64,000 bases of DNA, taken from contig NZ_QOVM01000003.1 of NCBI RefSeq assembly GCF_004104375.1, forward strand, positions 124,001 through 188,000, read 5' to 3'. Below the pieces are notes generated by a model that had not been told where the DNA came from, made no database searches, and saw only the letters and a list, made by a program, of their open reading frames with translations. The position numbers and the translations under genes were made by a program. How positions within the stretch are numbered: the stretch's first letter is position 1; every line of letters starts with the position of its first letter. Source of the DNA: Leeuwenhoekiella aequorea. Its GTDB lineage: Bacteria; Bacteroidota; Bacteroidia; Flavobacteriales; Flavobacteriaceae. Shown piece by piece: positions 1 through 64,000 of this stretch.

Positions 1-647
1 AGTTTTAAGTGACTTGCCTTTTTAATCAAAAATAAACCAGCAATAATTAAACTTATAATCCCGGAAACTACAATTGCCAACAACGCTCCAAATAGATTGT
101 AATTGATAATTAAAACTGCAGATAGGCAAACTCCAAGCAGATTAGTAATCACATTTATATAAATTACCTGCCTATACTTACCTAAGCCATTTATAATATT
201 CAGTACAAGTGCATTTAAGGATAATAAGGGTAACCCAACACCTACAAGCTTTATAATTGTAGCGTAGTTGTACGTGTTATTAAACACATACTTATCCAGT
301 TCTACTGCATATACAATAAGTAAAATCCCAACAAGTATAGAAGCGATTAAACTCATTTTCAATGCTGTGGAAATACTAATTTTTAACTGGTTTTGATCTT
401 TTTTATGCTCGGCTACATATTTAATGACTCCATTACTGAAACCCAATTGTCCAATACTTTGAACCGAATTGAGAAAGTTGCGAAGATCTCCTAAAACTGC
501 CATACCCGAAGCACCTAAATAAAAAGCGATAAGTTTTGACATGATTAGTCCGCAACCTACACGGATTATAATTCCGAGGCTGTTAAAGGAACTTACTCTA
601 AGCAATGTATTTTGCGTGAGTAACCGACTTAAAAACCTAAACTTCAT
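1..647 (-). CDS. Polysaccharide flippase (Wzx/O-antigen translocase-like), partial
   Basis: The reading frame opens with ATG at 647 and stays open to the left edge of the window, so only the N-terminal 215 or so residues are visible. The translation has long hydrophobic stretches separated by short loops and a start of the type MKFRFLSRLLTQNT. The piece around LGASGMAVLGDLRNF resembles MATE/MOP-superfamily flippases that move lipid-linked sugar repeat units across the inner membrane. Its start overlaps the end of the aminotransferase gene by 11 bases, which indicates translational coupling in a surface-polysaccharide operon. The family call is from membrane pattern and context; the C-terminus is not in view. 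Confidence 0.7.
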   Translation of the reverse strand, partial: MKFRFLSRLLTQNTLLRVSSFNSLGIIIRVGCGLIMSKLIAFYLGASGMAVLGDLRNFLNSVQSIGQLGFSNGVIKYVAEHKKDQNQLKISISTALKMSLIASILVGILLIVYAVELDKYVFNNTYNYATIIKLVGVGLPLLSLNALVLNIINGLGKYRQVIYINVITNLLGVCLSAVLIINYNLFGALLAIVVSGIISLIIAGLFLIKKASHLK

Positions 648-1737
648 ATGCGTTTAATGCAGCTATAATTAAGGTTATATCGCGTTGACTTAATGAGGTA
701 TTTAATGGAATACTTATACACATATCAGCTAGTTGCTCTGCAATCTCAAATTTCAAATTTGAATACGATTTTAGCGCAGGTTGTTTGTAAGCAACTACAG
801 GATAATGAATTGCATAACCGATCTCCAATTTGTTTAAATGAGAAATAAATGAAGTTCTGTTTTTTACTCTTACTACAAATACATAAAAAACGTGGCTTTG
901 AGAATAATCCCAATAGGGCAGTTCGATATGAGGGTTTTTAATTTCATGGAAATACCGTGTAGCTATAGCCATACGTTTTCTATTGCTGTTTTCTAAATCT
1001 CTTAGTTTAAGGTTTAGAAATTGCGCCTGAATCGTATCTAATCTTGAATTAAAGCCTAAATATTCATTCGTATTAAGAGAACTCCTTCCATAGTTTCTCA
1101 ATTTTAATACTAGTTCAGCCAATTGCGGATCTGATGTTACACTAATTCCTGCATCTCCCAGAGCACCTAAATTTTTTGTTGGATAACAACTAAAAGCAGC
1201 TGCAATTCCAAAACTCCCGGAATACTTGCCATTCAATTTTGCTCCGTGGGACTGACTCGCATCTTCTACCAATATTAAATTATGAGCTTTTGCAAAAGCC
1301 AGAATCTGACTTACAGGCTGCATTTGTCCGTATAAATGCGTTACTATAACTGCCTTAACCGTTTTTGATACGGGTGGTATTGTATTTAAATCAATATTGA
1401 AAAACTGTGTTTCAACTTCAACAAATACAGGCTTCAAACCTGCCTGAATAATTGCCAAAACGGTAGCTGTATATGAATTAGCAGCTACTAAAACTTCGTC
1501 ACCAACGTTTAGCTTTTTCTGTATTTTAAGACCTTCAAAAATGAGCCTTAAAGCATCAAGTCCGTTTCCTGTTCCTATAGCAAAAGGAACCTGACAATAC
1601 GAAGCAAAGGCTTTTTCAAATTCTAAAACAGAATCTCCTAATATATAATTTTCGGTTTCTAAAAAAGTCGCAAAACAAGCTTTAAACTCATTGTAGTAAG
1701 GAGCATTTACTTTCTTTAAATCTAGAAACGGAATCAT
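637..1737 (-). CDS. DegT/DnrJ/EryC1/StrS family sugar aminotransferase
   Basis: This is a PLP-dependent aminotransferase of about 366 residues, the usual length. Members transfer an amino group to keto-deoxy sugar nucleotides in O-antigen and capsule synthesis. The PLP-binding lysine is visible as K188 in SCYPTKNLGALGDAG, with the upstream VEDASQSHGA stretch that contacts the cofactor. The closest named relatives by motif are FdtB/QdtB types that make 3-amino-3,6-dideoxyhexoses, but the exact sugar cannot be read from sequence. It overlaps the acyltransferase-like gene upstream by four bases and the flippase downstream by 11, so the three form one operon. Confidence 0.88.
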   Translation of the reverse strand: MIPFLDLKKVNAPYYNEFKACFATFLETENYILGDSVLEFEKAFASYCQVPFAIGTGNGLDALRLIFEGLKIQKKLNVGDEVLVAANSYTATVLAIIQAGLKPVFVEVETQFFNIDLNTIPPVSKTVKAVIVTHLYGQMQPVSQILAFAKAHNLILVEDASQSHGAKLNGKYSGSFGIAAAFSCYPTKNLGALGDAGISVTSDPQLAELVLKLRNYGRSSLNTNEYLGFNSRLDTIQAQFLNLKLRDLENSNRKRMAIATRYFHEIKNPHIELPYWDYSQSHVFYVFVVRVKNRTSFISHLNKLEIGYAIHYPVVAYKQPALKSYSNLKFEIAEQLADMCISIPLNTSLSQRDITLIIAALNAYEV

Positions 1738-2735
1738 ACAACAACACCTTTGAGTAAGTTATGATTTGAAGTAGAAACCATATATGTACGCTGAACACGG
1801 GTGCGGGCACCGAAACCTTCTTTCCAGAATTGAAGACCACCATTGAGTTTTCTACCCATCTCTTCATTTGAAGTACCAAAATCAAAATAGTGTTTATCTT
1901 TAAAAACAGAATGTATAAGATGATCAAAGAGAAAGTCTAAACTTCCTAGCTTTTGACGGTCTTCGTTTGCCGAGATATATTGCATATGAGCAACTGTAGC
2001 CGTTTCAAAAATTGTGGCTCCCGCAATACATTCGTTTGTAGCGTTTATAACATTAAACTGTCTGATAGAATAAGGAAATTTATTGGCAAGTGTACTAATT
2101 TCATCTAGTGTATGCACCGGTGAAGTATCGTGACGCAACTGAAGATTTGGAATTAAAATAGTGTTCCAAAATGCAGAAAAATCTCGAGTTTCAATTATAC
2201 TTAAATTAGAATTACTTGCTTTTCTAATACCGTCCTTACGTGAATTGTGAAACGGTATTGGGTTGCGTAAATCAATAACTGTAGCGGTTTCTACCTTCAC
2301 TAATTGCGCTTCAGTTAAGAAAAGTACATAATCAAGTTCATCTGCGGGGAGCTCTTGGTAAAATTGCGGCATAATCTTCAAATAAAGTCTATGTATTCCG
2401 CCTTGAGCTAAAAATTTAAGTACTTGCTCAAATATATTCATTACCGTTTCCAAACGAATTTCTGCATCAAGCACAAGACCTCCATAAGAAAGACCCTGAT
2501 GAGAATATAAGGTATCCTCTAACTGGTTGGCCGGTAATACCGCAAGTAGTTTATCCTCCTCATAAACCATTAAGCTATAGTCGCTAAAACGATCTTTATG
2601 GTACTCCATAAAATCACGCTGAAATAGAAAAGAGGTGTTTTTAGAACCTTTGTAAGTACCATTAAGCGATGCTACAAAACGATCCCATCGCGATTTGTAA
2701 GCAGCAGTATATTTTATGATCGTATAGATTGGCAA
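1734..2735 (-). CDS. GNAT/FemAB-like acyltransferase of the polysaccharide cluster
   Basis: A soluble 333-residue protein. Its C-terminal half (GATIFETATVAHMQYISANEDRQ followed by LDFLFDHLIHSVF and YFDFGTSNEEMGR) matches the FemAB/GNAT fold used for acyl transfer to amino groups. The start codon follows a non-coding stretch and the stop overlaps the aminotransferase start (ATGA type). By context it probably acylates the amino sugar made by the next gene, as FdtC-type enzymes do, though FdtC itself belongs to another fold. Substrate and acyl donor are inferred only. Confidence 0.7.
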   Translation of the reverse strand: MPIYTIIKYTAAYKSRWDRFVASLNGTYKGSKNTSFLFQRDFMEYHKDRFSDYSLMVYEEDKLLAVLPANQLEDTLYSHQGLSYGGLVLDAEIRLETVMNIFEQVLKFLAQGGIHRLYLKIMPQFYQELPADELDYVLFLTEAQLVKVETATVIDLRNPIPFHNSRKDGIRKASNSNLSIIETRDFSAFWNTILIPNLQLRHDTSPVHTLDEISTLANKFPYSIRQFNVINATNECIAGATIFETATVAHMQYISANEDRQKLGSLDFLFDHLIHSVFKDKHYFDFGTSNEEMGRKLNGGLQFWKEGFGARTRVQRTYMVSTSNHNLLKGVVV

Positions 2736-2820
2736 GCCTAAAGTTTTAAGACAGGCTAAAGTACAAAATTTGAAAGGAGCTACAGCACCCTAAGTGCGTT
2801 CACTAGACATTTATAAATTA

Positions 2821-2847
2821 AAAAAGCATCTCACAGAGATGCTTTTT
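2821..2847 (-). terminator. Intrinsic terminator
   Basis: Perfect 12-base stem (arms 2821-2832 and 2836-2847) with loop ACA, flanked by A and T runs on both sides. It lies just past the stop of the small lipoprotein gene and can work in both directions. Confidence 0.8.
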
Positions 2848-2868
2848 TAATTTATTTTTAGAGCTTGT

Positions 2869-3213
2869 TTATTCAACAGTTATTGAATATTTTTCTACTG
2901 AGGTGGTAAAATAGTTACCATCTCCTATCGAGCCTTTATTTGTGATTTCTAAATAATCTTCACCTTTAAAATTAGTACCGGGAATATATTTTATAGTAAA
3001 AGCATCTACAAGAACCTCACCGTTTTTTGGAGCCACTGAAACCTCTCGACCACCCTCAACAGGAGCAGTATCGCGCGAAGCTATTAGCAAAGTATCATTT
3101 ACCTGTACCTGAAGTTCTGCACTAGTAGTAGGAAAATCATCATTGGACTCTGAGCAACTATTAAGAGAACCTAAAGCTAATGTGGATAATGCTATTTTGT
3201 ATAGAATATTCAT
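2869..3213 (-). CDS. Small lipoprotein with Ig/cadherin-like beta domain
   Basis: A 114-residue protein with a signal peptide ending in the lipobox LNSC, so it should be lipid-anchored at Cys20 and may be exported to the outer membrane. The mature part (IKYIPGTNFKGEDYLEI and similar strands) resembles the short cadherin-like beta repeats seen in Bacteroidota surface proteins, where FxYxPxxxFxGxD is typical. It stands alone between two terminators. No specific role is recognised. Confidence 0.7.
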   Translation of the reverse strand: MNILYKIALSTLALGSLNSCSESNDDFPTTSAELQVQVNDTLLIASRDTAPVEGGREVSVAPKNGEVLVDAFTIKYIPGTNFKGEDYLEITNKGSIGDGNYFTTSVEKYSITVE

Positions 3214-3290
3214 AAAGTGATTATTAGATTATATAAACAAGATACAAAATCATTTACATGGTTGCGTCTAGGTAAAAACTAAATTAAAAA

Positions 3291-3318
3291 AAAAGCACTT
3301 CCGTAAGGAAGTGCTTTT
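3291..3318 (-). terminator. Intrinsic terminator after typA
   Basis: Twelve-base arms 3291-3302 and 3307-3318 around loop GTAA, with A and T runs flanking. It lies 22 bases beyond the typA stop. Confidence 0.85.
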
Positions 3319-3340
3319 AAATATAAATTAAAACGTAAGA

Positions 3341-5134
3341 TTAAATCTTGTTACGTTTACGATCATTTTCATTTAACCATACTTTACGTAAACGCAAGTG
3401 GTTAGGAGTTACCTCAACATACTCATCTTTCTGAATGTATTCTAATGCTTCTTCAAGAGAGAATTTAATTGCAGGAACAATCTTAGCTTTATCATCTGCA
3501 CCAGATGAACGTACGTTAGACTGCTTCTTCGCTTTAGTAATGTTAATGTTCATATCATCTTGACGTGAATTCTCACCAATTACCTGACCTTCATAAATAT
3601 CTTCACCTGGAGATACGAAGAACTTACCACGATCCTGTAACTTGTCGATAGAATAAGGAATTGCATTTCCGTTTTCCATAGAAACTAAAGAACCACTAAT
3701 ACGTCCTGGAATAGTACCTTTAAAAGGCTGATATTCTTTAAAACGGTGTGCCATAATCGCTTCACCAGCAGTAGCTGTAAGCAATTGATTACGTAAACCA
3801 ATGATACCACGTGATGGAATCATAAACTGGCAAATCATACGCTCACCTTTAGCTTCCATACTTAGCATCTCACCTTTACGCATAGAAACCATCTCCACAG
3901 CTTTACCGGAAACTGAGTCTGGTAAATCTATTGTTAGCTCTTCTATAGGCTCACATTTAACACCATCAATCTCTTTAATAATAACTTGAGGCTGACCTAT
4001 CTGTAATTCATAACCTTCGCGACGCATTGTTTCAATTAAAACTGAAAGGTGTAATACCCCACGACCAAAAACCATAAACTTATCTGCACTACCGGTTTCT
4101 TCAACACGTAATGCAAGGTTTTTCTCAAGTTCTTTCCATAAACGGTCTTTAATATGACGTGAAGTCACAAATTTTCCGTCTTTACCAAAGAAAGGAGAAT
4201 CGTTAATTGTGAAAAGCATACTCATTGTAGGCTCATCAATAGCAATTGTTTTAAGAGCTTCTGGGTTTTCAAAATCTGCGATAGTATCCCCTATTTCAAA
4301 ACCTTCAATACCTACAAGTGCACAAATATCACCTGGAAGAACTTCAGGAACTTTTAAACGTCCAAGACCTTCAAAAGTGTGTAGCTCTTTAATTTTCACT
4401 TTTTTCACAGAGCCATCACGCTTTACTAAAGAAACCTGCATACCTTCTTTAAGGTGACCTCTTTGTAAACGACCAATAGCTATACGACCTGTAAAAGAAG
4501 AAAAGTCTAAAGATGTAATAAGCATTTGAACAGTACCTTCTTCGATTTTTGGCGCAGGAATGTGTTCCATAACCATATCAAGAAGTGGTTCTATGTTTTC
4601 AGTTTGATTTTCCCAATGATCACTCATCCAGTTGTTCTTAGCAGAACCATAAACGGTTGGGAAATCTAGTTGCCATTCTTCAGCACCTAATTCAAACATT
4701 AAGTCAAAAACTTTCTCGTGTACTTCTTCTGGAGTACAGTTTTCTTTATCCACTTTGTTGATTACAACACAAGGCTTAAGACCTAAGTCAATAGCTTTCT
4801 GCAGTACAAAACGGGTTTGTGGCATAGGACCTTCAAAAGCATCTACTAATAAAAGTACACCATCAGCCATGTTTAATACACGCTCTACCTCTCCACCAAA
4901 ATCGGCGTGACCAGGAGTATCTATAATGTTGATTTTTGTACCCTTATACATTACTGAAACGTTCTTCGACGTAATAGTAATACCGCGTTCGCGCTCTAAG
5001 TCATTGTTATCCAGAATAAGATCTCCTGTGTTTTCGTTTTCACGAAACAATTGACAATGGTACATGATTTTGTCAACCAACGTAGTTTTACCGTGGTCAA
5101 CGTGAGCGATAATCGCAATGTTTTTAATTTCCAT
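3341..5134 (-). CDS. typA: GTPase TypA/BipA
   Basis: A ribosome-associated translational GTPase of 597 residues, the normal length. The P-loop [10 protein letters not shown] is at residues 11-20, followed by the switch region RERGITI, the G3 motif [12 protein letters not shown] and the G4 motif NKVD. The C-terminal part carries the EF-G-like domains and the BipA-specific end ([20 protein letters not shown]). The family helps 50S assembly and growth under stress and cold. It is a single-gene unit with its own -7 element and terminator. Confidence 0.97.
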
Positions 5135-5157
5135 AAGATGGCCTTATTTTAAGGGCG

Positions 5158-5165
5158 CAAAGATA
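5158..5165 (-). promoter_or_regulatory. typA promoter -7 element
   Basis: On the minus strand this reads TATCTTTG, a perfect match to the Bacteroidota TAnnTTTG element. It is 23 bases upstream of the typA start codon. No convincing TTTG -33 box was found at the right spacing. Confidence 0.55.
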
Positions 5166-5512
5166 ACGTTAATTAATGGATTTTTAAGCACTTATTTTCA
5201 ATTATAATCCGGGCGACTTGCTGCTGATCAAAATTCTTCTAAGAAATTGAAAATCAGTCATAAGCAGCAACCGGGCTATTCGCTATATCTTTTTGGGTAT
5301 CAGTGGCACATTATACGCAAAAGGCGTAAAATGTTCTGAGTAACAAAAAAGGATGTCGCTGCTATCCCTGCCGCAAGGCTTCTATTTGTTATTAATACAT
5401 ATACTAATTGCTAATCACTCTCTTCATTAATGAATACTGTACGAACTTTGTAATTTGTATGTTTCATTTCAAATTTTCAAAGCTTTATCTTTACCTCTTT
5501 AAAACCCAAGCG
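5166..5512. other. Intergenic region typA/kdsA without recognised gene
   Basis: About 350 bases between divergent genes. A reading frame runs upstream of the kdsA start but has no family match and is better treated as leader. No RNA gene or repeat was recognised; the kdsA promoter should lie in its right part. Confidence 0.5.
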
Positions 5513-6328
5513 ATGAAACTCTCAAATATTCCAAAAATAAAACATACCGATTCTAATAACTTCTTTCTACTTGCAGGGCCTTGCGCCATAGAAGGCGAGG
5601 AAATGGCATTACGTATTGCAGAAAAGATTGTAGGAATTACCGATAAATTGAATATTCCTTATGTATTTAAAGGAAGTTTTAAAAAGGCAAACCGCAGCCG
5701 TCTGGATAGCTTTACGGGAATTGGTGACGAGAAAGCTCTAAAAATTCTGCGCAAAGTTTCTGAAACTTTTGATGTGCCTACGGTAACAGATATTCACATT
5801 AATGAGGATGCAGCAATGGCTGCAGCCTATGTTGATGTTTTACAAATACCTGCATTTCTGGTACGTCAAACCGATCTTGTCGTAGCTGCTGCTGAAACGG
5901 GTAAAGTAGTAAACCTAAAAAAAGGTCAATTTATGAGTCCCGAATCTATGCAACACGCCGTGACCAAAGTAACCGAAACGGGCAATGAAAACGTATGGAT
6001 TACAGATCGCGGTACCATGTTTGGCTATCAAGATATGATTGTAGATTTTAGAGGCATCCCTACGATGCGTCAATATGCTCCTACTGTACTTGATGTAACC
6101 CATAGTTTGCAACAACCCAACCAGACCAGTGGCGTAACCGGTGGTCGTCCTGCACTTATAGGCACTATGGCAAAAGCCGGTATTGCAGCAGGGGTAGATG
6201 GTTTATTTATAGAGACACATTTTGATCCTAAAAACGCTAAGAGTGACGGGGCAAATATGCTTGACTTAAGTTTACTCGAGGATTTATTGACCAAGCTCGT
6301 AGCTATTCGTAAAGTGGTTGCCGAGTAA
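5513..6328 (+). CDS. kdsA: 3-deoxy-8-phosphooctulonate synthase (KDO8P synthase)
   Basis: Condenses arabinose 5-phosphate with phosphoenolpyruvate to make KDO 8-phosphate for the lipid A inner core. The 271-residue product matches family length when started at the ATG at 5513; the frame extends 35 codons upstream, but that stretch is phenylalanine- and lysine-rich and unlike KdsA. Family motifs seen are LLAGPCAIEGE, KGSFKKANRSR, LQIPAFLVRQTDL, TDRGTMFGY and GLFIETHFDP. It is monocistronic, with a terminator 20 bases downstream. Confidence 0.95.
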   Translation: MKLSNIPKIKHTDSNNFFLLAGPCAIEGEEMALRIAEKIVGITDKLNIPYVFKGSFKKANRSRLDSFTGIGDEKALKILRKVSETFDVPTVTDIHINEDAAMAAAYVDVLQIPAFLVRQTDLVVAAAETGKVVNLKKGQFMSPESMQHAVTKVTETGNENVWITDRGTMFGYQDMIVDFRGIPTMRQYAPTVLDVTHSLQQPNQTSGVTGGRPALIGTMAKAGIAAGVDGLFIETHFDPKNAKSDGANMLDLSLLEDLLTKLVAIRKVVAE

Positions 6329-6347
6329 AACAGAATGTATAGAAATG

Positions 6348-6384
6348 AAAAATCCGTGTGGAAATTAATTCTACACGGATTTTT
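6348..6384 (+). terminator. Intrinsic terminator after kdsA
   Basis: Arms 6348-6359 and 6373-6384 (AAAAATCCGTGT and its complement), followed by T-rich sequence. Confidence 0.85.
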
Positions 6385-6457
6385 TGTATTTGTATTCAAT
6401 CTTTTAATCTTCTCGCTAGGCTCGAAGTCATCAGTATTCAATAAATGATTCTAAGAA

Positions 6458-6802
6458 CTACAACTTATTTTTCAGTTGCTTTAAAAACCCAATAACTATT
6501 TCAGTATCTATATCTTCAACATTGTAATACCGCAGTGAACATAAATTTTTACGATTTTCTCCGGCTGTTAATTGATTATTGGGATCATCTAGTAAAATAC
6601 CTTTAGGAAAACTAAGCTCTACAAAGGTTTTTCTAAAATTCAAAAAGCAAAACATTTTTCCATTTAAATAATAAAAAGGCAAATGCCATTTGTAAAGTAA
6701 CACAGCTTCCGGGACAGTGTGTTCTATAAGCACCTGCAAATCGAGCAAAAGACTTTTATAGGGTTCGGGTTTTAGTAGAATATAGTTTTCCGCAGGGTTC
6801 AT
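6458..6802 (-). CDS. DUF1801 family protein
   Basis: A small soluble protein of 114 residues. The pattern of an N-terminal helix, then PEAVLLYKWHLPFYYLNGKMFCFLNF, is typical of the DUF1801/YdhG-like domain, a family distantly related to the frataxin fold. No catalytic motif is visible and no neighbour suggests a job. It is convergent with kdsA and divergent from the porin-like gene. Confidence 0.7.
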   Translation of the reverse strand: MNPAENYILLKPEPYKSLLLDLQVLIEHTVPEAVLLYKWHLPFYYLNGKMFCFLNFRKTFVELSFPKGILLDDPNNQLTAGENRKNLCSLRYYNVEDIDTEIVIGFLKQLKNKL

Positions 6803-6940
6803 AGAAATAATAGTTGTAAATTAAAAGAGATTTATAATGTTAAAGTTAGTAACCCTAAATAAATATTAATTGTTATGCTTTACGAAAGTTTCTAACATAA
6901 TCGTCCTATTTTGCCCGATTAAGCTACCTAACATTCAAAA

Positions 6941-8086
6941 ATGTATCAAATTTTAAAGCCCTCTACACTCTTTAAAATTTTCTTTACCCTACTCATCCCA
7001 TTTGGATGTTTTGGGCAGGAAAATGAGAAACCACAACTTCAATTAGGTGGAGCATTCCGTGTGAATTATGTTTATTCTTCTTGGAAAGAAGAACAAAAAA
7101 CAAAAGGTGGAGAATTTGGTTATGATATGTTTAGAATCAATGCTAAAGCTTCCTATAAAAATATTTTCTTAAATGCCGAATACCGATTTTATTCTGAAGC
7201 TTTTGGTGGTAGTTTCTTAAAACAAGGATGGGTGGGATATAAATTTAACGAGCATAATGAACTCCATGCTGGCCTGGTCTATGTGCCATTTGGAATTAAA
7301 CAATACAATTCACATAATTGGTTTTTCAATATTACCTATTACGTTGGTCTCGAAGATGATCACGATATGGGATTGAAGTATATACATACAGATGATAATT
7401 GGGAATATGCTTTTGCTTTTCAAAAAAATGCTGAAGAGTTAAATTTTGGGGGTGATGTAGAAAATAGCTCCAGCAGGTATTCTTATGATGTTGTGGGGCG
7501 CAACAAAGAAACCAATCAATTTAACGCAAAGCTGGTGCGTAAGTTTGGTCAACAGGCTAAACATAGATTGGGATTTTCTGGACAATATGGTAGTCTGTAC
7601 AATATTGACACAGATAAAAACGGAAGCCATTATGCATTAGCGCTACACTACGAAGTAGATTGGAAAAAATGGAATTTCAAAACCGAAGTAATTACCGTTT
7701 CTCACGCTCCTGAAAATGCTTTAGGAGAACCCAATAACAGAATTAAAATGGGAGCTTATGGCACTCCATATGAGATTGCGAGCGATTTTAACATGTATAC
7801 CGCAGCTGTTTCAAAAACAATTAATGTTAACTGGGGACCTATTTCGCAAATCGAACTTTACAATGATTTTGGTTATATGCAGAAAAAGGAAAAAGAATTT
7901 ACAGACTCTTTTCAAAATGTCACCGGACTTCTGGTTACTGCAGGGCAGGTCTATACCTATATAGATTATGCCGCAGGATACAACCATTCTTGGCTAGGCG
8001 GAAACTTTGTAGATGATTTTGCAGTAGGTAATCCCGATGCAAAATGGGAAGCTCGGTTTAATATAAATGTTGGTTACTACTTTTAA
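6941..8086 (+). CDS. Outer-membrane porin-like beta-barrel protein
   Basis: A 381-residue protein with a signal peptide (cleavage near residue 25, after FGCFG). It has repeating aromatic-ended beta strands, such as AFRVNYVYSS, FRINAKASYKNIFLNAEYRF and a final FNINVGYYF ending in phenylalanine, the outer-membrane insertion signal. It resembles Bacteroidota porins of the phosphate-selective porin type. The next gene, 14 bases on, encodes a BCCT transporter, so it may give osmolytes a route through the outer membrane. That pairing is inference. Confidence 0.75.
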   Translation: MYQILKPSTLFKIFFTLLIPFGCFGQENEKPQLQLGGAFRVNYVYSSWKEEQKTKGGEFGYDMFRINAKASYKNIFLNAEYRFYSEAFGGSFLKQGWVGYKFNEHNELHAGLVYVPFGIKQYNSHNWFFNITYYVGLEDDHDMGLKYIHTDDNWEYAFAFQKNAEELNFGGDVENSSSRYSYDVVGRNKETNQFNAKLVRKFGQQAKHRLGFSGQYGSLYNIDTDKNGSHYALALHYEVDWKKWNFKTEVITVSHAPENALGEPNNRIKMGAYGTPYEIASDFNMYTAAVSKTINVNWGPISQIELYNDFGYMQKKEKEFTDSFQNVTGLLVTAGQVYTYIDYAAGYNHSWLGGNFVDDFAVGNPDAKWEARFNINVGYYF

Positions 8087-8100
8087 TGAAATAAAAAATT

Positions 8101-9711
8101 ATGGCAAAAAAAATTACACGCAGTGACGAAAGGAAATCCATCTTTGGCTTACAGGTCAACGGACCGGTGTTTTTTACCTCAGCAATAATCATTGTTATAA
8201 GTATAACGCTTACCATATTATTTGAGAAAAAAGCGCAAAAAATCTTTAGTGACATTCAGCATGCCGTTGCAGAAAAAGCAGATTGGTTTTTTATACTATG
8301 CATTAATCTGTTTTTGATTTTTCTGATTTATCTCGCTCTAAGTAAATATGGGAAACTAAGAATAGGTGGTCAAAAAGCAACACCCGAATTTAAAACAATG
8401 TCATGGTTTGCTATGTTGTTTAGCGCAGGTATGGGTATAGGATTACTGTTTTTTGGCGTTGCAGAACCTGTAACTCATTTAACAACCCCGCCTACCGCAG
8501 CTCCTAATACGGTAGCCGCAGCGCAGGAAGCGATGAATTTCACCTTTTTACACTGGGGGTTTCACGCATGGGGTGTTTATGCGCTGGTAGGATTAGCCTT
8601 ATCCTATTTTACCTATTCCCGCGGCTTACCCCTTACCATTAGGTCTGTTTTTTATCCTTTTTTAGGAGATAAAATACACGGAAGGATTGGAGATGCAATT
8701 GATATTTTTGCAGTTCTTGCAACACTTTTTGGACTGGCAACCTCGCTAGGCTTTGGTGTACAGCAAATTGCCAGTGGTTTAAATCATGTTTTTGGTGTTC
8801 CCGATGGTACGCTTACTCAGGTGTTATTAATCGCCGGTATAACATTAATAGCAACCACCTCTGTAGTTCTGGGAGTTGATAAAGGGGTGCGTATTTTGAG
8901 TGAATGGAATATGCGTATTGCTGTGGTTCTATTATTATTAGCTTTAATTCTAGGTCCTACAATATTTATATTCCGATCTTTTGTGGAGAACACGGGAAGT
9001 TATTTATTCAACTTTTTAAAAATAGCAACCTGGAGTGAGACCTTTGAAGGATCTTCCTGGCAAAATAACTGGACCGTTTTTTACTGGGGCTGGTGGATAG
9101 GCTGGTCACCTTTTGTGGGTATGTTTATTGCACGAATTTCAAAAGGTAGAACTATTAGAGAGTTTATTCTAGGCGTATTATTAGTTCCTTCTCTGGTAAC
9201 ATTTTTCTGGATGTCAACCTTTGGAAGTGTGGCTATTCAACAGGCATTAGGAGGCGATTCTTCTATTGTTACTGCAGTACAAGATGATGTAGCGACGGCA
9301 CTTTTTGTATTTTTTGAAGATTATCCGCTCTCGATGGTTATTAATATTGTTGCTGTTATACTTATCGCAGGATTCTTTATTACCTCATCAGATTCAGGAT
9401 CTTTAGTGGTAGATAGTTTGACAACAGGCGGTAAAATTGAAGCACCCGTAGGACAGCGTATTTTTTGGGCTATTACTGAAGGTACTGTAGCCGCTGTATT
9501 GCTTATAGGTGGCGGTCTAGAAGCATTACAAACCGCAACTATAGTCACCGGTTTGCCCTTTGCAATTATTCTACTCATAATGTGTTACTCCCTATTTATT
9601 GGCTTGCGGGAAGATTATCAAAAATTAGAGAAGAAAAAGTCCGAAAAACAAAGAGACGACTACGAAGATGTAGTTAAAGAGATTGTAGCACGTAGAAATA
9701 AAAATGAATAA
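8101..9711 (+). CDS. BCCT family betaine/choline/carnitine transporter
   Basis: An inner-membrane secondary transporter of 536 residues and 12 predicted membrane segments. Family motifs are GMGIGLLFFGVAEP in the third segment region and the tryptophan-rich segment WTVFYWGWWIGWSPFVGMFIAR, which holds the aromatic substrate box. The C-terminal tail is charged (KKKSEKQRDD), like the osmosensing tails of BetP-type members. Substrate is probably glycine betaine or a related quaternary amine. It sits in an operon with the porin-like gene upstream and a universal stress protein three bases downstream. Confidence 0.93.
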   Translation: MAKKITRSDERKSIFGLQVNGPVFFTSAIIIVISITLTILFEKKAQKIFSDIQHAVAEKADWFFILCINLFLIFLIYLALSKYGKLRIGGQKATPEFKTMSWFAMLFSAGMGIGLLFFGVAEPVTHLTTPPTAAPNTVAAAQEAMNFTFLHWGFHAWGVYALVGLALSYFTYSRGLPLTIRSVFYPFLGDKIHGRIGDAIDIFAVLATLFGLATSLGFGVQQIASGLNHVFGVPDGTLTQVLLIAGITLIATTSVVLGVDKGVRILSEWNMRIAVVLLLLALILGPTIFIFRSFVENTGSYLFNFLKIATWSETFEGSSWQNNWTVFYWGWWIGWSPFVGMFIARISKGRTIREFILGVLLVPSLVTFFWMSTFGSVAIQQALGGDSSIVTAVQDDVATALFVFFEDYPLSMVINIVAVILIAGFFITSSDSGSLVVDSLTTGGKIEAPVGQRIFWAITEGTVAAVLLIGGGLEALQTATIVTGLPFAIILLIMCYSLFIGLREDYQKLEKKKSEKQRDDYEDVVKEIVARRNKNE

Positions 9712-9713
9712 AG

Positions 9714-10571
9714 ATGGAAAAAGTTAAAAATTTATTGGTTGCACTAGACCTTTCATCAATAGACAACCATTTAATTGAGTACAGTTCATTTCTTGCTGAA
9801 AAACTAGCAATTGAGAATGTGTATTTCGTACATAATATTAAAAAATACGAGATTTCAGATCTTTTTGAAGAAGAATTGCAGAACGTAAATCTCGATCAAT
9901 TAATTGGTGACGAGCTAAATGATAAAATTGATAGCAGATTTACCGCAAAGGCAAACTGGGAAGTTCTTATTTCTGAAGATTCAAATACAGAATCTTTAAT
10001 TCATTATATCGCCAATAAATATCAGATAAATCTGGTCTTAATCGGAAATAAAACTACAAAAGATGGTACAGGTGTCGTAACCACAAAATTATTGAGACTA
10101 CTAAAATGCAGTATTCTTACCGTTCCTAAAACTGACGAAATTAATCTTGATAAGGTATGGGTGGCTACTGACTTCTCGAGCCATTCACGCAAATCATTTT
10201 TCTTTGTTGAAGAACTTCGAAACAAAATAACTATCAAACTAAATTCGATTCATATATATCACATCCCCATTCAATTCTCTCCATATGTTGTGGGTGATGC
10301 AGCTATTACCAAAATTGAGACCCATTTAAAACAAAAAGCTGCCAAGTTTTTTAAGAAACTTGCCGTAACTGAACCAGATGAATCAGAATTCTTGTTTGCT
10401 AAGGATAAAAGTATAGGTCAGAAATTCTTGCTAGAAATTGAAAAGCGCAAACCCAATCTTATTGTGCTATCTGATAAAGGTGGAAGCAATATCTCCTCAC
10501 TTTTAATAGGTAGCCTCACAGAAGAGCTTTTTAATGAAAGTTTAAGCTCTCCATTACTAGTTGTAAAATAA
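9714..10571 (+). CDS. Universal stress protein, two tandem Usp domains
   Basis: A cytoplasmic protein of 285 residues made of two Usp domains (about 1-140 and 145-285). The first has LIGNKTTKDGTGVVTTKLLR, a loose form of the G-X2-G-X9-G ATP site. The second ends with GSLTEELFNESLSSPLLVVK. It begins three bases after the BCCT transporter, so both are probably translated from one message. Usp proteins next to transporters often tune transport or stress survival; here that is inference. Confidence 0.88.
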   Translation: MEKVKNLLVALDLSSIDNHLIEYSSFLAEKLAIENVYFVHNIKKYEISDLFEEELQNVNLDQLIGDELNDKIDSRFTAKANWEVLISEDSNTESLIHYIANKYQINLVLIGNKTTKDGTGVVTTKLLRLLKCSILTVPKTDEINLDKVWVATDFSSHSRKSFFFVEELRNKITIKLNSIHIYHIPIQFSPYVVGDAAITKIETHLKQKAAKFFKKLAVTEPDESEFLFAKDKSIGQKFLLEIEKRKPNLIVLSDKGGSNISSLLIGSLTEELFNESLSSPLLVVK

Positions 10572-10617
10572 CAGCTTAGATTTATAATATGAGTAATCCT
10601 TTTAGCTTAAAATTCTA

Positions 10618-11001
10618 ATGTTGAAACGTAATACACGTCTTGCTTATATCTTAGGGTTTGTTTTTTTATTAATTATAGAAATTACGATCGCAACCTTGCT
10701 AAATACAGGTTTTATACGTGAAAATCTTGGCGATTTTTTAGTTGTTATTTTAATTTATTGCCTGGTAATGGCAGTTTGTGATTTTTCAGTAAAAAAAGGG
10801 CTATTAATTACACTAGTTTTCTCGTATGCTATAGAGATTTTGCAACTTTTAAAACTACCTCAATACTTTCCAGCTCAAACTGAAAAGTGGGCAGTATTAG
10901 TATTGGGAAGTTATTTCTCGTGGATAGATATACTAATGTATACTTTCGGGATGATAACAATATGGACTATAGAATATCTTAAGCAACCTAAAGTACAATA
11001 G
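10618..11001 (+). CDS. DUF2809 family membrane protein
   Basis: A 127-residue protein with about four membrane helices. The motif YAIEILQLLKLP followed by SWIDILMYTFGM matches the DUF2809 family, related to VanZ-like small membrane proteins. It lies 46 bases after the Usp gene and is followed by a terminator, so it may be the last gene of the porin-BCCT-Usp unit. Function unknown. Confidence 0.72.
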   Translation: MLKRNTRLAYILGFVFLLIIEITIATLLNTGFIRENLGDFLVVILIYCLVMAVCDFSVKKGLLITLVFSYAIEILQLLKLPQYFPAQTEKWAVLVLGSYFSWIDILMYTFGMITIWTIEYLKQPKVQ

Positions 11002-11021
11002 TTCTTTAAAGATAAAATTAG

Positions 11022-11057
11022 GTCTCATCTCACCCAGATAGATAGGTAAGATGAGGC
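11022..11057 (+). terminator. Intrinsic terminator
   Basis: Arms 11022-11034 and 11045-11057 with one mismatch, followed by a T-rich tract (TCTTTCT). Closes the operon that begins with the porin-like gene. Confidence 0.7.
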
Positions 11058-11098
11058 TCTTTCTATTCGCATTAGGAAGTTTTTAACTTGTTACTCTC

Positions 11099-12313
11099 CT
11101 ATTCTTTTCCGTCAACATAATCTTGCAAGTAACTATATTGCTCAGTTAGCTTTCCGTTTTGAGTCATACGGGCACGTTTTAAAATTCCATCTTTATCATT
11201 ATTAAAAAATGCTGGTAATACGTGTTTAACAAACATATCTCCAAAACCTTCACTAGCATCTTTAGGTAATTCGCAAGGCAAGTTATCTACCGCCATTACG
11301 GTAATTGCACCTTCAGCATCATAAGCCACTTCACGTTCAGCTTGAGCATCATACCCATAAAACGGATTTGCAATTGTAGATGCTCTCAGTGTAGAAGCTA
11401 CGGGGCCATCGACATCGCAAGAAATATCAGCCACCACTTCAATTTTAAATTTACTTGTTTTAGCATCTTCTCGTGTAAACAAAAATGGTGCTCCATCTCC
11501 ATAATAATGCCCTGCAATAAACAACTGAGTAACTTCTGCAAATCGCATAAAATTAGATTCGTACTCAGCCGGGTTTTTAAAGAAATGACTAGCGACAACT
11601 GCTGATCCATTTTTTTGCTTTACATAATCTGCTACTCCTAATTGGCAATAAACCGGCATATCATATTCTTCACTCAAATAGTCCTCAACGGAAACTTTTT
11701 TAATACCCATCTCATCCAGAATTTCCATAGCCCCGGCAGTAACTTTCCCGGTTCCTGTGAGCGCTATTTTTAGGGTGGGTAGTTCGATTTTTGCTAATTG
11801 CTTATGCAATGCATCTACGGTGTTAAGACTTGATGCCGCGGGCAGATCATATATCTTATGTTTCTTTCCATAAGCTCGAAACCCATTATATGCACCTACT
11901 AATCCGGCATAACGGCCAAAACCTATGAGGCGTAAACCTGTTTCGTCTGTGACAAGTTCGTGATCATATAATTCAATATTTTTATCTAAAACAGCACGTA
12001 GTAAATCACGGTTATAAGGCTGTTTTTTGATTGTATGACTAAAAAAGAAGTACTTCTTATTAGAAATTAAGTCTTCTATTGGCACCTCTTTAACTCCTAA
12101 AAAAACATCAGCTTGAGAAACATTGGTTTTCACTTCAAATTCGGCCTTCTCATACGCCACATCTGGAAATACCCGTATAGCACTAGATTCTACAATAAAT
12201 CGTGCTTTAGGGAATAGCTGTTGAGCCTGAGTCATCGCAGTAGGCGACAAAACCGCGCGGTGATCTGGTGGTGTTTTTCCTTCCTTTAATAATGCAAATT
12301 CTATTTTAGCCAT
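11099..12313 (-). CDS. NAD(P)-dependent alanine dehydrogenase/transhydrogenase-family oxidoreductase
   Basis: A soluble 404-residue enzyme. The N-terminus (FALLKEGKTPPDHRAVLSP) and the central Rossmann motif ALTGTGKVTAGAMEILDEMG belong to the AlaDH/PntA/saccharopine-dehydrogenase (LYS1-like) superfamily. Close homologues in flavobacteria are annotated either as alanine dehydrogenase or as lysine-forming saccharopine dehydrogenase. The substrate cannot be settled by eye. It is monocistronic and faces the DUF2809 gene. Confidence 0.75.
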   Translation of the reverse strand: MAKIEFALLKEGKTPPDHRAVLSPTAMTQAQQLFPKARFIVESSAIRVFPDVAYEKAEFEVKTNVSQADVFLGVKEVPIEDLISNKKYFFFSHTIKKQPYNRDLLRAVLDKNIELYDHELVTDETGLRLIGFGRYAGLVGAYNGFRAYGKKHKIYDLPAASSLNTVDALHKQLAKIELPTLKIALTGTGKVTAGAMEILDEMGIKKVSVEDYLSEEYDMPVYCQLGVADYVKQKNGSAVVASHFFKNPAEYESNFMRFAEVTQLFIAGHYYGDGAPFLFTREDAKTSKFKIEVVADISCDVDGPVASTLRASTIANPFYGYDAQAEREVAYDAEGAITVMAVDNLPCELPKDASEGFGDMFVKHVLPAFFNNDKDGILKRARMTQNGKLTEQYSYLQDYVDGKE

Positions 12314-12463
12314 CGATAGTAGTTTTGAACTTCTAATTTACAATTTTTAAACCTTCTGTAACTGCTTGTTTTACAGGCTAAGCTAGCATAAAACCTCAAA
12401 AGTTTTAATAGTTTATTGAGATTAAAACGTTAACATTTTTCGTATTTTTACAAAAAATAAATT

Positions 12464-13285
12464 ATGAAATTAAAACTCCTTATGCTAGCTGTGCTGGCGG
12501 TTACAACATCATGTAGTGCTCAAAATAAAATTAAAGGCGACAAAGATGTCATGTCTATAGTGGGTAAATTAGAATCTGGAATAAATACTATTGAAGTAGG
12601 TGAAGGAATCGAACTTGAACTTGCCCAATCTCCTAACAACAGTTACATTTTAACTACAGATAGAAATCTGGTAACTGTTATAGATTTTAAAGTTACAGAC
12701 AGTGTTCTTGTTATAAAGCCCAATATGCGAATTACTGCGGCCAAAGAATTGAAAGTTTATTTAAAATTAGACAATCCACAACATATAATTTTAAAGAAAG
12801 ATGCAGAATTTGAATCTCCTGGTCTACTTGAAGTAGCAGACTTTAGTCTTACTGCATACGACTCATCAAAATTTGAATTCAAATTAAATAGTAGCAATAC
12901 GTCTTTCAATTTAATGGGGAATTCTGGCGGGGATTGCAGGTTAAATACAAAGAAGTTTAACTTAAAAATGGCCGATCGTACAGATCTTAAAGGCGATTAT
13001 AATGCTGAAGAAGTAACTTTTACCCTTGCTGATAATTCTGAATTTTCTCCCAGAGGTAAAACCAATACGTTACAACTTACATCTTCTGGAAAATCTGATT
13101 ATAATGGTTCAAGATTTGAATCTAAAGATGGTTATGTGACTTTGAGTGGCCGTACCGAAACAGAGGTATATGCTTCAAATAATTTAAAAGTATATGCTCA
13201 GGACAAAGCGCGGGTTAAAGCATATGGAAAAGGCGATATTAAAATGGAAGCTCTCAAAGATGATGCTTCTATTGAAAAGAAATAA
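12464..13285 (+). CDS. DUF2807 (head GIN-type) putative exported protein
   Basis: A 273-residue exported protein. The signal peptide contains VTTSCSAQ, which may act as a lipobox. The body consists of short beta strands with regular SSKFEFKLNSSN/TSSGKSDYNGS-type turns, the pattern of the DUF2807 'auto-transporter adhesin head GIN' domain, a right-handed beta solenoid. No enzyme motif is visible. The next feature downstream is ssrA, with its own promoter. The surface or periplasmic role is unknown. Confidence 0.78.
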   Translation: MKLKLLMLAVLAVTTSCSAQNKIKGDKDVMSIVGKLESGINTIEVGEGIELELAQSPNNSYILTTDRNLVTVIDFKVTDSVLVIKPNMRITAAKELKVYLKLDNPQHIILKKDAEFESPGLLEVADFSLTAYDSSKFEFKLNSSNTSFNLMGNSGGDCRLNTKKFNLKMADRTDLKGDYNAEEVTFTLADNSEFSPRGKTNTLQLTSSGKSDYNGSRFESKDGYVTLSGRTETEVYASNNLKVYAQDKARVKAYGKGDIKMEALKDDASIEKK

Positions 13286-13303
13286 AACATTAATTCTCGA
13301 TAG

Positions 13304-13333
13304 TTTGAATACCAAAGAACTTTAGTATCTTTG
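13304..13333 (+). promoter_or_regulatory. ssrA promoter (Bacteroidota -33/-7)
   Basis: TTTG at 13304-13307 and TATCTTTG at 13326-13333 with an 18-base spacer, a near-perfect Bacteroidota primary-sigma promoter. Transcription should start near 13340, leaving about 25 leader bases that include a small CCTC/GAGG hairpin before the mature tmRNA end. Confidence 0.85.
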
Positions 13334-13364
13334 CACCCCTCAAATTATCGAGGATTATCACAAT

Positions 13365-13762
13365 GGGGTCGATTTGGTTTTGACATCGGGTCTAATTGAG
13401 TAGTAAGCACGCCGAGCGCTGGGACAAAAGCTCGTAAATCTCATGTTTCACACTTTTTAAACGGCGAGAATAACTACGCCATGGCTGCATAATCCGAATT
13501 ACAGTAGGATTACTTAATCTCATACAAGGTATGAGACCATGATACCTCTGAAAAGCCTTGGTTTACGGCGTTTCGTTTAGAGGTACCGAAAAAGTAAACA
13601 TAGCTATCGCAGGGTCTTGATGTGGTAGTGAAACTTAATCGAGAATAAGGTATTGCTTGGTAGTTGCCGACCGGGTACTATTCGAAAACTAATTGGCAAA
13701 TAAGCGTGTAGAAAGCTATTGAGTTGCCTGTTTGCACGGCGGTTCGAACCCGCCCGACTCCA
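13365..13762 (+). ncRNA. ssrA: Transfer-messenger RNA (tmRNA)
   Basis: Rescues stalled ribosomes and tags the unfinished peptide for degradation. The 5' end GGGGTCG (13365-13371) pairs with CGACTCC (13755-13761) to form the acceptor stem, with A13762 as discriminator. The T arm GGCGG-TTCGAAC-CCGCC is clear near the 3' end. The CCA is not encoded. About 398 bases, normal for the phylum. The tag frame lies at 13463-13492. Confidence 0.97.
13463..13492 (+). other. tmRNA tag reading frame (GENNYAMAA)
   Basis: Reading from the resume codon GGC at 13463 gives Gly-Glu-Asn-Asn-Tyr-Ala-Met-Ala-Ala then TAA at 13490-13492. The ending in Ala-Ala is the usual ClpXP degron. The exact resume codon is inferred by similarity to other tmRNA tags. 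Confidence 0.85.
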
Positions 13763-13766
13763 CAAT
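13749..13766 (+). repeat. 18-bp direct repeat at ssrA 3' end (att-like copy 1)
   Basis: The last part of ssrA, starting in the T loop/T stem and running four bases past the discriminator (CCCGCCCGACTCCACAAT). An identical 18-base copy lies at 13917-13934. The position at the T-loop/3' end of tmRNA is a classic attachment core for tyrosine integrases. Confidence 0.8.
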
Positions 13767-13799
13767 TAAATACTAAATCCCTAAAGAGATTGAAATGTT

Positions 13800-13832
13800 A
13801 AAATCCTGCCAAGTTTACTTGAGCAGGATTTT
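13800..13832 (+). terminator. ssrA terminator
   Basis: Arms 13800-13809 (AAAATCCTGC) and 13823-13832 (GCAGGATTTT) followed by TTTG; lies 37 bases after the tmRNA 3' end. Confidence 0.85.
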
Positions 13833-13916
13833 TGTTTCAATACCTCTGAGTGTTATCGAAGTTTATTTAGTATCTGCAGAATTGGAGCTACTGCGTTGAA
13901 CGGCCACAGGCCGTAG

Positions 13917-13934
13917 CCCGCCCGACTCCACAAT
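13917..13934 (+). repeat. Displaced ssrA 3' end (att-like copy 2)
   Basis: Exact second copy of the 18 bases at 13749-13766, not attached to any tmRNA body. It is followed 31 bases later by its own strong terminator, the same order as after the real ssrA. This looks like the old 3' end and terminator pushed downstream by a past integration event. No integrase remains between the copies. Confidence 0.75.
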
Positions 13935-13965
13935 CACCTATAACTGCGTTATAGGATATAATAAG

Positions 13966-13998
13966 AAAAGCCCATCAAATGTATTTGAATGGGCTTTT
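13966..13998 (+). terminator. Second terminator downstream of displaced ssrA end
   Basis: Long stem of AAAAGCCCAT and its complement plus an inner CAAAT/ATTTG extension with a one-base bulge, followed by T-rich sequence. It may be the original ssrA terminator. Confidence 0.75.
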
Positions 13999-14153
13999 TG
14001 TTATTAATACATCCGGCCTGAAAAGACAGGAAGCTATACTTGTAAAATTGAAGATATTGTATTGAAGCTAAGCTAGTCCCCTATTTCATTTTTAAATCTT
14101 TGTAAACTTAATATTTATAAGGTTTTTTAATTATGGATATAATTGCAACATAC

Positions 14154-14314
14154 TTACTTCTTACCAAAGTAATTTAAGAGCTTAAACAATCTGGACAAAC
14201 TTCTGAAACCATAAAATTTAACTGATTAATTTGATAATTAACAGGAAGCTTAAAAGTGGGTTCCACATCTTCAATACAAGTGACAACCTTACATTTCTCA
14301 GAATTAAAGTGAAA
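14154..14314 (-). pseudogene. fur/zur 3'-end remnant
   Basis: About 160 bases closely match the 3' end and stop-flanking sequence of the intact fur gene at 18110-18487; by hand I count about 18 differences. The coding part (14174 to about 14314) reads HFNSEKCKVVTCIEDVEPTFKLP and on to VCPDCLSS with stop TAA. It therefore keeps the C-terminal CxxC, but the first metal cysteine (C84 in the intact protein) is serine. Everything before residue 81 is gone. The remnant abuts and slightly overlaps the stop of the outer-membrane receptor gene. Confidence 0.9.
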
Positions 14315-16949
14315 ATTTTAAAGTTGCTATCACCTGCGCGGGTCGTAATCTATAACTACTTTGCACATAATAATATTGATTAGTATAAGCATTGATAAAA
14401 GATTCGGTATTCAAGATATTTCGCCAACTGATGTTTAGATCCATTTTTGGTTTCTTAAAAGTCAACTGATATCCCAAATTCAAAAAATAATTGTCACCAT
14501 TTTCAGATAACGTATTACCATAATACTCAATACTGGAGCTTAAATACTGATTGTCTTTTGGGTAGAAATAAAGATCTAGGCTATGCTGTTGATTTTCTAT
14601 TTGTTGAAAATCACTATTCTCAAAACCTGATCTATACGTAGAAAAATTACCTGAATAACTTGTAATAAGCCAACTTAAAATATCGGCTTCAATAGTACCT
14701 CCTATATTGAAATTTTGTGTATTTACCTCAGCTAAAACAGTATTTAAAAGTTGCTGTCGCTTTGATAGCTTATAAGAAGTATTAAGTTTAAATGTTGTTT
14801 TTAGTTTCCTGAAGTATTTGCTGGTATTAGCGCTAAAGTTATGAGTATCATAACTATTTTCTTGAGCGACAGCATCTAGAATCGTTGTTCCGTTTGCGCC
14901 AATAGTAGAACTGTACACCAGATTATTTTCAGAAAAACTATACGAGTAAGATGCTGCTAAAAACAATTGCTTTAGCGGATTTCGATAATTCAGTCCACCG
15001 CTATAATTTTGCCGCATTTCTTCTGAAATTGGCGCGTCATATCTACTTAAGTTTCGATAGCTATTAAGTAAATATCTAAAATATAATTGCTCGAGCTCGC
15101 CAAAATTATAACTCAATTCTGCTGAAGCATTTACTTCCCAAAACGCAGAAAGCTTTTTTCTAGCATAGAAATATGGCTCAAATACCAGCCGATTTAACGC
15201 TCGTGTTTCTTCAAAATTCTTGTCTTCTAGCTGAAAACTTTTAAATTCAAAAGGTATGTTTAGACTCAAGTTCCAGGTTTCATCCTTACTTTTATAACTA
15301 ATAAAGTTTTTAAAGTAAACTGAAGATTGCACAAATTGGGTTCTGTTTTTAAAATCTGTATTTGAAATCTCTTCTCCATTTTCTAGAAAAATATCAGTAT
15401 CTAATTGTTGATTTTGAATGGAAAACCCAAATTTTGGAGAAATTGTAAATTTCCCAAGTGCTTTAGTAAATCCAGCAGAATTATCGGTATAAATTTTACT
15501 TGTTGATACCAGCTGCTGAAGTTCTGTATAAGGAACATTATTATTAAGAACAGCTTCAAACTGGCCCGGCTGTACCCGTAAATCCTGATTACTTTGTGTA
15601 AAACCCGTGTTTGAATTAAAGGAAATTAATTGTTTTCCAAGCGTTCTTAGCAATCGAAGCTCGTTTCTAATTCCGAAGAAAGGATTATTTAATTGTTGAC
15701 TTATTTGCGTATTAGGACGGTCGATCAAACCACGTTGGGTATTCCAATACCCATTAAATTCCAGTTGATTTTTCAGGTAATTTTTATCTACATTATTTTC
15801 TAAAGTTACCTCTCCTTCTAATCTGCTTATAAATATATCATTACCCGTTTGCTCTTTTAAATCAATCGTATCGGTAGGAGTAAAATAGCGTGTTTGCGTA
15901 CTCCCATCCTGCTGTTGATAATCATTAAGATAAGATATATTCACTTTAAGATCCAAATTCTCATTAATACGTTGTAAACTATTTATTGAACCTAAATGTA
16001 CATTGTTATCCAACCAGCGTTGTGCAGAAAATGGAGGCTCCGATACATTTTGTATAGTAAGCCAATCAGATTTTTCGATATCAAAATCGCTCCCGGTACT
16101 GCTGGTTGAAAAATTACGAATCTCTCCCGATGCATCGTTTCCCGTATTATTGCTTTGGTAAGAAACTATTGCCTGTCGATTTTTAGCAAAAACCATAGGC
16201 GTTACTTTTGTCTCCCATAGCAAGGGAGTAGCACCCATCCCGATGGTAGCGGTTCCGCTAAAGGTTACGTCATTTTTAAGCTTGATATTGATAGATGCAC
16301 GTTCTGAAAACTCTAGACTATCTAAGACTTTTATGGGCTGATGGTTTTCTAATATCTCTACTTTAGAAACTGCCTCAACAGAAAGGTTATTATTTGCAAG
16401 ATTATAACGCCCTTCTAAAAGATCCAGACCTTCAATATAGTATTTCTGAATAGGCTCATTTTGATAATAAATCTGCCCGTCAGGCCGAATATCAATCCCT
16501 GGTAATTTCTTTAGAACATCACCAATAACCCGGTCATTTTTATTTTTAAATGCAGCTACCGAAAAACTTAGCGTATCACCACGTTGCTGCAAAATTTCAG
16601 ATTTAACTAGTACTTCTTTTAATGATTCTGATGATGGTGAAAGCTTAACCTCTAGTGTCTGTGTTTTATTTTGAATCGTTTTTTCAAATGTATTATAACC
16701 CAGGTATGATATTTTTAAAAACAGTAAATCACTTTCATTTTTAACAGCTATTTTAAAGGTTCCGTTCACATCTGAAATTCCATAAGCCAAAATTGAAGAA
16801 ATAGAATCTTTACTGATTATTACAGTTGCTCCACCAAGTTTTTCCTGCTTGTCACTAAGAATATGCCCCGAGATTTCAATCTGAGAATGGCCCACTAAAC
16901 CAAAGAATAGCATTATCAGAAAAAAATAAACCTGTTTAGTATAAATCAA
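14304..16949 (-). CDS. TonB-dependent-receptor-like outer-membrane protein (GLPGLI partner)
   Basis: An 881-residue protein with signal peptide, an N-terminal carboxypeptidase-D regulatory-like beta domain (ISGHILSDKQEKLGGATVII, residues 25-105), and a plug-like region (IGDVLKKLPGIDIRPDGQI). A long outer-membrane barrel follows, ending in VIATLKFSL with a terminal hydrophobic residue. The family is usually paired with GLPGLI proteins, as here (23 bases upstream). Substrate unknown; placement between two fur copies suggests metal or metallophore handling. Its stop codon lies inside the fur remnant, so the last codons sit on a recombination joint. Confidence 0.82.
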   Translation of the reverse strand: MIYTKQVYFFLIMLFFGLVGHSQIEISGHILSDKQEKLGGATVIISKDSISSILAYGISDVNGTFKIAVKNESDLLFLKISYLGYNTFEKTIQNKTQTLEVKLSPSSESLKEVLVKSEILQQRGDTLSFSVAAFKNKNDRVIGDVLKKLPGIDIRPDGQIYYQNEPIQKYYIEGLDLLEGRYNLANNNLSVEAVSKVEILENHQPIKVLDSLEFSERASINIKLKNDVTFSGTATIGMGATPLLWETKVTPMVFAKNRQAIVSYQSNNTGNDASGEIRNFSTSSTGSDFDIEKSDWLTIQNVSEPPFSAQRWLDNNVHLGSINSLQRINENLDLKVNISYLNDYQQQDGSTQTRYFTPTDTIDLKEQTGNDIFISRLEGEVTLENNVDKNYLKNQLEFNGYWNTQRGLIDRPNTQISQQLNNPFFGIRNELRLLRTLGKQLISFNSNTGFTQSNQDLRVQPGQFEAVLNNNVPYTELQQLVSTSKIYTDNSAGFTKALGKFTISPKFGFSIQNQQLDTDIFLENGEEISNTDFKNRTQFVQSSVYFKNFISYKSKDETWNLSLNIPFEFKSFQLEDKNFEETRALNRLVFEPYFYARKKLSAFWEVNASAELSYNFGELEQLYFRYLLNSYRNLSRYDAPISEEMRQNYSGGLNYRNPLKQLFLAASYSYSFSENNLVYSSTIGANGTTILDAVAQENSYDTHNFSANTSKYFRKLKTTFKLNTSYKLSKRQQLLNTVLAEVNTQNFNIGGTIEADILSWLITSYSGNFSTYRSGFENSDFQQIENQQHSLDLYFYPKDNQYLSSSIEYYGNTLSENGDNYFLNLGYQLTFKKPKMDLNISWRNILNTESFINAYTNQYYYVQSSYRLRPAQVIATLKFSL

Positions 16950-16972
16950 TATTTCTTATTGATGATGAATTG

Positions 16973-17773
16973 TTAGTGTTGAAGTTCAATAGGATTATTT
17001 CGCTTTTTATATTTTTCGCTTAGCTCCTTTCGGGCTTTAGCTTCATCTTCTGCACTCCAACCGAATGAAATACCTGCTTTTTGCATTGTGCCAATAGGAT
17101 CACGACTATAATCGTCGCGAACTTGATCAAGTTCTTGTTGAGAAATAGTTTTGTAATTATCTAAATTTAATAGTTTACCTACCGGATCTACTAATTCTTG
17201 AAATCCCGTTAAACTAAAATAATATTGATTTCTTACGTCTGAAATTTCCAAAATGAGTCCCGGTAAACCACTAAATTTATAAGGCCCGTCTAAAAATGGT
17301 AATTCTGGAGCAAACCAGGCAACATAATTTCTACCGGCAAAAGAACCAGTTGCTTTTTGAACATTAAAGCCTAATATCTCTTTGTTATCTGGCTGTATTT
17401 TCCAATCAATAATTTTTAAATCCTGTTTATATTTAAGTTCATACTGAAATATTTTTTCAGCTAAAATAAGTTCATTATTCTGGTACTCTTTAAAGATTGT
17501 ATATTTAAAATCAGTCATTCGATTGTACTCATCCATCCGCATCATCACAGGATTTTCCATATTCTCTAAAGAATCTTTAACCGCTTGCCCTAAGCTTGAA
17601 AATCGTGAATAACCTTTACCTAAATAAAGAACACCTGTTTCAGATTTTATAGAATTGATATCGGTAGAATCTCCTTGATAATTTAAGTGGTAAGTAGCTT
17701 TATACGAATAGGATTTTTGTGCTTGCAAACCTCCTAAACTAAGCAGAAGCAAAGCAATTATAAATTTTCTCAT
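16973..17773 (-). CDS. GLPGLI family protein
   Basis: A periplasmic or surface protein of about 266 residues named for the motif seen here as FSGLPGLILEISD. I chose the ATG at 17773 because it starts a clean signal peptide (MRKFIIALLLLSLGGLQAQ). The frame extends 11 codons further to 17806, but the added lysine/tyrosine-rich piece would spoil the signal. It precedes the outer-membrane receptor in the same direction, a pairing seen repeatedly in flavobacteria. Molecular function is unknown. Confidence 0.85.
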   Translation of the reverse strand: MRKFIIALLLLSLGGLQAQKSYSYKATYHLNYQGDSTDINSIKSETGVLYLGKGYSRFSSLGQAVKDSLENMENPVMMRMDEYNRMTDFKYTIFKEYQNNELILAEKIFQYELKYKQDLKIIDWKIQPDNKEILGFNVQKATGSFAGRNYVAWFAPELPFLDGPYKFSGLPGLILEISDVRNQYYFSLTGFQELVDPVGKLLNLDNYKTISQQELDQVRDDYSRDPIGTMQKAGISFGWSAEDEAKARKELSEKYKKRNNPIELQH

Positions 17774-18109
17774 ATCTAATGTTCTATAGAAATATTTTTT
17801 CACCAATTCTGCTCAAAGTTTTTACATAAAGTCTAACTATTCAGCGACATCGTTATCTTGTATTTATAAAAATAAAAATTACAATACATAATAAATAATT
17901 AATTATTAGGTATTCAAAACAAATGATAGAGCAATTTCCTTAAACCTCTTCTAGAAAAATTTTAATTTATTAACTGCTTTTCTCTAAAGATTTGGGATAC
18001 TTACTATATAATACAATAGTTACTAGATGATTATGACTCAGCAAATTTCACCTCTTAATTTTAAGTCCAGTTTTTTTTAAAAATAGATTTTACTTCTTAC
18101 CAAAGTAAT
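17774..18109. other. AT-rich gap between GLPGLI gene and fur
   Basis: About 336 bases without a supportable gene. The end next to fur (18091-18109) is shared with the fur remnant downstream of the receptor. The rest presumably holds the promoter for the GLPGLI-receptor pair. No hairpin or operator palindrome of the fur/merC type was found in it. Confidence 0.5.
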
Positions 18110-18487
18110 TTAAGAGTCCAAACAATCTGGACAAACTCCTGAAACCATAAAGTTCAACTGATTAATTTGGTAATTTGAAGGAAGCTTAAATGTGGGTTCC
18201 ACATCTTCAACACACGTTACAACATTACATTTTTCACAATTAAAATGTATATGATCGTGTTTATGCTCGGTAGAGCAACTATGGCAATTTGCATATTTTA
18301 CAACGCCGTCGATATTTGTGATTTGATGCACCGATTTTTCTTCGACCAGCCGGTCCAATACGCGATAAATTGTTACTCGATTGCATAAACCATCTGGTAA
18401 AATAGCCTGAATTTCAGCTTGTGATAATGCTGTATCTGACTCATTTATAGTTTTTAAAATAGCTTCCTTAGCAATTGTTTTTCTCAT
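18110..18487 (-). CDS. Fur family metal-responsive repressor (Zur-like)
   Basis: A 125-residue DNA-binding repressor. Residues 1-65 form the winged helix (NRVTIYRVLDRLVEEKSVHQI). The dimerisation part has C68/C71, the histidine cluster H75-H81, and two CxxC pairs (C84/C87 and C119/C122) that hold structural zinc. Its gene is divergent from a MerC/TonB cluster, and two palindromes sit between them, one inside its own promoter, which suggests autoregulation. I favour a zinc sensor from the neighbours, but iron or another metal is not excluded. A 3' fragment of a sister copy lies at 14154-14314. Confidence 0.9.
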   Translation of the reverse strand: MRKTIAKEAILKTINESDTALSQAEIQAILPDGLCNRVTIYRVLDRLVEEKSVHQITNIDGVVKYANCHSCSTEHKHDHIHFNCEKCNVVTCVEDVEPTFKLPSNYQINQLNFMVSGVCPDCLDS

Positions 18488-18491
18488 AATA

Positions 18492-18523
18492 CAAATTTAA
18501 TGCAACAAAGTTGCTTTAACAAA
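18492..18523 (-). promoter_or_regulatory. fur promoter
   Basis: On the minus strand TTTG (18520-18523) and TAAATTTG (18492-18499) are separated by 20 bases. A GCAAC-N3-GTTGC palindrome fills most of the spacer. The -7 box is only five bases upstream of the start codon, so the message would have almost no leader. Confidence 0.5.
18502..18514. promoter_or_regulatory. Putative Fur/Zur operator 1
   Basis: Perfect palindrome GCAAC-AAA-GTTGC. It lies within the spacer of the fur promoter, and its right edge overlaps the TTG that could be the -33 box of the merC promoter. Confidence 0.65.
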
Positions 18524-18534
18524 GAAATTATATT

Positions 18535-18542
18535 TACTTTCG
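18535..18542 (+). promoter_or_regulatory. merC-cluster promoter -7 element
   Basis: TACTTTCG, one change from TAnnTTTG, 21 bases after a TTG at 18511-18513 and 24 bases before the merC-like start codon. Operator 2 begins on its last base. Confidence 0.5.
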
Positions 18543-18554
18543 CAACTGTGTTGC
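18542..18554. promoter_or_regulatory. Putative Fur/Zur operator 2
   Basis: Perfect palindrome GCAAC-TGT-GTTGC, same arms as operator 1. Centres are 40 bases apart, near four helical turns. It covers the expected transcription start of the merC cluster. Confidence 0.65.
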
Positions 18555-18566
18555 AATAATGAAATT

Positions 18567-18911
18567 ATGCGAGAGAAATATTACGATTTGATTGGTGTTT
18601 ATTCTGCCTTTTTGTGTTTAGCACACTGTATATTAGGTCCTATTCTTTTTATAGTTCCATTAGGTATAAGTCATAGTCCATTACTTGATAGTTTTTTTCT
18701 CATAGTTGGGTTATTTCCTGTTTATAAAGTAGTGCGTAGTAAATCTCCGGTATTTTTAAAGATACTACTAGTATTTTCATTTGCGCTTATCGCACTTTCT
18801 ATAACCTTAGAAGCACTTTATCATCAAGAATCATTTTTAATATTTATAGGGGCTATGGGAGTCATCTCATCGCATCTTATGAATTATAATTATAAAAAGC
18901 ACATATTATGA
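18567..18911 (+). CDS. MerC-domain inner-membrane protein
   Basis: A 114-residue protein with about four membrane helices. The first helix carries the MerC signature FLCLAHCILGP with Cys17 and Cys21, the pair that binds Hg(II) in true MerC. In Bacteroidota such short MerC-like proteins often lie next to Fur/Zur genes rather than mercury reductase. No merA or merR is here, so a role in zinc or another soft metal is more likely; that is inference. It is the first gene of the cluster controlled by the two palindromes and overlaps the next gene by four bases. Confidence 0.85.
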   Translation: MREKYYDLIGVYSAFLCLAHCILGPILFIVPLGISHSPLLDSFFLIVGLFPVYKVVRSKSPVFLKILLVFSFALIALSITLEALYHQESFLIFIGAMGVISSHLMNYNYKKHIL

Positions 18912-19816
18912 ATCTGTCAAATTCTTATGATGTAATTATTGTTGGTGGAAGTTATGCCGGTTTATCAGCCGCGATGGCTTTGGGTCGTTCATTGCGTTCG
19001 GTGCTTATTATAGATGCTAATAAACCCTGCAATAAGCAAACACCGCATTCTCATAATTTTATTACTCAAGATGGTGAAGCGCCTCATAAAATTGCCCAAA
19101 AAGCAAAAGAGCAAGTACTCAAATACGACACCGTAGAATTTTTAGACGATACGGTTATAGGTGGAAATAATAACGGAACTAGTTTTACAATTCTTACGAA
19201 CTCCGGAAAAACCGTTGAAGCGAGAAAACTCATACTTGCAACCGGTATAAAAGATATAATGCCCGATATTGAGGGGTTTTCTGAATGCTGGGGAATTTCT
19301 GCTATTCATTGTCCTTATTGCCATGGCTACGAATTTAGAAATGAAAAAACGGCAATTATGGCAAATGGTGATCACGCCTTTCATGTCGCCAGTCTTGTAA
19401 ATAATCTTACTAACGAACTTTCTATTTATACACAAGGAGAGCCTGATTTTACTGATGACCAACTTAAAAAGTTGAGCAACAATAATATTGCTATTGTTAC
19501 AGATACGATTAAGAAATTGGAACACACAAATGGCAGTATAGAAAAAGTTCTTTTTGAAAATGGAAGCTCCCAAATGGTTAAGGCTATATATGCTGCTTTA
19601 CCTTTTGAGCATCACACACAACTCCCTGAAATGTTAGGTTGCACATTTGATGAAGGAGGATTTATCAAGATAGATCTATTTCAGAAAACTGAAATACCCG
19701 GGATTTATGCCTGCGGAGATAACGCTCAAAAAATGCGGTCTATATCTAGTGCTGTTGCTTCAGGGACTGTTGCCGGGGCAATGGTAAACCACGAACTCAC
19801 TCAGGAAGACTTTTAA
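18908..19816 (+). CDS. Thioredoxin-reductase-like FAD/NAD(P) oxidoreductase
   Basis: A 302-residue cytoplasmic flavoprotein. The FAD-binding GGSYAG is at residues 13-18, the redox pair is C135-P-Y-C138 followed by HGYE, and the C-terminal FAD motif is IYACGDNAQKM. Length and layout match the bacterial thioredoxin-reductase-like family whose CPYC-containing members often act on metal or thiol substrates other than thioredoxin. The second Rossmann part has ANGDHAF in place of the usual GxGxxA, so NADPH binding may be weak or altered. The start overlaps the merC-like gene (ATGA). Confidence 0.85.
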   Translation: MNLSNSYDVIIVGGSYAGLSAAMALGRSLRSVLIIDANKPCNKQTPHSHNFITQDGEAPHKIAQKAKEQVLKYDTVEFLDDTVIGGNNNGTSFTILTNSGKTVEARKLILATGIKDIMPDIEGFSECWGISAIHCPYCHGYEFRNEKTAIMANGDHAFHVASLVNNLTNELSIYTQGEPDFTDDQLKKLSNNNIAIVTDTIKKLEHTNGSIEKVLFENGSSQMVKAIYAALPFEHHTQLPEMLGCTFDEGGFIKIDLFQKTEIPGIYACGDNAQKMRSISSAVASGTVAGAMVNHELTQEDF

Positions 19817-19854
19817 AACAATCGATAATAAGAAAAAGTTACTTCTAAGAAAAT

Positions 19855-20154
19855 ATGTCTTTACAAATTAAACAATCTCTAGCACTGCTATTCTTGGCTT
19901 CCTTCCTTATGACGAAGATGGCAGGATTTCATGTGCTAACTCACGATGATTCAAATCTAAGTGAGGATTGTGCTATTTGTCAGGTTTTTATTTCAGACAG
20001 TCAAACTTTAATAGTTCTTGATAAAGCTCAAGAATTTTCACCTACACCTGAATTTACAATTCACCAAAAGACAGATTTAGTAATTACTACAGCAATTCTA
20101 AAATCTAATTACTACTCCTATCACCTATTCTCCCGGCCTCCGCCATCTATCTAA
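19855..20154 (+). CDS. Small exported Cys/His protein
   Basis: A 99-residue protein with an N-terminal hydrophobic stretch (residues 8-20) followed by H26, H30 and the close pair C39/C42 in EDCAICQVF, and a C-terminal FSRPPPS. This layout recalls short periplasmic metal-binding proteins of the DUF2946-like type often found before TonB receptors, but I cannot place it in a family with certainty. Located between the flavoprotein and the TonB receptor, it could bind a metal ion in the periplasm. Confidence 0.6.
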   Translation: MSLQIKQSLALLFLASFLMTKMAGFHVLTHDDSNLSEDCAICQVFISDSQTLIVLDKAQEFSPTPEFTIHQKTDLVITTAILKSNYYSYHLFSRPPPSI

Positions 20155-20309
20155 ATCTCATTTCTATTCTTGCAAAGGTTTACTAGTCAGCTATTGAGTT
20201 GCCTTATTCAAAAGGTTATTACACCTAATTACTAGTAATACCAAAAAACTATCAAGTATTCACCAGCTCCCGCAAAACCGGGAGTAACTACTAATTTTAT
20301 TATTTAATC

Positions 20310-22673
20310 ATGATTATCAGATTACTGATAATGGGACTATTCTTGCTGTTTAGTTCCTATTCCTACACGCAGCAGAGCTCCTATTTTGAAGGTTTTGTTA
20401 TAGACTCCATAACCTTAAAACCTATTTCTGGTGTTACCATTTTAGGTGAAAATGTGTATGCAGTGACTAACGATTCAGGATATTTTAAAATAAAAAAAAC
20501 AAAACTAGCTTCAGAAGTTGAGGTTTCCCATCTGGGTTATTTACCTGTAAAATTTACAATTGATAAAAATCAAAACAGCCCTTTAAAAATCAAATTAAAA
20601 ACTATTAGCACGTCACTAGATGAAGTCTCTGTACATAGCAAAAGTGCCAATAGGTTAGCTAAAGAAACATCGACAATTGAAGTAGCTGTAGATGAAGAAT
20701 ACCTGCACGCCAATCGCGAGAACAGCTTAATGCAAACATTAAGAAAGATTCCCGGTGTTAGCACAATGACAATTGGATCTGGTCAATCAAAACCTACCAT
20801 ACGAGGACTCGGTTTTAACCGAGTAAGTGTCATTCAAAATGGAATCAAGCACGAAGCGCAACAATGGGGAAGTGATCACGGTCTTGAGATTGATCAATAC
20901 GGAATTGAAGAAATACGCATCATTAAAGGACCGGCTTCCTTAATGCATGGCTCTGATGCTATCGCTGGTGTAGTTGATATACAACCTGCCAAAACACCTG
21001 CCATAAATAGTTTTGAGGGTGAAGTTAATATTCTGGGTGAGACCAATAATGAGCTACTGGCAATTTCTACAGGGGTACAAGGAAGAAAGCAAAAGTGGTA
21101 CTATAGAGCTCGCTTAACCTATAGAGATTATGCAGACTTTAAAGTTCCTACAGAACGAATTAGCTACGAGAACTACATTTTTGAACTGGATAATAACAAT
21201 TTACGCAATACCGCAGGTCAGGAAGCAAACGGTAGTGTTAGCATCGGCTATGTGGATGATTCTTTTAAATCAGAAACTTATATAAGCAATGTAAATGCTA
21301 AGAATGGTTTTTTCGCGAATGCTCATGGTTTAGAAGTACGCACTTCAAGTATAGACTACGACACGTCTAATCGGGATATTGATTTACCCTTTCATAAAGT
21401 AAATCATATTAAAATCGTGAACAATAGTTGGTTAGATCTTGATTCACACAAGCTCTTTTTTGATATAGGTTACCAAAATAATCAACGGGAAGAACATTCA
21501 GAACCCGTGCCTCACGGTTATATGCCTAAGCCACCTAATAGCCGAGAACGTGTTTTTACCAAAAACACCTATTCCCTTAATGCAAAAGACATTTTTAAGC
21601 TGAATGACGCCCACACTTTATCGGCAGGTTTAAATACCGAATATCAAAATAACAACATTGGAGGATGGGGATTTTTAATTCCTGCTTACAATAGGTTTAC
21701 AGCAGGTATTTTCTTGTTTGATCACTACGAAGCAAATGATAATTTGCATTTACAAGGCGGCGTTCGCTATGACGCAGGTAGTTTAAAAACCAATTCGTAT
21801 TATGACTGGTATAGGTCTCCACGAGATAATAATGATGGAACCACTTCTACCCTATTTCTTCAACGTGCAGAAAACAGAAATTTAAATTTTAATAGCTTCA
21901 GTGGTTCTCTAGGTATTAGTTATATACATAAGAATACCACCTACAAGCTAAATATAGGCAAGAGCTTTAGAATGCCTCTAGCTCACGAATTAGCTTCAGA
22001 CGGTGTAAACTATCATATGTACCGTTATGAACGCGGAAATCTGGATCTAGATCCTGAGTCCTCCTATCAATTGGATGCTGAGGTACTCTTTGAAAGTGGG
22101 TTTCTCAGTTTGAGCGTAAGTCCATTTGTGAATTTCTTCGACAACTATATTTATCTCAATCCAACCTCAGATTATGTAGAAACGCTGCAAGTCTATGAAT
22201 ACACACAATCAAAGGTATTTAGAACGGGTGGTGAATTGAGTTTAGGATATAACTTTACAAAGTCTTTTAATGTAAATGCATCTGCAGAGTACGTTTACTC
22301 AAGACAAACTAGCGGACCTAAGGAAGGATTTACAATTCCCTTTTCACCGCCATTAACCGGTACACTGACCACAAATTATCAATTTGGAAATTTTGGATTT
22401 CTCAATGACCTCAACTTGACCGTTGATATGCGTATTGCTGCAGCCCAAAACGAAATTGTTCCTCCAGAAGAAATCACAGCGGGATACCGTGTTTTTAATC
22501 TTTCTATGCGAAGTAAACTCGATTTATTTAACAAGGATAAAGCAGCCCTATTACGGATCAAACTCAATAATATTTTCAACTCAGAATATTACGATCACAC
22601 CAGTTTTTACAGGCTTATAGACGTGCCCGAAGCAGGTCGTAATCTATCTGTCTCCTTAACAGTTCCTTTTTAA
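20310..22673 (+). CDS. TonB-dependent receptor (probable metal/metallophore)
   Basis: A 787-residue outer-membrane receptor: signal peptide, carboxypeptidase-D-like domain (FEGFVIDSITLKPISGVTIL, about 22-105), plug with LMQTLRKIPGVSTMTIGSG and GPASLMHGSDAIAGVVDI, then a barrel ending in LSVSLTVPF. The extracellular-loop candidates contain His-rich pieces such as EEHSEPVPHGY. The gene order (Fur-type regulator, MerC-like, Cys/His protein, receptor, His-rich lipoproteins) points to a zinc or similar divalent metal system akin in concept to ZnuD, but the ligand is inferred. Confidence 0.9.
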   Translation: MIIRLLIMGLFLLFSSYSYTQQSSYFEGFVIDSITLKPISGVTILGENVYAVTNDSGYFKIKKTKLASEVEVSHLGYLPVKFTIDKNQNSPLKIKLKTISTSLDEVSVHSKSANRLAKETSTIEVAVDEEYLHANRENSLMQTLRKIPGVSTMTIGSGQSKPTIRGLGFNRVSVIQNGIKHEAQQWGSDHGLEIDQYGIEEIRIIKGPASLMHGSDAIAGVVDIQPAKTPAINSFEGEVNILGETNNELLAISTGVQGRKQKWYYRARLTYRDYADFKVPTERISYENYIFELDNNNLRNTAGQEANGSVSIGYVDDSFKSETYISNVNAKNGFFANAHGLEVRTSSIDYDTSNRDIDLPFHKVNHIKIVNNSWLDLDSHKLFFDIGYQNNQREEHSEPVPHGYMPKPPNSRERVFTKNTYSLNAKDIFKLNDAHTLSAGLNTEYQNNNIGGWGFLIPAYNRFTAGIFLFDHYEANDNLHLQGGVRYDAGSLKTNSYYDWYRSPRDNNDGTTSTLFLQRAENRNLNFNSFSGSLGISYIHKNTTYKLNIGKSFRMPLAHELASDGVNYHMYRYERGNLDLDPESSYQLDAEVLFESGFLSLSVSPFVNFFDNYIYLNPTSDYVETLQVYEYTQSKVFRTGGELSLGYNFTKSFNVNASAEYVYSRQTSGPKEGFTIPFSPPLTGTLTTNYQFGNFGFLNDLNLTVDMRIAAAQNEIVPPEEITAGYRVFNLSMRSKLDLFNKDKAALLRIKLNNIFNSEYYDHTSFYRLIDVPEAGRNLSVSLTVPF

Positions 22674-22711
22674 ACTATTCAATTAATCTATTAATATTTA
22701 AACTAAACTTT

Positions 22712-23488
22712 ATGAAATCAAATTTTAAACTTTTAAGCTTTTTTGTACTTGCAGCAGTTACGCTTAGTTCGTGCAGTAGTGATGACGACAGTCCGCTTAT
22801 TGAAGAAGCTCCGATAATAACTAATTTTGAATATGGCGAAGGCAGTAGTCATGGCGATGAACAAGTAGGTTATAAAGGATCAGACATTCATCTTGAAGCA
22901 GAAATAGTTGCAGAAGCTACCGTAAGTAGTATTGCACTTGATATACACGCGCACGACCTGGAACCAGGCGAAGATGAAGTAGCATGGGATTTTAAGCAGA
23001 TCTATACAGATGCAGATTATCTGGTAAAAAATCCGGTCTTTCATGAACATGTTGATGTTCCTGCAAATATTCCATCAGGTGAATATCACATTACGCTTAC
23101 GGTGACCGATTCTAATGGAAACAGTACCGAGATTGAAGGCCATATTCATATTATGGATGCTGTGACTACCAGTGCATTATCTATCGATGAAAGCGTTGTA
23201 CGCGGAACTGACCTGCATACAGAGTTGTTTATTGAAGCGGTACACGGAGTTCACAATGTAACTGTAGATATCCACGCACATGGTCTAACTGTGGGTGAAG
23301 GAGAGCAAGAATGGCACTTTGAGCAAGTTTATGAAGAGGGATATCACGGTGAAACAAGTGTAGAATTCCACGAGCATATTGATGTGCCGGTTACCGCTCC
23401 AGTAGGTGAATATCATATGGTTATTACGATTGAAGATGAAGAAGGAAATACCAGCAAGATAGATACACACTTTAATGTAACGTTATAA
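22712..23488 (+). CDS. Histidine-rich DUF4625-type lipoprotein, two tandem domains
   Basis: A 258-residue lipoprotein with lipobox LSSC followed by SSDDDS, which resembles the surface-export signal of flavobacterial lipoproteins. Two similar domains follow (about 35-145 and 155-258). Each carries DIHAH(D/G)L, an FHEH(V/I)DVP piece and GEYH(I/M), so conserved histidines recur at matching places. These match DUF4625. I infer a surface metal-binding role together with the TonB receptor 38 bases upstream. Confidence 0.8.
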   Translation: MKSNFKLLSFFVLAAVTLSSCSSDDDSPLIEEAPIITNFEYGEGSSHGDEQVGYKGSDIHLEAEIVAEATVSSIALDIHAHDLEPGEDEVAWDFKQIYTDADYLVKNPVFHEHVDVPANIPSGEYHITLTVTDSNGNSTEIEGHIHIMDAVTTSALSIDESVVRGTDLHTELFIEAVHGVHNVTVDIHAHGLTVGEGEQEWHFEQVYEEGYHGETSVEFHEHIDVPVTAPVGEYHMVITIEDEEGNTSKIDTHFNVTL

Positions 23489-23495
23489 AAACTCA

Positions 23496-23533
23496 TATAG
23501 CCAAATGCCTACTTATTTAGGCATTTGGCTATA
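23496..23533 (+). other. Strong intercistronic hairpin
   Basis: Perfect 15-base arms 23496-23510 and 23519-23533 around an 8-base loop. No T run follows on the plus strand, so it is a weak candidate for a terminator; a processing or RNA-stabilising role between two lipoprotein genes is possible. Confidence 0.6.
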
Positions 23534-23547
23534 CTTATATTCGACAA

Positions 23548-24024
23548 ATGAAAAAAATAAATTTTATCCTTTTTACGGCTAGCTTGTTTGTACTTAGCGC
23601 CTGCTCCTCAGATAATGATACAATTAAAGACGAAGAGAAACCTACAATTACAATTAACTACGATGGTGGTTTTCCTCAGGTTTGTGAAAGCTTACAACGC
23701 GGAGAAACATATACATTTAGAGCAAGACTAGCAGATAATGAAGCACTCGCATCATACAGTCTGGATTTACATCACAATTTTGACCATCATACACATGATG
23801 ATCAAGGAGCAACCTGTAGCTTAGATGCTAAAAAAGAGTCGGTAAAACCGTTTATTTATATGGAAAACTTTAGCCTAGATGGAGCCCGAAAAGAATTTGA
23901 AATTGAAATAAAAATTCTAATCCCTACAGATATCGATACAGGTGATTACCACTGTTCTTTCTCAGTGACTGATGAGGTAGGCTGGCAAAGTAGAACTTCC
24001 GTAGACATTAAAATTGTGAATTGA
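23548..24024 (+). CDS. Histidine-rich DUF4625-type lipoprotein, single domain
   Basis: A 158-residue lipoprotein with lipobox LSAC followed by SSDNDT. One DUF4625-like domain follows. The equivalent of the DIHAH segment is expanded to LDLHHNFDHHTHDDQGATC, a dense His/Asp/Cys cluster that could bind metal. Two further cysteines are present (VCESL and YHCSF). It lies behind the strong hairpin at 23496-23533 and so may be expressed at a different level from its neighbour. Confidence 0.75.
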   Translation: MKKINFILFTASLFVLSACSSDNDTIKDEEKPTITINYDGGFPQVCESLQRGETYTFRARLADNEALASYSLDLHHNFDHHTHDDQGATCSLDAKKESVKPFIYMENFSLDGARKEFEIEIKILIPTDIDTGDYHCSFSVTDEVGWQSRTSVDIKIVN

Positions 24025-24055
24025 TTAAACTTCTCAATAACGACAACACTTATAA

Positions 24056-25024
24056 ATGAAAACAAAACTATTAAACTTTATCGGCATTATATTTCTATGT
24101 ATTACTTCTATCTCTTGCTCTAATGACGACGATGAAGTTATTGTTCTTGAAGAACCCACAATAGCTAATATTGAAGTTGGGTTAAATAATAACGAAATTG
24201 GAGTTATTGGCAGGGACTTTCATTTCAATGCCGAAATCCTGGCAGGTGATAAGATTGACGCTATTAGTTTGAAAATACAACCAAAAGTTAGTGAAACTTA
24301 TGCGTTTGATTGGTCTTTAGAGGCTGTTTGGGAGGAATATAAAGGTGTCAAAAATGCAACGGTACACAAACACTTTGACATTCCTGAAAGTGCAGCAGAA
24401 GGAATTTATGATCTTATCATCACCGTAGAAGATGAAAATGGTACAAAACTGGAAGAAGTAAAAACTATAACGATCTTTCTGCCAGAAAGTCTTCCGGTTG
24501 ATCCCAAACTTGAAGAATTTTCAGTTTCAGCAAGGGGTGATAGCGGCTTTAGAATTTTATACATCCTTTCAAGAGGAGGTTATCGTGATTCTGAGACTTT
24601 AGAATATGGTGATTACAATGTTTTTATAAACGAAAACGAAACTCTAAATCCTGCTGCAACAATTAGTGGAATAAAAGACGATGGAAAATTGTACATATTA
24701 CTAATAAACAAAAAACATAATCATAGACCCGAATCTATCAACAGTATCGATTTTACCAAAGCAATCGTAGTGGATGTTTTTGAACATAACGATTTGGAGC
24801 AAACTGACAGATGGACTCACGTTAATTATCTACGTCCTGAATTTCCTGATATTTCTAAACTTCTTATTGGTGCATCAGTAGATAACAATTACCCAAATCC
24901 AATTGAAATTAACAGCCTTAAAGTCTGGGAATCTGGTGATTATTACGTAGGGGTAATTTATAAAAATACAACATACCGTATGAGTTTATTTCATTATTTG
25001 GAAGTTTCAATAAATATGGATTAA
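24056..25024 (+). CDS. DUF4625-type lipoprotein with extra C-terminal domain
   Basis: A 322-residue lipoprotein with lipobox ISSC(S)NDDDE. Residues 30-145 align with the DUF4625 domains of the two preceding genes, but the histidine positions are mostly replaced (LKIQPKVSE instead of DIHAH); HKHFDIP is kept. The remaining 170 or so residues (from ARGDSGFRILYILSRGG) form a beta-rich domain I do not recognise. It is the last gene before a terminator. Confidence 0.7.
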   Translation: MKTKLLNFIGIIFLCITSISCSNDDDEVIVLEEPTIANIEVGLNNNEIGVIGRDFHFNAEILAGDKIDAISLKIQPKVSETYAFDWSLEAVWEEYKGVKNATVHKHFDIPESAAEGIYDLIITVEDENGTKLEEVKTITIFLPESLPVDPKLEEFSVSARGDSGFRILYILSRGGYRDSETLEYGDYNVFINENETLNPAATISGIKDDGKLYILLINKKHNHRPESINSIDFTKAIVVDVFEHNDLEQTDRWTHVNYLRPEFPDISKLLIGASVDNNYPNPIEINSLKVWESGDYYVGVIYKNTTYRMSLFHYLEVSINMD

Positions 25025-25161
25025 TCCCAAAAATAGCGTTGTATTTATTTGATTTTAATAATATATAAAACCAAACTTTCAAAAAAAAACCTAAATAATT
25101 GAACTGAATACAACAATTAATTCTTAAGAAGGTAGGATTGCGTTTAGGAAATATGAAAATA

Positions 25162-25194
25162 AAAGGCCAAAATACTTAAACTATTTTGGCCTTT
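25162..25194 (+). terminator. Intrinsic terminator closing the metal-uptake cluster
   Basis: Arms 25162-25174 (AAAGGCCAAAATA) and 25182-25194 with a 7-base loop; T-rich on the plus strand and A-rich on the left, so possibly bidirectional. It lies 137 bases past the last lipoprotein stop, in a gap with no other feature. Confidence 0.75.
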
Positions 25195-25318
25195 ACTATT
25201 AAACTTGATATATACAATACGTTACTTAAAACATCTCAAATTGCGCTTGTTAATCGTCTTCTCAACCCATTATTAATTAAGTTGAAGTAAACACTAATAT
25301 CTCAAATTCTGAATTGAT

Positions 25319-26305
25319 CTAGTTTTCAACAACTACTTTACCTATTGCATTTCCACTTTCTAGTCGATCATAAGCAGCACCTACATCGGTTAATTTAAAA
25401 TTCTCATCATCTAACAAAGGCTTTAAATGACCAAGCTCTATAATTTCGGTAAGTTTCGCTAAAATTTCTCCGTGTTGTGATTTATTAAAATTGTGAATCA
25501 TAGGAATTAGCATAAACACTACATGAAGTGATAAACCTTTGAAATGTGCTGTACTTAAGTCTAATTCACATAGTGATACTGTTGTAGCTACTTGTCCGTT
25601 TAAGGTTGCTGCCTCAAATGACTTTAATAGGTTTTCACTTCCTACTGTATCATAAACAAGATCAAAACCGGCACCGGCAGTATATTTATTTACATAATCT
25701 TCTACAGATTCTTCTTTATAATTAATAGCTGTCGCTCCGTAACTTTTAATGCGCTCCAGTTGCTTTGCTCCACCCCCAGTAGCAAAAACCGTTGCCTCAA
25801 AATACTTTGCTAATTGTACTGCCACGTGACCTACACCACCAGACCCGCCGTGTACAAGAACAGTTTGTCCACTTTTAATAGCCGCACGCTTTAAACCTTC
25901 ATAAGCAGTAATACCTACTAAGGGTAAAGCAGCCGCTTCTTTCATCGAAATGGTACCTGCCTTTCTTGCAATTAATCGTATATCTGCTGCTATATAATCT
26001 GCAAGCGTTCCTTGTAAATCCCCAAGACCTCCTGCACAACCGTAAACCTCATCACCTATTTTATATGTGGTAACATCATCTGCAACTGCTTCAATTGTTC
26101 CCGCGAAGTCCATCCCCAAAATAGCCGGAGTAGCAGGCGCAAATGGTAAATCTGAACCCATAGAACGAATCATTGTATCTACAGTATTTATACTTGACGC
26201 AGCGATTTTCACTAATACCTGACCACTTTGAAGATTTGGTTTATCTACATTAGTTTCTTCAAAAGACGCTTTTTCACCGTATTGATTAATTTGCATTGCT
26301 CTCAT
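25319..26305 (-). CDS. Zinc-independent MDR oxidoreductase (quinone-oxidoreductase-like)
   Basis: A 328-residue enzyme of the medium-chain dehydrogenase/reductase superfamily. The N-terminal GroES-like part has PAILGMDFAGTIEAVADDV, and the nucleotide fold has VLVHGGSGGVGHVAVQLAK. The catalytic-zinc ligands of alcohol dehydrogenases are missing, which places it with NADPH:quinone oxidoreductases that reduce quinones or reactive enals. It is divergent from an AraC-family gene whose product probably controls it. Confidence 0.85.
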   Translation of the reverse strand: MRAMQINQYGEKASFEETNVDKPNLQSGQVLVKIAASSINTVDTMIRSMGSDLPFAPATPAILGMDFAGTIEAVADDVTTYKIGDEVYGCAGGLGDLQGTLADYIAADIRLIARKAGTISMKEAAALPLVGITAYEGLKRAAIKSGQTVLVHGGSGGVGHVAVQLAKYFEATVFATGGGAKQLERIKSYGATAINYKEESVEDYVNKYTAGAGFDLVYDTVGSENLLKSFEAATLNGQVATTVSLCELDLSTAHFKGLSLHVVFMLIPMIHNFNKSQHGEILAKLTEIIELGHLKPLLDDENFKLTDVGAAYDRLESGNAIGKVVVEN

Positions 26306-26343
26306 AACTCTCTATATTTTAATGATTAAGTTTTTATACAAAG

Positions 26344-26372
26344 CAAAATTAAAGGCTTTTACATTCTTCAAA
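26344..26372 (-). promoter_or_regulatory. Promoter of the MDR oxidoreductase gene
   Basis: On the minus strand TTTG (26369-26372), a 17-base spacer and TAATTTTG (26344-26351), matching the Bacteroidota consensus; 38 bases upstream of the start codon. Confidence 0.7.
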
Positions 26373-26380
26373 TTGTACAT

Positions 26381-26409
26381 ATAGAGGTAATATATGTAGA
26401 AATAGAGGT
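26381..26409. promoter_or_regulatory. Direct repeats ATAGAGGT, putative AraC-type operator
   Basis: ATAGAGGT at 26381-26388 and 26402-26409, 21 bases apart start to start (two helical turns). Such direct half-sites on one DNA face, just upstream of a -33 box, are typical of AraC-family activators. The neighbouring AraC gene is the obvious candidate. Confidence 0.5.
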
Positions 26410-26474
26410 TTAATTATAGTATAATAGTAGAATTTATTTCATAAAACCTAAATTTACAGCCTTAAACAGCAATT

Positions 26475-27362
26475 ATGCAAATATTAGAAGCAAATAAACC
26501 TTTTGAAATACAAGAATTGACACTAACTGAATGGAAACAACGACCAATTAAAAATAATTTTTTTGAGCTTGTACTTGTTGTTGATGGTCATGGAACTCAA
26601 TGTATTAACTATAATATATACCCGTATCAAAAGAATAATATATTTCTACTTCCGCCTTTAAAGTGTCACTCTTTTAATATAGATCTGCCATCAAAATTTG
26701 TATTTCTAAAATTTACAGATACTTTTTTCAAAAATTCTAACCGAGTATCTCTCGATCGGTCAAAATGGTTTGGAGAAGCTGCATTTATTCTTTCTAATTA
26801 TAATCAATTACCAGGTGATATCATCAAAAATGACTTAGATCGAAAACACATCAATCGGCTTATAAAAATGATCTTGCAAGAATCAAAAAATTATGGCGAG
26901 CAATCTATTGCACTTGTATCTAGCCTTATGGTATGCGTACTTGAAATTCTAATACGCAATATTAAAATGGGGAGTCATTATGAAGTGGTAAGTTCTAACA
27001 ATGATTTAAGAGCTACCGCAATGCTCACTTATATAAATGAGCACATAAGTAAACCAGACTTATTAAAAGTTGAAAATCTGGCTGATGCCTTTATGATGTC
27101 ACCTACCTATGTAAGTGAATTTTTCAGAAAACAAATAGGCGTTTCTTTACGCGAATATATTATAAAAGCGAAATTAAAATTAGTCGAAATACGATTGCTA
27201 AATTCCGATTATACTTTAAATGAAATTGCCGATGAATTAAGCTTTACCGATGTAAGCCATTTATCAAAAACCTTCAAAAAGTATATAGGCATTTCGGTGC
27301 GGGAATTTAAAAATAATGGAGATTACAAGCTTCTTAAGAGAGCTGTCTGTACTACCGATTAA
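26475..27362 (+). CDS. AraC family transcriptional regulator
   Basis: A 295-residue regulator. The N-terminal half resembles a cupin-like sensing domain (NFFELVLVVDGHGTQCINY, LLPPLKCHSF). The C-terminal 95 residues hold the two helix-turn-helix units (LADAFMMSPTYVSEFFRKQIG and IADELSFTDVSHLSKTFKKYIG). It is divergent from the oxidoreductase gene, with 169 bases between starts that contain paired ATAGAGGT sites. The ligand is unknown; reactive electrophiles or quinones are plausible given the partner. Confidence 0.88.
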   Translation: MQILEANKPFEIQELTLTEWKQRPIKNNFFELVLVVDGHGTQCINYNIYPYQKNNIFLLPPLKCHSFNIDLPSKFVFLKFTDTFFKNSNRVSLDRSKWFGEAAFILSNYNQLPGDIIKNDLDRKHINRLIKMILQESKNYGEQSIALVSSLMVCVLEILIRNIKMGSHYEVVSSNNDLRATAMLTYINEHISKPDLLKVENLADAFMMSPTYVSEFFRKQIGVSLREYIIKAKLKLVEIRLLNSDYTLNEIADELSFTDVSHLSKTFKKYIGISVREFKNNGDYKLLKRAVCTTD

Positions 27363-27385
27363 TTAGAAATTTTAAGATTCAAACC

Positions 27386-29200
27386 TTAATTTTTAAAGCC
27401 GGGTAATATATGTTCCCAGATTAGATTGATTTCGGCTTGCATATTTTCAATCTTTGCAGTGGTTACGATAACCGCATTTAATTCGGGAAGAATTAAAATA
27501 AATTGTCCATCCATACCATCTGCCCTATATGAATTGTGTCGCGATCTCCAAAACTGATATGCATAACCCTGTAACCAGTCGCTATCTGCTTCTTTAACTA
27601 CTGATGCATCAACCCAAGACGGAGCTTGCTGTATCTTTTTTGTAGTTGCACTTTCAAACCAAGCTGTATTTAAAAGTTGCTTAGTAATCCATTTGCCTTT
27701 ATTTAAATAAAACTGACCCAACTTGGCCATATCTTCGGTTTTAATATAAAGTCCCCATCCACCATTAGTAATTCCTGTAGGGCTTTTGTCCCACTGTGGA
27801 GTTTCTATATATAATGGATCAAATAATCGCGTCTTAAGATATTCTACTAAACTCAATCCGGTTTCTTTCTCTAAAATAGCTGCAAGTATGTATGTGTTTA
27901 AACTATCATATTGAAATCGACTACCTGGTTTATAAACAAGAGGGGTTTTAAGATAAGCTAATTCCCAATTGGTTTCCGTAGATCGTATGTTGCTGTTTGC
28001 ACCTTCTGCGTGTCCCGGACTCATCGTGAGAAGATGTTCAATAGTGAGGTCTTTCAAATTTTTTCGCTCTTCAGCATTAAGCAAATCTGGGAAGAATTTT
28101 AATACCGGATCTGTCACATTTATGCGTCCTTCTTGAATTGCAAAACCTATCGCTGTCGAAGTAAGCGATTTGCTTACCGAATGCATAATATGGTTCTCTT
28201 TAGGGTTGTGTTCTCCTAGCCATTTCTCAGCAATGACCCTTCCATTTCTCATCACTAAAACACTATGCAATTCCTGACCACTTTTTTCTACAGCATTCAG
28301 ATAATTATCAAAAGCCTGCATTTCAAAATTTTCACGAATTCCCGTACTTCTCGGTAACTGGCCTTTAAGATCTTTATATCCTATGCGCTTAATTCCTCTT
28401 TTTGCGATTTCTTCGGAAACAGCATCATTAGTAAGAAATTCATAAACCGCCTGCCTATGAAAAGAAACATCTTCATAATTTGTATGATATATGGATTGTA
28501 ATTCTGGAGAATCCATAGCGGGATGCTCTAAAAACATATAATTGCGGCCCGGTTTCATACTATCTAACATTGCGGTAAAGCTAGCAAGACGCTCCGATTG
28601 CGTTTTTGTCTCTCCTATATAATTTGCACCTTCAAGAGCTAAATTGCCACTATAAATAAGATTATACTCTTGAGCTAACGCATAGACAAGGTTATTAAGA
28701 TCCTCATCTACTCTGGTAAATCCCATATGTATAGAAAGGTGGGTAGTCTGAGGAAGATTACGCAATATCAATTCTATCTGAGCTCGTAACTCTTCTTCCA
28801 CCTCATCGATCTTCCAATTACTTTCGCTCAGCGACAAACCCGGGTAAGCAGCATGTTTAAAAATCTGTGGTAAAAAATACCCGTTTACATCTGTAAAACT
28901 TTTACCGGCAGTTAACGGTCTCCACTTCACAAGATCCCACTCACTGCTAAGCGCCAAATGGATTCCCACATCAACATTCGGATTTTCATTCAGCATTTTT
29001 ACAGCTTCAGGAAACCAAGGTGCCGGTGCAAGGACTTCTATCGCGGTTACTACTCCATTTTTATAAGAATCTATTAATGCCAGATTCCCGCTATGGCTAA
29101 ATCCCATATCATCACCCCTAATTATAAGTTGACTAGCCTCTTCTTGAGCAGAGAGAAATTGCGTGAATAATAAAATCGATGCGAGTAAACGGTAGTTCAT
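27386..29200 (-). CDS. Fusion of ChbG/HpnK (YdjC-like) deacetylase and beta-lactamase-family serine hydrolase
   Basis: A 604-residue exported protein. After a signal peptide, residues 20-290 match the YdjC/ChbG/HpnK fold with the metal-binding start RGDDMG (28-33), DVGIHLAL and the STHMGF-like LSIHMGFTR, a family that deacetylates amino-sugar oligosaccharides. Residues about 310-600 form a class-C beta-lactamase/penicillin-binding-protein-like hydrolase with the SxxK nucleophile motif SVSK at 341-344, YDSLN as candidate YxN-type element, and a GMDGQF piece near the end. Two hydrolases in one periplasmic chain may act in turn on one acylated glycan; that is inference. Confidence 0.82.
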   Translation of the reverse strand: MNYRLLASILLFTQFLSAQEEASQLIIRGDDMGFSHSGNLALIDSYKNGVVTAIEVLAPAPWFPEAVKMLNENPNVDVGIHLALSSEWDLVKWRPLTAGKSFTDVNGYFLPQIFKHAAYPGLSLSESNWKIDEVEEELRAQIELILRNLPQTTHLSIHMGFTRVDEDLNNLVYALAQEYNLIYSGNLALEGANYIGETKTQSERLASFTAMLDSMKPGRNYMFLEHPAMDSPELQSIYHTNYEDVSFHRQAVYEFLTNDAVSEEIAKRGIKRIGYKDLKGQLPRSTGIRENFEMQAFDNYLNAVEKSGQELHSVLVMRNGRVIAEKWLGEHNPKENHIMHSVSKSLTSTAIGFAIQEGRINVTDPVLKFFPDLLNAEERKNLKDLTIEHLLTMSPGHAEGANSNIRSTETNWELAYLKTPLVYKPGSRFQYDSLNTYILAAILEKETGLSLVEYLKTRLFDPLYIETPQWDKSPTGITNGGWGLYIKTEDMAKLGQFYLNKGKWITKQLLNTAWFESATTKKIQQAPSWVDASVVKEADSDWLQGYAYQFWRSRHNSYRADGMDGQFILILPELNAVIVTTAKIENMQAEINLIWEHILPGFKN

Positions 29201-29283
29201 AAATGCGAATATGGGTTCAGTTTATTTAAGTTGAAATGAAATAGAAATTTTCAGAAAAAGCTTTCCTACGGAAGCCTAATTCT

Positions 29284-30321
29284 TCAATTGATAATTTTTA
29301 AATTTAAATTCTTTATACCAAAGTTACCTTCGTATTCCCAAATAAATCCGCGAATATTCAATTCTTTCAATGTCGCGGTAACTTGATTAATGTACTCAAT
29401 TCTTGATTCTTTATCTGCGTTTTCAGTAACACCATATTCTGTACACCATACCTCTACGCCGTTCTTTAATTTCCACTCATTTACAAGGCTTAACTTATCT
29501 TTTATAGCTTGATAAGTCCCTGTTTGCGGGTAATCTCTAAAATTGATTTCACCATCAGTTTTCAATGCTTTATCAGACAAGCGCGGCATCACCGCGATGC
29601 TATCTTTATAAGGAAACGGAATACCTGTTGTAGCGTATTGATTTCCCGTCCACGCAGTTCCCTGATGCGTAAATATATAAGGCTCATAAAAATGAAAACT
29701 ATAAATAATGTTAGTATACCTTAAAGGCTGCATCCGGGAAAGCTCATACATACTATTAGCATTTGTCGCTCCCACCACAAGCTTGAGGTTGGGATATTTA
29801 TTTTGGATGGCTTCGATAATTATAGGAGCAGATTCTTCCCACGAATTAGGAAAAACTAAGGGTTCATTTACGATATCGAGGTAAACGCTTTCGGCGTTTA
29901 AATTTTCATTTATGAGCATTAAAAACTCAATCCAATTATTAGCAATCTTAAGTGTCTGTTGCTTGTAATTGGTTTCACTTAAATCATGATTAAAATTTGA
30001 AAGTATGAGGTGAACCTTCTTTTTATCTGCATAACTAAGGATCTTATTAATAAGCTTTGCGAAAGATTTTTTCTCACTATACGAGGCCTCGTTTAAGTAA
30101 TAATCAAGGTCTATAGGTAAGCGTACACGATCAATTTTTTGATCGTTCAACTGCTTTAAATCGGTTTTGAACGACTTAAAACCAAGTTCATTGTCAGAAT
30201 TCCACGTTCTTTCTAACCCTGTAACATTCACACCTTGAGCTGTTAGCATAAAATTTATACTAAAAACCAAACTAATGGCGAAATAAAACCGTATAAAACC
30301 AACATCTTTTATATTAATCAT
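29284..30321 (-). CDS. Glycoside hydrolase family 5-like exported glycanase
   Basis: A 345-residue exported enzyme with a TIM-barrel pattern. The acid/base is seen in LDIVNEPLVFPNSW and the nucleophile in VEVWCTEYGV, with SFHFYEPYIF before it, all as in GH5 cellulases and mannanases. I chose the ATG at 30321 because it begins a signal peptide (FYFAISLVFSINFMLTAQG); the frame runs open to 30417, but that part lies within the opposite gene. It is divergent from the exopolysaccharide operon and may play the editing role that endoglucanase BcsZ plays for cellulose. Confidence 0.8.
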   Translation of the reverse strand: MINIKDVGFIRFYFAISLVFSINFMLTAQGVNVTGLERTWNSDNELGFKSFKTDLKQLNDQKIDRVRLPIDLDYYLNEASYSEKKSFAKLINKILSYADKKKVHLILSNFNHDLSETNYKQQTLKIANNWIEFLMLINENLNAESVYLDIVNEPLVFPNSWEESAPIIIEAIQNKYPNLKLVVGATNANSMYELSRMQPLRYTNIIYSFHFYEPYIFTHQGTAWTGNQYATTGIPFPYKDSIAVMPRLSDKALKTDGEINFRDYPQTGTYQAIKDKLSLVNEWKLKNGVEVWCTEYGVTENADKESRIEYINQVTATLKELNIRGFIWEYEGNFGIKNLNLKIIN

Positions 30322-30350
30322 TAATTTAGTACCTAATAATGTTCTAGCGT

Positions 30351-31676
30351 ATGGAAAGATCTTTATCCCATTCCTTTTTCTCTGAAGAGCTTCGTTTACA
30401 AATGTGGAAAGCTTCAAACAAACTCATTTGGGGCTCTATTTTCTTCCTAATCTTTGTTTCAATTCTTGACTTTTTATTGATTAAAGATTTATATGTAACG
30501 TTTACTATGCTCAATCTAGCGGCACTTGCGCTAATTGTTTTGTGTAATTATACATTAACTAAAATACAACAAAAACCAATGTGGCTTCTACATATGGTTT
30601 TTATCATATTGATTTTTCTCTTTCTGTATAGTCTTTCGCTCACAAATGAAATAGGATATCATCTTTACCTACCCTTAATAGCTGTAACATTTGTAACCTT
30701 TAATAGCATTGCGATATGGCCTATCGCACATTCCGTTTTTGAGTTTGTACTACTTTGCTTACTCATTATAGGTTTGAGTTATTATAATATTATTGATTTT
30801 GACTTACTGGTAGAATCAGGGGGGTACACCGCCTTAGCAATAGCTGCTGTAAGTATTACGTTCCCATCTATAAAGTTATTAAGTCTTAAGGATGATATTA
30901 CAGATACTTACAAGCAAAAACAAAAAATAAAGCAGCTTACAATTCAAAATACAGATCTGGAAAAAGAAATAGAAACCAGAACTACCCAAGTTAAAAGAAA
31001 TGAGAATATCGCTAAGGTTTTTAGACACGATCTTAAAAACAAGTTAGGAAGTATTGAGTCGCTTATAGAGCTTATAGAATTAGAGGATCGTTATATTTTA
31101 CAAAGTGGTCAAAACGACTATTTAAAAATGATCAAAAATTCGCTTGCAGATGCGACAGGAGAGAACACCTTTTTCAAACATTTTAATGAAGAAGTAACTC
31201 AAGAGCAAGCTGTACTCAATAGAAGCATAGTTGATTTACACGAACTTGTAACTACCAATGGATATAAGTTTTTTGAGAAAACAACTTCTCAAAACATTCA
31301 GCTTAAAACAGACCTTAAGGCAAAGAACTCGATGATCTATGTAGATAAAAACATAGCCGATGTTGCCATTTACAACCTGATGAAATATGCATTGGACTTT
31401 TCTAAAAATAATGATGTTATCGCTATTACCACACGTAACTATGAGCATCTTATAATCTTAGAAATAGTAAACAGAACTACCGGTATTTCTATGACAGAAC
31501 TGGAATCCTATTTCAAAAATATCAACGATTACAATTTAAAAGAAATGCAACAGAATAAAGGTCTGGGACTAAGTATTTCTAAGAATCACATCGAACTTTT
31601 AGACGGCCATTTGCGATATAGCGCCTCTAATACACTAGGATTTGAATTTCTAGTTGAATTTACATTTAGTAGTTAA
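30351..31676 (+). CDS. Membrane histidine-kinase-like protein with degenerate ATPase
   Basis: A 441-residue protein. About six membrane helices span residues 20-180, then a coiled coil (190-215) and the phospho-acceptor helix with H226 in FRHDLKNKL. The ATPase part is unusual. The N-box reads YNLMKYALDF (341-350) and lacks the expected Asn-Ala, and the G1 box reads EIVNRTTGIS (371-380) without the key Asp, while G2 GLGLSI (404-409) is intact. It may be a pseudokinase sensor. It is the first gene of the exopolysaccharide operon, which ends with a receiver protein. A start at M18 (30402) is possible and would widen the 29-base gap to the GH5 gene. Confidence 0.8.
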   Translation: MERSLSHSFFSEELRLQMWKASNKLIWGSIFFLIFVSILDFLLIKDLYVTFTMLNLAALALIVLCNYTLTKIQQKPMWLLHMVFIILIFLFLYSLSLTNEIGYHLYLPLIAVTFVTFNSIAIWPIAHSVFEFVLLCLLIIGLSYYNIIDFDLLVESGGYTALAIAAVSITFPSIKLLSLKDDITDTYKQKQKIKQLTIQNTDLEKEIETRTTQVKRNENIAKVFRHDLKNKLGSIESLIELIELEDRYILQSGQNDYLKMIKNSLADATGENTFFKHFNEEVTQEQAVLNRSIVDLHELVTTNGYKFFEKTTSQNIQLKTDLKAKNSMIYVDKNIADVAIYNLMKYALDFSKNNDVIAITTRNYEHLIILEIVNRTTGISMTELESYFKNINDYNLKEMQQNKGLGLSISKNHIELLDGHLRYSASNTLGFEFLVEFTFSS

Positions 31677-31711
31677 CCATTCCCGAACGCCCCCACTTAT
31701 TGACTTAACCT

Positions 31712-33748
31712 ATGAGAAATAAACTATTATTCATACTTACTGTTTTAACTGTTTTTTGCGCTGTTAGCGTGCAAGCACAAGTGACTTACAAATTTTCAGA
31801 TTTTGATTATCCTGAGGAAGCAGTTACCTGGGGAGCTCACAGTAAAGTAAGCTACTTTATCCCAGTTAAAGCGAGTAAACTACTCAAGTCTAACGTATTA
31901 CAACTTGATTTTAAGGCTTCCGACGTATTGGATATATCAAAGAGTTTTGTCACTGTTTCTGTATCAGATATGCCGGTCGCTACAAAAGCACCTTCCGTAG
32001 AAGATCATACCCTACGATTTACAATTCCATTTACGGCAGAAGATATAAAGTCAGGATTTTTAAAAGTAGATGTATTAAGTAATTTTAATATTGATGAGTC
32101 TATTTGCGACAGCTACAATGAAGGGGTTTTCTGGATTAAACGTCTTCCTTCATCGTACATAAATTTAGATTACGATACGAGTCTGGCGCCTCCAACGGTT
32201 ACCATTAGTAGTTTTATCTCCAAAGCAGATAAAATTTTACTTCCTCAAAATGCTTCTTATGAGCTTATTAGTTATGCTGCGTATATCAAGTTTTATTTTG
32301 AGCGTGAATTTGCACAACAACTCGAGGTTTTAAATATCCCAGAAACTTTTACAGCCGCATACAATAATAGCATACTTCTGGCTACATCAGATAAATTACC
32401 TGCTTCGGTACAATTATCTTCTGCGTCAAAAACTACTTCAAAAAGCAATGGATGGCTAGAACTCTATCCCTTGACTATAAATGACACAGACAGCATTAGC
32501 CAGGCTCAGGCACTTATTGTAACCGGCAGCGATAAAGTTGGTTTTAAAAAAGCTGCAGAAACTTTACTTTCAAAAGACATTATTAGCAGCGCGTATTCAA
32601 AAAGTCTAGCGGTTTCAAGCGGGATGGATATGAGTTATCCCATACTTAAAAATGACCGTCAGGTAAGTCTCAGAAAATTAGGAGTCGCCGATGAGATCAC
32701 CGAAGGTATAGGCAAACTCACGAAAGATATTACACTACCTCGATCTATTTTTGGCTCTAAATTACTCGAGCTTGAATTAGAATTAAATTTCACATACCGT
32801 CCTCTTAAAAATGAAGAGAATGCCTATGTAAATATTTATATGGATGATGTTTTAAAATACAGTCATCAACTGGATAACTCGGGTCAATTTGATGAAGCGA
32901 TAACTTTTGATCATCTAGAGTTAAAGAAAAACAACCTACTTCGTGTGGAATTTTATTACATACCGTCTGGCGGGTTGTGTGTTGAAAATCCGGTATCGTT
33001 TTATGCACAAATTAATTTAGATCGCTCAAAATTTAAAGCCATCTCGTATAAAGATGATGAGAATCTAAGTTTCTTTTATTTTCCTGAAAACTTTCAATCT
33101 GCTACACCTGCAATTTATTTAGACATTCCTCTAAATGCAACTCATATCATAGCATTAAGCAAGCTTGTAAATTTATTAAACCCTAATTTTAACAAACACC
33201 GCTATCTATATCCTCAAATCTTACCCTTAGATAGTTTAAAGGCAAATACCGGAAAATACAGTCCGATTATCATCTCATCTAAAGCAACTTCGTTAACTGC
33301 ATTTTCTTCAGACAATGCATATTTTCAGCTTGATGACACAAACTATAAGTTCAAAAAAGAAGATTATGAAAACTACTTTAATATCTCTTATACTGACAAG
33401 ATAGGTGTAAACCAACTCTTTAAAAAAGACGATTTAACCGGAATGTTCTTATTTGTTCCCGATGGGAATGCCGTAATTTTAGAACTGCTTGTAGATCAAA
33501 TAGACGGTCAAACATTTAATAATACAGGAGATTTAATTCTTGCCAGTACAGATGATTCTTATTTCTTTAATTTACGAGATACGGCAAATGCGATTAGCAA
33601 TCAGGAAATTCAAAACGGGTTTGATCTCTTTTGGCAAGAGTTTAGAGTGTTTATCATCTTTGGGTTGTTTATTATAATGACCGTGCTACTGATTTATATT
33701 TTTCAAAAATCACAAGAATCTAAAAACAACATTGTAGATGAAAATTAG
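31712..33748 (+). CDS. BcsB-like periplasmic polysaccharide synthase subunit
   Basis: A 678-residue protein with a signal peptide (to residue about 22), a long beta-rich periplasmic part and a single C-terminal membrane helix (VFIIFGLFIIMTVLLIYIF) with a short cytoplasmic tail. This is the layout of BcsB, the periplasmic partner of cellulose synthase BcsA, and pieces such as ESICDSYNEGVFWIKRLPSS and YLDIPLNATHIIALSKLVNLL match its carbohydrate-binding and flavodoxin-like repeats. It overlaps the next gene by 11 bases. The guided polymer is unknown. Confidence 0.78.
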   Translation: MRNKLLFILTVLTVFCAVSVQAQVTYKFSDFDYPEEAVTWGAHSKVSYFIPVKASKLLKSNVLQLDFKASDVLDISKSFVTVSVSDMPVATKAPSVEDHTLRFTIPFTAEDIKSGFLKVDVLSNFNIDESICDSYNEGVFWIKRLPSSYINLDYDTSLAPPTVTISSFISKADKILLPQNASYELISYAAYIKFYFEREFAQQLEVLNIPETFTAAYNNSILLATSDKLPASVQLSSASKTTSKSNGWLELYPLTINDTDSISQAQALIVTGSDKVGFKKAAETLLSKDIISSAYSKSLAVSSGMDMSYPILKNDRQVSLRKLGVADEITEGIGKLTKDITLPRSIFGSKLLELELELNFTYRPLKNEENAYVNIYMDDVLKYSHQLDNSGQFDEAITFDHLELKKNNLLRVEFYYIPSGGLCVENPVSFYAQINLDRSKFKAISYKDDENLSFFYFPENFQSATPAIYLDIPLNATHIIALSKLVNLLNPNFNKHRYLYPQILPLDSLKANTGKYSPIIISSKATSLTAFSSDNAYFQLDDTNYKFKKEDYENYFNISYTDKIGVNQLFKKDDLTGMFLFVPDGNAVILELLVDQIDGQTFNNTGDLILASTDDSYFFNLRDTANAISNQEIQNGFDLFWQEFRVFIIFGLFIIMTVLLIYIFQKSQESKNNIVDEN

Positions 33749-34622
33749 ATCATCCCTTTTTTTACTCTGCTTTAGTTTTGGTATTCTTGCTGCCCAGCAT
33801 AGCAACCAGCCAGATCTGCCTGCAGACACTTTAAAAACACAAAAAGAGCGTTTAAATCCCTGGCAACAAGCATCTGGTGAATTCTTATTTTCTCCTTTTT
33901 TAAGTCACTACAGAGCAACATCTTTTAGAGACGCCAACGGCAATAAAAGCGACTTTGCAGACAATGGGAGGTATACAAACTACAATCCCAGACTTTTTGT
34001 AGCCGCTCCATTAATTTCAGATAAATTAAATGTGATAGCTTCCTTACCTTATTTTTTTAATAGGTATGAGAATTCAAATTCATCTGACTATAATACAGAT
34101 TTTGGAGATATCGAACTGGGATTGAGAATGCATCTGGCAAAAATGGCCGACAATTACCTTATGGGAAGTTTAATAAGTTATATTCCTGCTTATTCAAACA
34201 CCACACAGCCGGTAGCTGGTTACGATCTATTTGGCTTAGAAACCAGACTTGCTCTTGTAGGGAGTCTTAAGTTTTTAGGAGATTACAATAATTTTCATAA
34301 AGTAGAAATGGGTTTGCGCTACTTCTTCCCTAACGATCCTACGCAGTTGCGTTTTTTACTCTCTGAAGGATTTAGAGTGACCGATCAATTAATACTTATG
34401 GGAGAATTTGAAGGCTTATTTTCTTATAGTAAAAACGATGAATTTTTTACTAATAACTTACAGAATACCGAGGAGTATAAAATTATCAAAGCAACTTTTA
34501 ATGTGGGTTATGAATTCACGCCAGAATTTGCGCTCTATGCTGGTGCCTTTCACGATGTGTATAATCGCAATGCCGCAATAGGTCACGGATTTCAAGTATT
34601 TAGCGTGATAAAACTCAACTAA
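33738..34622 (+). CDS. Outer-membrane beta-barrel protein of the exopolysaccharide operon
   Basis: A 294-residue protein with a signal peptide (MKIRSSLFLLCFSFGILAAQ) and alternating strands such as LRMHLAKMADNYLMGSLISYIPAYS and FNVGYEFTPEFALYAGAFHDVYNR; the C-terminus is hydrophobic/polar alternating. The family resembles small transporter-like barrels of Bacteroidota. Set between the BcsB-like and the synthase genes with overlaps or two-base gaps, it could form the exit pore for the polymer, the job of BcsC. That is inference. Confidence 0.7.
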   Translation: MKIRSSLFLLCFSFGILAAQHSNQPDLPADTLKTQKERLNPWQQASGEFLFSPFLSHYRATSFRDANGNKSDFADNGRYTNYNPRLFVAAPLISDKLNVIASLPYFFNRYENSNSSDYNTDFGDIELGLRMHLAKMADNYLMGSLISYIPAYSNTTQPVAGYDLFGLETRLALVGSLKFLGDYNNFHKVEMGLRYFFPNDPTQLRFLLSEGFRVTDQLILMGEFEGLFSYSKNDEFFTNNLQNTEEYKIIKATFNVGYEFTPEFALYAGAFHDVYNRNAAIGHGFQVFSVIKLN

Positions 34623-34624
34623 TA

Positions 34625-36520
34625 ATGCAGCTACTCTATAGAAATGATTTATTTCTGAAATCTGGATTACTACCAGAAAGTACCTATGCTCAAATAGATA
34701 AAATGAGCAAAAGTATGAATAAGTCGTTTCTTAAAGTCACGCTTAATTATGCATTTCTATCCAGGTTAGCTTACAAGGAGCATATTCTTAAAAATAACAT
34801 CAGTTTTTATCAATTTGATTATACACAGCTTTTTAAACTAAAAAGCGAATTTTCTAAAACCGATTTTGATTTTTTACTCGATCACAATCTATATCCTGTA
34901 AAACTAGAAAATGGCAAAGTAGATCTTATAATTGCAGATCCTTCTGATGACATTAGCATCTCAAAATTTAAAGAGTACTTTTTACTAGATATAGAAACTA
35001 TACACATAGCCGAAGATCTCGATATTGTAAAAGCATTACACATGACTTATGGGGATGCTATTCTGCATAAAGCTGTTTTTGATTTGTATGAGCGGGATAA
35101 TAAAAGCTCTGCTTTGGAAACTTTTACACTTAGGCAAGTGCTGGTATTGGGCGGGATCGGGGTTATCTTACTGACATTCCTATTTATATTTCCGGTTTTT
35201 ACCATTATTAGTATTAACCTGTTTATAAACCTTTTTCTACTATTTGCTATAGGGTTTAAATTCTTACTTACCGTAGTAGGCGCCAAGTCTGAAACTATTC
35301 AGAAAATATCACCGGCCGAGTTGGGCAACTATCCTGATGACGAACTCCCCTATTACACGATACAACTACCTGTATTCAAAGAATCTGAAGTTATTTACAA
35401 ACTGGCTTCAAATCTTCAAAATCTGGATTACCCTAAAGATAAATTAGATGTAAAATTATTAATAGAATCTGATGACGAGGTTACTTTTAATGCGGTAAAA
35501 AACCTCAAATTCCCGTGTATTTTTGATCCGGTTATAATTCCCTATTCGCAGCCTAAAACAAAACCAAAAGCCTGTAATTATGGGTTACATTTTAGTAAAG
35601 GAAAATACCTCACCATTTACGATGCAGAAGACATCCCAGATAGTGACCAGTTAAAAATGGTAAATGCACTGTTTAATAAGTTACCCGACAATTACATCGT
35701 GGTACAGTGTGCTCTAAATTATTTTAATAAGACTGAAAATTTCTTAACCCGAATGTTTACGCTTGAGTATTCATACTGGTTTGATTATATGCTACCGGGA
35801 CTTGATGGTCTGGGAGTTCCCATTCCGCTAGGTGGTACTAGTAATCACTTTAAATTTGACAAACTTATAGAGTTAGGCGGCTGGGATGGTTTTAATGTTA
35901 CTGAAGATGCAGATTTAGGAATTAGAGCCTACGCCAAAGGTTATAAAGTTACGGTGCTTAATTCTACTACCTATGAAGAAGCTAACAATGCATTTTACAA
36001 CTGGATACGGCAGCGCTCCAGATGGATTAAAGGCTATATGCAAACCTATCTGGTGCATATGCGTAATCCTATGAAGTTATTTAGAGAAGTAGGATGGAGT
36101 GGCTTCTGGGGATTTCAATTTTTTATAGGAGGAACCTTTTTTACATTTCTTGCCTACCCTATTTTATTGCTTTTGTTTCTGTTTTACTTTTTCCTCACAT
36201 TAGACATTAGTGAATCTGTGATGGGTTCTTTTAATACTGATATCATCAATTTCTTTAAAATAATATTTCCAGATTGGGTGATTATCTTATCGGTCTTTAA
36301 TTTTATGGCCGGTAATCTATTGATGATATACATTAATATGATTGCTGTCTTCCGTAGAAAATCTTACAGCCTCATCCTTTTTGCTATCACAAATCCTGTT
36401 TATTGGCTAATGCACTCAATATCTGCCTATAAAGGATTATTTCAACTTATATCAAAGCCATTTTATTGGGAAAAAACAAATCACGGTCTTACAAAATCGC
36501 ATAACCCCGATATAAAATGA
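34625..36520 (+). CDS. GT2 polysaccharide synthase with N-terminal GspE-N/MshEN-like domain
   Basis: A 631-residue membrane glycosyltransferase. Residues 1-150 resemble the type II secretion GspE N-terminal/MshEN domain (NLYPVKLENGKVDLIIADPSD), which in some proteins binds cyclic di-GMP. Two membrane helices (about 168-220) are followed by the GT2 catalytic domain with DAED (333-336), TEDAD (426-430) and QRSRW (463-467), the DxD, TED and QxxRW motifs of processive synthases. Four or so helices close the chain. It is the catalytic centre of the operon; the polymer (cellulose, mannan or mixed) is not readable from sequence. Confidence 0.85.
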   Translation: MQLLYRNDLFLKSGLLPESTYAQIDKMSKSMNKSFLKVTLNYAFLSRLAYKEHILKNNISFYQFDYTQLFKLKSEFSKTDFDFLLDHNLYPVKLENGKVDLIIADPSDDISISKFKEYFLLDIETIHIAEDLDIVKALHMTYGDAILHKAVFDLYERDNKSSALETFTLRQVLVLGGIGVILLTFLFIFPVFTIISINLFINLFLLFAIGFKFLLTVVGAKSETIQKISPAELGNYPDDELPYYTIQLPVFKESEVIYKLASNLQNLDYPKDKLDVKLLIESDDEVTFNAVKNLKFPCIFDPVIIPYSQPKTKPKACNYGLHFSKGKYLTIYDAEDIPDSDQLKMVNALFNKLPDNYIVVQCALNYFNKTENFLTRMFTLEYSYWFDYMLPGLDGLGVPIPLGGTSNHFKFDKLIELGGWDGFNVTEDADLGIRAYAKGYKVTVLNSTTYEEANNAFYNWIRQRSRWIKGYMQTYLVHMRNPMKLFREVGWSGFWGFQFFIGGTFFTFLAYPILLLLFLFYFFLTLDISESVMGSFNTDIINFFKIIFPDWVIILSVFNFMAGNLLMIYINMIAVFRRKSYSLILFAITNPVYWLMHSISAYKGLFQLISKPFYWEKTNHGLTKSHNPDIK

Positions 36521-38064
36521 AAAATGCATTTTCAATATTTATAATCGGTTTGTTTTTTTCTGCGTATTACGTGGGGCTGGGCTACTATGAATATTCTTTG
36601 GGCTTTAAATATCTGGAGCCGCTATTTATGAGTGATCGGTTGCAGCTTTTGTTTACGAATGATATTAAAACACTAGAGCTTTTTTACTTCACCTATCCGG
36701 TGATTTCTCAACTAATAACAATCCCGGCAGGATTAATAGATCCACTGCTGGCACCTATGATCACCTCTGGGATTACTGTAGGTTTTTTTGCTGCCTATAT
36801 TGTAGTTATACTATTTAAGCAAAAGCTCCCTATAGTTTCTGTAATTATTACATTGTATTTTTTGTGCAGTCCGGTAATCATATCTGTCGCAACATCGGGC
36901 ACATCTCTGTATTTATATCTTATACTGTATTATTTCTTTTTCCATTTTCTATTTAGATATACACGAGATTTTACAACCTATAATTTTGTAATACTTAGTT
37001 TATGTCTTACGCTATTTGTATTTCTCAACTATTCTTTTTTATGGATGGTTGTTTTTATGCTTCCGCTCATTTTTCTATTTAGTTTGTTTAATTCGCCGGG
37101 AATACAAAAGTCATATCTGGGTATTTTTACTGAACTTACTCAGAGTAGAGTTACCGCCAGAGAACTTGTTGGGAGTTCGCTTTCTACCGTATTAGTCATC
37201 GTTTTTACACCACTGGTGAGTTTGTTATTTTTTCTCACAATTAATTACTGGTTTACGGGTGACTTTATGTTTTTTAGCACTACCAAAACCGCATCCTGGG
37301 ATCAGCATCCCTTTTTAGATTTTGTATTCTACAATACTTCAGAAAATTTTATAGATCTTGGAACAAGTTGGGATTATCTCTCTATCTCAATACTTGCATT
37401 GTCACCGGTGTTTCTTACTGCTTTTCTGATCGGAAGAAAAAAGTTGTTGTTTCAATTAATTATGCTTCTTGTACCGGTGTGGATATTATATTCGAAAAAT
37501 TCTAACTCGGCAGTTTTACTCTCTTTGTCAGATTTTTTAATTATTACTGCAGCCGGAATCGCAGCATTCATACATTTTTTTCATACCTCATTACTGCCTG
37601 TATTTTCAAAAAGCAAGGTGCTGCACCTAATAACGTTTATCTTACTCCTCATCAATTTAGGTGGTGAGTATTTTTATTTTACGCATACATATACCAACCA
37701 GGAGCAAAATATGCTGGCTTTCTTAAAACAGGAAAAGCCTTTAAATAGTGATGCAACAGCAGATATGGCAGATTTTATAAATAAGAATTTGCCTAAAGAT
37801 GCTACCATACTTACAGATAATACTTTGTTTTATCCTACAATCGCTTTGTCGCGTGATCAAGTGAAGTATGTAGATCAATTTGATCCCAATTATTACAACG
37901 CTTTACAGGCACCACAAGTTCACGCAGATTATATTTTAATTCTGAATAATTCCGAGCAACGCGATCAAAAAGACGGCGTAAAATATGTGGTAGATCAAAC
38001 TGATATCGAGCTGCAAACTCAATATACAAATACACTTTTCAGCTTAATACAGATTAAAAAATAA
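36517..38064 (+). CDS. Polytopic membrane protein of the exopolysaccharide operon
   Basis: A 515-residue protein with about ten membrane helices and a soluble C-terminal part (from about residue 395: LKQEKPLNSDATADMADFINKNLPKDATIL). The layout recalls GT39/ArnT-like or EpsG-like membrane transferases, but no conserved catalytic acidic motif stands out, so I leave the function open. It overlaps the synthase gene by four bases (ATGA) and so belongs to the same machine, perhaps adding a substituent or aiding export. Confidence 0.7.
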   Translation: MKNAFSIFIIGLFFSAYYVGLGYYEYSLGFKYLEPLFMSDRLQLLFTNDIKTLELFYFTYPVISQLITIPAGLIDPLLAPMITSGITVGFFAAYIVVILFKQKLPIVSVIITLYFLCSPVIISVATSGTSLYLYLILYYFFFHFLFRYTRDFTTYNFVILSLCLTLFVFLNYSFLWMVVFMLPLIFLFSLFNSPGIQKSYLGIFTELTQSRVTARELVGSSLSTVLVIVFTPLVSLLFFLTINYWFTGDFMFFSTTKTASWDQHPFLDFVFYNTSENFIDLGTSWDYLSISILALSPVFLTAFLIGRKKLLFQLIMLLVPVWILYSKNSNSAVLLSLSDFLIITAAGIAAFIHFFHTSLLPVFSKSKVLHLITFILLLINLGGEYFYFTHTYTNQEQNMLAFLKQEKPLNSDATADMADFINKNLPKDATILTDNTLFYPTIALSRDQVKYVDQFDPNYYNALQAPQVHADYILILNNSEQRDQKDGVKYVVDQTDIELQTQYTNTLFSLIQIKK

Positions 38065-38069
38065 CAATT

Positions 38070-38456
38070 ATGGAATTAGAAGAGCAGATAAAAATTCTCA
38101 CCGTAGATGACAACCCGGTTAATCTTTTTCTAATTTCTACAATTGTAAAGAAAATTTGCCCAGATGCTATTGTTTACGAGGCAAAAAATGGAGCCGAAGC
38201 GCTGGAATACTATAAGCAAAACGCACCCGATTTGCTATTTCTCGATCTTAAATTACCCGATATTCACGGACTCGAGGTAGCCAAAATAATAAGAGCTACA
38301 GACTCTGGTAAGCGAACGCCTATTGTAGTGGTAAGTGCAAATAACGCTGAAGAGTCTGGATACGATGCATCATCAAATCTTATAGATGATTTTGTAGATA
38401 AGCCTATTAAATATGATTCTCTAAAAGCTATTATCGATAAGTTTATTTTAGATTAA
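38070..38456 (+). CDS. Single-domain response regulator (receiver)
   Basis: A 128-residue receiver domain with no output domain. The acidic pocket is D13/D14, the phospho-acceptor is D59 in LLFLDLKLPD, the switch residue is S89, and the conserved lysine is K111 in VDKP. It begins five bases after the membrane protein and is the last gene of the operon whose first gene is the kinase-like protein. It probably acts by protein contact on a synthase component, a CheY-like mode; that is inference. Confidence 0.88.
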   Translation: MELEEQIKILTVDDNPVNLFLISTIVKKICPDAIVYEAKNGAEALEYYKQNAPDLLFLDLKLPDIHGLEVAKIIRATDSGKRTPIVVVSANNAEESGYDASSNLIDDFVDKPIKYDSLKAIIDKFILD

Positions 38457-38698
38457 TTTAATAGTCGGTATAACCTTATTGTCTTGGAAGTAACAATCTA
38501 ACTTTTCATCTCAACTGTATTTCAGTACGAGTAGACTGATAGACCGAATTTCTAATAACAGTCTCGAAAACAATTTCTCTTAAGCCTTTCAGTACAAATT
38601 CAAACTTACACTGCTGCAATTGATTCGCTCGAATATAAAGTATCATTTTCATAAAATAAACCTTACTTTTTAAATCAAAAAACCACCGGAATACAACA
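38457..38698. other. Intergenic region without recognised gene
   Basis: About 240 bases between the receiver gene and the hxlA terminator. A short minus-strand frame here has no recognisable product and runs into the terminator hairpin. Nothing else was seen. Confidence 0.5.
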
Positions 38699-38738
38699 AA
38701 AAGCCCCCTGCAAATCAACAGATTTGCAGGGGGCTTTT
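38699..38738 (-). terminator. Strong terminator, hxlBA operon (bidirectional)
   Basis: Perfect 18-base arms 38699-38716 and 38721-38738 around loop AACA, GC-rich core with A and T runs at both ends. It serves hxlA on the minus strand and could also stop the exopolysaccharide operon on the plus strand. Confidence 0.9.
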
Positions 38739-38757
38739 GTTTTTATTGATGCTTCAA

Positions 38758-39387
38758 TTATGCATTAAGTATATCGCGTAATTCTTTTGCTGCAGCTGCA
38801 GGATCTTCAGCTCCGTAGATTGCTCCGCCGGCAACGGCTACTACCGCTCCAGATTCTTTTACTGCTTTGATGGTATCTTTGTTAACACCACCAGCGATCG
38901 ATACCGGTACACCGGCGCTTTTAGCTTCATCGATTAGTACCTGTACAGAATAACCGTCAAGAGCTTGCTCGTCTAAACCGGCGTGTAATTCCACAAATTT
39001 CACTCCAAATGCAGATACTTCTTTTGCGCGTTGCACACGGTCTTTTACACCTATAGTATCTACAACCACGCCTTTATTACGCTCATTGGCTGCTTTAACT
39101 GCGCCTTTAATTGTTGCATCATCTACAGATCCTAAAATCGTAACAAAATCTGCTCCTGCATCAAAAGCTAATCCTGCTTCTAACTCACCAGTATCTGCAG
39201 TTTTGAAATCTGCAAATACTTGCTTGTCTGGAAATGCATCTTTCATTGCACGTATTACAGAAACTCCTTCACTTTTAATAAGCGGAGTACCTAATTCTAT
39301 AATATCTACGTAAGGAGCCACTTTCTCTGCAAGAGCTAACGCATCTTTTGTATTTAGTAAATCGATTGCTACTTGTAACTTAGTCAT
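38758..39387 (-). CDS. hxlA: 3-hexulose-6-phosphate synthase
   Basis: A 209-residue TIM-barrel enzyme of the orotidine-phosphate-decarboxylase suprafamily that condenses formaldehyde with ribulose 5-phosphate, or runs in reverse. Visible motifs are LQVAIDLLN, VDIIELGTPLIKSEG, VFADFKTADTGELE, FVTILGSVDDATIKGAVK and SIAGGVNKDT, matching HxlA rather than the related keto-gulonate-phosphate decarboxylase. It follows hxlB on the same strand with a 33-base gap. In an organism with no sign of methylotrophy it probably detoxifies formaldehyde or supplies ribose phosphate. Confidence 0.9.
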   Translation of the reverse strand: MTKLQVAIDLLNTKDALALAEKVAPYVDIIELGTPLIKSEGVSVIRAMKDAFPDKQVFADFKTADTGELEAGLAFDAGADFVTILGSVDDATIKGAVKAANERNKGVVVDTIGVKDRVQRAKEVSAFGVKFVELHAGLDEQALDGYSVQVLIDEAKSAGVPVSIAGGVNKDTIKAVKESGAVVAVAGGAIYGAEDPAAAAKELRDILNA

Positions 39388-39420
39388 AATATGCTGTATT
39401 TAAATTATTTATTATTTGTG

Positions 39421-40002
39421 TTATTCTAAATTAGAATGTCTTTTATATAGTTCTTCGGCACTACTCCCATCTATTGACCACAAAGTTTGTATCAATGCAT
39501 CAAAAAATAAGAGTAAGGCTTGTTCAAATAAACTGCCTGCATATTGATCAGACACCGTGTTTTCATGTGCCTGTTTTTGAGCTGCAGGGATGTTCACGAT
39601 ATAGTCACTTAACGCTGCCAGTTCAGAAGCTGCATCGGTTGTAAAACAAGCCACCTTTGCATTTTGGTCTTTTGCGGTTTTAGCTGCTCGTATTACTGTA
39701 CTTGTTGTTCCAGAGCCAGATCCTGCAATTAATAAATCACCAGATCCTATCGCCGGCGTGGTGGTTTCTCCCACAACATAAGCGGTAAATCCTAAGTGCA
39801 TCAAGCGCATTGCTGCCGCTTTCATCATCAATCCGCTGCGGCCCATTCCTATTAAAAAAATGACTTTTGCTTCTTGAATAGGATCTACTAAAGCACTTAA
39901 TTGCTGAAAATCAAATTGTTCTAACAGCTGTTTGTGTTCGTTGAGAATGCTATTCATTGCCTCCTCACTCTTCTTATTTATATTTATCTGCTGTGCGCTC
40001 AT
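39421..40002 (-). CDS. hxlB: 6-phospho-3-hexuloisomerase
   Basis: A 193-residue SIS-domain isomerase that converts 3-hexulose 6-phosphate to fructose 6-phosphate. Seen are KVIFLIGMGRSGLMMKAAAMRLMHLG, VGETTTPAIGSGDLLIAGSGSGTT and a C-terminal FEQALLLFFDALI. I chose the ATG at 40002 over the GTG at 40038, because a TATCTTTG promoter box at 40023-40030 would otherwise lie within the coding region. It forms an operon with hxlA and is divergent from an AraC-type regulator. Confidence 0.92.
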   Translation of the reverse strand: MSAQQININKKSEEAMNSILNEHKQLLEQFDFQQLSALVDPIQEAKVIFLIGMGRSGLMMKAAAMRLMHLGFTAYVVGETTTPAIGSGDLLIAGSGSGTTSTVIRAAKTAKDQNAKVACFTTDAASELAALSDYIVNIPAAQKQAHENTVSDQYAGSLFEQALLLFFDALIQTLWSIDGSSAEELYKRHSNLE

Positions 40003-40022
40003 AGTTTGATTTTTGTACGCTG

Positions 40023-40030
40023 CAAAGATA
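40023..40030 (-). promoter_or_regulatory. hxlBA promoter -7 element
   Basis: Reads TATCTTTG on the minus strand, a perfect Bacteroidota -7 box, 20 bases upstream of the chosen hxlB start. No TTTG -33 box at normal spacing, which fits a promoter that depends on an activator such as the divergent AraC protein. Confidence 0.6.
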
Positions 40031-40187
40031 TCGAGCACATTAGCTAACCGGTGTTACAATGTGATAGTTGTCTGGTACAATTTGCTAAGTATGTATAATA
40101 TTTTGTTAATGATGTATTATAACGTGGTACAATATGGAAATAATCTACTCTTTGCATAACTTGTAAGTTTTCTAAAATCCCTATAGT

Positions 40188-41030
40188 ATGCTTAGCGACA
40201 AAACTATATATATACGCGATCTGGCAAATTGCCCACCTGCCTATCTGGAAGATCCTGCCCGAAGAGAATTTTTTGAAATCGTTTGGCTCCATAATGAAGA
40301 AGCCTTGCACGAACCCTATCACGACTTTGAAACCTTGCGTGGCGATTGGATTTATTTGATTCCGCCGTATCGGGTACACCAACTCAACAAAGCTGGTAAA
40401 AAGGGCGTTTTGTTGTCCTTTAAGCAAGAATTACTGGAAGATGATATAAAAGAATTTTTACTGGATGTTTTTAGAATGTTCAATATTCAAGGAGAATTCT
40501 CGTGTTTACAAGTAACCGAAGAAAGTGAGAAAGGACTGGTCTCTATATTTAATCTGCTTCAGGAAGAATACAATCACGAGGAAGTGAATCTCATTATGAT
40601 AAAGGCACTTCTAAAGGTTTTTTTACTGAAATTAATACAGTTAAAAGAACAGCATTTTACACGACAGGACATCAATGAAAAACGTATTTACGAATTTATG
40701 ATGCTCATCGAACTGAATTTTTACGAGGAGCGCAAAGCAGATTTCTATGCAAACAAACTTGATCTAAGCACAAAACGCCTCAATCAAATTTTAAAAGAGA
40801 AGCTTGATAAAACTGCGGTTCAGCTAATACACGATCGCATTATTCTAGAAGCCAAAAGGCAAATAATACATAGTGAAAATACAATTAAAGAGATCGCCTA
40901 TAATTTACAGTTTAAAGATCCCAGTTATTTTAGTCGGTTTTTTAAACTACATACAAACCAGACTCCAAATGAGTTTCAAGACAAAGTCACAAATCATGTG
41001 ATTACACGGGATAACACCTTGTATTCCTAA
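40188..41030 (+). CDS. AraC family transcriptional regulator, probable hxlBA regulator
   Basis: A 280-residue regulator with an N-terminal cupin-like domain (WIYLIPPYRVHQLNKAGKKG) and a C-terminal AraC-type double helix-turn-helix (ANKLDLSTKRLNQILKEKLD and IAYNLQFKDPSYFSRFFKLHTNQTPNEF). It is divergent from hxlBA with 185 bases between starts, the usual set-up for a dedicated regulator. The signal might be formaldehyde or a sugar phosphate; nothing in the sequence decides. Confidence 0.88.
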   Translation: MLSDKTIYIRDLANCPPAYLEDPARREFFEIVWLHNEEALHEPYHDFETLRGDWIYLIPPYRVHQLNKAGKKGVLLSFKQELLEDDIKEFLLDVFRMFNIQGEFSCLQVTEESEKGLVSIFNLLQEEYNHEEVNLIMIKALLKVFLLKLIQLKEQHFTRQDINEKRIYEFMMLIELNFYEERKADFYANKLDLSTKRLNQILKEKLDKTAVQLIHDRIILEAKRQIIHSENTIKEIAYNLQFKDPSYFSRFFKLHTNQTPNEFQDKVTNHVITRDNTLYS

Positions 41031-41129
41031 TTTTTCAGAAATGCAGAAATCTGTAATTCTAATTAACCTAGGATTAACCTGCACGTAACAATGTCTTTTT
41101 TTTAAAAGCCTACTTTTAAAAAAAAGGTT

Positions 41130-41750
41130 ATGCATACATTACTTACGGCTCCCAATAATGAATACCTCAACTATAATGAGTTTTCCTTATTTGACTATTT
41201 AATTAATAAAGGTTTTGATGATCTCGATTTAAAGATTAAAACACAAACTTTTAGAAAAGGTACATATATATACCAACCTCCAGCAAACCAAGGCTATGTT
41301 TATGAAATTGTGACTGGTGCTGTGAAGCTAGGTTCCTATACCGAAACCGGTACTGAATTTGTACACGATATTATACACACAGGAGACTATTTTGGGAATT
41401 TAAAGTATTTAAACAATCAGTTCTTTGAATTCTCTAAAACACTTGTGAGCTCTACCATTCGAATGTATAAACTCGATTTTTTTAAAGAGATTGTTCCTCA
41501 AGATTCTTTTTTGGCAGAGTGGTTTATGTCGTACTTAGTGAAGCGCTGGTGCCAGAGTGAGAAGAAAATAAAAATTATCAAAGAGAAAGATTTGCAGCAT
41601 AAAATAAAGAGCTTGCGATCGCTATATAATCTACCAATTATTGATGCTGATAATGAAACCTATAATTTGTATGACTTACTAACCCAGCAAGAGCTGGGGG
41701 ACATTGCTGGTGCTTCACGCCAGACAATATCCCTTGCTCAGAAACTCTAA
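41130..41750 (+). CDS. Crp/Fnr family regulator with shortened C-terminus
   Basis: A 206-residue protein. Residues 30-140 form the cyclic-nucleotide-binding-like sensor (FRKGTYIYQPPANQGYVYEIVTGAVKLG, HTGDYFG). Residues 170-206 begin the Crp helix-turn-helix (LLTQQELGDIAGASRQTISL), but the chain stops at AQKL, inside or just after the recognition helix. About 15-20 residues of wing normally follow. The stop lies only 11 bases from the convergent phosphodiesterase gene. It may be a weakened or altered regulator. No signal ligand can be read. Confidence 0.82.
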   Translation: MHTLLTAPNNEYLNYNEFSLFDYLINKGFDDLDLKIKTQTFRKGTYIYQPPANQGYVYEIVTGAVKLGSYTETGTEFVHDIIHTGDYFGNLKYLNNQFFEFSKTLVSSTIRMYKLDFFKEIVPQDSFLAEWFMSYLVKRWCQSEKKIKIIKEKDLQHKIKSLRSLYNLPIIDADNETYNLYDLLTQQELGDIAGASRQTISLAQKL

Positions 41751-41761
41751 AATCAATCTTA

Positions 41762-43120
41762 CTATTCAGAAATAATCCCGGGATGATATATCCCATCTTT
41801 AACGGCAAAGTCAAGGTTTAAAAGTTTTGAAATTAAAGGCGCTATATCTTCAAGGCCTAGCACATCAATTTCTTTAGGTGTGGTTTTTATTCCTGCACCA
41901 GAAATTATAAATCCGGTTTGTATTTGCTTGATATCAGGAAAATAACCGTGAGTTCCACCAGAACGTGCTTCTAATAAGTTTCCGGTTGCTTTACCAGACA
42001 TTGCAATACCCGGCACAGGATTTATAGCCAATACGACATTAGGATCTGTACCTATATCTTGCAATTCTTTTTGTTCTACAATTCTAAATAACTTCTTAGT
42101 TGATAGCGGTAAACTGGCTAATTTTGATTTAATTGCCTGTAGAGTTTTTGTATCATTTTTATCTTTCAAATGTAGAAAGGCAGCTGCACCAGAAGTATTA
42201 AAGTATGCCTTCCACTCTTTGCGTTCTGTATCTGCATTTACAATTCCTAGTTCGCTTAACCATACATTAGGTTTTAGAGCAGAATGAATATCTACAAAAC
42301 CGTGATCTCCTGTAATTATGAACGTTGTTCTATCTAGAACACCTGCGCGCTCTGCCGCTTCCTTAATTTTTCCGATAGCTCGGTCGATTGCAGCAAGTGC
42401 AAAAGGAACTTTATGTCCTTCCCTGCCCTCTTCGTGCTGAAAATGATCACTAGCAATGAGATGTATCGTCATAAAATTAGGCTTGTATTCTTCCAGAACA
42501 TAAGCAGCCATCTCACCAGTACGATCTTCTCTGTTTAAATAATCACCATTAAACGTACGCTCATTTAATTTACCAAGAACGGCTGTTTCCATTTCAGCAA
42601 GCAAACCTTTAGGAGTTTCATTATCTCGCATAGGTTCGATTCTTCCGTAGTCACTTTCCAATGTCCATACCTCCGGAATATTATACGTTATGGGTGCACC
42701 TACGGAAACCGGCCATATAAAACTTGCACTGGTTAAACCCTTCGCTTTAACCGCGTCCCAAAGGGTGGGCGTTTGTATTAAATTATATTCCCAGTACCAC
42801 TTTTCTGAAGGCATGTCGTATTCAAACGGACTATTATAATAAATACCGTGTTTTGCCGGTAAAGCTCCTGTAACTAGTGTGGTATGTGATGGGTAGGTAA
42901 CAGAAGGAAAAACACCTCGCACACCACTAGCCGTAACACCGTGATTCTTCAGGTCTTTCATATTAAGCACCGGCCATTTTGATTCGTTGTAAAATTCTGG
43001 TCTAAAACCATCTATCGATATCAAAATTACGTGATCGCTAATGCGCTCTTGTGCCTGAATGGAATTTGTAAACAACGTAGAACCTGCTACTACAAGCAGA
43101 ATAGATTTTAATAATCTCAT
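41762..43120 (-). CDS. Alkaline-phosphatase-superfamily phosphodiesterase (NPP type)
   Basis: A 452-residue exported enzyme. The signal peptide ends near residue 24. The metal site begins with D37 in ISIDGFRPEF, the nucleophile is T75 in FPSVTYPSHTTLVTG, and later metal ligands are in LIASDHFQHEEG and ITGDHGFVDIH plus GTHGYFPD. This is the nucleotide pyrophosphatase/phosphodiesterase branch, which cleaves phosphodiesters such as nucleotides or glycerophospho-compounds. It lies behind a terminator after the Oar-like receptor gene, so it may have its own promoter or depend on read-through. Confidence 0.88.
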   Translation of the reverse strand: MRLLKSILLVVAGSTLFTNSIQAQERISDHVILISIDGFRPEFYNESKWPVLNMKDLKNHGVTASGVRGVFPSVTYPSHTTLVTGALPAKHGIYYNSPFEYDMPSEKWYWEYNLIQTPTLWDAVKAKGLTSASFIWPVSVGAPITYNIPEVWTLESDYGRIEPMRDNETPKGLLAEMETAVLGKLNERTFNGDYLNREDRTGEMAAYVLEEYKPNFMTIHLIASDHFQHEEGREGHKVPFALAAIDRAIGKIKEAAERAGVLDRTTFIITGDHGFVDIHSALKPNVWLSELGIVNADTERKEWKAYFNTSGAAAFLHLKDKNDTKTLQAIKSKLASLPLSTKKLFRIVEQKELQDIGTDPNVVLAINPVPGIAMSGKATGNLLEARSGGTHGYFPDIKQIQTGFIISGAGIKTTPKEIDVLGLEDIAPLISKLLNLDFAVKDGIYHPGIISE

Positions 43121-43135
43121 AGGTATAGTTTAAAA

Positions 43136-43160
43136 AGAGGCTGCTGTACTTGCAGCCTCT
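43136..43160 (-). terminator. Terminator after the Oar-like receptor gene
   Basis: Arms 43136-43144 (AGAGGCTGC) and 43152-43160, with five T residues following on the minus strand. Confidence 0.75.
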
Positions 43161-43173
43161 GATATTTTATTTA

Positions 43174-46100
43174 TTAATTGAAAGAATAGCGCATACCTAA
43201 TTGCAACCTCCAGGGTGTACCATTTATGGGTTCGGTTCCTGTTCCTGTTTGTACTCCGTAGGTATAGCCTTGTGTGTTAGAATCAAAGCCATTTATACGC
43301 ATAAGATCCCGATTGCCGTAATTATTATCATTCCCCCAATCTTTATTTAAAAGATTAGCAAAATTGAACACATCTGCAGACAGTTCTAGCGCGTGTGTTT
43401 TCGCTCCTTTAAACGTAAACTTCTTTTGCAAACGCAAATCGATTGTTGCAGAAAACGGATTTTTACCACCATTACGTTCTGCAAAACCGCCAAAACTTTC
43501 CCGCAGATATTCTTTAAAGCTAGAGGAGGTCTCAGGATCTGCTAATATTTGGTTATACGCATCACGGATATCTTGTGGAGTTGCGGGATCGTTGGGATCA
43601 TAAATGTAAGCAATATCGTTACTCAGGTTAAAGTCACCATTTGCACTGGTATTGCTAGCCGTCATCAGACTGTAACGGGTACCCCCAGTTCCTGTAATGG
43701 TAGCTCCTAATACAAAACCTTTCCAAGTAGGGGAAGCACCATTTATAACAAACTTGCTTCCAAATTGATTGTCTGAATATCCGTAATTCAACGCTCTGGG
43801 ATCTCCTGTAACCGGTAGAAATGTCGATGTGTTTGCTACACAGCAATTGTAAGATGAATTATCTTTTGCTCTGTTTACAGTAACACTTGCATTTACATAC
43901 CCGTCATCGCCAAGACGTGCAGATCCTTCAACAATTAAAGAAGCATTATCTAAAATTCCATCTGGTCTTAAGACTAAAGTTCTCCCCACCTCATCAGATA
44001 TTCTTGAATTTGTCCAGTCTGTTCTGCCATCTTCTCCTATAGTAGCAGCAGGTACAAATACCGGTCTTCCTTCTGGAGTAACAAAATAAGGTGTAGTTAC
44101 CAGGTTTGTTTCCTGATACACATAGTTGTTTTTAGTATGACTTATAAGCGCATTTACGCCCAGACTATATCTATTCCCAAAGAAGTGCGTATAGCTTAGG
44201 TTTCCTTTAAAAATGGTAGGCACTTCAAAATCATCTGCTACAGCATTTATTGTAGAAAAAGCTGAAGCTCCTGCCGGAATTCCCGGTACTGTATCAGGGT
44301 CTTCACGATACCCCGGAAAATTAGGAACGGGCACATTAGCACCACTAACATCTATGGCTCCAAGTAACGTACCGCTGTTTTGGATGTTATTTACCTGTGC
44401 ATAATAATGAGGCTGTGCAGTAAACATACCTCCTCCTAATTTTAAAATGTCTTTATTTTTTCCTTTTACATTCCACGTAAGTTGAAAACGAGGCTGAATA
44501 TTATCATAATCATTAGGTCTCTCATCGGTGCGTATTCCTAGCTCATTAAATACAACCGGATTAAACTCTGCTGCATCTTGAAAATAAGTTGCATCCCAGC
44601 GTACACCTCCGGTAAACTCTAAATCTGGTGTAATATCAAAATCTACCTGAGCAAAAAGAGAAAGATCTAAAACAGTCTGCTTGACAAGAGGTAACCCTTG
44701 AAGAGGAACTTCGCGTGCGTAACGAGACGGATTTAGATTTGCAAAATCATCTAACGAATCAAAGAAGAATCGGCCATTTTGTTCATTAGAAAGTAAGGTT
44801 TCTAACGAGGTAATCATATTATCTGTACCAAATGTGAAATCAAACTTACCTGCATTCACATAGGTAATGTTGCTAATCTGAAATTGGTTTTCGACATTAG
44901 TTTCCGGTGTGTAACGCTGTCCTCCTAACTGTACACTTTGCGTACGGTTTGAACCATTAGGCAATTCTGAAGATACCTGAACTATTGCGCGGGGTATATT
45001 TGAAGATGGTAATTGCGAACTAGGCGTGTATGCTCGTTCTGCATGCTGATATTGAAATTTAAGTTCGTTAGTTACTTTAGGCGAAAATACAGAACGTAAC
45101 GAAAGGAATGTACTGTTCTCCTGAGATTCAAAATCAGAATAGGTTTCTGCAATTTCAATATTGCTGTTATCACTCACGCTCATTGGGTTTTCCCACTTAT
45201 TAAATAAATTTCTAAGGGTAAGCGTGTGCTTGTTATTAATCTGCCAATCGAGACGTACAAATAAATTATTGGCGTGTGTTTCTCTATCAAATTGTCCTAT
45301 TTGCTGTTGATTGCCCAACCCGTAGCTATCTCTACCTATCTGTAAGAAACGATCTAAATTTGCTTGTGTAATGCCCAGACGATTTGCATCGTCATCACTT
45401 TGTATATCTGCAATACTCAACGGATTTCCGGCATCTTGACGTTCATAAACTAAAAAGAAATGCAACTTGTCTTTTACAAGCGGACCTCCTAAACTCAGAC
45501 CATATTGCGAATTATAAAAATCGGCTTCTCTTCGCTCGCCTTGTATATTGTAATTACTTTGTAAAGCATCTGCCCGGTGATAGAAAAAAGTGCTTCCTGT
45601 AAATTCATTGGTACCCGATTTTGTTACCGATGTTATTGCTCCACCTCCCTGACGTCCTTGAGTAACATTATAATCATTTGTACTTACTTCAAATTCACGA
45701 ATGGCTTCTAGTGATATGGTATAAGGCCCTTGGCCTACTTCACCCGCTGTAAGCTGGTTTCTAAAGTTAACCCCATCAATAGTTACGTTTGTAGATGATC
45801 TACGCTGTCCTCCCAAATTTATAGAACCACCACCCTGAAGTGGAGATAGACTGGTTAAGTTTGTAAAGTTTCTACCTTCAGTAGGAAGGTTTTTTATTTG
45901 AGTACTGCTTATTTTTGTAGATGCTCCTAATTGATCGATACGCTTTGTAAGATTAGTCGCTTTAATCGTTACAGCATCTAGTGAAGTAGATTCTTCTTGT
46001 AATATAAAATCAAGTACAACAACATCACTTAAGTTAAGTGTGATATTTTCTTTTACTACCTCTTGAAACCCCATATACTTGGCATTTACTTTATAAGGGC

Positions 46101-46365
46101 CACCTAAAGGTAATTGATTTAAAGAGAACTCTCCGTCTTCATTTGCAACTGCCCCAAATACAAAACCGGTAGCTGTATTTGTTACTATAATTTCGGCTCC
46201 CATAAGCGGAATACCGGTATTATCTAATACAGTTCCTTTAATTTTTGTGTTAGTAGATTGGGCTAACAAGTTTGATGCAAACACAAGCAAAAACAGGGTT
46301 GTGCTTAAAAATTTGATTAAAAACCGATCTTTAAAAAAAGTGCGGTGACTGGTAATTTTTTTCAT
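43174..46365 (-). CDS. Oar-like TonB-dependent receptor
   Basis: A 1063-residue outer-membrane protein with signal peptide, carboxypeptidase-D-like domain (IKGTVLDNTGIPLMGAEIIV, about 42-125), and a plug containing RNFTNLTSLSPLQGG, INLGGQRRSSTNVTIDGVNF and GGGAITSVTKSGTNEFTGS, the signature of the Oar subfamily. The barrel ends in WRLQLGMRYSFN. Oar-type receptors take up or help secrete large substrates. It is next to a phosphodiesterase and a sodium symporter, which suggests import of a phosphorylated or sugar-like nutrient; not certain. Confidence 0.9.
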   Translation of the reverse strand: MKKITSHRTFFKDRFLIKFLSTTLFLLVFASNLLAQSTNTKIKGTVLDNTGIPLMGAEIIVTNTATGFVFGAVANEDGEFSLNQLPLGGPYKVNAKYMGFQEVVKENITLNLSDVVVLDFILQEESTSLDAVTIKATNLTKRIDQLGASTKISSTQIKNLPTEGRNFTNLTSLSPLQGGGSINLGGQRRSSTNVTIDGVNFRNQLTAGEVGQGPYTISLEAIREFEVSTNDYNVTQGRQGGGAITSVTKSGTNEFTGSTFFYHRADALQSNYNIQGERREADFYNSQYGLSLGGPLVKDKLHFFLVYERQDAGNPLSIADIQSDDDANRLGITQANLDRFLQIGRDSYGLGNQQQIGQFDRETHANNLFVRLDWQINNKHTLTLRNLFNKWENPMSVSDNSNIEIAETYSDFESQENSTFLSLRSVFSPKVTNELKFQYQHAERAYTPSSQLPSSNIPRAIVQVSSELPNGSNRTQSVQLGGQRYTPETNVENQFQISNITYVNAGKFDFTFGTDNMITSLETLLSNEQNGRFFFDSLDDFANLNPSRYAREVPLQGLPLVKQTVLDLSLFAQVDFDITPDLEFTGGVRWDATYFQDAAEFNPVVFNELGIRTDERPNDYDNIQPRFQLTWNVKGKNKDILKLGGGMFTAQPHYYAQVNNIQNSGTLLGAIDVSGANVPVPNFPGYREDPDTVPGIPAGASAFSTINAVADDFEVPTIFKGNLSYTHFFGNRYSLGVNALISHTKNNYVYQETNLVTTPYFVTPEGRPVFVPAATIGEDGRTDWTNSRISDEVGRTLVLRPDGILDNASLIVEGSARLGDDGYVNASVTVNRAKDNSSYNCCVANTSTFLPVTGDPRALNYGYSDNQFGSKFVINGASPTWKGFVLGATITGTGGTRYSLMTASNTSANGDFNLSNDIAYIYDPNDPATPQDIRDAYNQILADPETSSSFKEYLRESFGGFAERNGGKNPFSATIDLRLQKKFTFKGAKTHALELSADVFNFANLLNKDWGNDNNYGNRDLMRINGFDSNTQGYTYGVQTGTGTEPINGTPWRLQLGMRYSFN

Positions 46366-46391
46366 TTGTGGATAGTTGAATTAATTACCGG

Positions 46392-46420
46392 CGAAAGTAA
46401 ATTAGCAACTTTTCCTCAAA
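46392..46420 (-). promoter_or_regulatory. Promoter of the Oar-like receptor gene
   Basis: On the minus strand TTTG (46417-46420), 17-base spacer and TACTTTCG (46392-46399), one mismatch to consensus; 26 bases before the start codon. Confidence 0.65.
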
Positions 46421-46532
46421 TGTTAGTTTTTAACATGAACGCATCACTTAACGCAGTTTTTACTTTTTAGTAACAGAGCAATTAACAGCAGTGTTCTATG
46501 CAAACATCAAATTGAAACGTAAACTAAGAAAA

Positions 46533-46557
46533 AAGTCTCATTAAAATAATGAGACTT
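46533..46557 (-). terminator. Terminator after the sodium:solute symporter gene
   Basis: Arms 46533-46543 (AAGTCTCATTA) and 46547-46557 with loop AAA and flanking A/T runs. Confidence 0.75.
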
Positions 46558-46617
46558 TCTAAGTAATAGTAAAGGGTATTCGCTTAGTTGATATCGATAG
46601 CAGATTGACTCTAAATT

Positions 46618-48438
46618 CTAAAAAATACTGGATTTAACGCGTTTCCAAAGCTTGACTAAAATAAGAATGGAAATAAGGGTAAGGGCTGTAAGAATAGTTG
46701 CCTGGGTAAAATATCCATATATCCAATATCCGGTGCTAAAAAGGGCTCCGTATATAGTGATACAACCTACTAATGTGGCTAATATGCCGGCAGGTACAGA
46801 CCATTTTTGAGTATTCATAATTAGTGTATGGCCTTGTAATTTTGCTCTGTTTATTATACGCTGCCATCCCGGTCCGCCGGGTTGCGTTTGTTTGTAGAAA
46901 TCGAATAAAGTTGTGTCTTTTTCAGGTTTGGTTAAAAAAGTAACCGCAACCCAAACAACCGTTGTTAATAATACCACTAATGGATACGTTGACCAGTTAG
47001 GCAGCAACCCATCTTCTTGGTTGGTACCAAATAACACCAAACCCAACGGACTAAAATTAAATAAAATTGAAATTACTCCAGATGAGAACATCGCAGAAAT
47101 TTCGCTCCACGCATTAATTCTCCACCAGAACCAACGCAGAATAAAAATTAACCCTGTACCTGCACCAAACATCAAAATGATATTAAATAATTGATACGCA
47201 TTTGTAAGTACTAGCGCCAGCGCTGAACTCACCACCATTAATAGTACGGTAGAAATTCGCCCAACGTTTACCAGCTCTTTTTGTGAGGCTTCTTTTTTTA
47301 CATAGCGCGCATAAAAATCATTCACCACATACGAGGACCCCCAGTTTAAATGCGTCGATATAGTTGACATGTATGCGGCAATTAGAGATGCCATTACCAA
47401 TCCCAATAATCCGGTAGGTAATTTGGTTAGCATTGCAGAATAGGCTAAATCGTCTCCTAGTTTGTTCTCAACAATATTTGGAAATGCTTCGTGGATACTC
47501 GCGATATCGGGATAAACTACTAATGAGGCTAAGGCAACTAAAATCCACGGCCACGGGCGTAAAGCATAATGCAAAGCATTAAAAAAGAATGTCGCTCCTA
47601 TAGCGTGATTTTCATCTTTTGCAGCTAGCATACGCTGTGCGATATATCCACCACCACCAGGTTCTGCTCCGGGATACCACGCACTCCACCATTGTACTGC
47701 AAGCGGAATAATTAGAAGTGTAATTACTAAACTAGTATCGTTAAAATCTGGTAGAATATCCAGTTTATCAATAACAAGTGGATGGGTCATTAATTCGCCC
47801 ATTCCGCCTACTTCCGGCAAGTTAACGCAGTAGTAGGCTGCTCCTATTCCGCCAGCCATAGCGGCGAAAAAAAGAATGAAATCGGTATATACCACTCCTT
47901 TAAAACCGCCAATTGTACTAAAAATAACAGTAACTAATCCCGCATAACCAATAGTTTCTAACGGACTCAACCCCAACATAATTTGACCGATTTTTATCGC
48001 TGCAAGTGTCACCGCACTCATTGCGAGTACATTAAATACCACACCTAGATAAATTGCCCTAAACCCACGTAAAAACTTAGCTGGTTTCCCGCCATAACGC
48101 AGTTCGTAAAACTCGATATCTGTATTTACGCCAGATTTTCGCCACAGCTTGGCATAAACAAAAACGGTAAGTAAACCCGTAATTAGAAAAGCCCACCAAA
48201 CCCAGTTACCACTTACTCCCTGATTCCGAACAATATCAGTAACCAAGTTAGGCGTGTCTGTAGAAAATGTAGTAGCTACCATCGATATTCCCAGCAACCA
48301 CCACGGCATATTTCTACCCGATAAAAAATACTCAGAAGAACTTTTACCAGATTTCTTTGCGACTAGCAGCCCAATAATTAAAGTGATTGCAAAAAAGCTG
48401 ATGATAATAGCATAATCAAGTATTTCTAGAGCTACCAT
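46618..48438 (-). CDS. Sodium:solute symporter family transporter
   Basis: An inner-membrane symporter of 606 residues with about 13-14 helices. The first loop YFLSGRNMPWWLLGISMVAT is the SSS/SLC5 signature, followed by the sodium-site-type stretch TIGGFKGVVYTDFIL and STISTHLNWGSSYVVNDFYARYV. The length and the C-terminal extension fit the branch that carries sugars, inositol or sialic acids. Lying among SusCD, a TonB receptor and a phosphodiesterase, it probably imports the product of that outer-membrane system. Confidence 0.9.
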   Translation of the reverse strand: MVALEILDYAIIISFFAITLIIGLLVAKKSGKSSSEYFLSGRNMPWWLLGISMVATTFSTDTPNLVTDIVRNQGVSGNWVWWAFLITGLLTVFVYAKLWRKSGVNTDIEFYELRYGGKPAKFLRGFRAIYLGVVFNVLAMSAVTLAAIKIGQIMLGLSPLETIGYAGLVTVIFSTIGGFKGVVYTDFILFFAAMAGGIGAAYYCVNLPEVGGMGELMTHPLVIDKLDILPDFNDTSLVITLLIIPLAVQWWSAWYPGAEPGGGGYIAQRMLAAKDENHAIGATFFFNALHYALRPWPWILVALASLVVYPDIASIHEAFPNIVENKLGDDLAYSAMLTKLPTGLLGLVMASLIAAYMSTISTHLNWGSSYVVNDFYARYVKKEASQKELVNVGRISTVLLMVVSSALALVLTNAYQLFNIILMFGAGTGLIFILRWFWWRINAWSEISAMFSSGVISILFNFSPLGLVLFGTNQEDGLLPNWSTYPLVVLLTTVVWVAVTFLTKPEKDTTLFDFYKQTQPGGPGWQRIINRAKLQGHTLIMNTQKWSVPAGILATLVGCITIYGALFSTGYWIYGYFTQATILTALTLISILILVKLWKRVKSSIF

Positions 48439-48685
48439 AAAATTTATGTGATGGTTAAGGGTTAATGTAATTCAATAGGAAAAGATATCTCTTTTAGGAA
48501 TAATATCGCACCGAACTAACCATTTCTGCTTAAAACAACAACTAAGATTATAGAATAACTCCTTATTAATAAATGCATTAACCACTTATATAAATTGCAA
48601 TTTATAGTTCTATTTAATCATAAATCTATAGGTTTAATGCAAATGAGATTCTAGAAAAATTGGTTTTAAAGAAGTTAATAAACAG
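48439..48685. other. Intergenic region upstream of the symporter gene
   Basis: AT-rich stretch of about 250 bases with no gene recognised; it should carry the symporter promoter, but no good -33/-7 pair was picked out by eye. Confidence 0.45.
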
Positions 48686-48731
48686 AAATCGCCTGCATTA
48701 AATAACAATTAGGTTATAATGCAGGCGATTT
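48686..48731 (-). terminator. Terminator after the FAS1 lipoprotein gene
   Basis: Perfect 15-base arms 48686-48700 and 48717-48731 around a 16-base AT-rich loop. It lies 20 bases past the stop of the last gene of the SusC-SusD unit. Confidence 0.75.
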
Positions 48732-48751
48732 TCAATCTACGAAGCTTGGTT

Positions 48752-50185
48752 CTATAGAATGCTAATAGCAATGTTAAATGGGTCCAGACTTGCACCCGCA
48801 CGATCACGAGCAGATAAGGTTAAACTATCTTCAGTACCTGATCCATTACTGATATAAACCAAATTCTTTGAATTGATATCTAATTGAGTTAACCGATCTC
48901 CCACTTTAAGAATAGTTGCTCCGCGTACGAGCCAACCATTGTGAGGGATTTGCTCTACTGTAAATATAATGTCTGCAGGAGCTGCGCCATCAACCTCGAT
49001 ATTCTCTTCACTAAAAACGTATGTTTCTCCGCTAGTTACTGAAAATCCAGAATTTGTAATAAGATCTAAACTAGTATTTCCTGATGCGATTGTTGCAATA
49101 AGCATCGGAGCTTTTAAAGCTGTAGTTTCTTTGGAAGCAAACTCATCAGTTTCATCAGAGCCAGCTTGTCCATCTAATACGAATGAAACGCTTTGCCTCT
49201 TTTCAAGCGCATTAAAAAAGTCTGTAACATCAAAGGCAAATTTGCTAACTTTTGTCGTAGTTAAACTAGCTATAGGATTTCCTGCCGGTAAAGTTGCAGT
49301 ATTAAAGGTAAGACTAGTCTCATTCCATAAAGTGTCTGCAACCGAGAATAAATTCATCTTAACCCCTTTGGCTGCTGTAAAACTTACAGCCATATCAAGC
49401 CGAACATCGGTAATTACTCCTTCTTTATCAAATTCGTTTAAGTCAAACATCATATAGGCTTTTCTATCAAAGTCTCCATTGCCCGTTACATTTTTGACTT
49501 TCATTAAAACATCTCTACCATAATTTACCCCAGAACTTGCTCCACCATTAATATAGGTATCGTGCTTTGGATAGATCGTATCGGTTTTAACTGATGGATC
49601 TGGAATGTTTAAATTATTTGAAGGTGCTGAAAAATAAACAATAGAACTCACTACGTGCATAGCGCCATTTGTAGGTTCTAAATTTGAAGTAACAATCGTC
49701 CATTGTTTTCCCGTTCCTTCATTAATTAATCCTTGATAATTAGAATTATGAGATAAAAACATAATTTGGTCGTTTTCAGTATTGTAAGCAATAGGATTAT
49801 TACTTTCAGACAGATCAGGATTTGTAAAAAGTACTATGTCATTTACAATATGATATCTCAATGTATTTCTCAAAATTGGAACCGGTACTTCTTCTAAGCT
49901 TTCGTAGGCATTTTCGGTTAAATATTGATTGAATGCATTGTTTGTAGGAGCAATAAATGTTTTTGAATCCATCGCAGCGTATATAGATTCTAAACCTACT
50001 CGTGTGATCGCTGCTTCAAGCATTACTAGAGAATCGTTTTCTTGAATAAATTCCCAGGCTGTCACGCCCAACTTTGCAGTAGAGCCAGAATCTTGGTATT
50101 CAAAATTCTCTTGAATTTCACAACCGTAAATAAGGCACATACAAATGCCTAGTAGCATAAAGTAACCCGTTTTAATATTTTTCAT
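48752..50185 (-). CDS. FAS1 (fasciclin) plus DNRLRE plus NG2/cadherin-like surface lipoprotein
   Basis: A 477-residue lipoprotein; the lipobox is LIYGC. Residues about 38-185 form a fasciclin domain (AAITRVGLESIYAAMDSKTFIAPTNNAF, MHVVSSIVYF). Residues about 200-365 match the DNRLRE domain (DTYINGGASSGVNYGRD, SLTFNTATLPAGNPIAS). The last 100 resemble an NG2/CSPG repeat (DLITNSGFSV, IFTVEQIPHNGWL). It is third in line after SusC and SusD, the slot usually taken by surface glycan-binding proteins, so a binding role is likely. Confidence 0.78.
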   Translation of the reverse strand: MKNIKTGYFMLLGICMCLIYGCEIQENFEYQDSGSTAKLGVTAWEFIQENDSLVMLEAAITRVGLESIYAAMDSKTFIAPTNNAFNQYLTENAYESLEEVPVPILRNTLRYHIVNDIVLFTNPDLSESNNPIAYNTENDQIMFLSHNSNYQGLINEGTGKQWTIVTSNLEPTNGAMHVVSSIVYFSAPSNNLNIPDPSVKTDTIYPKHDTYINGGASSGVNYGRDVLMKVKNVTGNGDFDRKAYMMFDLNEFDKEGVITDVRLDMAVSFTAAKGVKMNLFSVADTLWNETSLTFNTATLPAGNPIASLTTTKVSKFAFDVTDFFNALEKRQSVSFVLDGQAGSDETDEFASKETTALKAPMLIATIASGNTSLDLITNSGFSVTSGETYVFSEENIEVDGAAPADIIFTVEQIPHNGWLVRGATILKVGDRLTQLDINSKNLVYISNGSGTEDSLTLSARDRAGASLDPFNIAISIL

Positions 50186-50231
50186 TACTTAAATTTCATT
50201 AATTAAACAGTGGCTTGCAGCCGAATAAATA

Positions 50232-51590
50232 CTATCGGTAAAATGAATTCTGTTCCAGATTGGGATTTCTGTTTATTGCATCTTCGTGAATAGGCCAAAC
50301 CAGATTTGCAGGATCACTTAATCCATTTATGGGTTGCATAATTTCTATGGCTCTATTTGTTCTTACCAGATCAAACCAGCGGTGACCCTCAAAAGATAAT
50401 TCGATTGAACGCTCATGAAATATTGCAGAATCTACATCCCCATAGTTTGCTATAGCACTTGCCTGATCTAGATTTTCTAAGCCTGCTCTTGTTCTAATTC
50501 TATTTAACAACTCTAGAGCTTCATCAGTTTGCCCAAGTTTATTTAATGCTTCTGCTTTTAAAAGAATAATATCTGCTAAACGAGCCAATACTATATTATT
50601 TGAGGAAGGATCTGCGCTTTCATCACTAAAACCTTCTCCAAAAAACTTCCATATTTTACGTGTGGTTACAACTGTAGTATCGTAAATTTTTGATTTTCTA
50701 AGGTCGTTATCTTCAAACGAATTTTTAAACCGCTCACTTGGGTAATAATCGCTATCAGATCCCAAAGCATACAATACGCGAAGCGCATTTGTTTGAACTT
50801 CGTTGTAACCTACTTCAAATATACTTTCATTAGAAAATCCTGTGGTAAAAATTTTAGACCAGTCTGCCATACTTACCAGAGAATATAAGCTGTTATTCAA
50901 AACAAGGTCTGCAGTAGCATTTGCATTTTGATAATCTTTACGCCACATATATACTTGAGTTAACAGCGCATTTGCACCTCCTTGGGTAATAAGAACGCGA
51001 TCCCGTTCTCCTCCGTAACTATCCCGGCAATTTTCAGCTGCATATTGCAGATCTTCGACAATTTGATCTAAAACAAGTTCTTTGTCTGTCTTTGGCACAA
51101 ACAACTCTTGATCTACACTTTCATAAGGTTCTAATATTAAAGGTACATCTCCCCAAACCCGTACTGCATAGAAATACGACAAGGCTCTTAATGCTCTTGC
51201 CTGACCCACGAGTTGTAACCCAAACTCATCTACAGAAACTTCAGGAACATATTTAATTGCATAATTTGCCCGACTAATTGTTTCATAGAGCGAACTCCAT
51301 TGAGCAGAGTTCATAGTCTTATTAAGCGTATTTTGCCTTAATGTTAGCGGATCGCCAGAGTGATTTGTTTCTATAGCATCTGCTCTGCCTTCGCCCCAAT
51401 ACGCAAAATTAATACGATAATTAGATTGCAGGGATTCATAAATACCGTAAACACCTGCTTGTGCATCACTTGTTGTTTTATAAAATCCTTGTGCAGAAAA
51501 ACTGCTTTGAGGATCCTTATCTAAAATATCTGAACAGGAAACACTGAGCAATACAATAAGACCAAGTATAATTTTTTCTATTTTTTGCAT
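50232..51590 (-). CDS. SusD/RagB family nutrient-binding lipoprotein
   Basis: A 452-residue surface lipoprotein; the lipobox is LSVSC followed by SDILDKDPQSSFSAQGFYKT, the typical SusD opening. TPR-like helices carry the RALRALSYFYAVRVWGDVPLI motif, and the C-terminus has ERSIELSFEGHRWFDLVRTNRA, both hallmarks. It forms the lid over the SusC barrel made by the gene 18 bases upstream and helps to bind the imported oligomer. Substrate unknown. Confidence 0.95.
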   Translation of the reverse strand: MQKIEKIILGLIVLLSVSCSDILDKDPQSSFSAQGFYKTTSDAQAGVYGIYESLQSNYRINFAYWGEGRADAIETNHSGDPLTLRQNTLNKTMNSAQWSSLYETISRANYAIKYVPEVSVDEFGLQLVGQARALRALSYFYAVRVWGDVPLILEPYESVDQELFVPKTDKELVLDQIVEDLQYAAENCRDSYGGERDRVLITQGGANALLTQVYMWRKDYQNANATADLVLNNSLYSLVSMADWSKIFTTGFSNESIFEVGYNEVQTNALRVLYALGSDSDYYPSERFKNSFEDNDLRKSKIYDTTVVTTRKIWKFFGEGFSDESADPSSNNIVLARLADIILLKAEALNKLGQTDEALELLNRIRTRAGLENLDQASAIANYGDVDSAIFHERSIELSFEGHRWFDLVRTNRAIEIMQPINGLSDPANLVWPIHEDAINRNPNLEQNSFYR

Positions 51591-51608
51591 CTCTTTTATT
51601 TTTACCTC

Positions 51609-54600
51609 TTAAAATCCGAAATTCAATCCTAAAATAACTGTACGACTTTGAGGGTAACTTCCCTCGTCAACTCCTGCGCGTAATCCACTATATGAATTTA
51701 CATCAGGATCAAAACCTGTATATTTTGTCCAGGTAATTAAATTAGATCCTGTGATATACGCATCGAGTTTTGAGAGTCCGAGTCGACCTACTAAGGCTTC
51801 TGGAAAACTATAATTAAGGTTTATATTCTTAAGTTTTATATAAGATCCATCTTCTACCCAGCGGCTTTGTATACGGCTATCGCTTTCTAACGGATCATCA
51901 CGTAAAGGTCTTGGAAAATCAGTTACATCTCCTTGCTCTCTCCACCTGTCTAGTGCATCTGTAGAAAGATTGTTATAACGTACCACAGAGTTACGCTGGT
52001 GATTTATTTCGCTGTAAATATCATTGCCGTATGAGAACTGAAAGAAAATACTAAGACTGATGTTTTTGTATGAAAAATTATTAGTGATCCCTCCAAAAAA
52101 GTCTGGTGTAGCATCTCCTATAATCTGACGGTCATTTACATCTATAATATTATCACCGTTCACATCTTCCCAAATAGGATCTCCACCCTGAAAAACTGCT
52201 CCTTGAGCACCATTAGTAACTGCGTTTACATTATCCTCATCGCGAGAATAAACTCCGTTGAATTTATAACCGTAAAATGTGCCAATAGGTAAACCTTCTT
52301 TCAAGATATGATACTGCCCATTTTGAATATATCCATTAATCAATAACTCATCAGGAAGGTCTGTAACCTTGTTGCTATTAGAACTTATATTGAAGTTTGT
52401 ATCCCATTTAAAGTCACCAATAAAATTGCGGGTGGTAAGTGTAAACTCAATACCTTTATTTTCTATACTACCAATGTTTTGGGTAATAAATGAAAAGCCG
52501 GTAGTTCTAGGAATAGGCACATTATATAAGAGATCTTCAGTGAGTTTTACATAATAATCTGCTGTTAAACTTATTCTGTTATTCCATAAGGAAATATCTA
52601 AACCGGCATCGTATTGCGTAGTGGTTTCCCAAGTGAGACCTGCATTAGGCATTACAGTAGGAGCAGCTCCTGAATAGTCTAAATAATTTACTCCCACAGC
52701 AAATTCTCCCTGTGAAGTATAATTTCCTATAGCCTCATTACCGGTTTGACCAGCGCTAAAACGCAGTTTAGCATCATTGATTACCGCATTATCCTGAAGA
52801 AAATTCTCATCAGAAAATCGCCATCCTACAGAAGCTGAAGGGAAATAACCAAATCTATTGTCTGCACCAAAACGAGATGAACCATCTGCTCTAAGATTTA
52901 CTTCTGCCAGATATTTACCTTTATAATCGTAAGATACTCGCCCAAAATAGGACAGCATAGAATGCTCTGTTATAAAATTGGCTTCTTGACCAGAAATTGT
53001 TCCTGCACCATTAAGTGTTGTAAGATTATCACTTGGAAAAAACATACCATCTAAACCAGTTTGCTCATTTTTCCAATTTTGAAAACTGAAACCTGCCAGC
53101 GCTGCCAGGTGGTGATCTGTTAATTGCTTATCAAACGTTAAATAGGTTTCATTACCCCAAGTTAAGTTTGTTAAAGATCTTACAGAACCTGTATTATATC
53201 CCGGTCTGTAATCTAAAATAGAGGGTATAAATTCATCCTCTTTCATAGAAACAAAATCAAGATTTACATTACTTCTTATTTTTAAGTAATCTGTAAATTG
53301 ATATTCGGCATACTCATTTCCAATTATGCGGTTTGATTTATTGAGATGTGTAGCCAATTCAGCAAGACCCACGGGGTTTCTTTTTCCGAATTGATAGCCG
53401 TTTAATGATCCATCTGGTAAATACATCGAATAAGTAGGCGGACGAATTAATAATTCGCGCACCAGACTTAAATTACCAGAACCGCCGGCATTAATTCTAT
53501 TGTTAATTGCATTTGTATACGAGATACTTTGACCAAATTTTAATTTATCGGTTGCATTAAAATCTACATTAAGTCTAGAAGTCACACGCTTGTAATTATT
53601 ATTAATAATCACACCATCTTGATCAAGAAATGACGAACTCCACGAATATTTTACATTTTCTGAACCGCCGCGAACCGATAAATCAATCTTGTATTGGGGA
53701 GCTATGCGCAGCAACTCGTCTTGCCAATCTACATCGCCATTATTTATCGGACTCAATGAATCCAATACCGAAAATATGGGCTCCACCGGATTAGCCATAT
53801 TTCTATACGAGTCAAGAATTACCTCTCGATACTGACTTGCATTTAGTACGCTTAGCTTTCTGCTTATTTCACTTACGCCGGTAAAAACATTCAAATTAAT
53901 TTGTGCCTTACCCTCTTTACCTCTTTTTGTTGTAATTAAAACTACACCGTTTGCTGCTCTGGATCCATAGATAGCAGTAGATGCTGCATCCTTTAAAACC
54001 TCAATAGATTCTATGTCTCCAGGATTTATATCTGCTAACGGATTTAAGCCGAAATTTTCAGAACCGTTAAGTGAAGAAAGACTGTTAGATTCTATGGGTA
54101 CGCCGTCTACAACATATAACGGATCATTTCCAGAATTTAGAGAAGAGTTACCACGCACGCGTATGGTCATCGCACCTCCGGGAGCTCCAGAATTTGAAGT
54201 AACTTGAACTCCTGCAGCTCTACCTTGCAATACAGATACCGCATCCTGCTGGTTTGTTTGCTCAATCTCTTCACTACCTACAGAAGCAATGGAACCTGTG
54301 AGATTGCGTTTTTTCTTAGTTCCATAACCCACAATGACCAATTCGTCAAGCTCATTTGCAATAGGACTAAGAACAACATTTAAGGTTGTTTCAGAAGATA
54401 CTGTAATTTCCTTTCGCTCAAATCCTAAAAAAGAAAAGCTAAGTACCGTGCCAGGAGTTACTTGATCTATACTATAATTCCCATCAAGATCTGTGGTTAC
54501 ACCTCTAGAGGAATCTTTTAAAATTACATTTACACCTACTAACGGTTCTCCAGTTGTAACATTGGTAACCGTCCCTGAGATTGCTATCCCTTGCGTATAA

Positions 54601-54701
54601 GAAATACTTGAAATTAAAAAAAGTAATCCTACCAGAACTGACTTAAAGAGAAATAATTGTCCCCTAAGTTTTATCTGAGGTTTTGTATTTTTTTTATTCA
54701 T
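51609..54701 (-). CDS. SusC/RagA family TonB-linked outer-membrane transporter
   Basis: A 1030-residue receptor. After a signal peptide come a carboxypeptidase-D-like domain (ISGTVTNVTTGEPLVGVNVI) and the SusC box DELVIVGYGTKKKRNLTGSI, which precedes the plug (VSVLQGRAAGVQVTSNSGAPG; SIEVLKDAASTAIYGSRAANGV). The barrel ends with RTVILGLNFGF. It imports oligomers together with the SusD lipoprotein. No glycoside hydrolase or sulfatase is linked to this pair here, so this is not a complete polysaccharide-utilisation locus; peptide or phospho-sugar substrates remain possible. Confidence 0.96.
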   Translation of the reverse strand: MNKKNTKPQIKLRGQLFLFKSVLVGLLFLISSISYTQGIAISGTVTNVTTGEPLVGVNVILKDSSRGVTTDLDGNYSIDQVTPGTVLSFSFLGFERKEITVSSETTLNVVLSPIANELDELVIVGYGTKKKRNLTGSIASVGSEEIEQTNQQDAVSVLQGRAAGVQVTSNSGAPGGAMTIRVRGNSSLNSGNDPLYVVDGVPIESNSLSSLNGSENFGLNPLADINPGDIESIEVLKDAASTAIYGSRAANGVVLITTKRGKEGKAQINLNVFTGVSEISRKLSVLNASQYREVILDSYRNMANPVEPIFSVLDSLSPINNGDVDWQDELLRIAPQYKIDLSVRGGSENVKYSWSSSFLDQDGVIINNNYKRVTSRLNVDFNATDKLKFGQSISYTNAINNRINAGGSGNLSLVRELLIRPPTYSMYLPDGSLNGYQFGKRNPVGLAELATHLNKSNRIIGNEYAEYQFTDYLKIRSNVNLDFVSMKEDEFIPSILDYRPGYNTGSVRSLTNLTWGNETYLTFDKQLTDHHLAALAGFSFQNWKNEQTGLDGMFFPSDNLTTLNGAGTISGQEANFITEHSMLSYFGRVSYDYKGKYLAEVNLRADGSSRFGADNRFGYFPSASVGWRFSDENFLQDNAVINDAKLRFSAGQTGNEAIGNYTSQGEFAVGVNYLDYSGAAPTVMPNAGLTWETTTQYDAGLDISLWNNRISLTADYYVKLTEDLLYNVPIPRTTGFSFITQNIGSIENKGIEFTLTTRNFIGDFKWDTNFNISSNSNKVTDLPDELLINGYIQNGQYHILKEGLPIGTFYGYKFNGVYSRDEDNVNAVTNGAQGAVFQGGDPIWEDVNGDNIIDVNDRQIIGDATPDFFGGITNNFSYKNISLSIFFQFSYGNDIYSEINHQRNSVVRYNNLSTDALDRWREQGDVTDFPRPLRDDPLESDSRIQSRWVEDGSYIKLKNINLNYSFPEALVGRLGLSKLDAYITGSNLITWTKYTGFDPDVNSYSGLRAGVDEGSYPQSRTVILGLNFGF

Positions 54702-55104
54702 AATTAATTTTCAATGATCATTATATAGTTACTAAACAAGCAATTAAACAAGGGGTAAAATTAGATTTAAATTATTCACAACTATCTAAAGAAAATGTGA
54801 ACACTTCCATAAAAGCAGATTATTAAATAATTATGATAATTAATTACTTTAATTGTACAGATCGTATTTCAAATACTCTAATCATTCAGAATAATTAGAA
54901 ATTAGCGAAACTTGAAGATGACGAGAAGCACTCTTGTAAGCTAGGTAAACTCTATTATTGATATTTATATTTCAGCTTTATCAATATGCTCTTCTTAATT
55001 TGTAGCATAAGTAACCCGTCTTACTTTCGAAAAAAGAAAGAGAATAAAATCTGTTTAAATAAGATTATTTTTAAAGGATAGAAGATTGCGAAATTATGGG
55101 TTTT
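54702..55104. other. Regulatory gap upstream of susC-like gene
   Basis: About 400 AT-rich bases between the tautomerase stop and the SusC-like start. No gene, clear hairpin terminator or perfect promoter pair was recognised; the SusC promoter must be within it. No regulator gene (SusR, ECF sigma/anti-sigma) is next to it. Confidence 0.45.
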
Positions 55105-55329
55105 CTAATACGAATATCCCGGCTTTTTAGTCAGTTTTTCTAAGTTAGGTAAAATTTCAGGTTGATATACTGTTTCATTCCAATCTTCTTTTGAGACTTC
55201 CTCTATTGCGATAGAAATTGATGCTTCAGATTTACCTAAAGATTGCTGTAATGCCTGAGATAAAGCTGTGGTTACAGCTACTCTTTCTTCTTCAGATAAT
55301 GGAAAGCTTTTTAGTACTATATGGGGCAT
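55105..55329 (-). CDS. Tautomerase family protein (4-oxalocrotonate tautomerase-like)
   Basis: A 74-residue protein starting Met-Pro, so Pro1 of the mature chain can serve as catalytic base, the family hallmark. The beta-alpha-beta pattern (PHIVLKSFPLSEEERVAV, ASISIAIEEVSKEDW) fits the PptA/4-OT superfamily. The arginine pair of classic 4-OT is not obvious, so the substrate is open. It follows the DUF808 gene by 25 bases on the same strand. Confidence 0.82.
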   Translation of the reverse strand: MPHIVLKSFPLSEEERVAVTTALSQALQQSLGKSEASISIAIEEVSKEDWNETVYQPEILPNLEKLTKKPGYSY

Positions 55330-55354
55330 TTCAGTATATTTTAATTAAAATAAT

Positions 55355-56230
55355 TTATGCTTTTATAGACTTCCAAGCTTTTTTTCCTCCCATTACAAAA
55401 AGTAAAACCAGAAAGCCAATTACAAGTCCCAGTAAAAATTCGACTAGCATACTTGGAAGACTTTCCAAGAAATCGTGAAAGAAATGGATATTATGAGAAA
55501 AAATTCCTCCAGAGACAAGTAGCAATGCAATGGTACCTATAACTCCCAGACTCTTAATAACCCACGGCAGCGCATTAACAAGTAATCTTCCTATTTTATC
55601 TGAAAAGCTGTTATCTTCTTCATTAAGAGCAATCAACTTTGCTCCAAATTCGTCCATTCTCACAATTAGGGCTACAATTCCGTAAACCCCTATAGTAGCT
55701 ATAAGTGCGATTATGCTCACAACTATGATTTGCATGGTTAATTCTTCTTCAGCTACAGTTCCTAATGCGATTATCACAATTTCAACAGACAATATAAAAT
55801 CAGTAAGAATTGCAGATTTTATCTTTTCCTTTTCACGACTTAAAATCTCTTCTTCTGAAAGTTCTTCGAGCGATGGTTTTTCAGATTTATGCACGTGCGG
55901 AAAGATAAATTCATATATTTTTTCTGCTCCTTCATAGGCCAGATAGAGTCCGCCTAAAATTAAAATGACCGTAATAGCTGTAGGAACAAATGCGCTAAGC
56001 ACAAATGCGACTGGAAGTATGATGATTTTATTTAATAATGAACCTTTCGTAATTGCCCATAGTACCGGCAATTCTCTTGAAGACATAAAACCTGATGCCT
56101 TCTCTGCATTTACCGCCAGATCATCTCCTAGAATTCCTGCTGTTTTTTTTCCGGCGACTTTACTCATTACTGCAACATCATCCATTAAGGTTGCTATGTC
56201 GTCTAAAAGCGCAAAAAATCCTGAGGCCAT
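55355..56230 (-). CDS. DUF808 (YedI-like) inner-membrane protein
   Basis: A 291-residue membrane protein with the family start ASGFFALLDDIATLMDDVAVMSKVAGKKTAGILGDDLAVNA in the first 45 residues and about six membrane helices. The family is widespread and of unknown function. The pairing with a small tautomerase gene downstream may be chance. No regulatory element was noted. Confidence 0.88.
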   Translation of the reverse strand: MASGFFALLDDIATLMDDVAVMSKVAGKKTAGILGDDLAVNAEKASGFMSSRELPVLWAITKGSLLNKIIILPVAFVLSAFVPTAITVILILGGLYLAYEGAEKIYEFIFPHVHKSEKPSLEELSEEEILSREKEKIKSAILTDFILSVEIVIIALGTVAEEELTMQIIVVSIIALIATIGVYGIVALIVRMDEFGAKLIALNEEDNSFSDKIGRLLVNALPWVIKSLGVIGTIALLLVSGGIFSHNIHFFHDFLESLPSMLVEFLLGLVIGFLVLLFVMGGKKAWKSIKA

Positions 56231-56431
56231 AAAGCTATTATTTGGTTAGACCGGCAATATAAGTTGCCCTTTTTAAAAATCGAATTAAATATTTTATAAT
56301 TTATATGAAATATATGCGTTGAGACTTCTTGTGAAAACCTAAAGTTTAAAGTTATTTTAAAGCCGCTATGCTATCGCTATTGATTTTATAGCTTTACTCA
56401 GTTACCCATAGTAAAAATTGAACCCCCTATT

Positions 56432-57292
56432 ATGAAATATCTTGCGCACTACGTTATTATTGGCGCATTATGCTTTTCTGGCATTTTGTCTTATGCATTT
56501 TATAAAAAATCTATTTCTGAAGAAAAAGAGATACTTGAAAATGCAACTTACAATCTTGTGAAAACCTGGGAACTTCCAGAATTACTTAATGAGGTGAGCG
56601 GTATTGCCTGGGTTAATGACTCCATCCTTGCCTGCATTCAAGATGAAGAAGGGGTAATTTACAATTACAATTTACAAACAGAAGAAATCGTCTTTGATGT
56701 ACAATTTTCTGAAGCCGGAGATTATGAAGGAGTTGCTTTAAATGATACTGACGCTTATGTACTGCGCAGTGATGGGCGTATCTATGAGGTCCTAAATTTT
56801 ATGAGCGATTCGATAAGCGTAAGCCATTTTGATACACCTTTTAACGAAGACAACAATCTGGAAAGTCTTACTTATAATCCAAAAACTAAAAATCTAATTA
56901 CCGTATCGAAAGATGAAGATCTAAAGGAAAAGAATTTTAAAGGACTTTATGAAATACCTATAGCAACCAAAATTCAAAAAAACTCACCCGTTATAAAAAT
57001 TGATATGAATGCCGAAGCTTTTGCCTCTTTTCAAAAGAAAAAGGCAGAGAAAACGTTCAACCCATCAGACATTGCCATTCATCCAAAAAGCGGGGATTAT
57101 TATATTGTAGATGGTAAAAACCCAAAACTTCTAATACTTAGCGCAAACGGAACATTTAAAGATTTACACCAACTTAATAAGTTTCATTTTGCGCAACCCG
57201 AAGGAATAACTTTTAGTCCTGACGGTAAACTATATATTGCTAATGAAGCTGCAAATGGAGTAGCAACTATTATGGAAGTCACCTTAGATTAG
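56432..57292 (+). CDS. SdiA-regulated-like (YjiK-type) exported beta-propeller protein
   Basis: A 286-residue protein with one N-terminal membrane or signal segment (residues 6-24) and a body of propeller-like strands: LNEVSGIAWVNDSILACIQDEEGVIYNY, GDYEGVALND and FAQPEGITFSPDGKLYIANEA. This is the SdiA-regulated/YjiK pattern, a six-bladed propeller seen on the outer face of the inner membrane. Function unknown. It stands before the large Omp85 gene in the same direction with a 175-base gap. Confidence 0.82.
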   Translation: MKYLAHYVIIGALCFSGILSYAFYKKSISEEKEILENATYNLVKTWELPELLNEVSGIAWVNDSILACIQDEEGVIYNYNLQTEEIVFDVQFSEAGDYEGVALNDTDAYVLRSDGRIYEVLNFMSDSISVSHFDTPFNEDNNLESLTYNPKTKNLITVSKDEDLKEKNFKGLYEIPIATKIQKNSPVIKIDMNAEAFASFQKKKAEKTFNPSDIAIHPKSGDYYIVDGKNPKLLILSANGTFKDLHQLNKFHFAQPEGITFSPDGKLYIANEAANGVATIMEVTLD

Positions 57293-57433
57293 CTTGCTAA
57301 TGATAGTTCATTAATCTATAATTTGCCAACTAAATAGTATAACATAAGGTAGTAGACAATTAAAAATTCTTAACACTTCATTAAAACAGTGTTATATAGG
57401 GTTAAAAGTTAATAAGCATAGAAAATTTTAATA

Positions 57434-57441
57434 TACTTTCG
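57434..57441 (+). promoter_or_regulatory. -7 element of the Omp85-fusion gene
   Basis: TACTTTCG, one mismatch to TAnnTTTG, 26 bases before the start codon; no clear -33 box. Confidence 0.4.
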
Positions 57442-57467
57442 GTTTTTAAAATTTTCACGACCTCCAT

Positions 57468-60400
57468 ATGATTCAGAAATACGCACCTGCACCAACCGCA
57501 TTTGTAAGTAAAGCCAGTACATTATTATTTCTTTTAATTGGTATAAGCCAGTTTGGCTTTGCTCAAAACAAAGAAATTGAACAAGTTTTTTACTTTACCG
57601 GAAATACAGAACTTCAAACCGGAAATCCTGCACAAGATGTTTTAAAAGCTATTACTGCTATGTCACAAAATGACAAAAAAGCAACCTTTGTAGCGCTAGG
57701 AAATATCACTAAAAACGGATACCCTCCTAAAAAAGATAAACGAGCAAAAACTGAAGAACTTCTTCAACACAGTTTAATGCAACCCCTTGAGAACTTTAAT
57801 GGCAATCTTATTTTTATGCCGGGTGAAAACGAATGGAATAAAAATGGCCACGAGAATCTTGATGATATGGAATCATTTATTCAAGATAACAGCAAAGTAA
57901 AATTTTGGCCTAACGATGGTTGTCCGCGAGAAATAGAGGACTTAGGTACAAGCAATACGGTATTGTTAATGGTAGATTCTCAATGGTTTCTTGAAGATTG
58001 GGATGATCACTTATATATTAATAACAAATGTGACATAAAAACCCGTGAGGACTTTATTGCAAAATTCAAAGATGATCTTAAGGATGAGCAAAACAAGACT
58101 GTAATTGTTGCTATTTACCATTCGGTATCTACAAATTCTCGTCAAAGTTTATTAGAAAGTATAGGTGGCACTAAGAAAGAAGATTTTCATAGTAACCAGC
58201 GTGAAAAATTAGGTGGTGTTTTAGAAACACTTGCAGGTATGTTTCCTGACGTACTATTTGTATCAGCAAGTGACCGAAACTTACAGTATTTAACACACCA
58301 CGATGTGCCTCAAATTATCAGCGGAGCGGCTTCAGCAAAACTGGATAATGTACGTAAAGTAGATGATGGCGAATTTGCTGCTAAAACAAACGGTTTTGCA
58401 AGACTTACAGTTTATAAAGATCGTAGTTCTCAAGTAGAATTTTTTGCTACTTCACAGAATGCAACCGAAAAATTATTTACTAAAAAAATAAGAAGTGAGC
58501 GTATCGATCCAGATACACTTACCTATCCTGATATTAATAGATTAGGAGCTACTTATAAAGCTTCAATCTATACAGAAGAAGAAACTAAAAAAAGCGGATT
58601 TTACCGTATGTTATGGGGAAATCATTACCGTGACTTATATAGCAAAGAAATTGAAGCTCCGGTTTTAAATCTCTCAAAACTACCAAACAATGTGCATGCC
58701 ATTTCAGAAGGTGGTGGAAATCAGTCTCGCTCGTTACGTCTTATAGATGACAATGAGCATGAATACACTGTACGTGAAATACGTAAAAGTGCAGTACGCT
58801 TTATTCAGTCAAAAATTAAAGATCATTACGTTGAGGATTTTATGCAAAATACAATTGCAGAAGATATCGTTCAGGATTTTTATACCACTGCACAACCTTA
58901 TGCCCCTTTTGCTTTGAATCCCATTTTTGAGAAACTGGATATTTATAATGCCGAGCCTCAAATTGTGTATTTACCAAAGCAAAAAGAGTTAGGTATTTAC
59001 AATGAAGATTATGGCGACAAACTATATATGTTTGAAGCGCACGCAGGGGATGAAAACAAAGACTTCAAACGTTTTGGCGAAGCCGATGATATCATAAGTT
59101 CTAAAGATTTATTAGCTGAAACACGTGAGTCTAAAAAGACGCAAGTTGATGAAGGAAATTATCTGAAAGTAAGATTAATGGATTTTGTTGTTGGTGATTA
59201 TGACCGTCACTACGATCAATGGCGTTGGGCAGAATACGAAGGAGAAAACGATACTAAAACTTACAAAACTATAAGACGTGACCGTGATCAAGCATTCCCA
59301 AAATATGACGGATTAATACTGTCTGTTTTAAAAATGGGTATGATCGACTTTAGATCTATGGAAAAATATGATGGTGACGTAAATAGTGTAAAGTGGATGA
59401 GTAGATACGCCTATCCTCTTGATCAGGCATTCTTAAAAGAAATCACCTGGGAAGAATGGGAGGAGCAGGTAAATTTTATTCAAGAAAATTTAACTGATGA
59501 GACGATCGAAGCAGCTTTCAAAACTTTACCTGAAGCAGCTCAAGATGAGAGCATCAGTTCTATAAAAAGTAGTTTAAAAGAGCGCCGCGATAATCTTTTA
59601 AGTATTGCAAAACGCTATTATGAGTATTTAATGAGTCATCAAATAATTACGGGTACCAGCGAAAAAGATGATTTTTTAATTACAAGAAAAGAAAATGGAG
59701 AAACTACAGTTAAGTTGACCACTTCAGAAGATATAGTTTTTGAAAGAACTTACAATAAAGACTTAACTAAAGAACTATGGATTTATGGCCTAGACGATGA
59801 AGATACTTTTAAAATTACTGGTACTGGAGATCATTACATTCCGCTTAAAATATTAGGTGGCGAAAATAATGATATATATGATTTTGAAAATACAAAACGT
59901 GCTAAAGTGTATGACTATAAAAGTAAGAAAAACACTTTTGTAAATGATCGTATAAATAAATGGCTAGTTGATAGTTACACCATAAATAACTATAATGATG
60001 CTTCTCGTAAGCTTGATGCAAATACGGTTTTTCCTAGTATAGGTTTTGATCCTGACGCTGGATTTAAAGTAGGTGTTAAAGATACCTATACAACCTATGG
60101 ATTAGCTAACAACCCGTTTAAAACTCAACATTCATTAACTGCTCAATTTTATTCTGCAACTAGTGGATTTGAGTTTATGTATTCGGGTGAATTTGCTCAC
60201 GTATTTTATAATTGGAATTTTGCATTAGATGCACGCTATACAAGTCCGAATTTTGCTATAAATTATTTTGGAACTGGAAATGATACCGAGTATAACGATG
60301 ATATAGATCGCGATTTTAATCGTGTGCGTATCAAACAATGGAGTGTTTTTCCATCTTTAAAATATAGAAAAGATAATGTGCAAATTAGTTTAGGTGCCGG

Positions 60401-61070
60401 TATCGAAGCATTAAATGTAGAGTATGATGCTGATGGAGTTACAGGTGTAACTAATATTCCTATAAATTTTAATCCTACAGATGATGTTTTTAATAATCAA
60501 ACCTATGCCGGTGCAGAAGCTAGTTTTCAGTACAAAAATAAAACAGGTGAGATTGCATTTATAAGACGTGGATATCAATTTGACTTAGTTGCTGGTTATA
60601 AAACCAGTATTGATGAGTATAATAATGAGTTCACTTATTTAAAACCTACTCTATCTGTAGATTTCCCATTGCACCCAAGCGGTATGGCAGTATTAGCTAC
60701 CAAAGTAGGCGCACATATGAATTTTGGAGGTGATTATGAGTTTTACCACGGTGCAACACTAGGTGGAAATCAAAGTTTACGAGGCTTCCGTAATGAACGC
60801 TTTAATGGTGAGACTGCTTTTTATCAAAGTACCGATTTACGTGTAGGTCTTTCTGAAATAAAAACAAATTTTATACCGCTTCGTATCGGTGTTTCAGCAG
60901 GATTTGATTATGGCCGTGTGTGGGTGGATAACGACAATTCGCAACAATGGCACAATAGCTATGGTGGATCCGTTTTTATAAATGGATTCAAAGCACTTAC
61001 TGCAAATGTGGGTTATTATATGAGCGATGAAACAAACCGATTAGTATTTACTTTAGGTTTTGCATTTTAA
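57468..61070 (+). CDS. Three-part outer-membrane protein: phosphoesterase-like, kinase-like-motif region, Omp85/BamA-type barrel
   Basis: A 1200-residue protein with a signal peptide (to about residue 33). Residues 38-340 resemble a calcineurin-like phosphoesterase fold, but active-site motifs are eroded (PGENEW for GNHD, YHSV for GHxP). Residues about 390-760 contain GDYDRHYDQWRW (576-587) and RRDRDQAF (603-610), spaced like the catalytic and metal-binding motifs of Fam20C/HipA-type kinases. Residues about 850-1200 form a surface-antigen/Omp85 barrel with GGNQSLRGF (LRGF at 1104-1107) and a phenylalanine end. It is a single-gene unit with terminator. Function is unknown; the kinase comparison is my inference. 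Confidence 0.8.
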   Translation: MIQKYAPAPTAFVSKASTLLFLLIGISQFGFAQNKEIEQVFYFTGNTELQTGNPAQDVLKAITAMSQNDKKATFVALGNITKNGYPPKKDKRAKTEELLQHSLMQPLENFNGNLIFMPGENEWNKNGHENLDDMESFIQDNSKVKFWPNDGCPREIEDLGTSNTVLLMVDSQWFLEDWDDHLYINNKCDIKTREDFIAKFKDDLKDEQNKTVIVAIYHSVSTNSRQSLLESIGGTKKEDFHSNQREKLGGVLETLAGMFPDVLFVSASDRNLQYLTHHDVPQIISGAASAKLDNVRKVDDGEFAAKTNGFARLTVYKDRSSQVEFFATSQNATEKLFTKKIRSERIDPDTLTYPDINRLGATYKASIYTEEETKKSGFYRMLWGNHYRDLYSKEIEAPVLNLSKLPNNVHAISEGGGNQSRSLRLIDDNEHEYTVREIRKSAVRFIQSKIKDHYVEDFMQNTIAEDIVQDFYTTAQPYAPFALNPIFEKLDIYNAEPQIVYLPKQKELGIYNEDYGDKLYMFEAHAGDENKDFKRFGEADDIISSKDLLAETRESKKTQVDEGNYLKVRLMDFVVGDYDRHYDQWRWAEYEGENDTKTYKTIRRDRDQAFPKYDGLILSVLKMGMIDFRSMEKYDGDVNSVKWMSRYAYPLDQAFLKEITWEEWEEQVNFIQENLTDETIEAAFKTLPEAAQDESISSIKSSLKERRDNLLSIAKRYYEYLMSHQIITGTSEKDDFLITRKENGETTVKLTTSEDIVFERTYNKDLTKELWIYGLDDEDTFKITGTGDHYIPLKILGGENNDIYDFENTKRAKVYDYKSKKNTFVNDRINKWLVDSYTINNYNDASRKLDANTVFPSIGFDPDAGFKVGVKDTYTTYGLANNPFKTQHSLTAQFYSATSGFEFMYSGEFAHVFYNWNFALDARYTSPNFAINYFGTGNDTEYNDDIDRDFNRVRIKQWSVFPSLKYRKDNVQISLGAGIEALNVEYDADGVTGVTNIPINFNPTDDVFNNQTYAGAEASFQYKNKTGEIAFIRRGYQFDLVAGYKTSIDEYNNEFTYLKPTLSVDFPLHPSGMAVLATKVGAHMNFGGDYEFYHGATLGGNQSLRGFRNERFNGETAFYQSTDLRVGLSEIKTNFIPLRIGVSAGFDYGRVWVDNDNSQQWHNSYGGSVFINGFKALTANVGYYMSDETNRLVFTLGFAF

Positions 61071-61086
61071 TTGATTACGAATCCAA

Positions 61087-61122
61087 AAAAAGGTCCTGCT
61101 TTTGCAAAAGCAGGACCTTTTT
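61087..61122 (+). terminator. Strong terminator (bidirectional)
   Basis: Seventeen-base arms 61087-61103 and 61106-61122, GC-rich centre, A run before and T run after. It lies between the convergent Omp85-fusion gene and modC. Confidence 0.9.
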
Positions 61123-61152
61123 ATTTTATAGTATTTTGAGCGGACATGTAAA

Positions 61153-62034
61153 TTATCTAGCCCTCAATTTATAGAGTAAGGGATTAAAGGCTTTTGAAAC
61201 TACAAGCACTTTATCACCCACATCAAGATTTTGTGCTTCTTCGGGTTGCACCACAACCTTGACCACTTCGGTGTGAATACGAACGGTTACAATACTTATC
61301 AACTCTTCGTTACTCACTTTAAGAACCTCACCAGTAAATTTAAATTTCCCACTAAGCTTTTGATTGATAAACACATGTTCTGGTGTCCCTTGATTTATAA
61401 TTTTCCCATCTTCTAAACAGATAACCCGGTCTGCAAGTTTTACAATTTCGCTTACATCGTGAGAAATAAGAATCGTAGTTAATTTAAATTCCGAATGAAT
61501 TTGCTTGAGATATTCCTGTAATTTATATCTAATGGTGGTATCTAACGCGGCAAGTGGTTCATCGAGGAGTAAAATTTCTGGTTGCTGTACCAGAGCACGA
61601 GCCAGAGCCACACGCTGTTTTTGACCACCACTTAAAGTCTCGGGTTTGCGATTTTGCAATTGACCTAATTCCATTAATTCGATGAGACTGGTTATTGCTT
61701 TGGCTCCATACTTTTTAGTTTGTGCGAACTGTAAATTTTCTAACACGGTCATTTGGGGAAATAATGCATAATCCTGAAAGACATAACCTACTTTTCGCTT
61801 TTGAGGTGTCAGATTTATTTTTTTGGACTGGTCAAACCATACTTCATCGTTTACTATAATCTTTCCGGCATCTGGATTGAGTAATCCACTTATCATACGT
61901 AGAGTAGATGTTTTACCCACTCCTGAAGCTCCGTATAATGTTACAAATTCGCCTTTTTCAATATCAATTTTCAGTTTTAAAAGCATCTCGCCTTCTGCCG
62001 CCTGAAGTTTTTTATTAAGATCAATTTGTATCAT
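61153..62034 (-). CDS. modC: Molybdate ABC transporter ATP-binding protein ModC
   Basis: A 293-residue ATPase: Walker A GASGVGKTS (35-43), Q-loop FQDYALFPQMTV, signature LSGGQKQR and Walker B ILLLDEP with following LAALD, then a C-terminal TOBE-like domain (FTGEVLKVSNEELISIVTVRI) that binds molybdate or tungstate in ModC. It is the last gene of the mod operon and overlaps modB by four bases. Confidence 0.92.
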   Translation of the reverse strand: MIQIDLNKKLQAAEGEMLLKLKIDIEKGEFVTLYGASGVGKTSTLRMISGLLNPDAGKIIVNDEVWFDQSKKINLTPQKRKVGYVFQDYALFPQMTVLENLQFAQTKKYGAKAITSLIELMELGQLQNRKPETLSGGQKQRVALARALVQQPEILLLDEPLAALDTTIRYKLQEYLKQIHSEFKLTTILISHDVSEIVKLADRVICLEDGKIINQGTPEHVFINQKLSGKFKFTGEVLKVSNEELISIVTVRIHTEVVKVVVQPEEAQNLDVGDKVLVVSKAFNPLLYKLRAR

Positions 62035-62702
62035 TTAATGATGCCTTTTAAGAGGTTTCCGTTTACGAGATAAACCACAAGAAGTATAGAAAATGTGATA
62101 GCAAAAAGTATGAGTGAGTAATAATTGGCTGCATCATAATTAAGTGCTTCTACCTCATCATAAATTGCAATAGAAGCTACTTTAGTTCTACCTGGTATGT
62201 TTCCTCCTATCATCAAAACGACACCAAACTCCCCTACTGTATGTGCAAAAGATAATACTATACCGGTAAGAATTGCAGGTTTTATCTGTGGTAACTGAAT
62301 TTTGAAAAGTGTTTGCCATTTAGACTTTCCCATAACATATGAAGCTTCGGTAATCGATTTTGAAATGGAGCTTAAGCCAGATTGTAAGGGATGTACCATA
62401 AATGGTAAGCTATAAATAACGGAAGCTATTACCAGACCTGTAAAAGAAAATACCAATTTTAATCCGAAAACAGCATTGAGCCAAGATCCTAAACCCGAAT
62501 TGGGACTAAATGCGATTAAAAAGTAAAAACCTATTACGGTAGGTGGTAATACCAGTGGCATACTTACCAATGTTTCTATAATAGGTTTGAAACGAGATTT
62601 TGTATGACTTAACCAGAATGCAACAGGCGTTGCGACCAGCAGTAAAATTAAGGTAACTACCAGTGCAAGCTGAAAAGTAAGGGTTAGCGGTTCCCAATTC
62701 AT
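62031..62702 (-). CDS. modB: Molybdate ABC transporter permease ModB
   Basis: A 223-residue permease with five or six membrane helices. The coupling (EAA) loop reads ITEASYVMGKSKWQTLFKIQLPQIKPAI, and the ModB-type HTVGEFGVVLMIGGNIPG follows. Its start overlaps the TOBE gene and its end overlaps modC, four bases each. Confidence 0.93.
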   Translation of the reverse strand: MNWEPLTLTFQLALVVTLILLLVATPVAFWLSHTKSRFKPIIETLVSMPLVLPPTVIGFYFLIAFSPNSGLGSWLNAVFGLKLVFSFTGLVIASVIYSLPFMVHPLQSGLSSISKSITEASYVMGKSKWQTLFKIQLPQIKPAILTGIVLSFAHTVGEFGVVLMIGGNIPGRTKVASIAIYDEVEALNYDAANYYSLILFAITFSILLVVYLVNGNLLKGIIK

Positions 62703-63103
62703 AAACTACGTAGCATTACTTCGTTTAACTTTATCATCGCGATCACCTCGTCTTCAACTTTTAAATCAAGAGCCACAGCAGCTGCCGCACTTATAATAGC
62801 CGTAAAAATACCTGCATCAGACTTTAGATCTAATTTACAGAGTAAGTTTCCAATTTCTAAATGCGTAATAATTGCAGGTATTTTATTTTGTAAACTAATA
62901 CCACTTTGATCTCCTAAACCTATTATTACTTCAGTTTCTTTAAATAGGATACTCACCTTTGCATTACTCTTCAAGTAGGAAGCCGTTTCCGGAGTATCAA
63001 TGACAATCGCTTTCATTAATATATCTGAAGTAACATCAATATCAACTATTGATAAGTTTCCATTTACGTGGACCGTTTTTATGAACCCTTCAAAATTATT
63101 CAT
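62699..63103 (-). CDS. Stand-alone TOBE (molbindin-like) protein
   Basis: A 134-residue cytoplasmic protein with two TOBE/Mop-like units (about 1-65 and 70-134), the second with ITHLEIGNLLCKLDLKSDAGIFTAIISAAAAVALDLKV, the typical molybdate-binding strand pattern. Such proteins store molybdate or tungstate or sense it. Its place between modA and modB, overlapping both, ties it to uptake. No DNA-binding domain is present, so it is not ModE. Confidence 0.85.
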   Translation of the reverse strand: MNNFEGFIKTVHVNGNLSIVDIDVTSDILMKAIVIDTPETASYLKSNAKVSILFKETEVIIGLGDQSGISLQNKIPAIITHLEIGNLLCKLDLKSDAGIFTAIISAAAAVALDLKVEDEVIAMIKLNEVMLRSL

Positions 63104-63866
63104 CTACCGAATATCCAAAATCTTTGAGAATATTTTGTCCTTCCGCAGAGAAAAGATAAGAATAAAAAGCCTGAGCATCTTTTTCAGATTTCTTATCCCT
63201 TTTTAAAATAACTACACCCTGAGCGATAGGATCGTATAAACCTGGATCGATAACTGCCCAATTGCCTTTGTTTTTAAGATTAGTAGATTTTACTACTGCT
63301 AAAGCTGTAAAACCTATATCTGCAGCGCCAGAAGTTATAAATTGATTAGTCTGAGAAATACTTTCTCCAAATACTAATTTATGACTAATGCTGTCGTATA
63401 ATTTTTGAGTATTTAAAACAGCAATAGCTGCGCTCCCATAAGGTGCTGTACGCGGATTAGCAATTGCTATATGATTTATAGTAGAATCTGTAAGCATACG
63501 TAACAGTGGTAATGAATTATTATTATAAGACCAAAGTACCAATTTGCCGTAGGCATATACTTCTGGTTTTTGTTGCGCAAAACCTGCTTCATAAATTGCC
63601 TGTGGGTAATTCATATCTGCTGCTACAAATAGATCATAAGGAGCGCCCTCTTTAATTTGGGCAGTTAACTTACCTGACGAACTTATAACAAGTTCGCATT
63701 CAATTCCTGTTCTAGCTGTAAAATCTGCTGTTAACTGCTGAATAGCAAATTGCATATTTGCCGCTGTGGCTATACGTAATTTTTTATCTGAGTGTTGGGT
63801 ACAAGAAAAAAGACTGCCTAAGCAAATAGCTAAAAGTATAAGTGCAACCTGAGATCGCCCGTTCAT
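63096..63866 (-). CDS. modA: Molybdate-binding lipoprotein ModA
   Basis: A 256-residue periplasmic binding protein; the lipobox is LFSC, so it is membrane-anchored. The fold shows IATAANMQFAIQQL, ELVISSSGKLTAQIKEGAPYDLFVAAD (the SSG and AD pieces line the oxyanion pocket), IAIANPRTAPYGSAA and TSGAADIGFTALA. It is the first gene of the mod operon and overlaps the TOBE gene by eight bases. Confidence 0.93.
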   Translation of the reverse strand: MNGRSQVALILLAICLGSLFSCTQHSDKKLRIATAANMQFAIQQLTADFTARTGIECELVISSSGKLTAQIKEGAPYDLFVAADMNYPQAIYEAGFAQQKPEVYAYGKLVLWSYNNNSLPLLRMLTDSTINHIAIANPRTAPYGSAAIAVLNTQKLYDSISHKLVFGESISQTNQFITSGAADIGFTALAVVKSTNLKNKGNWAVIDPGLYDPIAQGVVILKRDKKSEKDAQAFYSYLFSAEGQNILKDFGYSVDE

Positions 63867-63904
63867 ATAGTTTGTTTAAAGAGCATTCAATATATAACTA
63901 CAAT

Positions 63905-63941
63905 TTAAATAGAATCGTTATTTGACGCGAATTCTATTTAA
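63905..63941. promoter_or_regulatory. Inverted repeat upstream of modA
   Basis: Perfect 11-base arms TTAAATAGAAT (63905-63915) and its complement (63931-63941) with 15 bases between, 39 bases upstream of the modA start. It could be an operator for a molybdate-responsive regulator; it does not match the E. coli ModE box well. Confidence 0.45.
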
Positions 63942-64000
63942 CAAATAAAATAGTAGGTTTTCATCCAAATACCTAAATCAAAAAAACAGCAAGGATTATC

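What the first reader, a model, noticed from the sequence alone, without database searches (positions are those of the whole stretch)
18110..25024. Candidate new metal-acquisition system: Fur-type regulator, MerC-like, flavoprotein, TonB receptor, DUF4625 lipoproteins
A single divergent unit joins a Fur/Zur-type repressor to a MerC-like membrane protein, a CPYC flavoprotein, a small exported Cys/His protein, a TonB receptor and three DUF4625-type surface lipoproteins, two of them rich in histidine. Together these give surface capture, outer-membrane import, periplasmic handling and inner-membrane transfer for a soft divalent metal, most likely zinc. A MerC-family protein without mercury genes and a redox enzyme in such a pathway are unusual.
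Basis: inference. Interest (0 to 1): 0.72.

Follow-up and report, generated by a model that had tools for sequence, protein, structure and literature searches.

The report
Zinc-starvation receptor operon of Flavobacteria
A conserved gene cluster of Flavobacteria looks like a zinc-scavenging kit with two surprises: an enzyme resembling those that disarm zinc-stealing toxins, and a small peptide whose end looks like a ribosome-stalling signal in front of the receptor gene.

Summary
At 18110-25024 a Fur-family gene diverges from seven genes: MerC, flavoprotein, small Cys/His protein, TonB receptor and three DUF4625 lipoproteins. Two TGCAAC-N3-GTTGCA-type palindromes lie between fur and merC. In 80 receptor-anchored relatives the small gene (75 loci), receptor (80) and DUF4625 genes (79) are conserved; Fur is nearby in 40, MerC in 26, the flavoprotein in 13. 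Boxes precede cluster genes in 45 of 80 loci. CobW-type GTPases nearby and a receptor nearest to ZnuD point to zinc; the host has no ZnuA match.

Best reading: a Zur-type zinc-starvation operon. DUF4625 lipoproteins and a ZnuD-like receptor import zinc. The flavoprotein groups with dithiol oxidases (DepH, GliT), not thioredoxin reductase, and probably re-oxidises zinc-chelating dithiols, as zinc-starvation-induced DnoP does in Pseudomonas. Across Bacteroidota a box lies upstream of it at 15 of 23 places.

The small protein is the surprise. All 76 relatives carry RPPP near the end, 68 of them 2-3 residues before the stop, with every Arg and Pro codon used. No ORF of another kind among 563 small ORFs has this ending. 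It resembles arrest peptides and may gate receptor translation. That is untested, and some copies have no receptor next.

The parts
18110..18487 (-). Zur-like Fur-family repressor, 125 aa
   Evidence: Pfam FUR over cut-off; closest solved chain E. coli Zur 4mtd, E 3.2e-05; residues aligned with H77, C88, H96 and four structural Cys of E. coli Zur (residue roles recalled)
18501..18515 (.). palindromic box 1, TGCAACAAAGTTGCT
   Evidence: conserved upstream of fur in 34 of 40 loci with at most 2 mismatches
18541..18555 (.). palindromic box 2, CGCAACTGTGTTGCA
18567..18911 (+). MerC-family membrane protein, 114 aa
   Evidence: Pfam MerC 41.8 bits, cut-off 27.6
18908..19816 (+). flavoprotein of the DepH/GliT dithiol-oxidase group, motif HCPYCHGYE
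19855..20154 (+). small membrane/exported peptide, 99 aa, Hx3H and CxxC, C-terminal RPPP
20134..20145 (+). RPPP codons, two codons plus stop after them
   Evidence: invariant in 76 of 76 relatives
20267..20284 (+). GC-rich hairpin CTCCCG-CAAAAC-CGGGAG between peptide and receptor
   Evidence: 20085-20340 folds better than all 200 shuffles, z -3.5; conservation of structure across loci not established
20310..22673 (+). TonB-dependent receptor, closest solved relative ZnuD
22712..23488 (+). DUF4625 lipoprotein 1, two DUF4625 domains, 20 His
23548..24024 (+). DUF4625 lipoprotein 2, HHNFDHHTHDD
24056..25024 (+). DUF4625 lipoprotein 3, variable member (matched in 10 of 80 loci)

Best explanation
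A zinc-starvation operon. A Zur-like repressor with zinc bound sits on the two palindromes and silences its own gene and the seven-gene arm. When zinc falls the arm is expressed. DUF4625 lipoproteins at the cell surface hold zinc in their histidines and pass it to the ZnuD-like TonB receptor, which moves it into the periplasm; MerC or the host's ZIP proteins carry it inward. The cytosolic flavoprotein re-oxidises small dithiols that chelate zinc (holomycin or gliotoxin type), so that they release it. The small HxxxH/CxxC peptide acts just upstream of the receptor, as a membrane-bound zinc handler or, through its RPPP end, as a translational gate. Shown: gene set, order, box conservation, protein kinships, motif conservation. 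Inferred: the metal, repression, transport steps and the flavoprotein's substrate. Guess: the inner-membrane step and translational gating.
For: Boxes with at most 2 mismatches upstream of fur in 34 of 40 loci (shuffles about 0.1%) and upstream of some cluster gene in 45 of 80 loci against 10 of 445 other ORFs. Split pieces keep the box in L147, L148, L229, L230, L233, L234. CobW in 9 of 80 loci and in the boxed operon of L148; GTP cyclohydrolase I in 6 of 80. Nearest solved receptor ZnuD, E 3e-18, profile E 5.6e-26, with the receptor's invariant Asp189-His190 on the ZnuD Asp-His. No ZnuA match, two ZIP genes. Flavoprotein nearest to 3fbs, DepH, 4fk1, 4ntd, GliT, NADPH-site HRR lost, box upstream at 15 of 23 places in the phylum against 3.9% in resampled controls, CobW directly upstream at 2 more. 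All four DUF4625 matches of the host lie here.
Against: NCBIfam cut-offs for Zur, ZnuD and thioredoxin reductase are not met; the receptor scores slightly higher with TonB-hemin (154.9 bits) than with ZnuD (145.7), and the regulator slightly higher with a Fur model (34.5) than with Zur (30.8). Copper receptor OprC is the second solved relative. 35 of 80 loci show no box within 250 bp of a cluster gene. The window's regulator groups with only two of the 40 locus regulators and is sister to efflux-linked Fur paralogues. The same box precedes efflux operons (L092, L149). An Nramp gene follows fur in L233-L236 (family tested for L233). Six of 23 flavoprotein places show neither box nor CobW, one of them a broken copy.
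Confidence: 0.6

Rival explanations
1. The metal is not zinc but manganese, nickel, copper or iron/haem; the regulator is another Fur type and the receptor imports that metal or a complex of it.
For: TonB-hemin model scores above ZnuD and a Fur model above Zur, all under their cut-offs; OprC (copper) is the second solved relative; Nramp follows fur in L233-L236 and a DtxR-type repressor stands beyond it in L233 and L234; the box resembles the nickel Nur box (recalled).
Against: CobW and GTP cyclohydrolase I in the neighbourhoods, ZnuD nearest by sequence, the Cys88 equivalent in the repressor.
Confidence: 0.2
2. The small protein is simply a membrane-anchored zinc-binding chaperone; its RPPP end is a protein-protein contact, not an arrest signal.
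For: Invariant Hx3H and CxxC suggest metal binding. In L147 and L148 no receptor follows the peptide, and in L242 and L245 the next gene is an ABC ATPase.
Against: RPPP lies 2-3 residues before the stop in 68 of 76. Peptides without a BLAST match to this family, heading related operons in L229, L230 and L200, end in RAPP plus 2-3 residues.
Confidence: 0.55
3. The cluster answers metal excess or thiol stress: MerC, the flavoprotein and the repressor form a detoxification module and the receptor is incidental.
For: The same box precedes an RND and P-type ATPase operon that carries Fur-like genes (L092) and a similar one in L149.
Against: Receptor, small gene and DUF4625 genes are the most constant part, though the loci were chosen by the receptor. 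L229 and L230 show receptor and DUF4625 genes with boxes and no flavoprotein or MerC. No mercury genes were noted beside the cluster.
Confidence: 0.1

Closest known systems
Zur regulons with TonB-dependent zinc receptors (ZnuD of Neisseria; others in Caulobacter, Pseudomonas)
   Same: Fur-type repressor with a palindromic operator, TonB receptor nearest to ZnuD, COG0523/CobW proteins in the regulon of relatives
   Different: Other operator sequence, DUF4625 lipoproteins, no ZnuA match in the host, flavoprotein and RPPP peptide in the operon
DnoP of Pseudomonas aeruginosa (PMC11317636) and the dithiol oxidases DepH, HlmI, GliT
   Same: CxxC flavoprotein of the same sequence group; DnoP is also induced by zinc starvation and the authors place it in the DepH group
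   Different: Here the gene sits directly behind a zinc-type operator, next to zinc-uptake genes; activity and substrate untested; DnoP's own sequence was not compared here
Gliotoxin self-protection pair GliT plus GtmA of Aspergillus (PMC8743625)
   Same: A dithiol-oxidase relative with a methyltransferase gene beside it in four loci (L037, L048, L051, L053)
   Different: The methyltransferase only equals the TPMT cut-off; no such gene in the window
Arrest peptides (SecM, ApdP; recalled)
   Same: Small membrane/exported protein with an R-x-P-P end just before the stop codon, in most cases upstream of a gene for an exported protein
   Different: Carries a Hx3H/CxxC site; no stalling shown; some copies lack a receptor next to them
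Zrg zinc ABC system of Vibrio (listing and abstract starts only)
   Same: In 9 of 80 loci an ABC ATPase, FtsX-like permease and small exported protein lie near the cluster
   Different: Not seen among the window's cluster genes; likeness is by gene content only, not tested by sequence

Membership tests
Fur superfamily | Pfam FUR above its cut-off | tested here: met
   32.1 bits against 23.1
Zur | NCBIfam Zur equivalog score | tested here: not met
   30.8 bits against cut-off 167; a Fur model scores 34.5 against 220
Zur | Regulatory-site His, Cys, His, Glu (E. coli 77, 88, 96, 111; recalled) | tested here: inconclusive
   His, Cys and His aligned, Glu falls in a gap
Zur | Zinc-dependent DNA binding | not testable with these tools
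   needs gel shift with purified protein
ZnuD | NCBIfam ZnuD model score | tested here: not met
   145.7 bits against 950
ZnuD | Zinc ligands Asp99, His100, Glu340, His499 (PMC4557270) | tested here: inconclusive
   Asp189-His190 align with the first pair by an inferred numbering offset; His569 is two columns from His499; Glu340 lies outside the alignment
MerC | Pfam MerC above its cut-off | tested here: met
   41.8 bits against 27.6
DepH/HlmI/GliT dithiol oxidases | CxxC active site in the HCPYCHGYE context | tested here: met
   identical in DepH and in 4ntd alignments; 34 of 36 relatives, the other two HCPYCHGWE
DepH/HlmI/GliT dithiol oxidases | Loss of the NADPH-binding HRR of TrxB (that these enzymes do without NADPH is recalled) | tested here: met
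   HRR present in E. coli TrxB, absent at that place in the 36 aligned relatives
DepH/HlmI/GliT dithiol oxidases | Oxygen-dependent dithiol oxidation | not testable with these tools
   needs enzyme assay
Thioredoxin reductase | TIGR01292 score | tested here: not met
   109.8 bits against 343.45
DUF4625 | Pfam DUF4625 above its cut-off | tested here: met
   185.3, 141.2 and 84.8 bits against 27
Arrest peptide | Conserved arrest-type motif close to the C terminus | tested here: met
   RPPP in 76 of 76, stop 2-3 residues later in 68 of 76; likeness to known arrest motifs is recalled
Arrest peptide | Ribosome stalling that changes downstream translation | not testable with these tools
   needs toeprint or reporter

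The most novel reading that the evidence does not exclude
The operon carries a two-layer zinc circuit. A Zur-type repressor controls transcription, and a membrane-inserted HxxxH/CxxC leader peptide with an R[P/A]PP arrest end senses zinc, or export, co-translationally and gates the zinc receptor downstream, as SecM gates SecA. The same operon expresses a dithiol oxidase (in four relatives with a methyltransferase gene beside it) as built-in defence against the zinc-chelating antibiotics of competitors.
Probability: 0.28. Interest if true: 0.82.

Novelty: new variant of a known kind. Interest (0 to 1): 0.6.

Why it matters
It gives DUF4625, a domain of unknown function with no paper in the library searched, a testable role as zinc-binding partner of a receptor. 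It places a dithiol-oxidase-type enzyme directly behind a zinc-type operator; [quoted passage not shown] It would make defence against zinc-chelating dithiols a standing part of zinc starvation in many Bacteroidota. The RPPP/RAPP peptides would be a class of candidate arrest peptide that carries a metal site, which would make co-translational metal sensing directly testable.

Tried and rejected
Chance palindromes: rejected. A wide regulon in the host: not found. Of five exact core places two are here, one precedes an efflux operon, one lies inside a gene and one in a T-flanked hairpin. The looser search (167 forward, reversed control 102) was uninformative; of the 13 sites with at most 2 mismatches, one is this promoter, one the efflux operon, ten lie inside ORFs and one (L102) outside any with no metal gene seen beside it.

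A strict 17-base palindrome hit 6 of 31 family genomes, 7 sites; one stands before a lone flavoprotein gene, others at a Fur/P-type-ATPase pair and near an RND-type gene. Of 17 stretches fetched around boxes in relatives, 5 have the box only inside unrelated ORFs (L152, L153, L156, L159, L163), that is, chance.

A general MerC-zinc rule: only partly true. Of 30 MerC loci viewed (38 places in 118 genomes), 8 have a box within 600 bp upstream of the MerC match and 6 a Fur gene near; the other 22 have no such box.

DUF4625 fold: Ig-like sandwich, no solved relative by sequence, only low-TM structural matches. DUF4625 is rare in the phylum: 8 of 158 genomes; 2 plasmid records. RNA: no Rfam family at the leader; RNAalifold found no consensus. 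A motif at the receptor start occurs in 31 of 81 leaders (shuffles 2.5%), with an inner stem of 4 or more pairs in 24 of 31 (shuffles 41%), but the window lacks it. Leaders are more stable than those of other genes (p 0.003) but not than DUF4625 leaders, so this is not used as evidence for a gate.

Papers: the search MerC, Flavobacteri, Zur by word start gave 185 papers; the 15 listed looked like noise. The second structure job was not used.
Full report
WHAT IS THERE. The host genome has 3.46 Mb in 18 contigs; its closest receptor relatives are Leeuwenhoekiella (74-75% identity). Families: FUR, MerC, Pyr_redox_2, none for the small protein, plug plus TonB barrel, DUF4625 in three genes. All four DUF4625 domain matches of the host lie in this cluster. 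The left neighbours, a GLPGLI protein and an 881-aa ORF, are probably unrelated: by BLAST the 881-aa ORF has relatives in 4 of 80 loci and the GLPGLI protein in none.

OPERATOR. Two palindromes, TGCAACAAAGTTGCT (18501-18515) and CGCAACTGTGTTGCA (18541-18555), lie in the fur/merC gap, 40 bp apart. The core GCAAC-N3-GTTGC occurs at five places in the genome and its reversed control at none. Of the other three places, one precedes an efflux operon, one is inside an ORF and one is in a T-flanked hairpin.

CONSERVATION. A scan with the receptor found 210 relatives and kept the best 80 loci, so every count below is conditional on the receptor, and some loci are short contigs. By clustering, DUF4625 genes occur in 79 loci, the small gene in 75, Fur in 40, MerC in 26, an ABC ATPase in 14, the flavoprotein in 13, CobW in 9, an FtsX-like permease in 9, GTP cyclohydrolase I in 6 and a methyltransferase in 5 (families of single representatives). 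By BLAST to the window proteins the counts are 40 fur, 14 flavoprotein, 13 merC and 10 third lipoprotein. The small gene lies directly upstream of the receptor in 75 of 80 and a DUF4625 gene directly downstream in 79 of 80. Boxes with at most 2 mismatches lie upstream of fur in 34 of 40 loci, against about 0.1% of shuffles. They lie upstream of some cluster gene in 45 of 80 loci, against 10 of 445 other ORFs of the same neighbourhoods; the other 35 loci show none within 250 bp. On a tree the window's regulator groups with those of L015 and L072 and next to efflux-linked paralogues of the host, apart from most regulators of the other loci, so the regulator may have been exchanged.

ONE REGULON, SEVERAL ARRANGEMENTS. 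In the genome of Leeuwenhoekiella aestuarii the receptor cluster has two boxes (L011), fur and a peptide diverge over two boxes (L147), and a third box heads merC-CobW-flavoprotein-peptide (L148). In two genomes of the host's family one locus is fur / two boxes / merC-flavoprotein-receptor, and another holds two boxes before a small peptide, DUF4625 genes, a receptor 46-47% identical to ours and a His-rich lipoprotein (L233 with L230, L234 with L229). Separated pieces keeping the same box is the best evidence that all belong to one regulon.

WHICH METAL. The case for zinc is comparative. CobW proteins (PF02492 plus PF07683) and GTP cyclohydrolase I sit in these neighbourhoods. The review PMC6103462 (passages) lists COG0523/CobW proteins and folE2 as recurring Zur targets; folE2 is a different GTP cyclohydrolase type (recalled), so that part is an analogy. 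The nearest solved receptor is ZnuD, E 3e-18, with copper receptor OprC next, E 4.6e-09 (profile search). ZnuD binds zinc with Asp99, His100, Glu340 and His499 (PMC4557270, passages). The window receptor has an invariant Asp189-His190 (27 of 27) at what I take to be the first pair, from an inferred numbering offset of 14; His569 is two columns from His499 and Glu340 is not covered. The repressor keeps the equivalents of His77, Cys88, His96 and four structural Cys of E. coli Zur, while Glu111 falls in a gap (the roles are recalled). The host has no ZnuA match and two ZIP genes; a ZIP protein takes up zinc in Riemerella, another of the Flavobacteriales (PMC11960050, passages). Against zinc: NCBIfam's Zur and ZnuD cut-offs are not met, and Fur and haem models score slightly higher; an Nramp gene follows fur in L233-L236 and a DtxR-type repressor stands beyond it in L233 and L234 (family tests for L233 only); the same box precedes RND operons in the host and in L149.

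THE FLAVOPROTEIN. The best solved relatives are 3fbs, DepH, a putative reductase 4fk1, 4ntd (deposited as thioredoxin reductase; that it is HlmI is recalled) and GliT, with E. coli-type reductases far below. HCPYCHGYE is present in 34 of 36 relatives and HCPYCHGWE in the other two; the HRR of the TrxB NADPH site is absent in the 36 aligned. In 198 genomes of the phylum 21 have a close relative, at 23 places including our own. At 15 of 23 a box with at most 2 mismatches lies within 750 bp upstream (resampled control 3.9%; 0 of 23 in a 500-nt stretch inside the gene); at two more CobW is directly upstream; six show neither, one of them a broken copy. Dolan et al. (PMC11317636; abstract, outline and passages) show that DnoP of P. 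aeruginosa is induced by zinc starvation, oxidises reduced gliotoxin and holomycin, and falls in the DepH group; they say the signalling cascade is unresolved. In Aspergillus, GliT and the methyltransferase GtmA both convert the zinc-chelating dithiol (PMC8743625, passages). Five of 80 loci hold a methyltransferase gene; it stands just behind the flavoprotein gene in four (L037, L048, L051, L053) and 4 kb away in L069. Its Pfam TPMT score only equals the cut-off. A caution: in Bacillus, FAD-dependent TrxB and AhpF activate thiolutin by reducing it (PMC12288471, passages), so the direction of the reaction must be tested. I read the flavoprotein as a dithiol oxidase that frees zinc from chelating dithiols; its substrate is unknown.

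DUF4625 AND MERC. Lipoprotein 1 has 17 histidines kept in at least 80% of 70 sequences, and lipoprotein 2 keeps the string HHNFDHHTHDD. The model of lipoprotein 1 is a pair of beta sandwiches (mean pLDDT 87.7); Foldseek gives Ig-like matches at low TM-score only. MerC is found in 35 of 118 genomes of the phylum; of 30 loci viewed 8 have a box within 600 bp upstream and 6 a Fur neighbour. So MerC belongs to the regulon in some lineages and not visibly in others.

THE SMALL PEPTIDE. This is the unexpected part. The family is about 40% identical on average (600 sampled pairs), yet 76 of 76 members keep Hx3H...CxxC and 76 of 76 keep RPPP; in 68 of 76 the stop follows after 2 or 3 residues. All six Arg and all four Pro codons are used, so the protein and not the DNA is selected. 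Among 563 ORFs of 70-160 aa in 111 held stretches of at least 7 kb, C-terminal R[AP]PP occurs 83 times: 75 in the 80 loci and 8 in peptides of the same class elsewhere (window included), none in any other ORF. Controls at the same place: PP[AP]R 1, R[GS]PP 1, K[AP]PP 0; interior R[AP]PP 0. Some stretches repeat genomes (L154 and L155 those of L072 and L055; L228 appears to be that of L040), so the 8 are not all independent. Peptides without a BLAST match to this family end RAPPFTL and RAPPLTL ahead of DUF4625-receptor genes (L229, L230) and RAPPCA ahead of a receptor (L200). A more distant relative in the host (matched over profile positions 5-72 only) ends KAPPIV, 189 bp ahead of a receptor-like ORF (L244). 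A profile search of 296 genomes of the phylum found the family in 5. R-x-P-P ends just before a stop recall arrest peptides such as SecM and ApdP (recalled, not read here). Against a receptor gate: in L147 and L148 no receptor follows the peptide, in L242 and L245 the next gene is an ABC ATPase, and a conserved leader structure was not established. No stalling has been shown.

MECHANISM, IN STEPS. Shown: gene set, order, box conservation, protein kinships, motif conservation. Inferred from families: repression by zinc-loaded regulator, zinc capture by DUF4625 histidines, import by the receptor, dithiol oxidation. Guess: inner-membrane step by MerC; translational gating by RPPP.

NOVELTY. Zur-controlled zinc receptors are known. 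This is a Bacteroidota variant with an unassigned lipoprotein family, a built-in dithiol-oxidase relative and a possible arrest peptide. Library searches: DUF4625, no paper; MerC with Zur, zinc and regulon, one general review (listing only); dithiol oxidase with Zur, Flavobacteria, zinc starvation and DnoP, the DnoP paper and one on ribosomes; Zur regulon with Bacteroidetes, TonB-dependent and zinc, two papers, one of them on ZntR. For the peptide no paper search was made.

Noticed in passing
L092:5448-17713 (host contig C3, about 371.4-383.7 kb): A perfect box TGCAACACAGTTGCA at L092:6667 stands before small Cys/His genes (DUF6660), an RND pump fused to an outer-membrane efflux domain, a P-II-like gene, two Fur-like genes and a P-type ATPase, next to a phage-type integrase: an efflux operon, probably mobile, with the same operator type as the uptake operon.
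   Followed up: partly
L037:7916-8000 and 30 other leaders of the 80 related loci: Conserved leader motif TATAGGTTTTG ... CAAATCTTATAGTA, mostly 7-8 nt before the receptor start, with a variable inner stem, in 31 of 81 leaders (shuffles 2.5%); not in the window. Unexplained.
   Followed up: partly
L092:7123-7518 and L149:5624-5932: Small Cys/His proteins ahead of RND pumps end SLFQPPKV and SLFQPPRV, another proline-rich end two residues before the stop.
   Followed up: no
L244 (host contig C2, about 449.7 kb): A distant relative of the small peptide, ending KAPPIV, ahead of a receptor-like ORF in the host, without a box.
   Followed up: partly
L095:5373-7900 (host contig C6): A further Fur-like gene directly ahead of a P-type-ATPase-like gene, with a two-mismatch palindrome TGCACTTCTGTTGCA between them.
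   Followed up: no
L186: A relative of the flavoprotein gene carrying five stops, in a genome that also holds an intact relative.
   Followed up: no
window 13365-13765 (+) and 5265-5376 (-): tmRNA gene and a Flavo-1 RNA at its gathering score.
   Followed up: no
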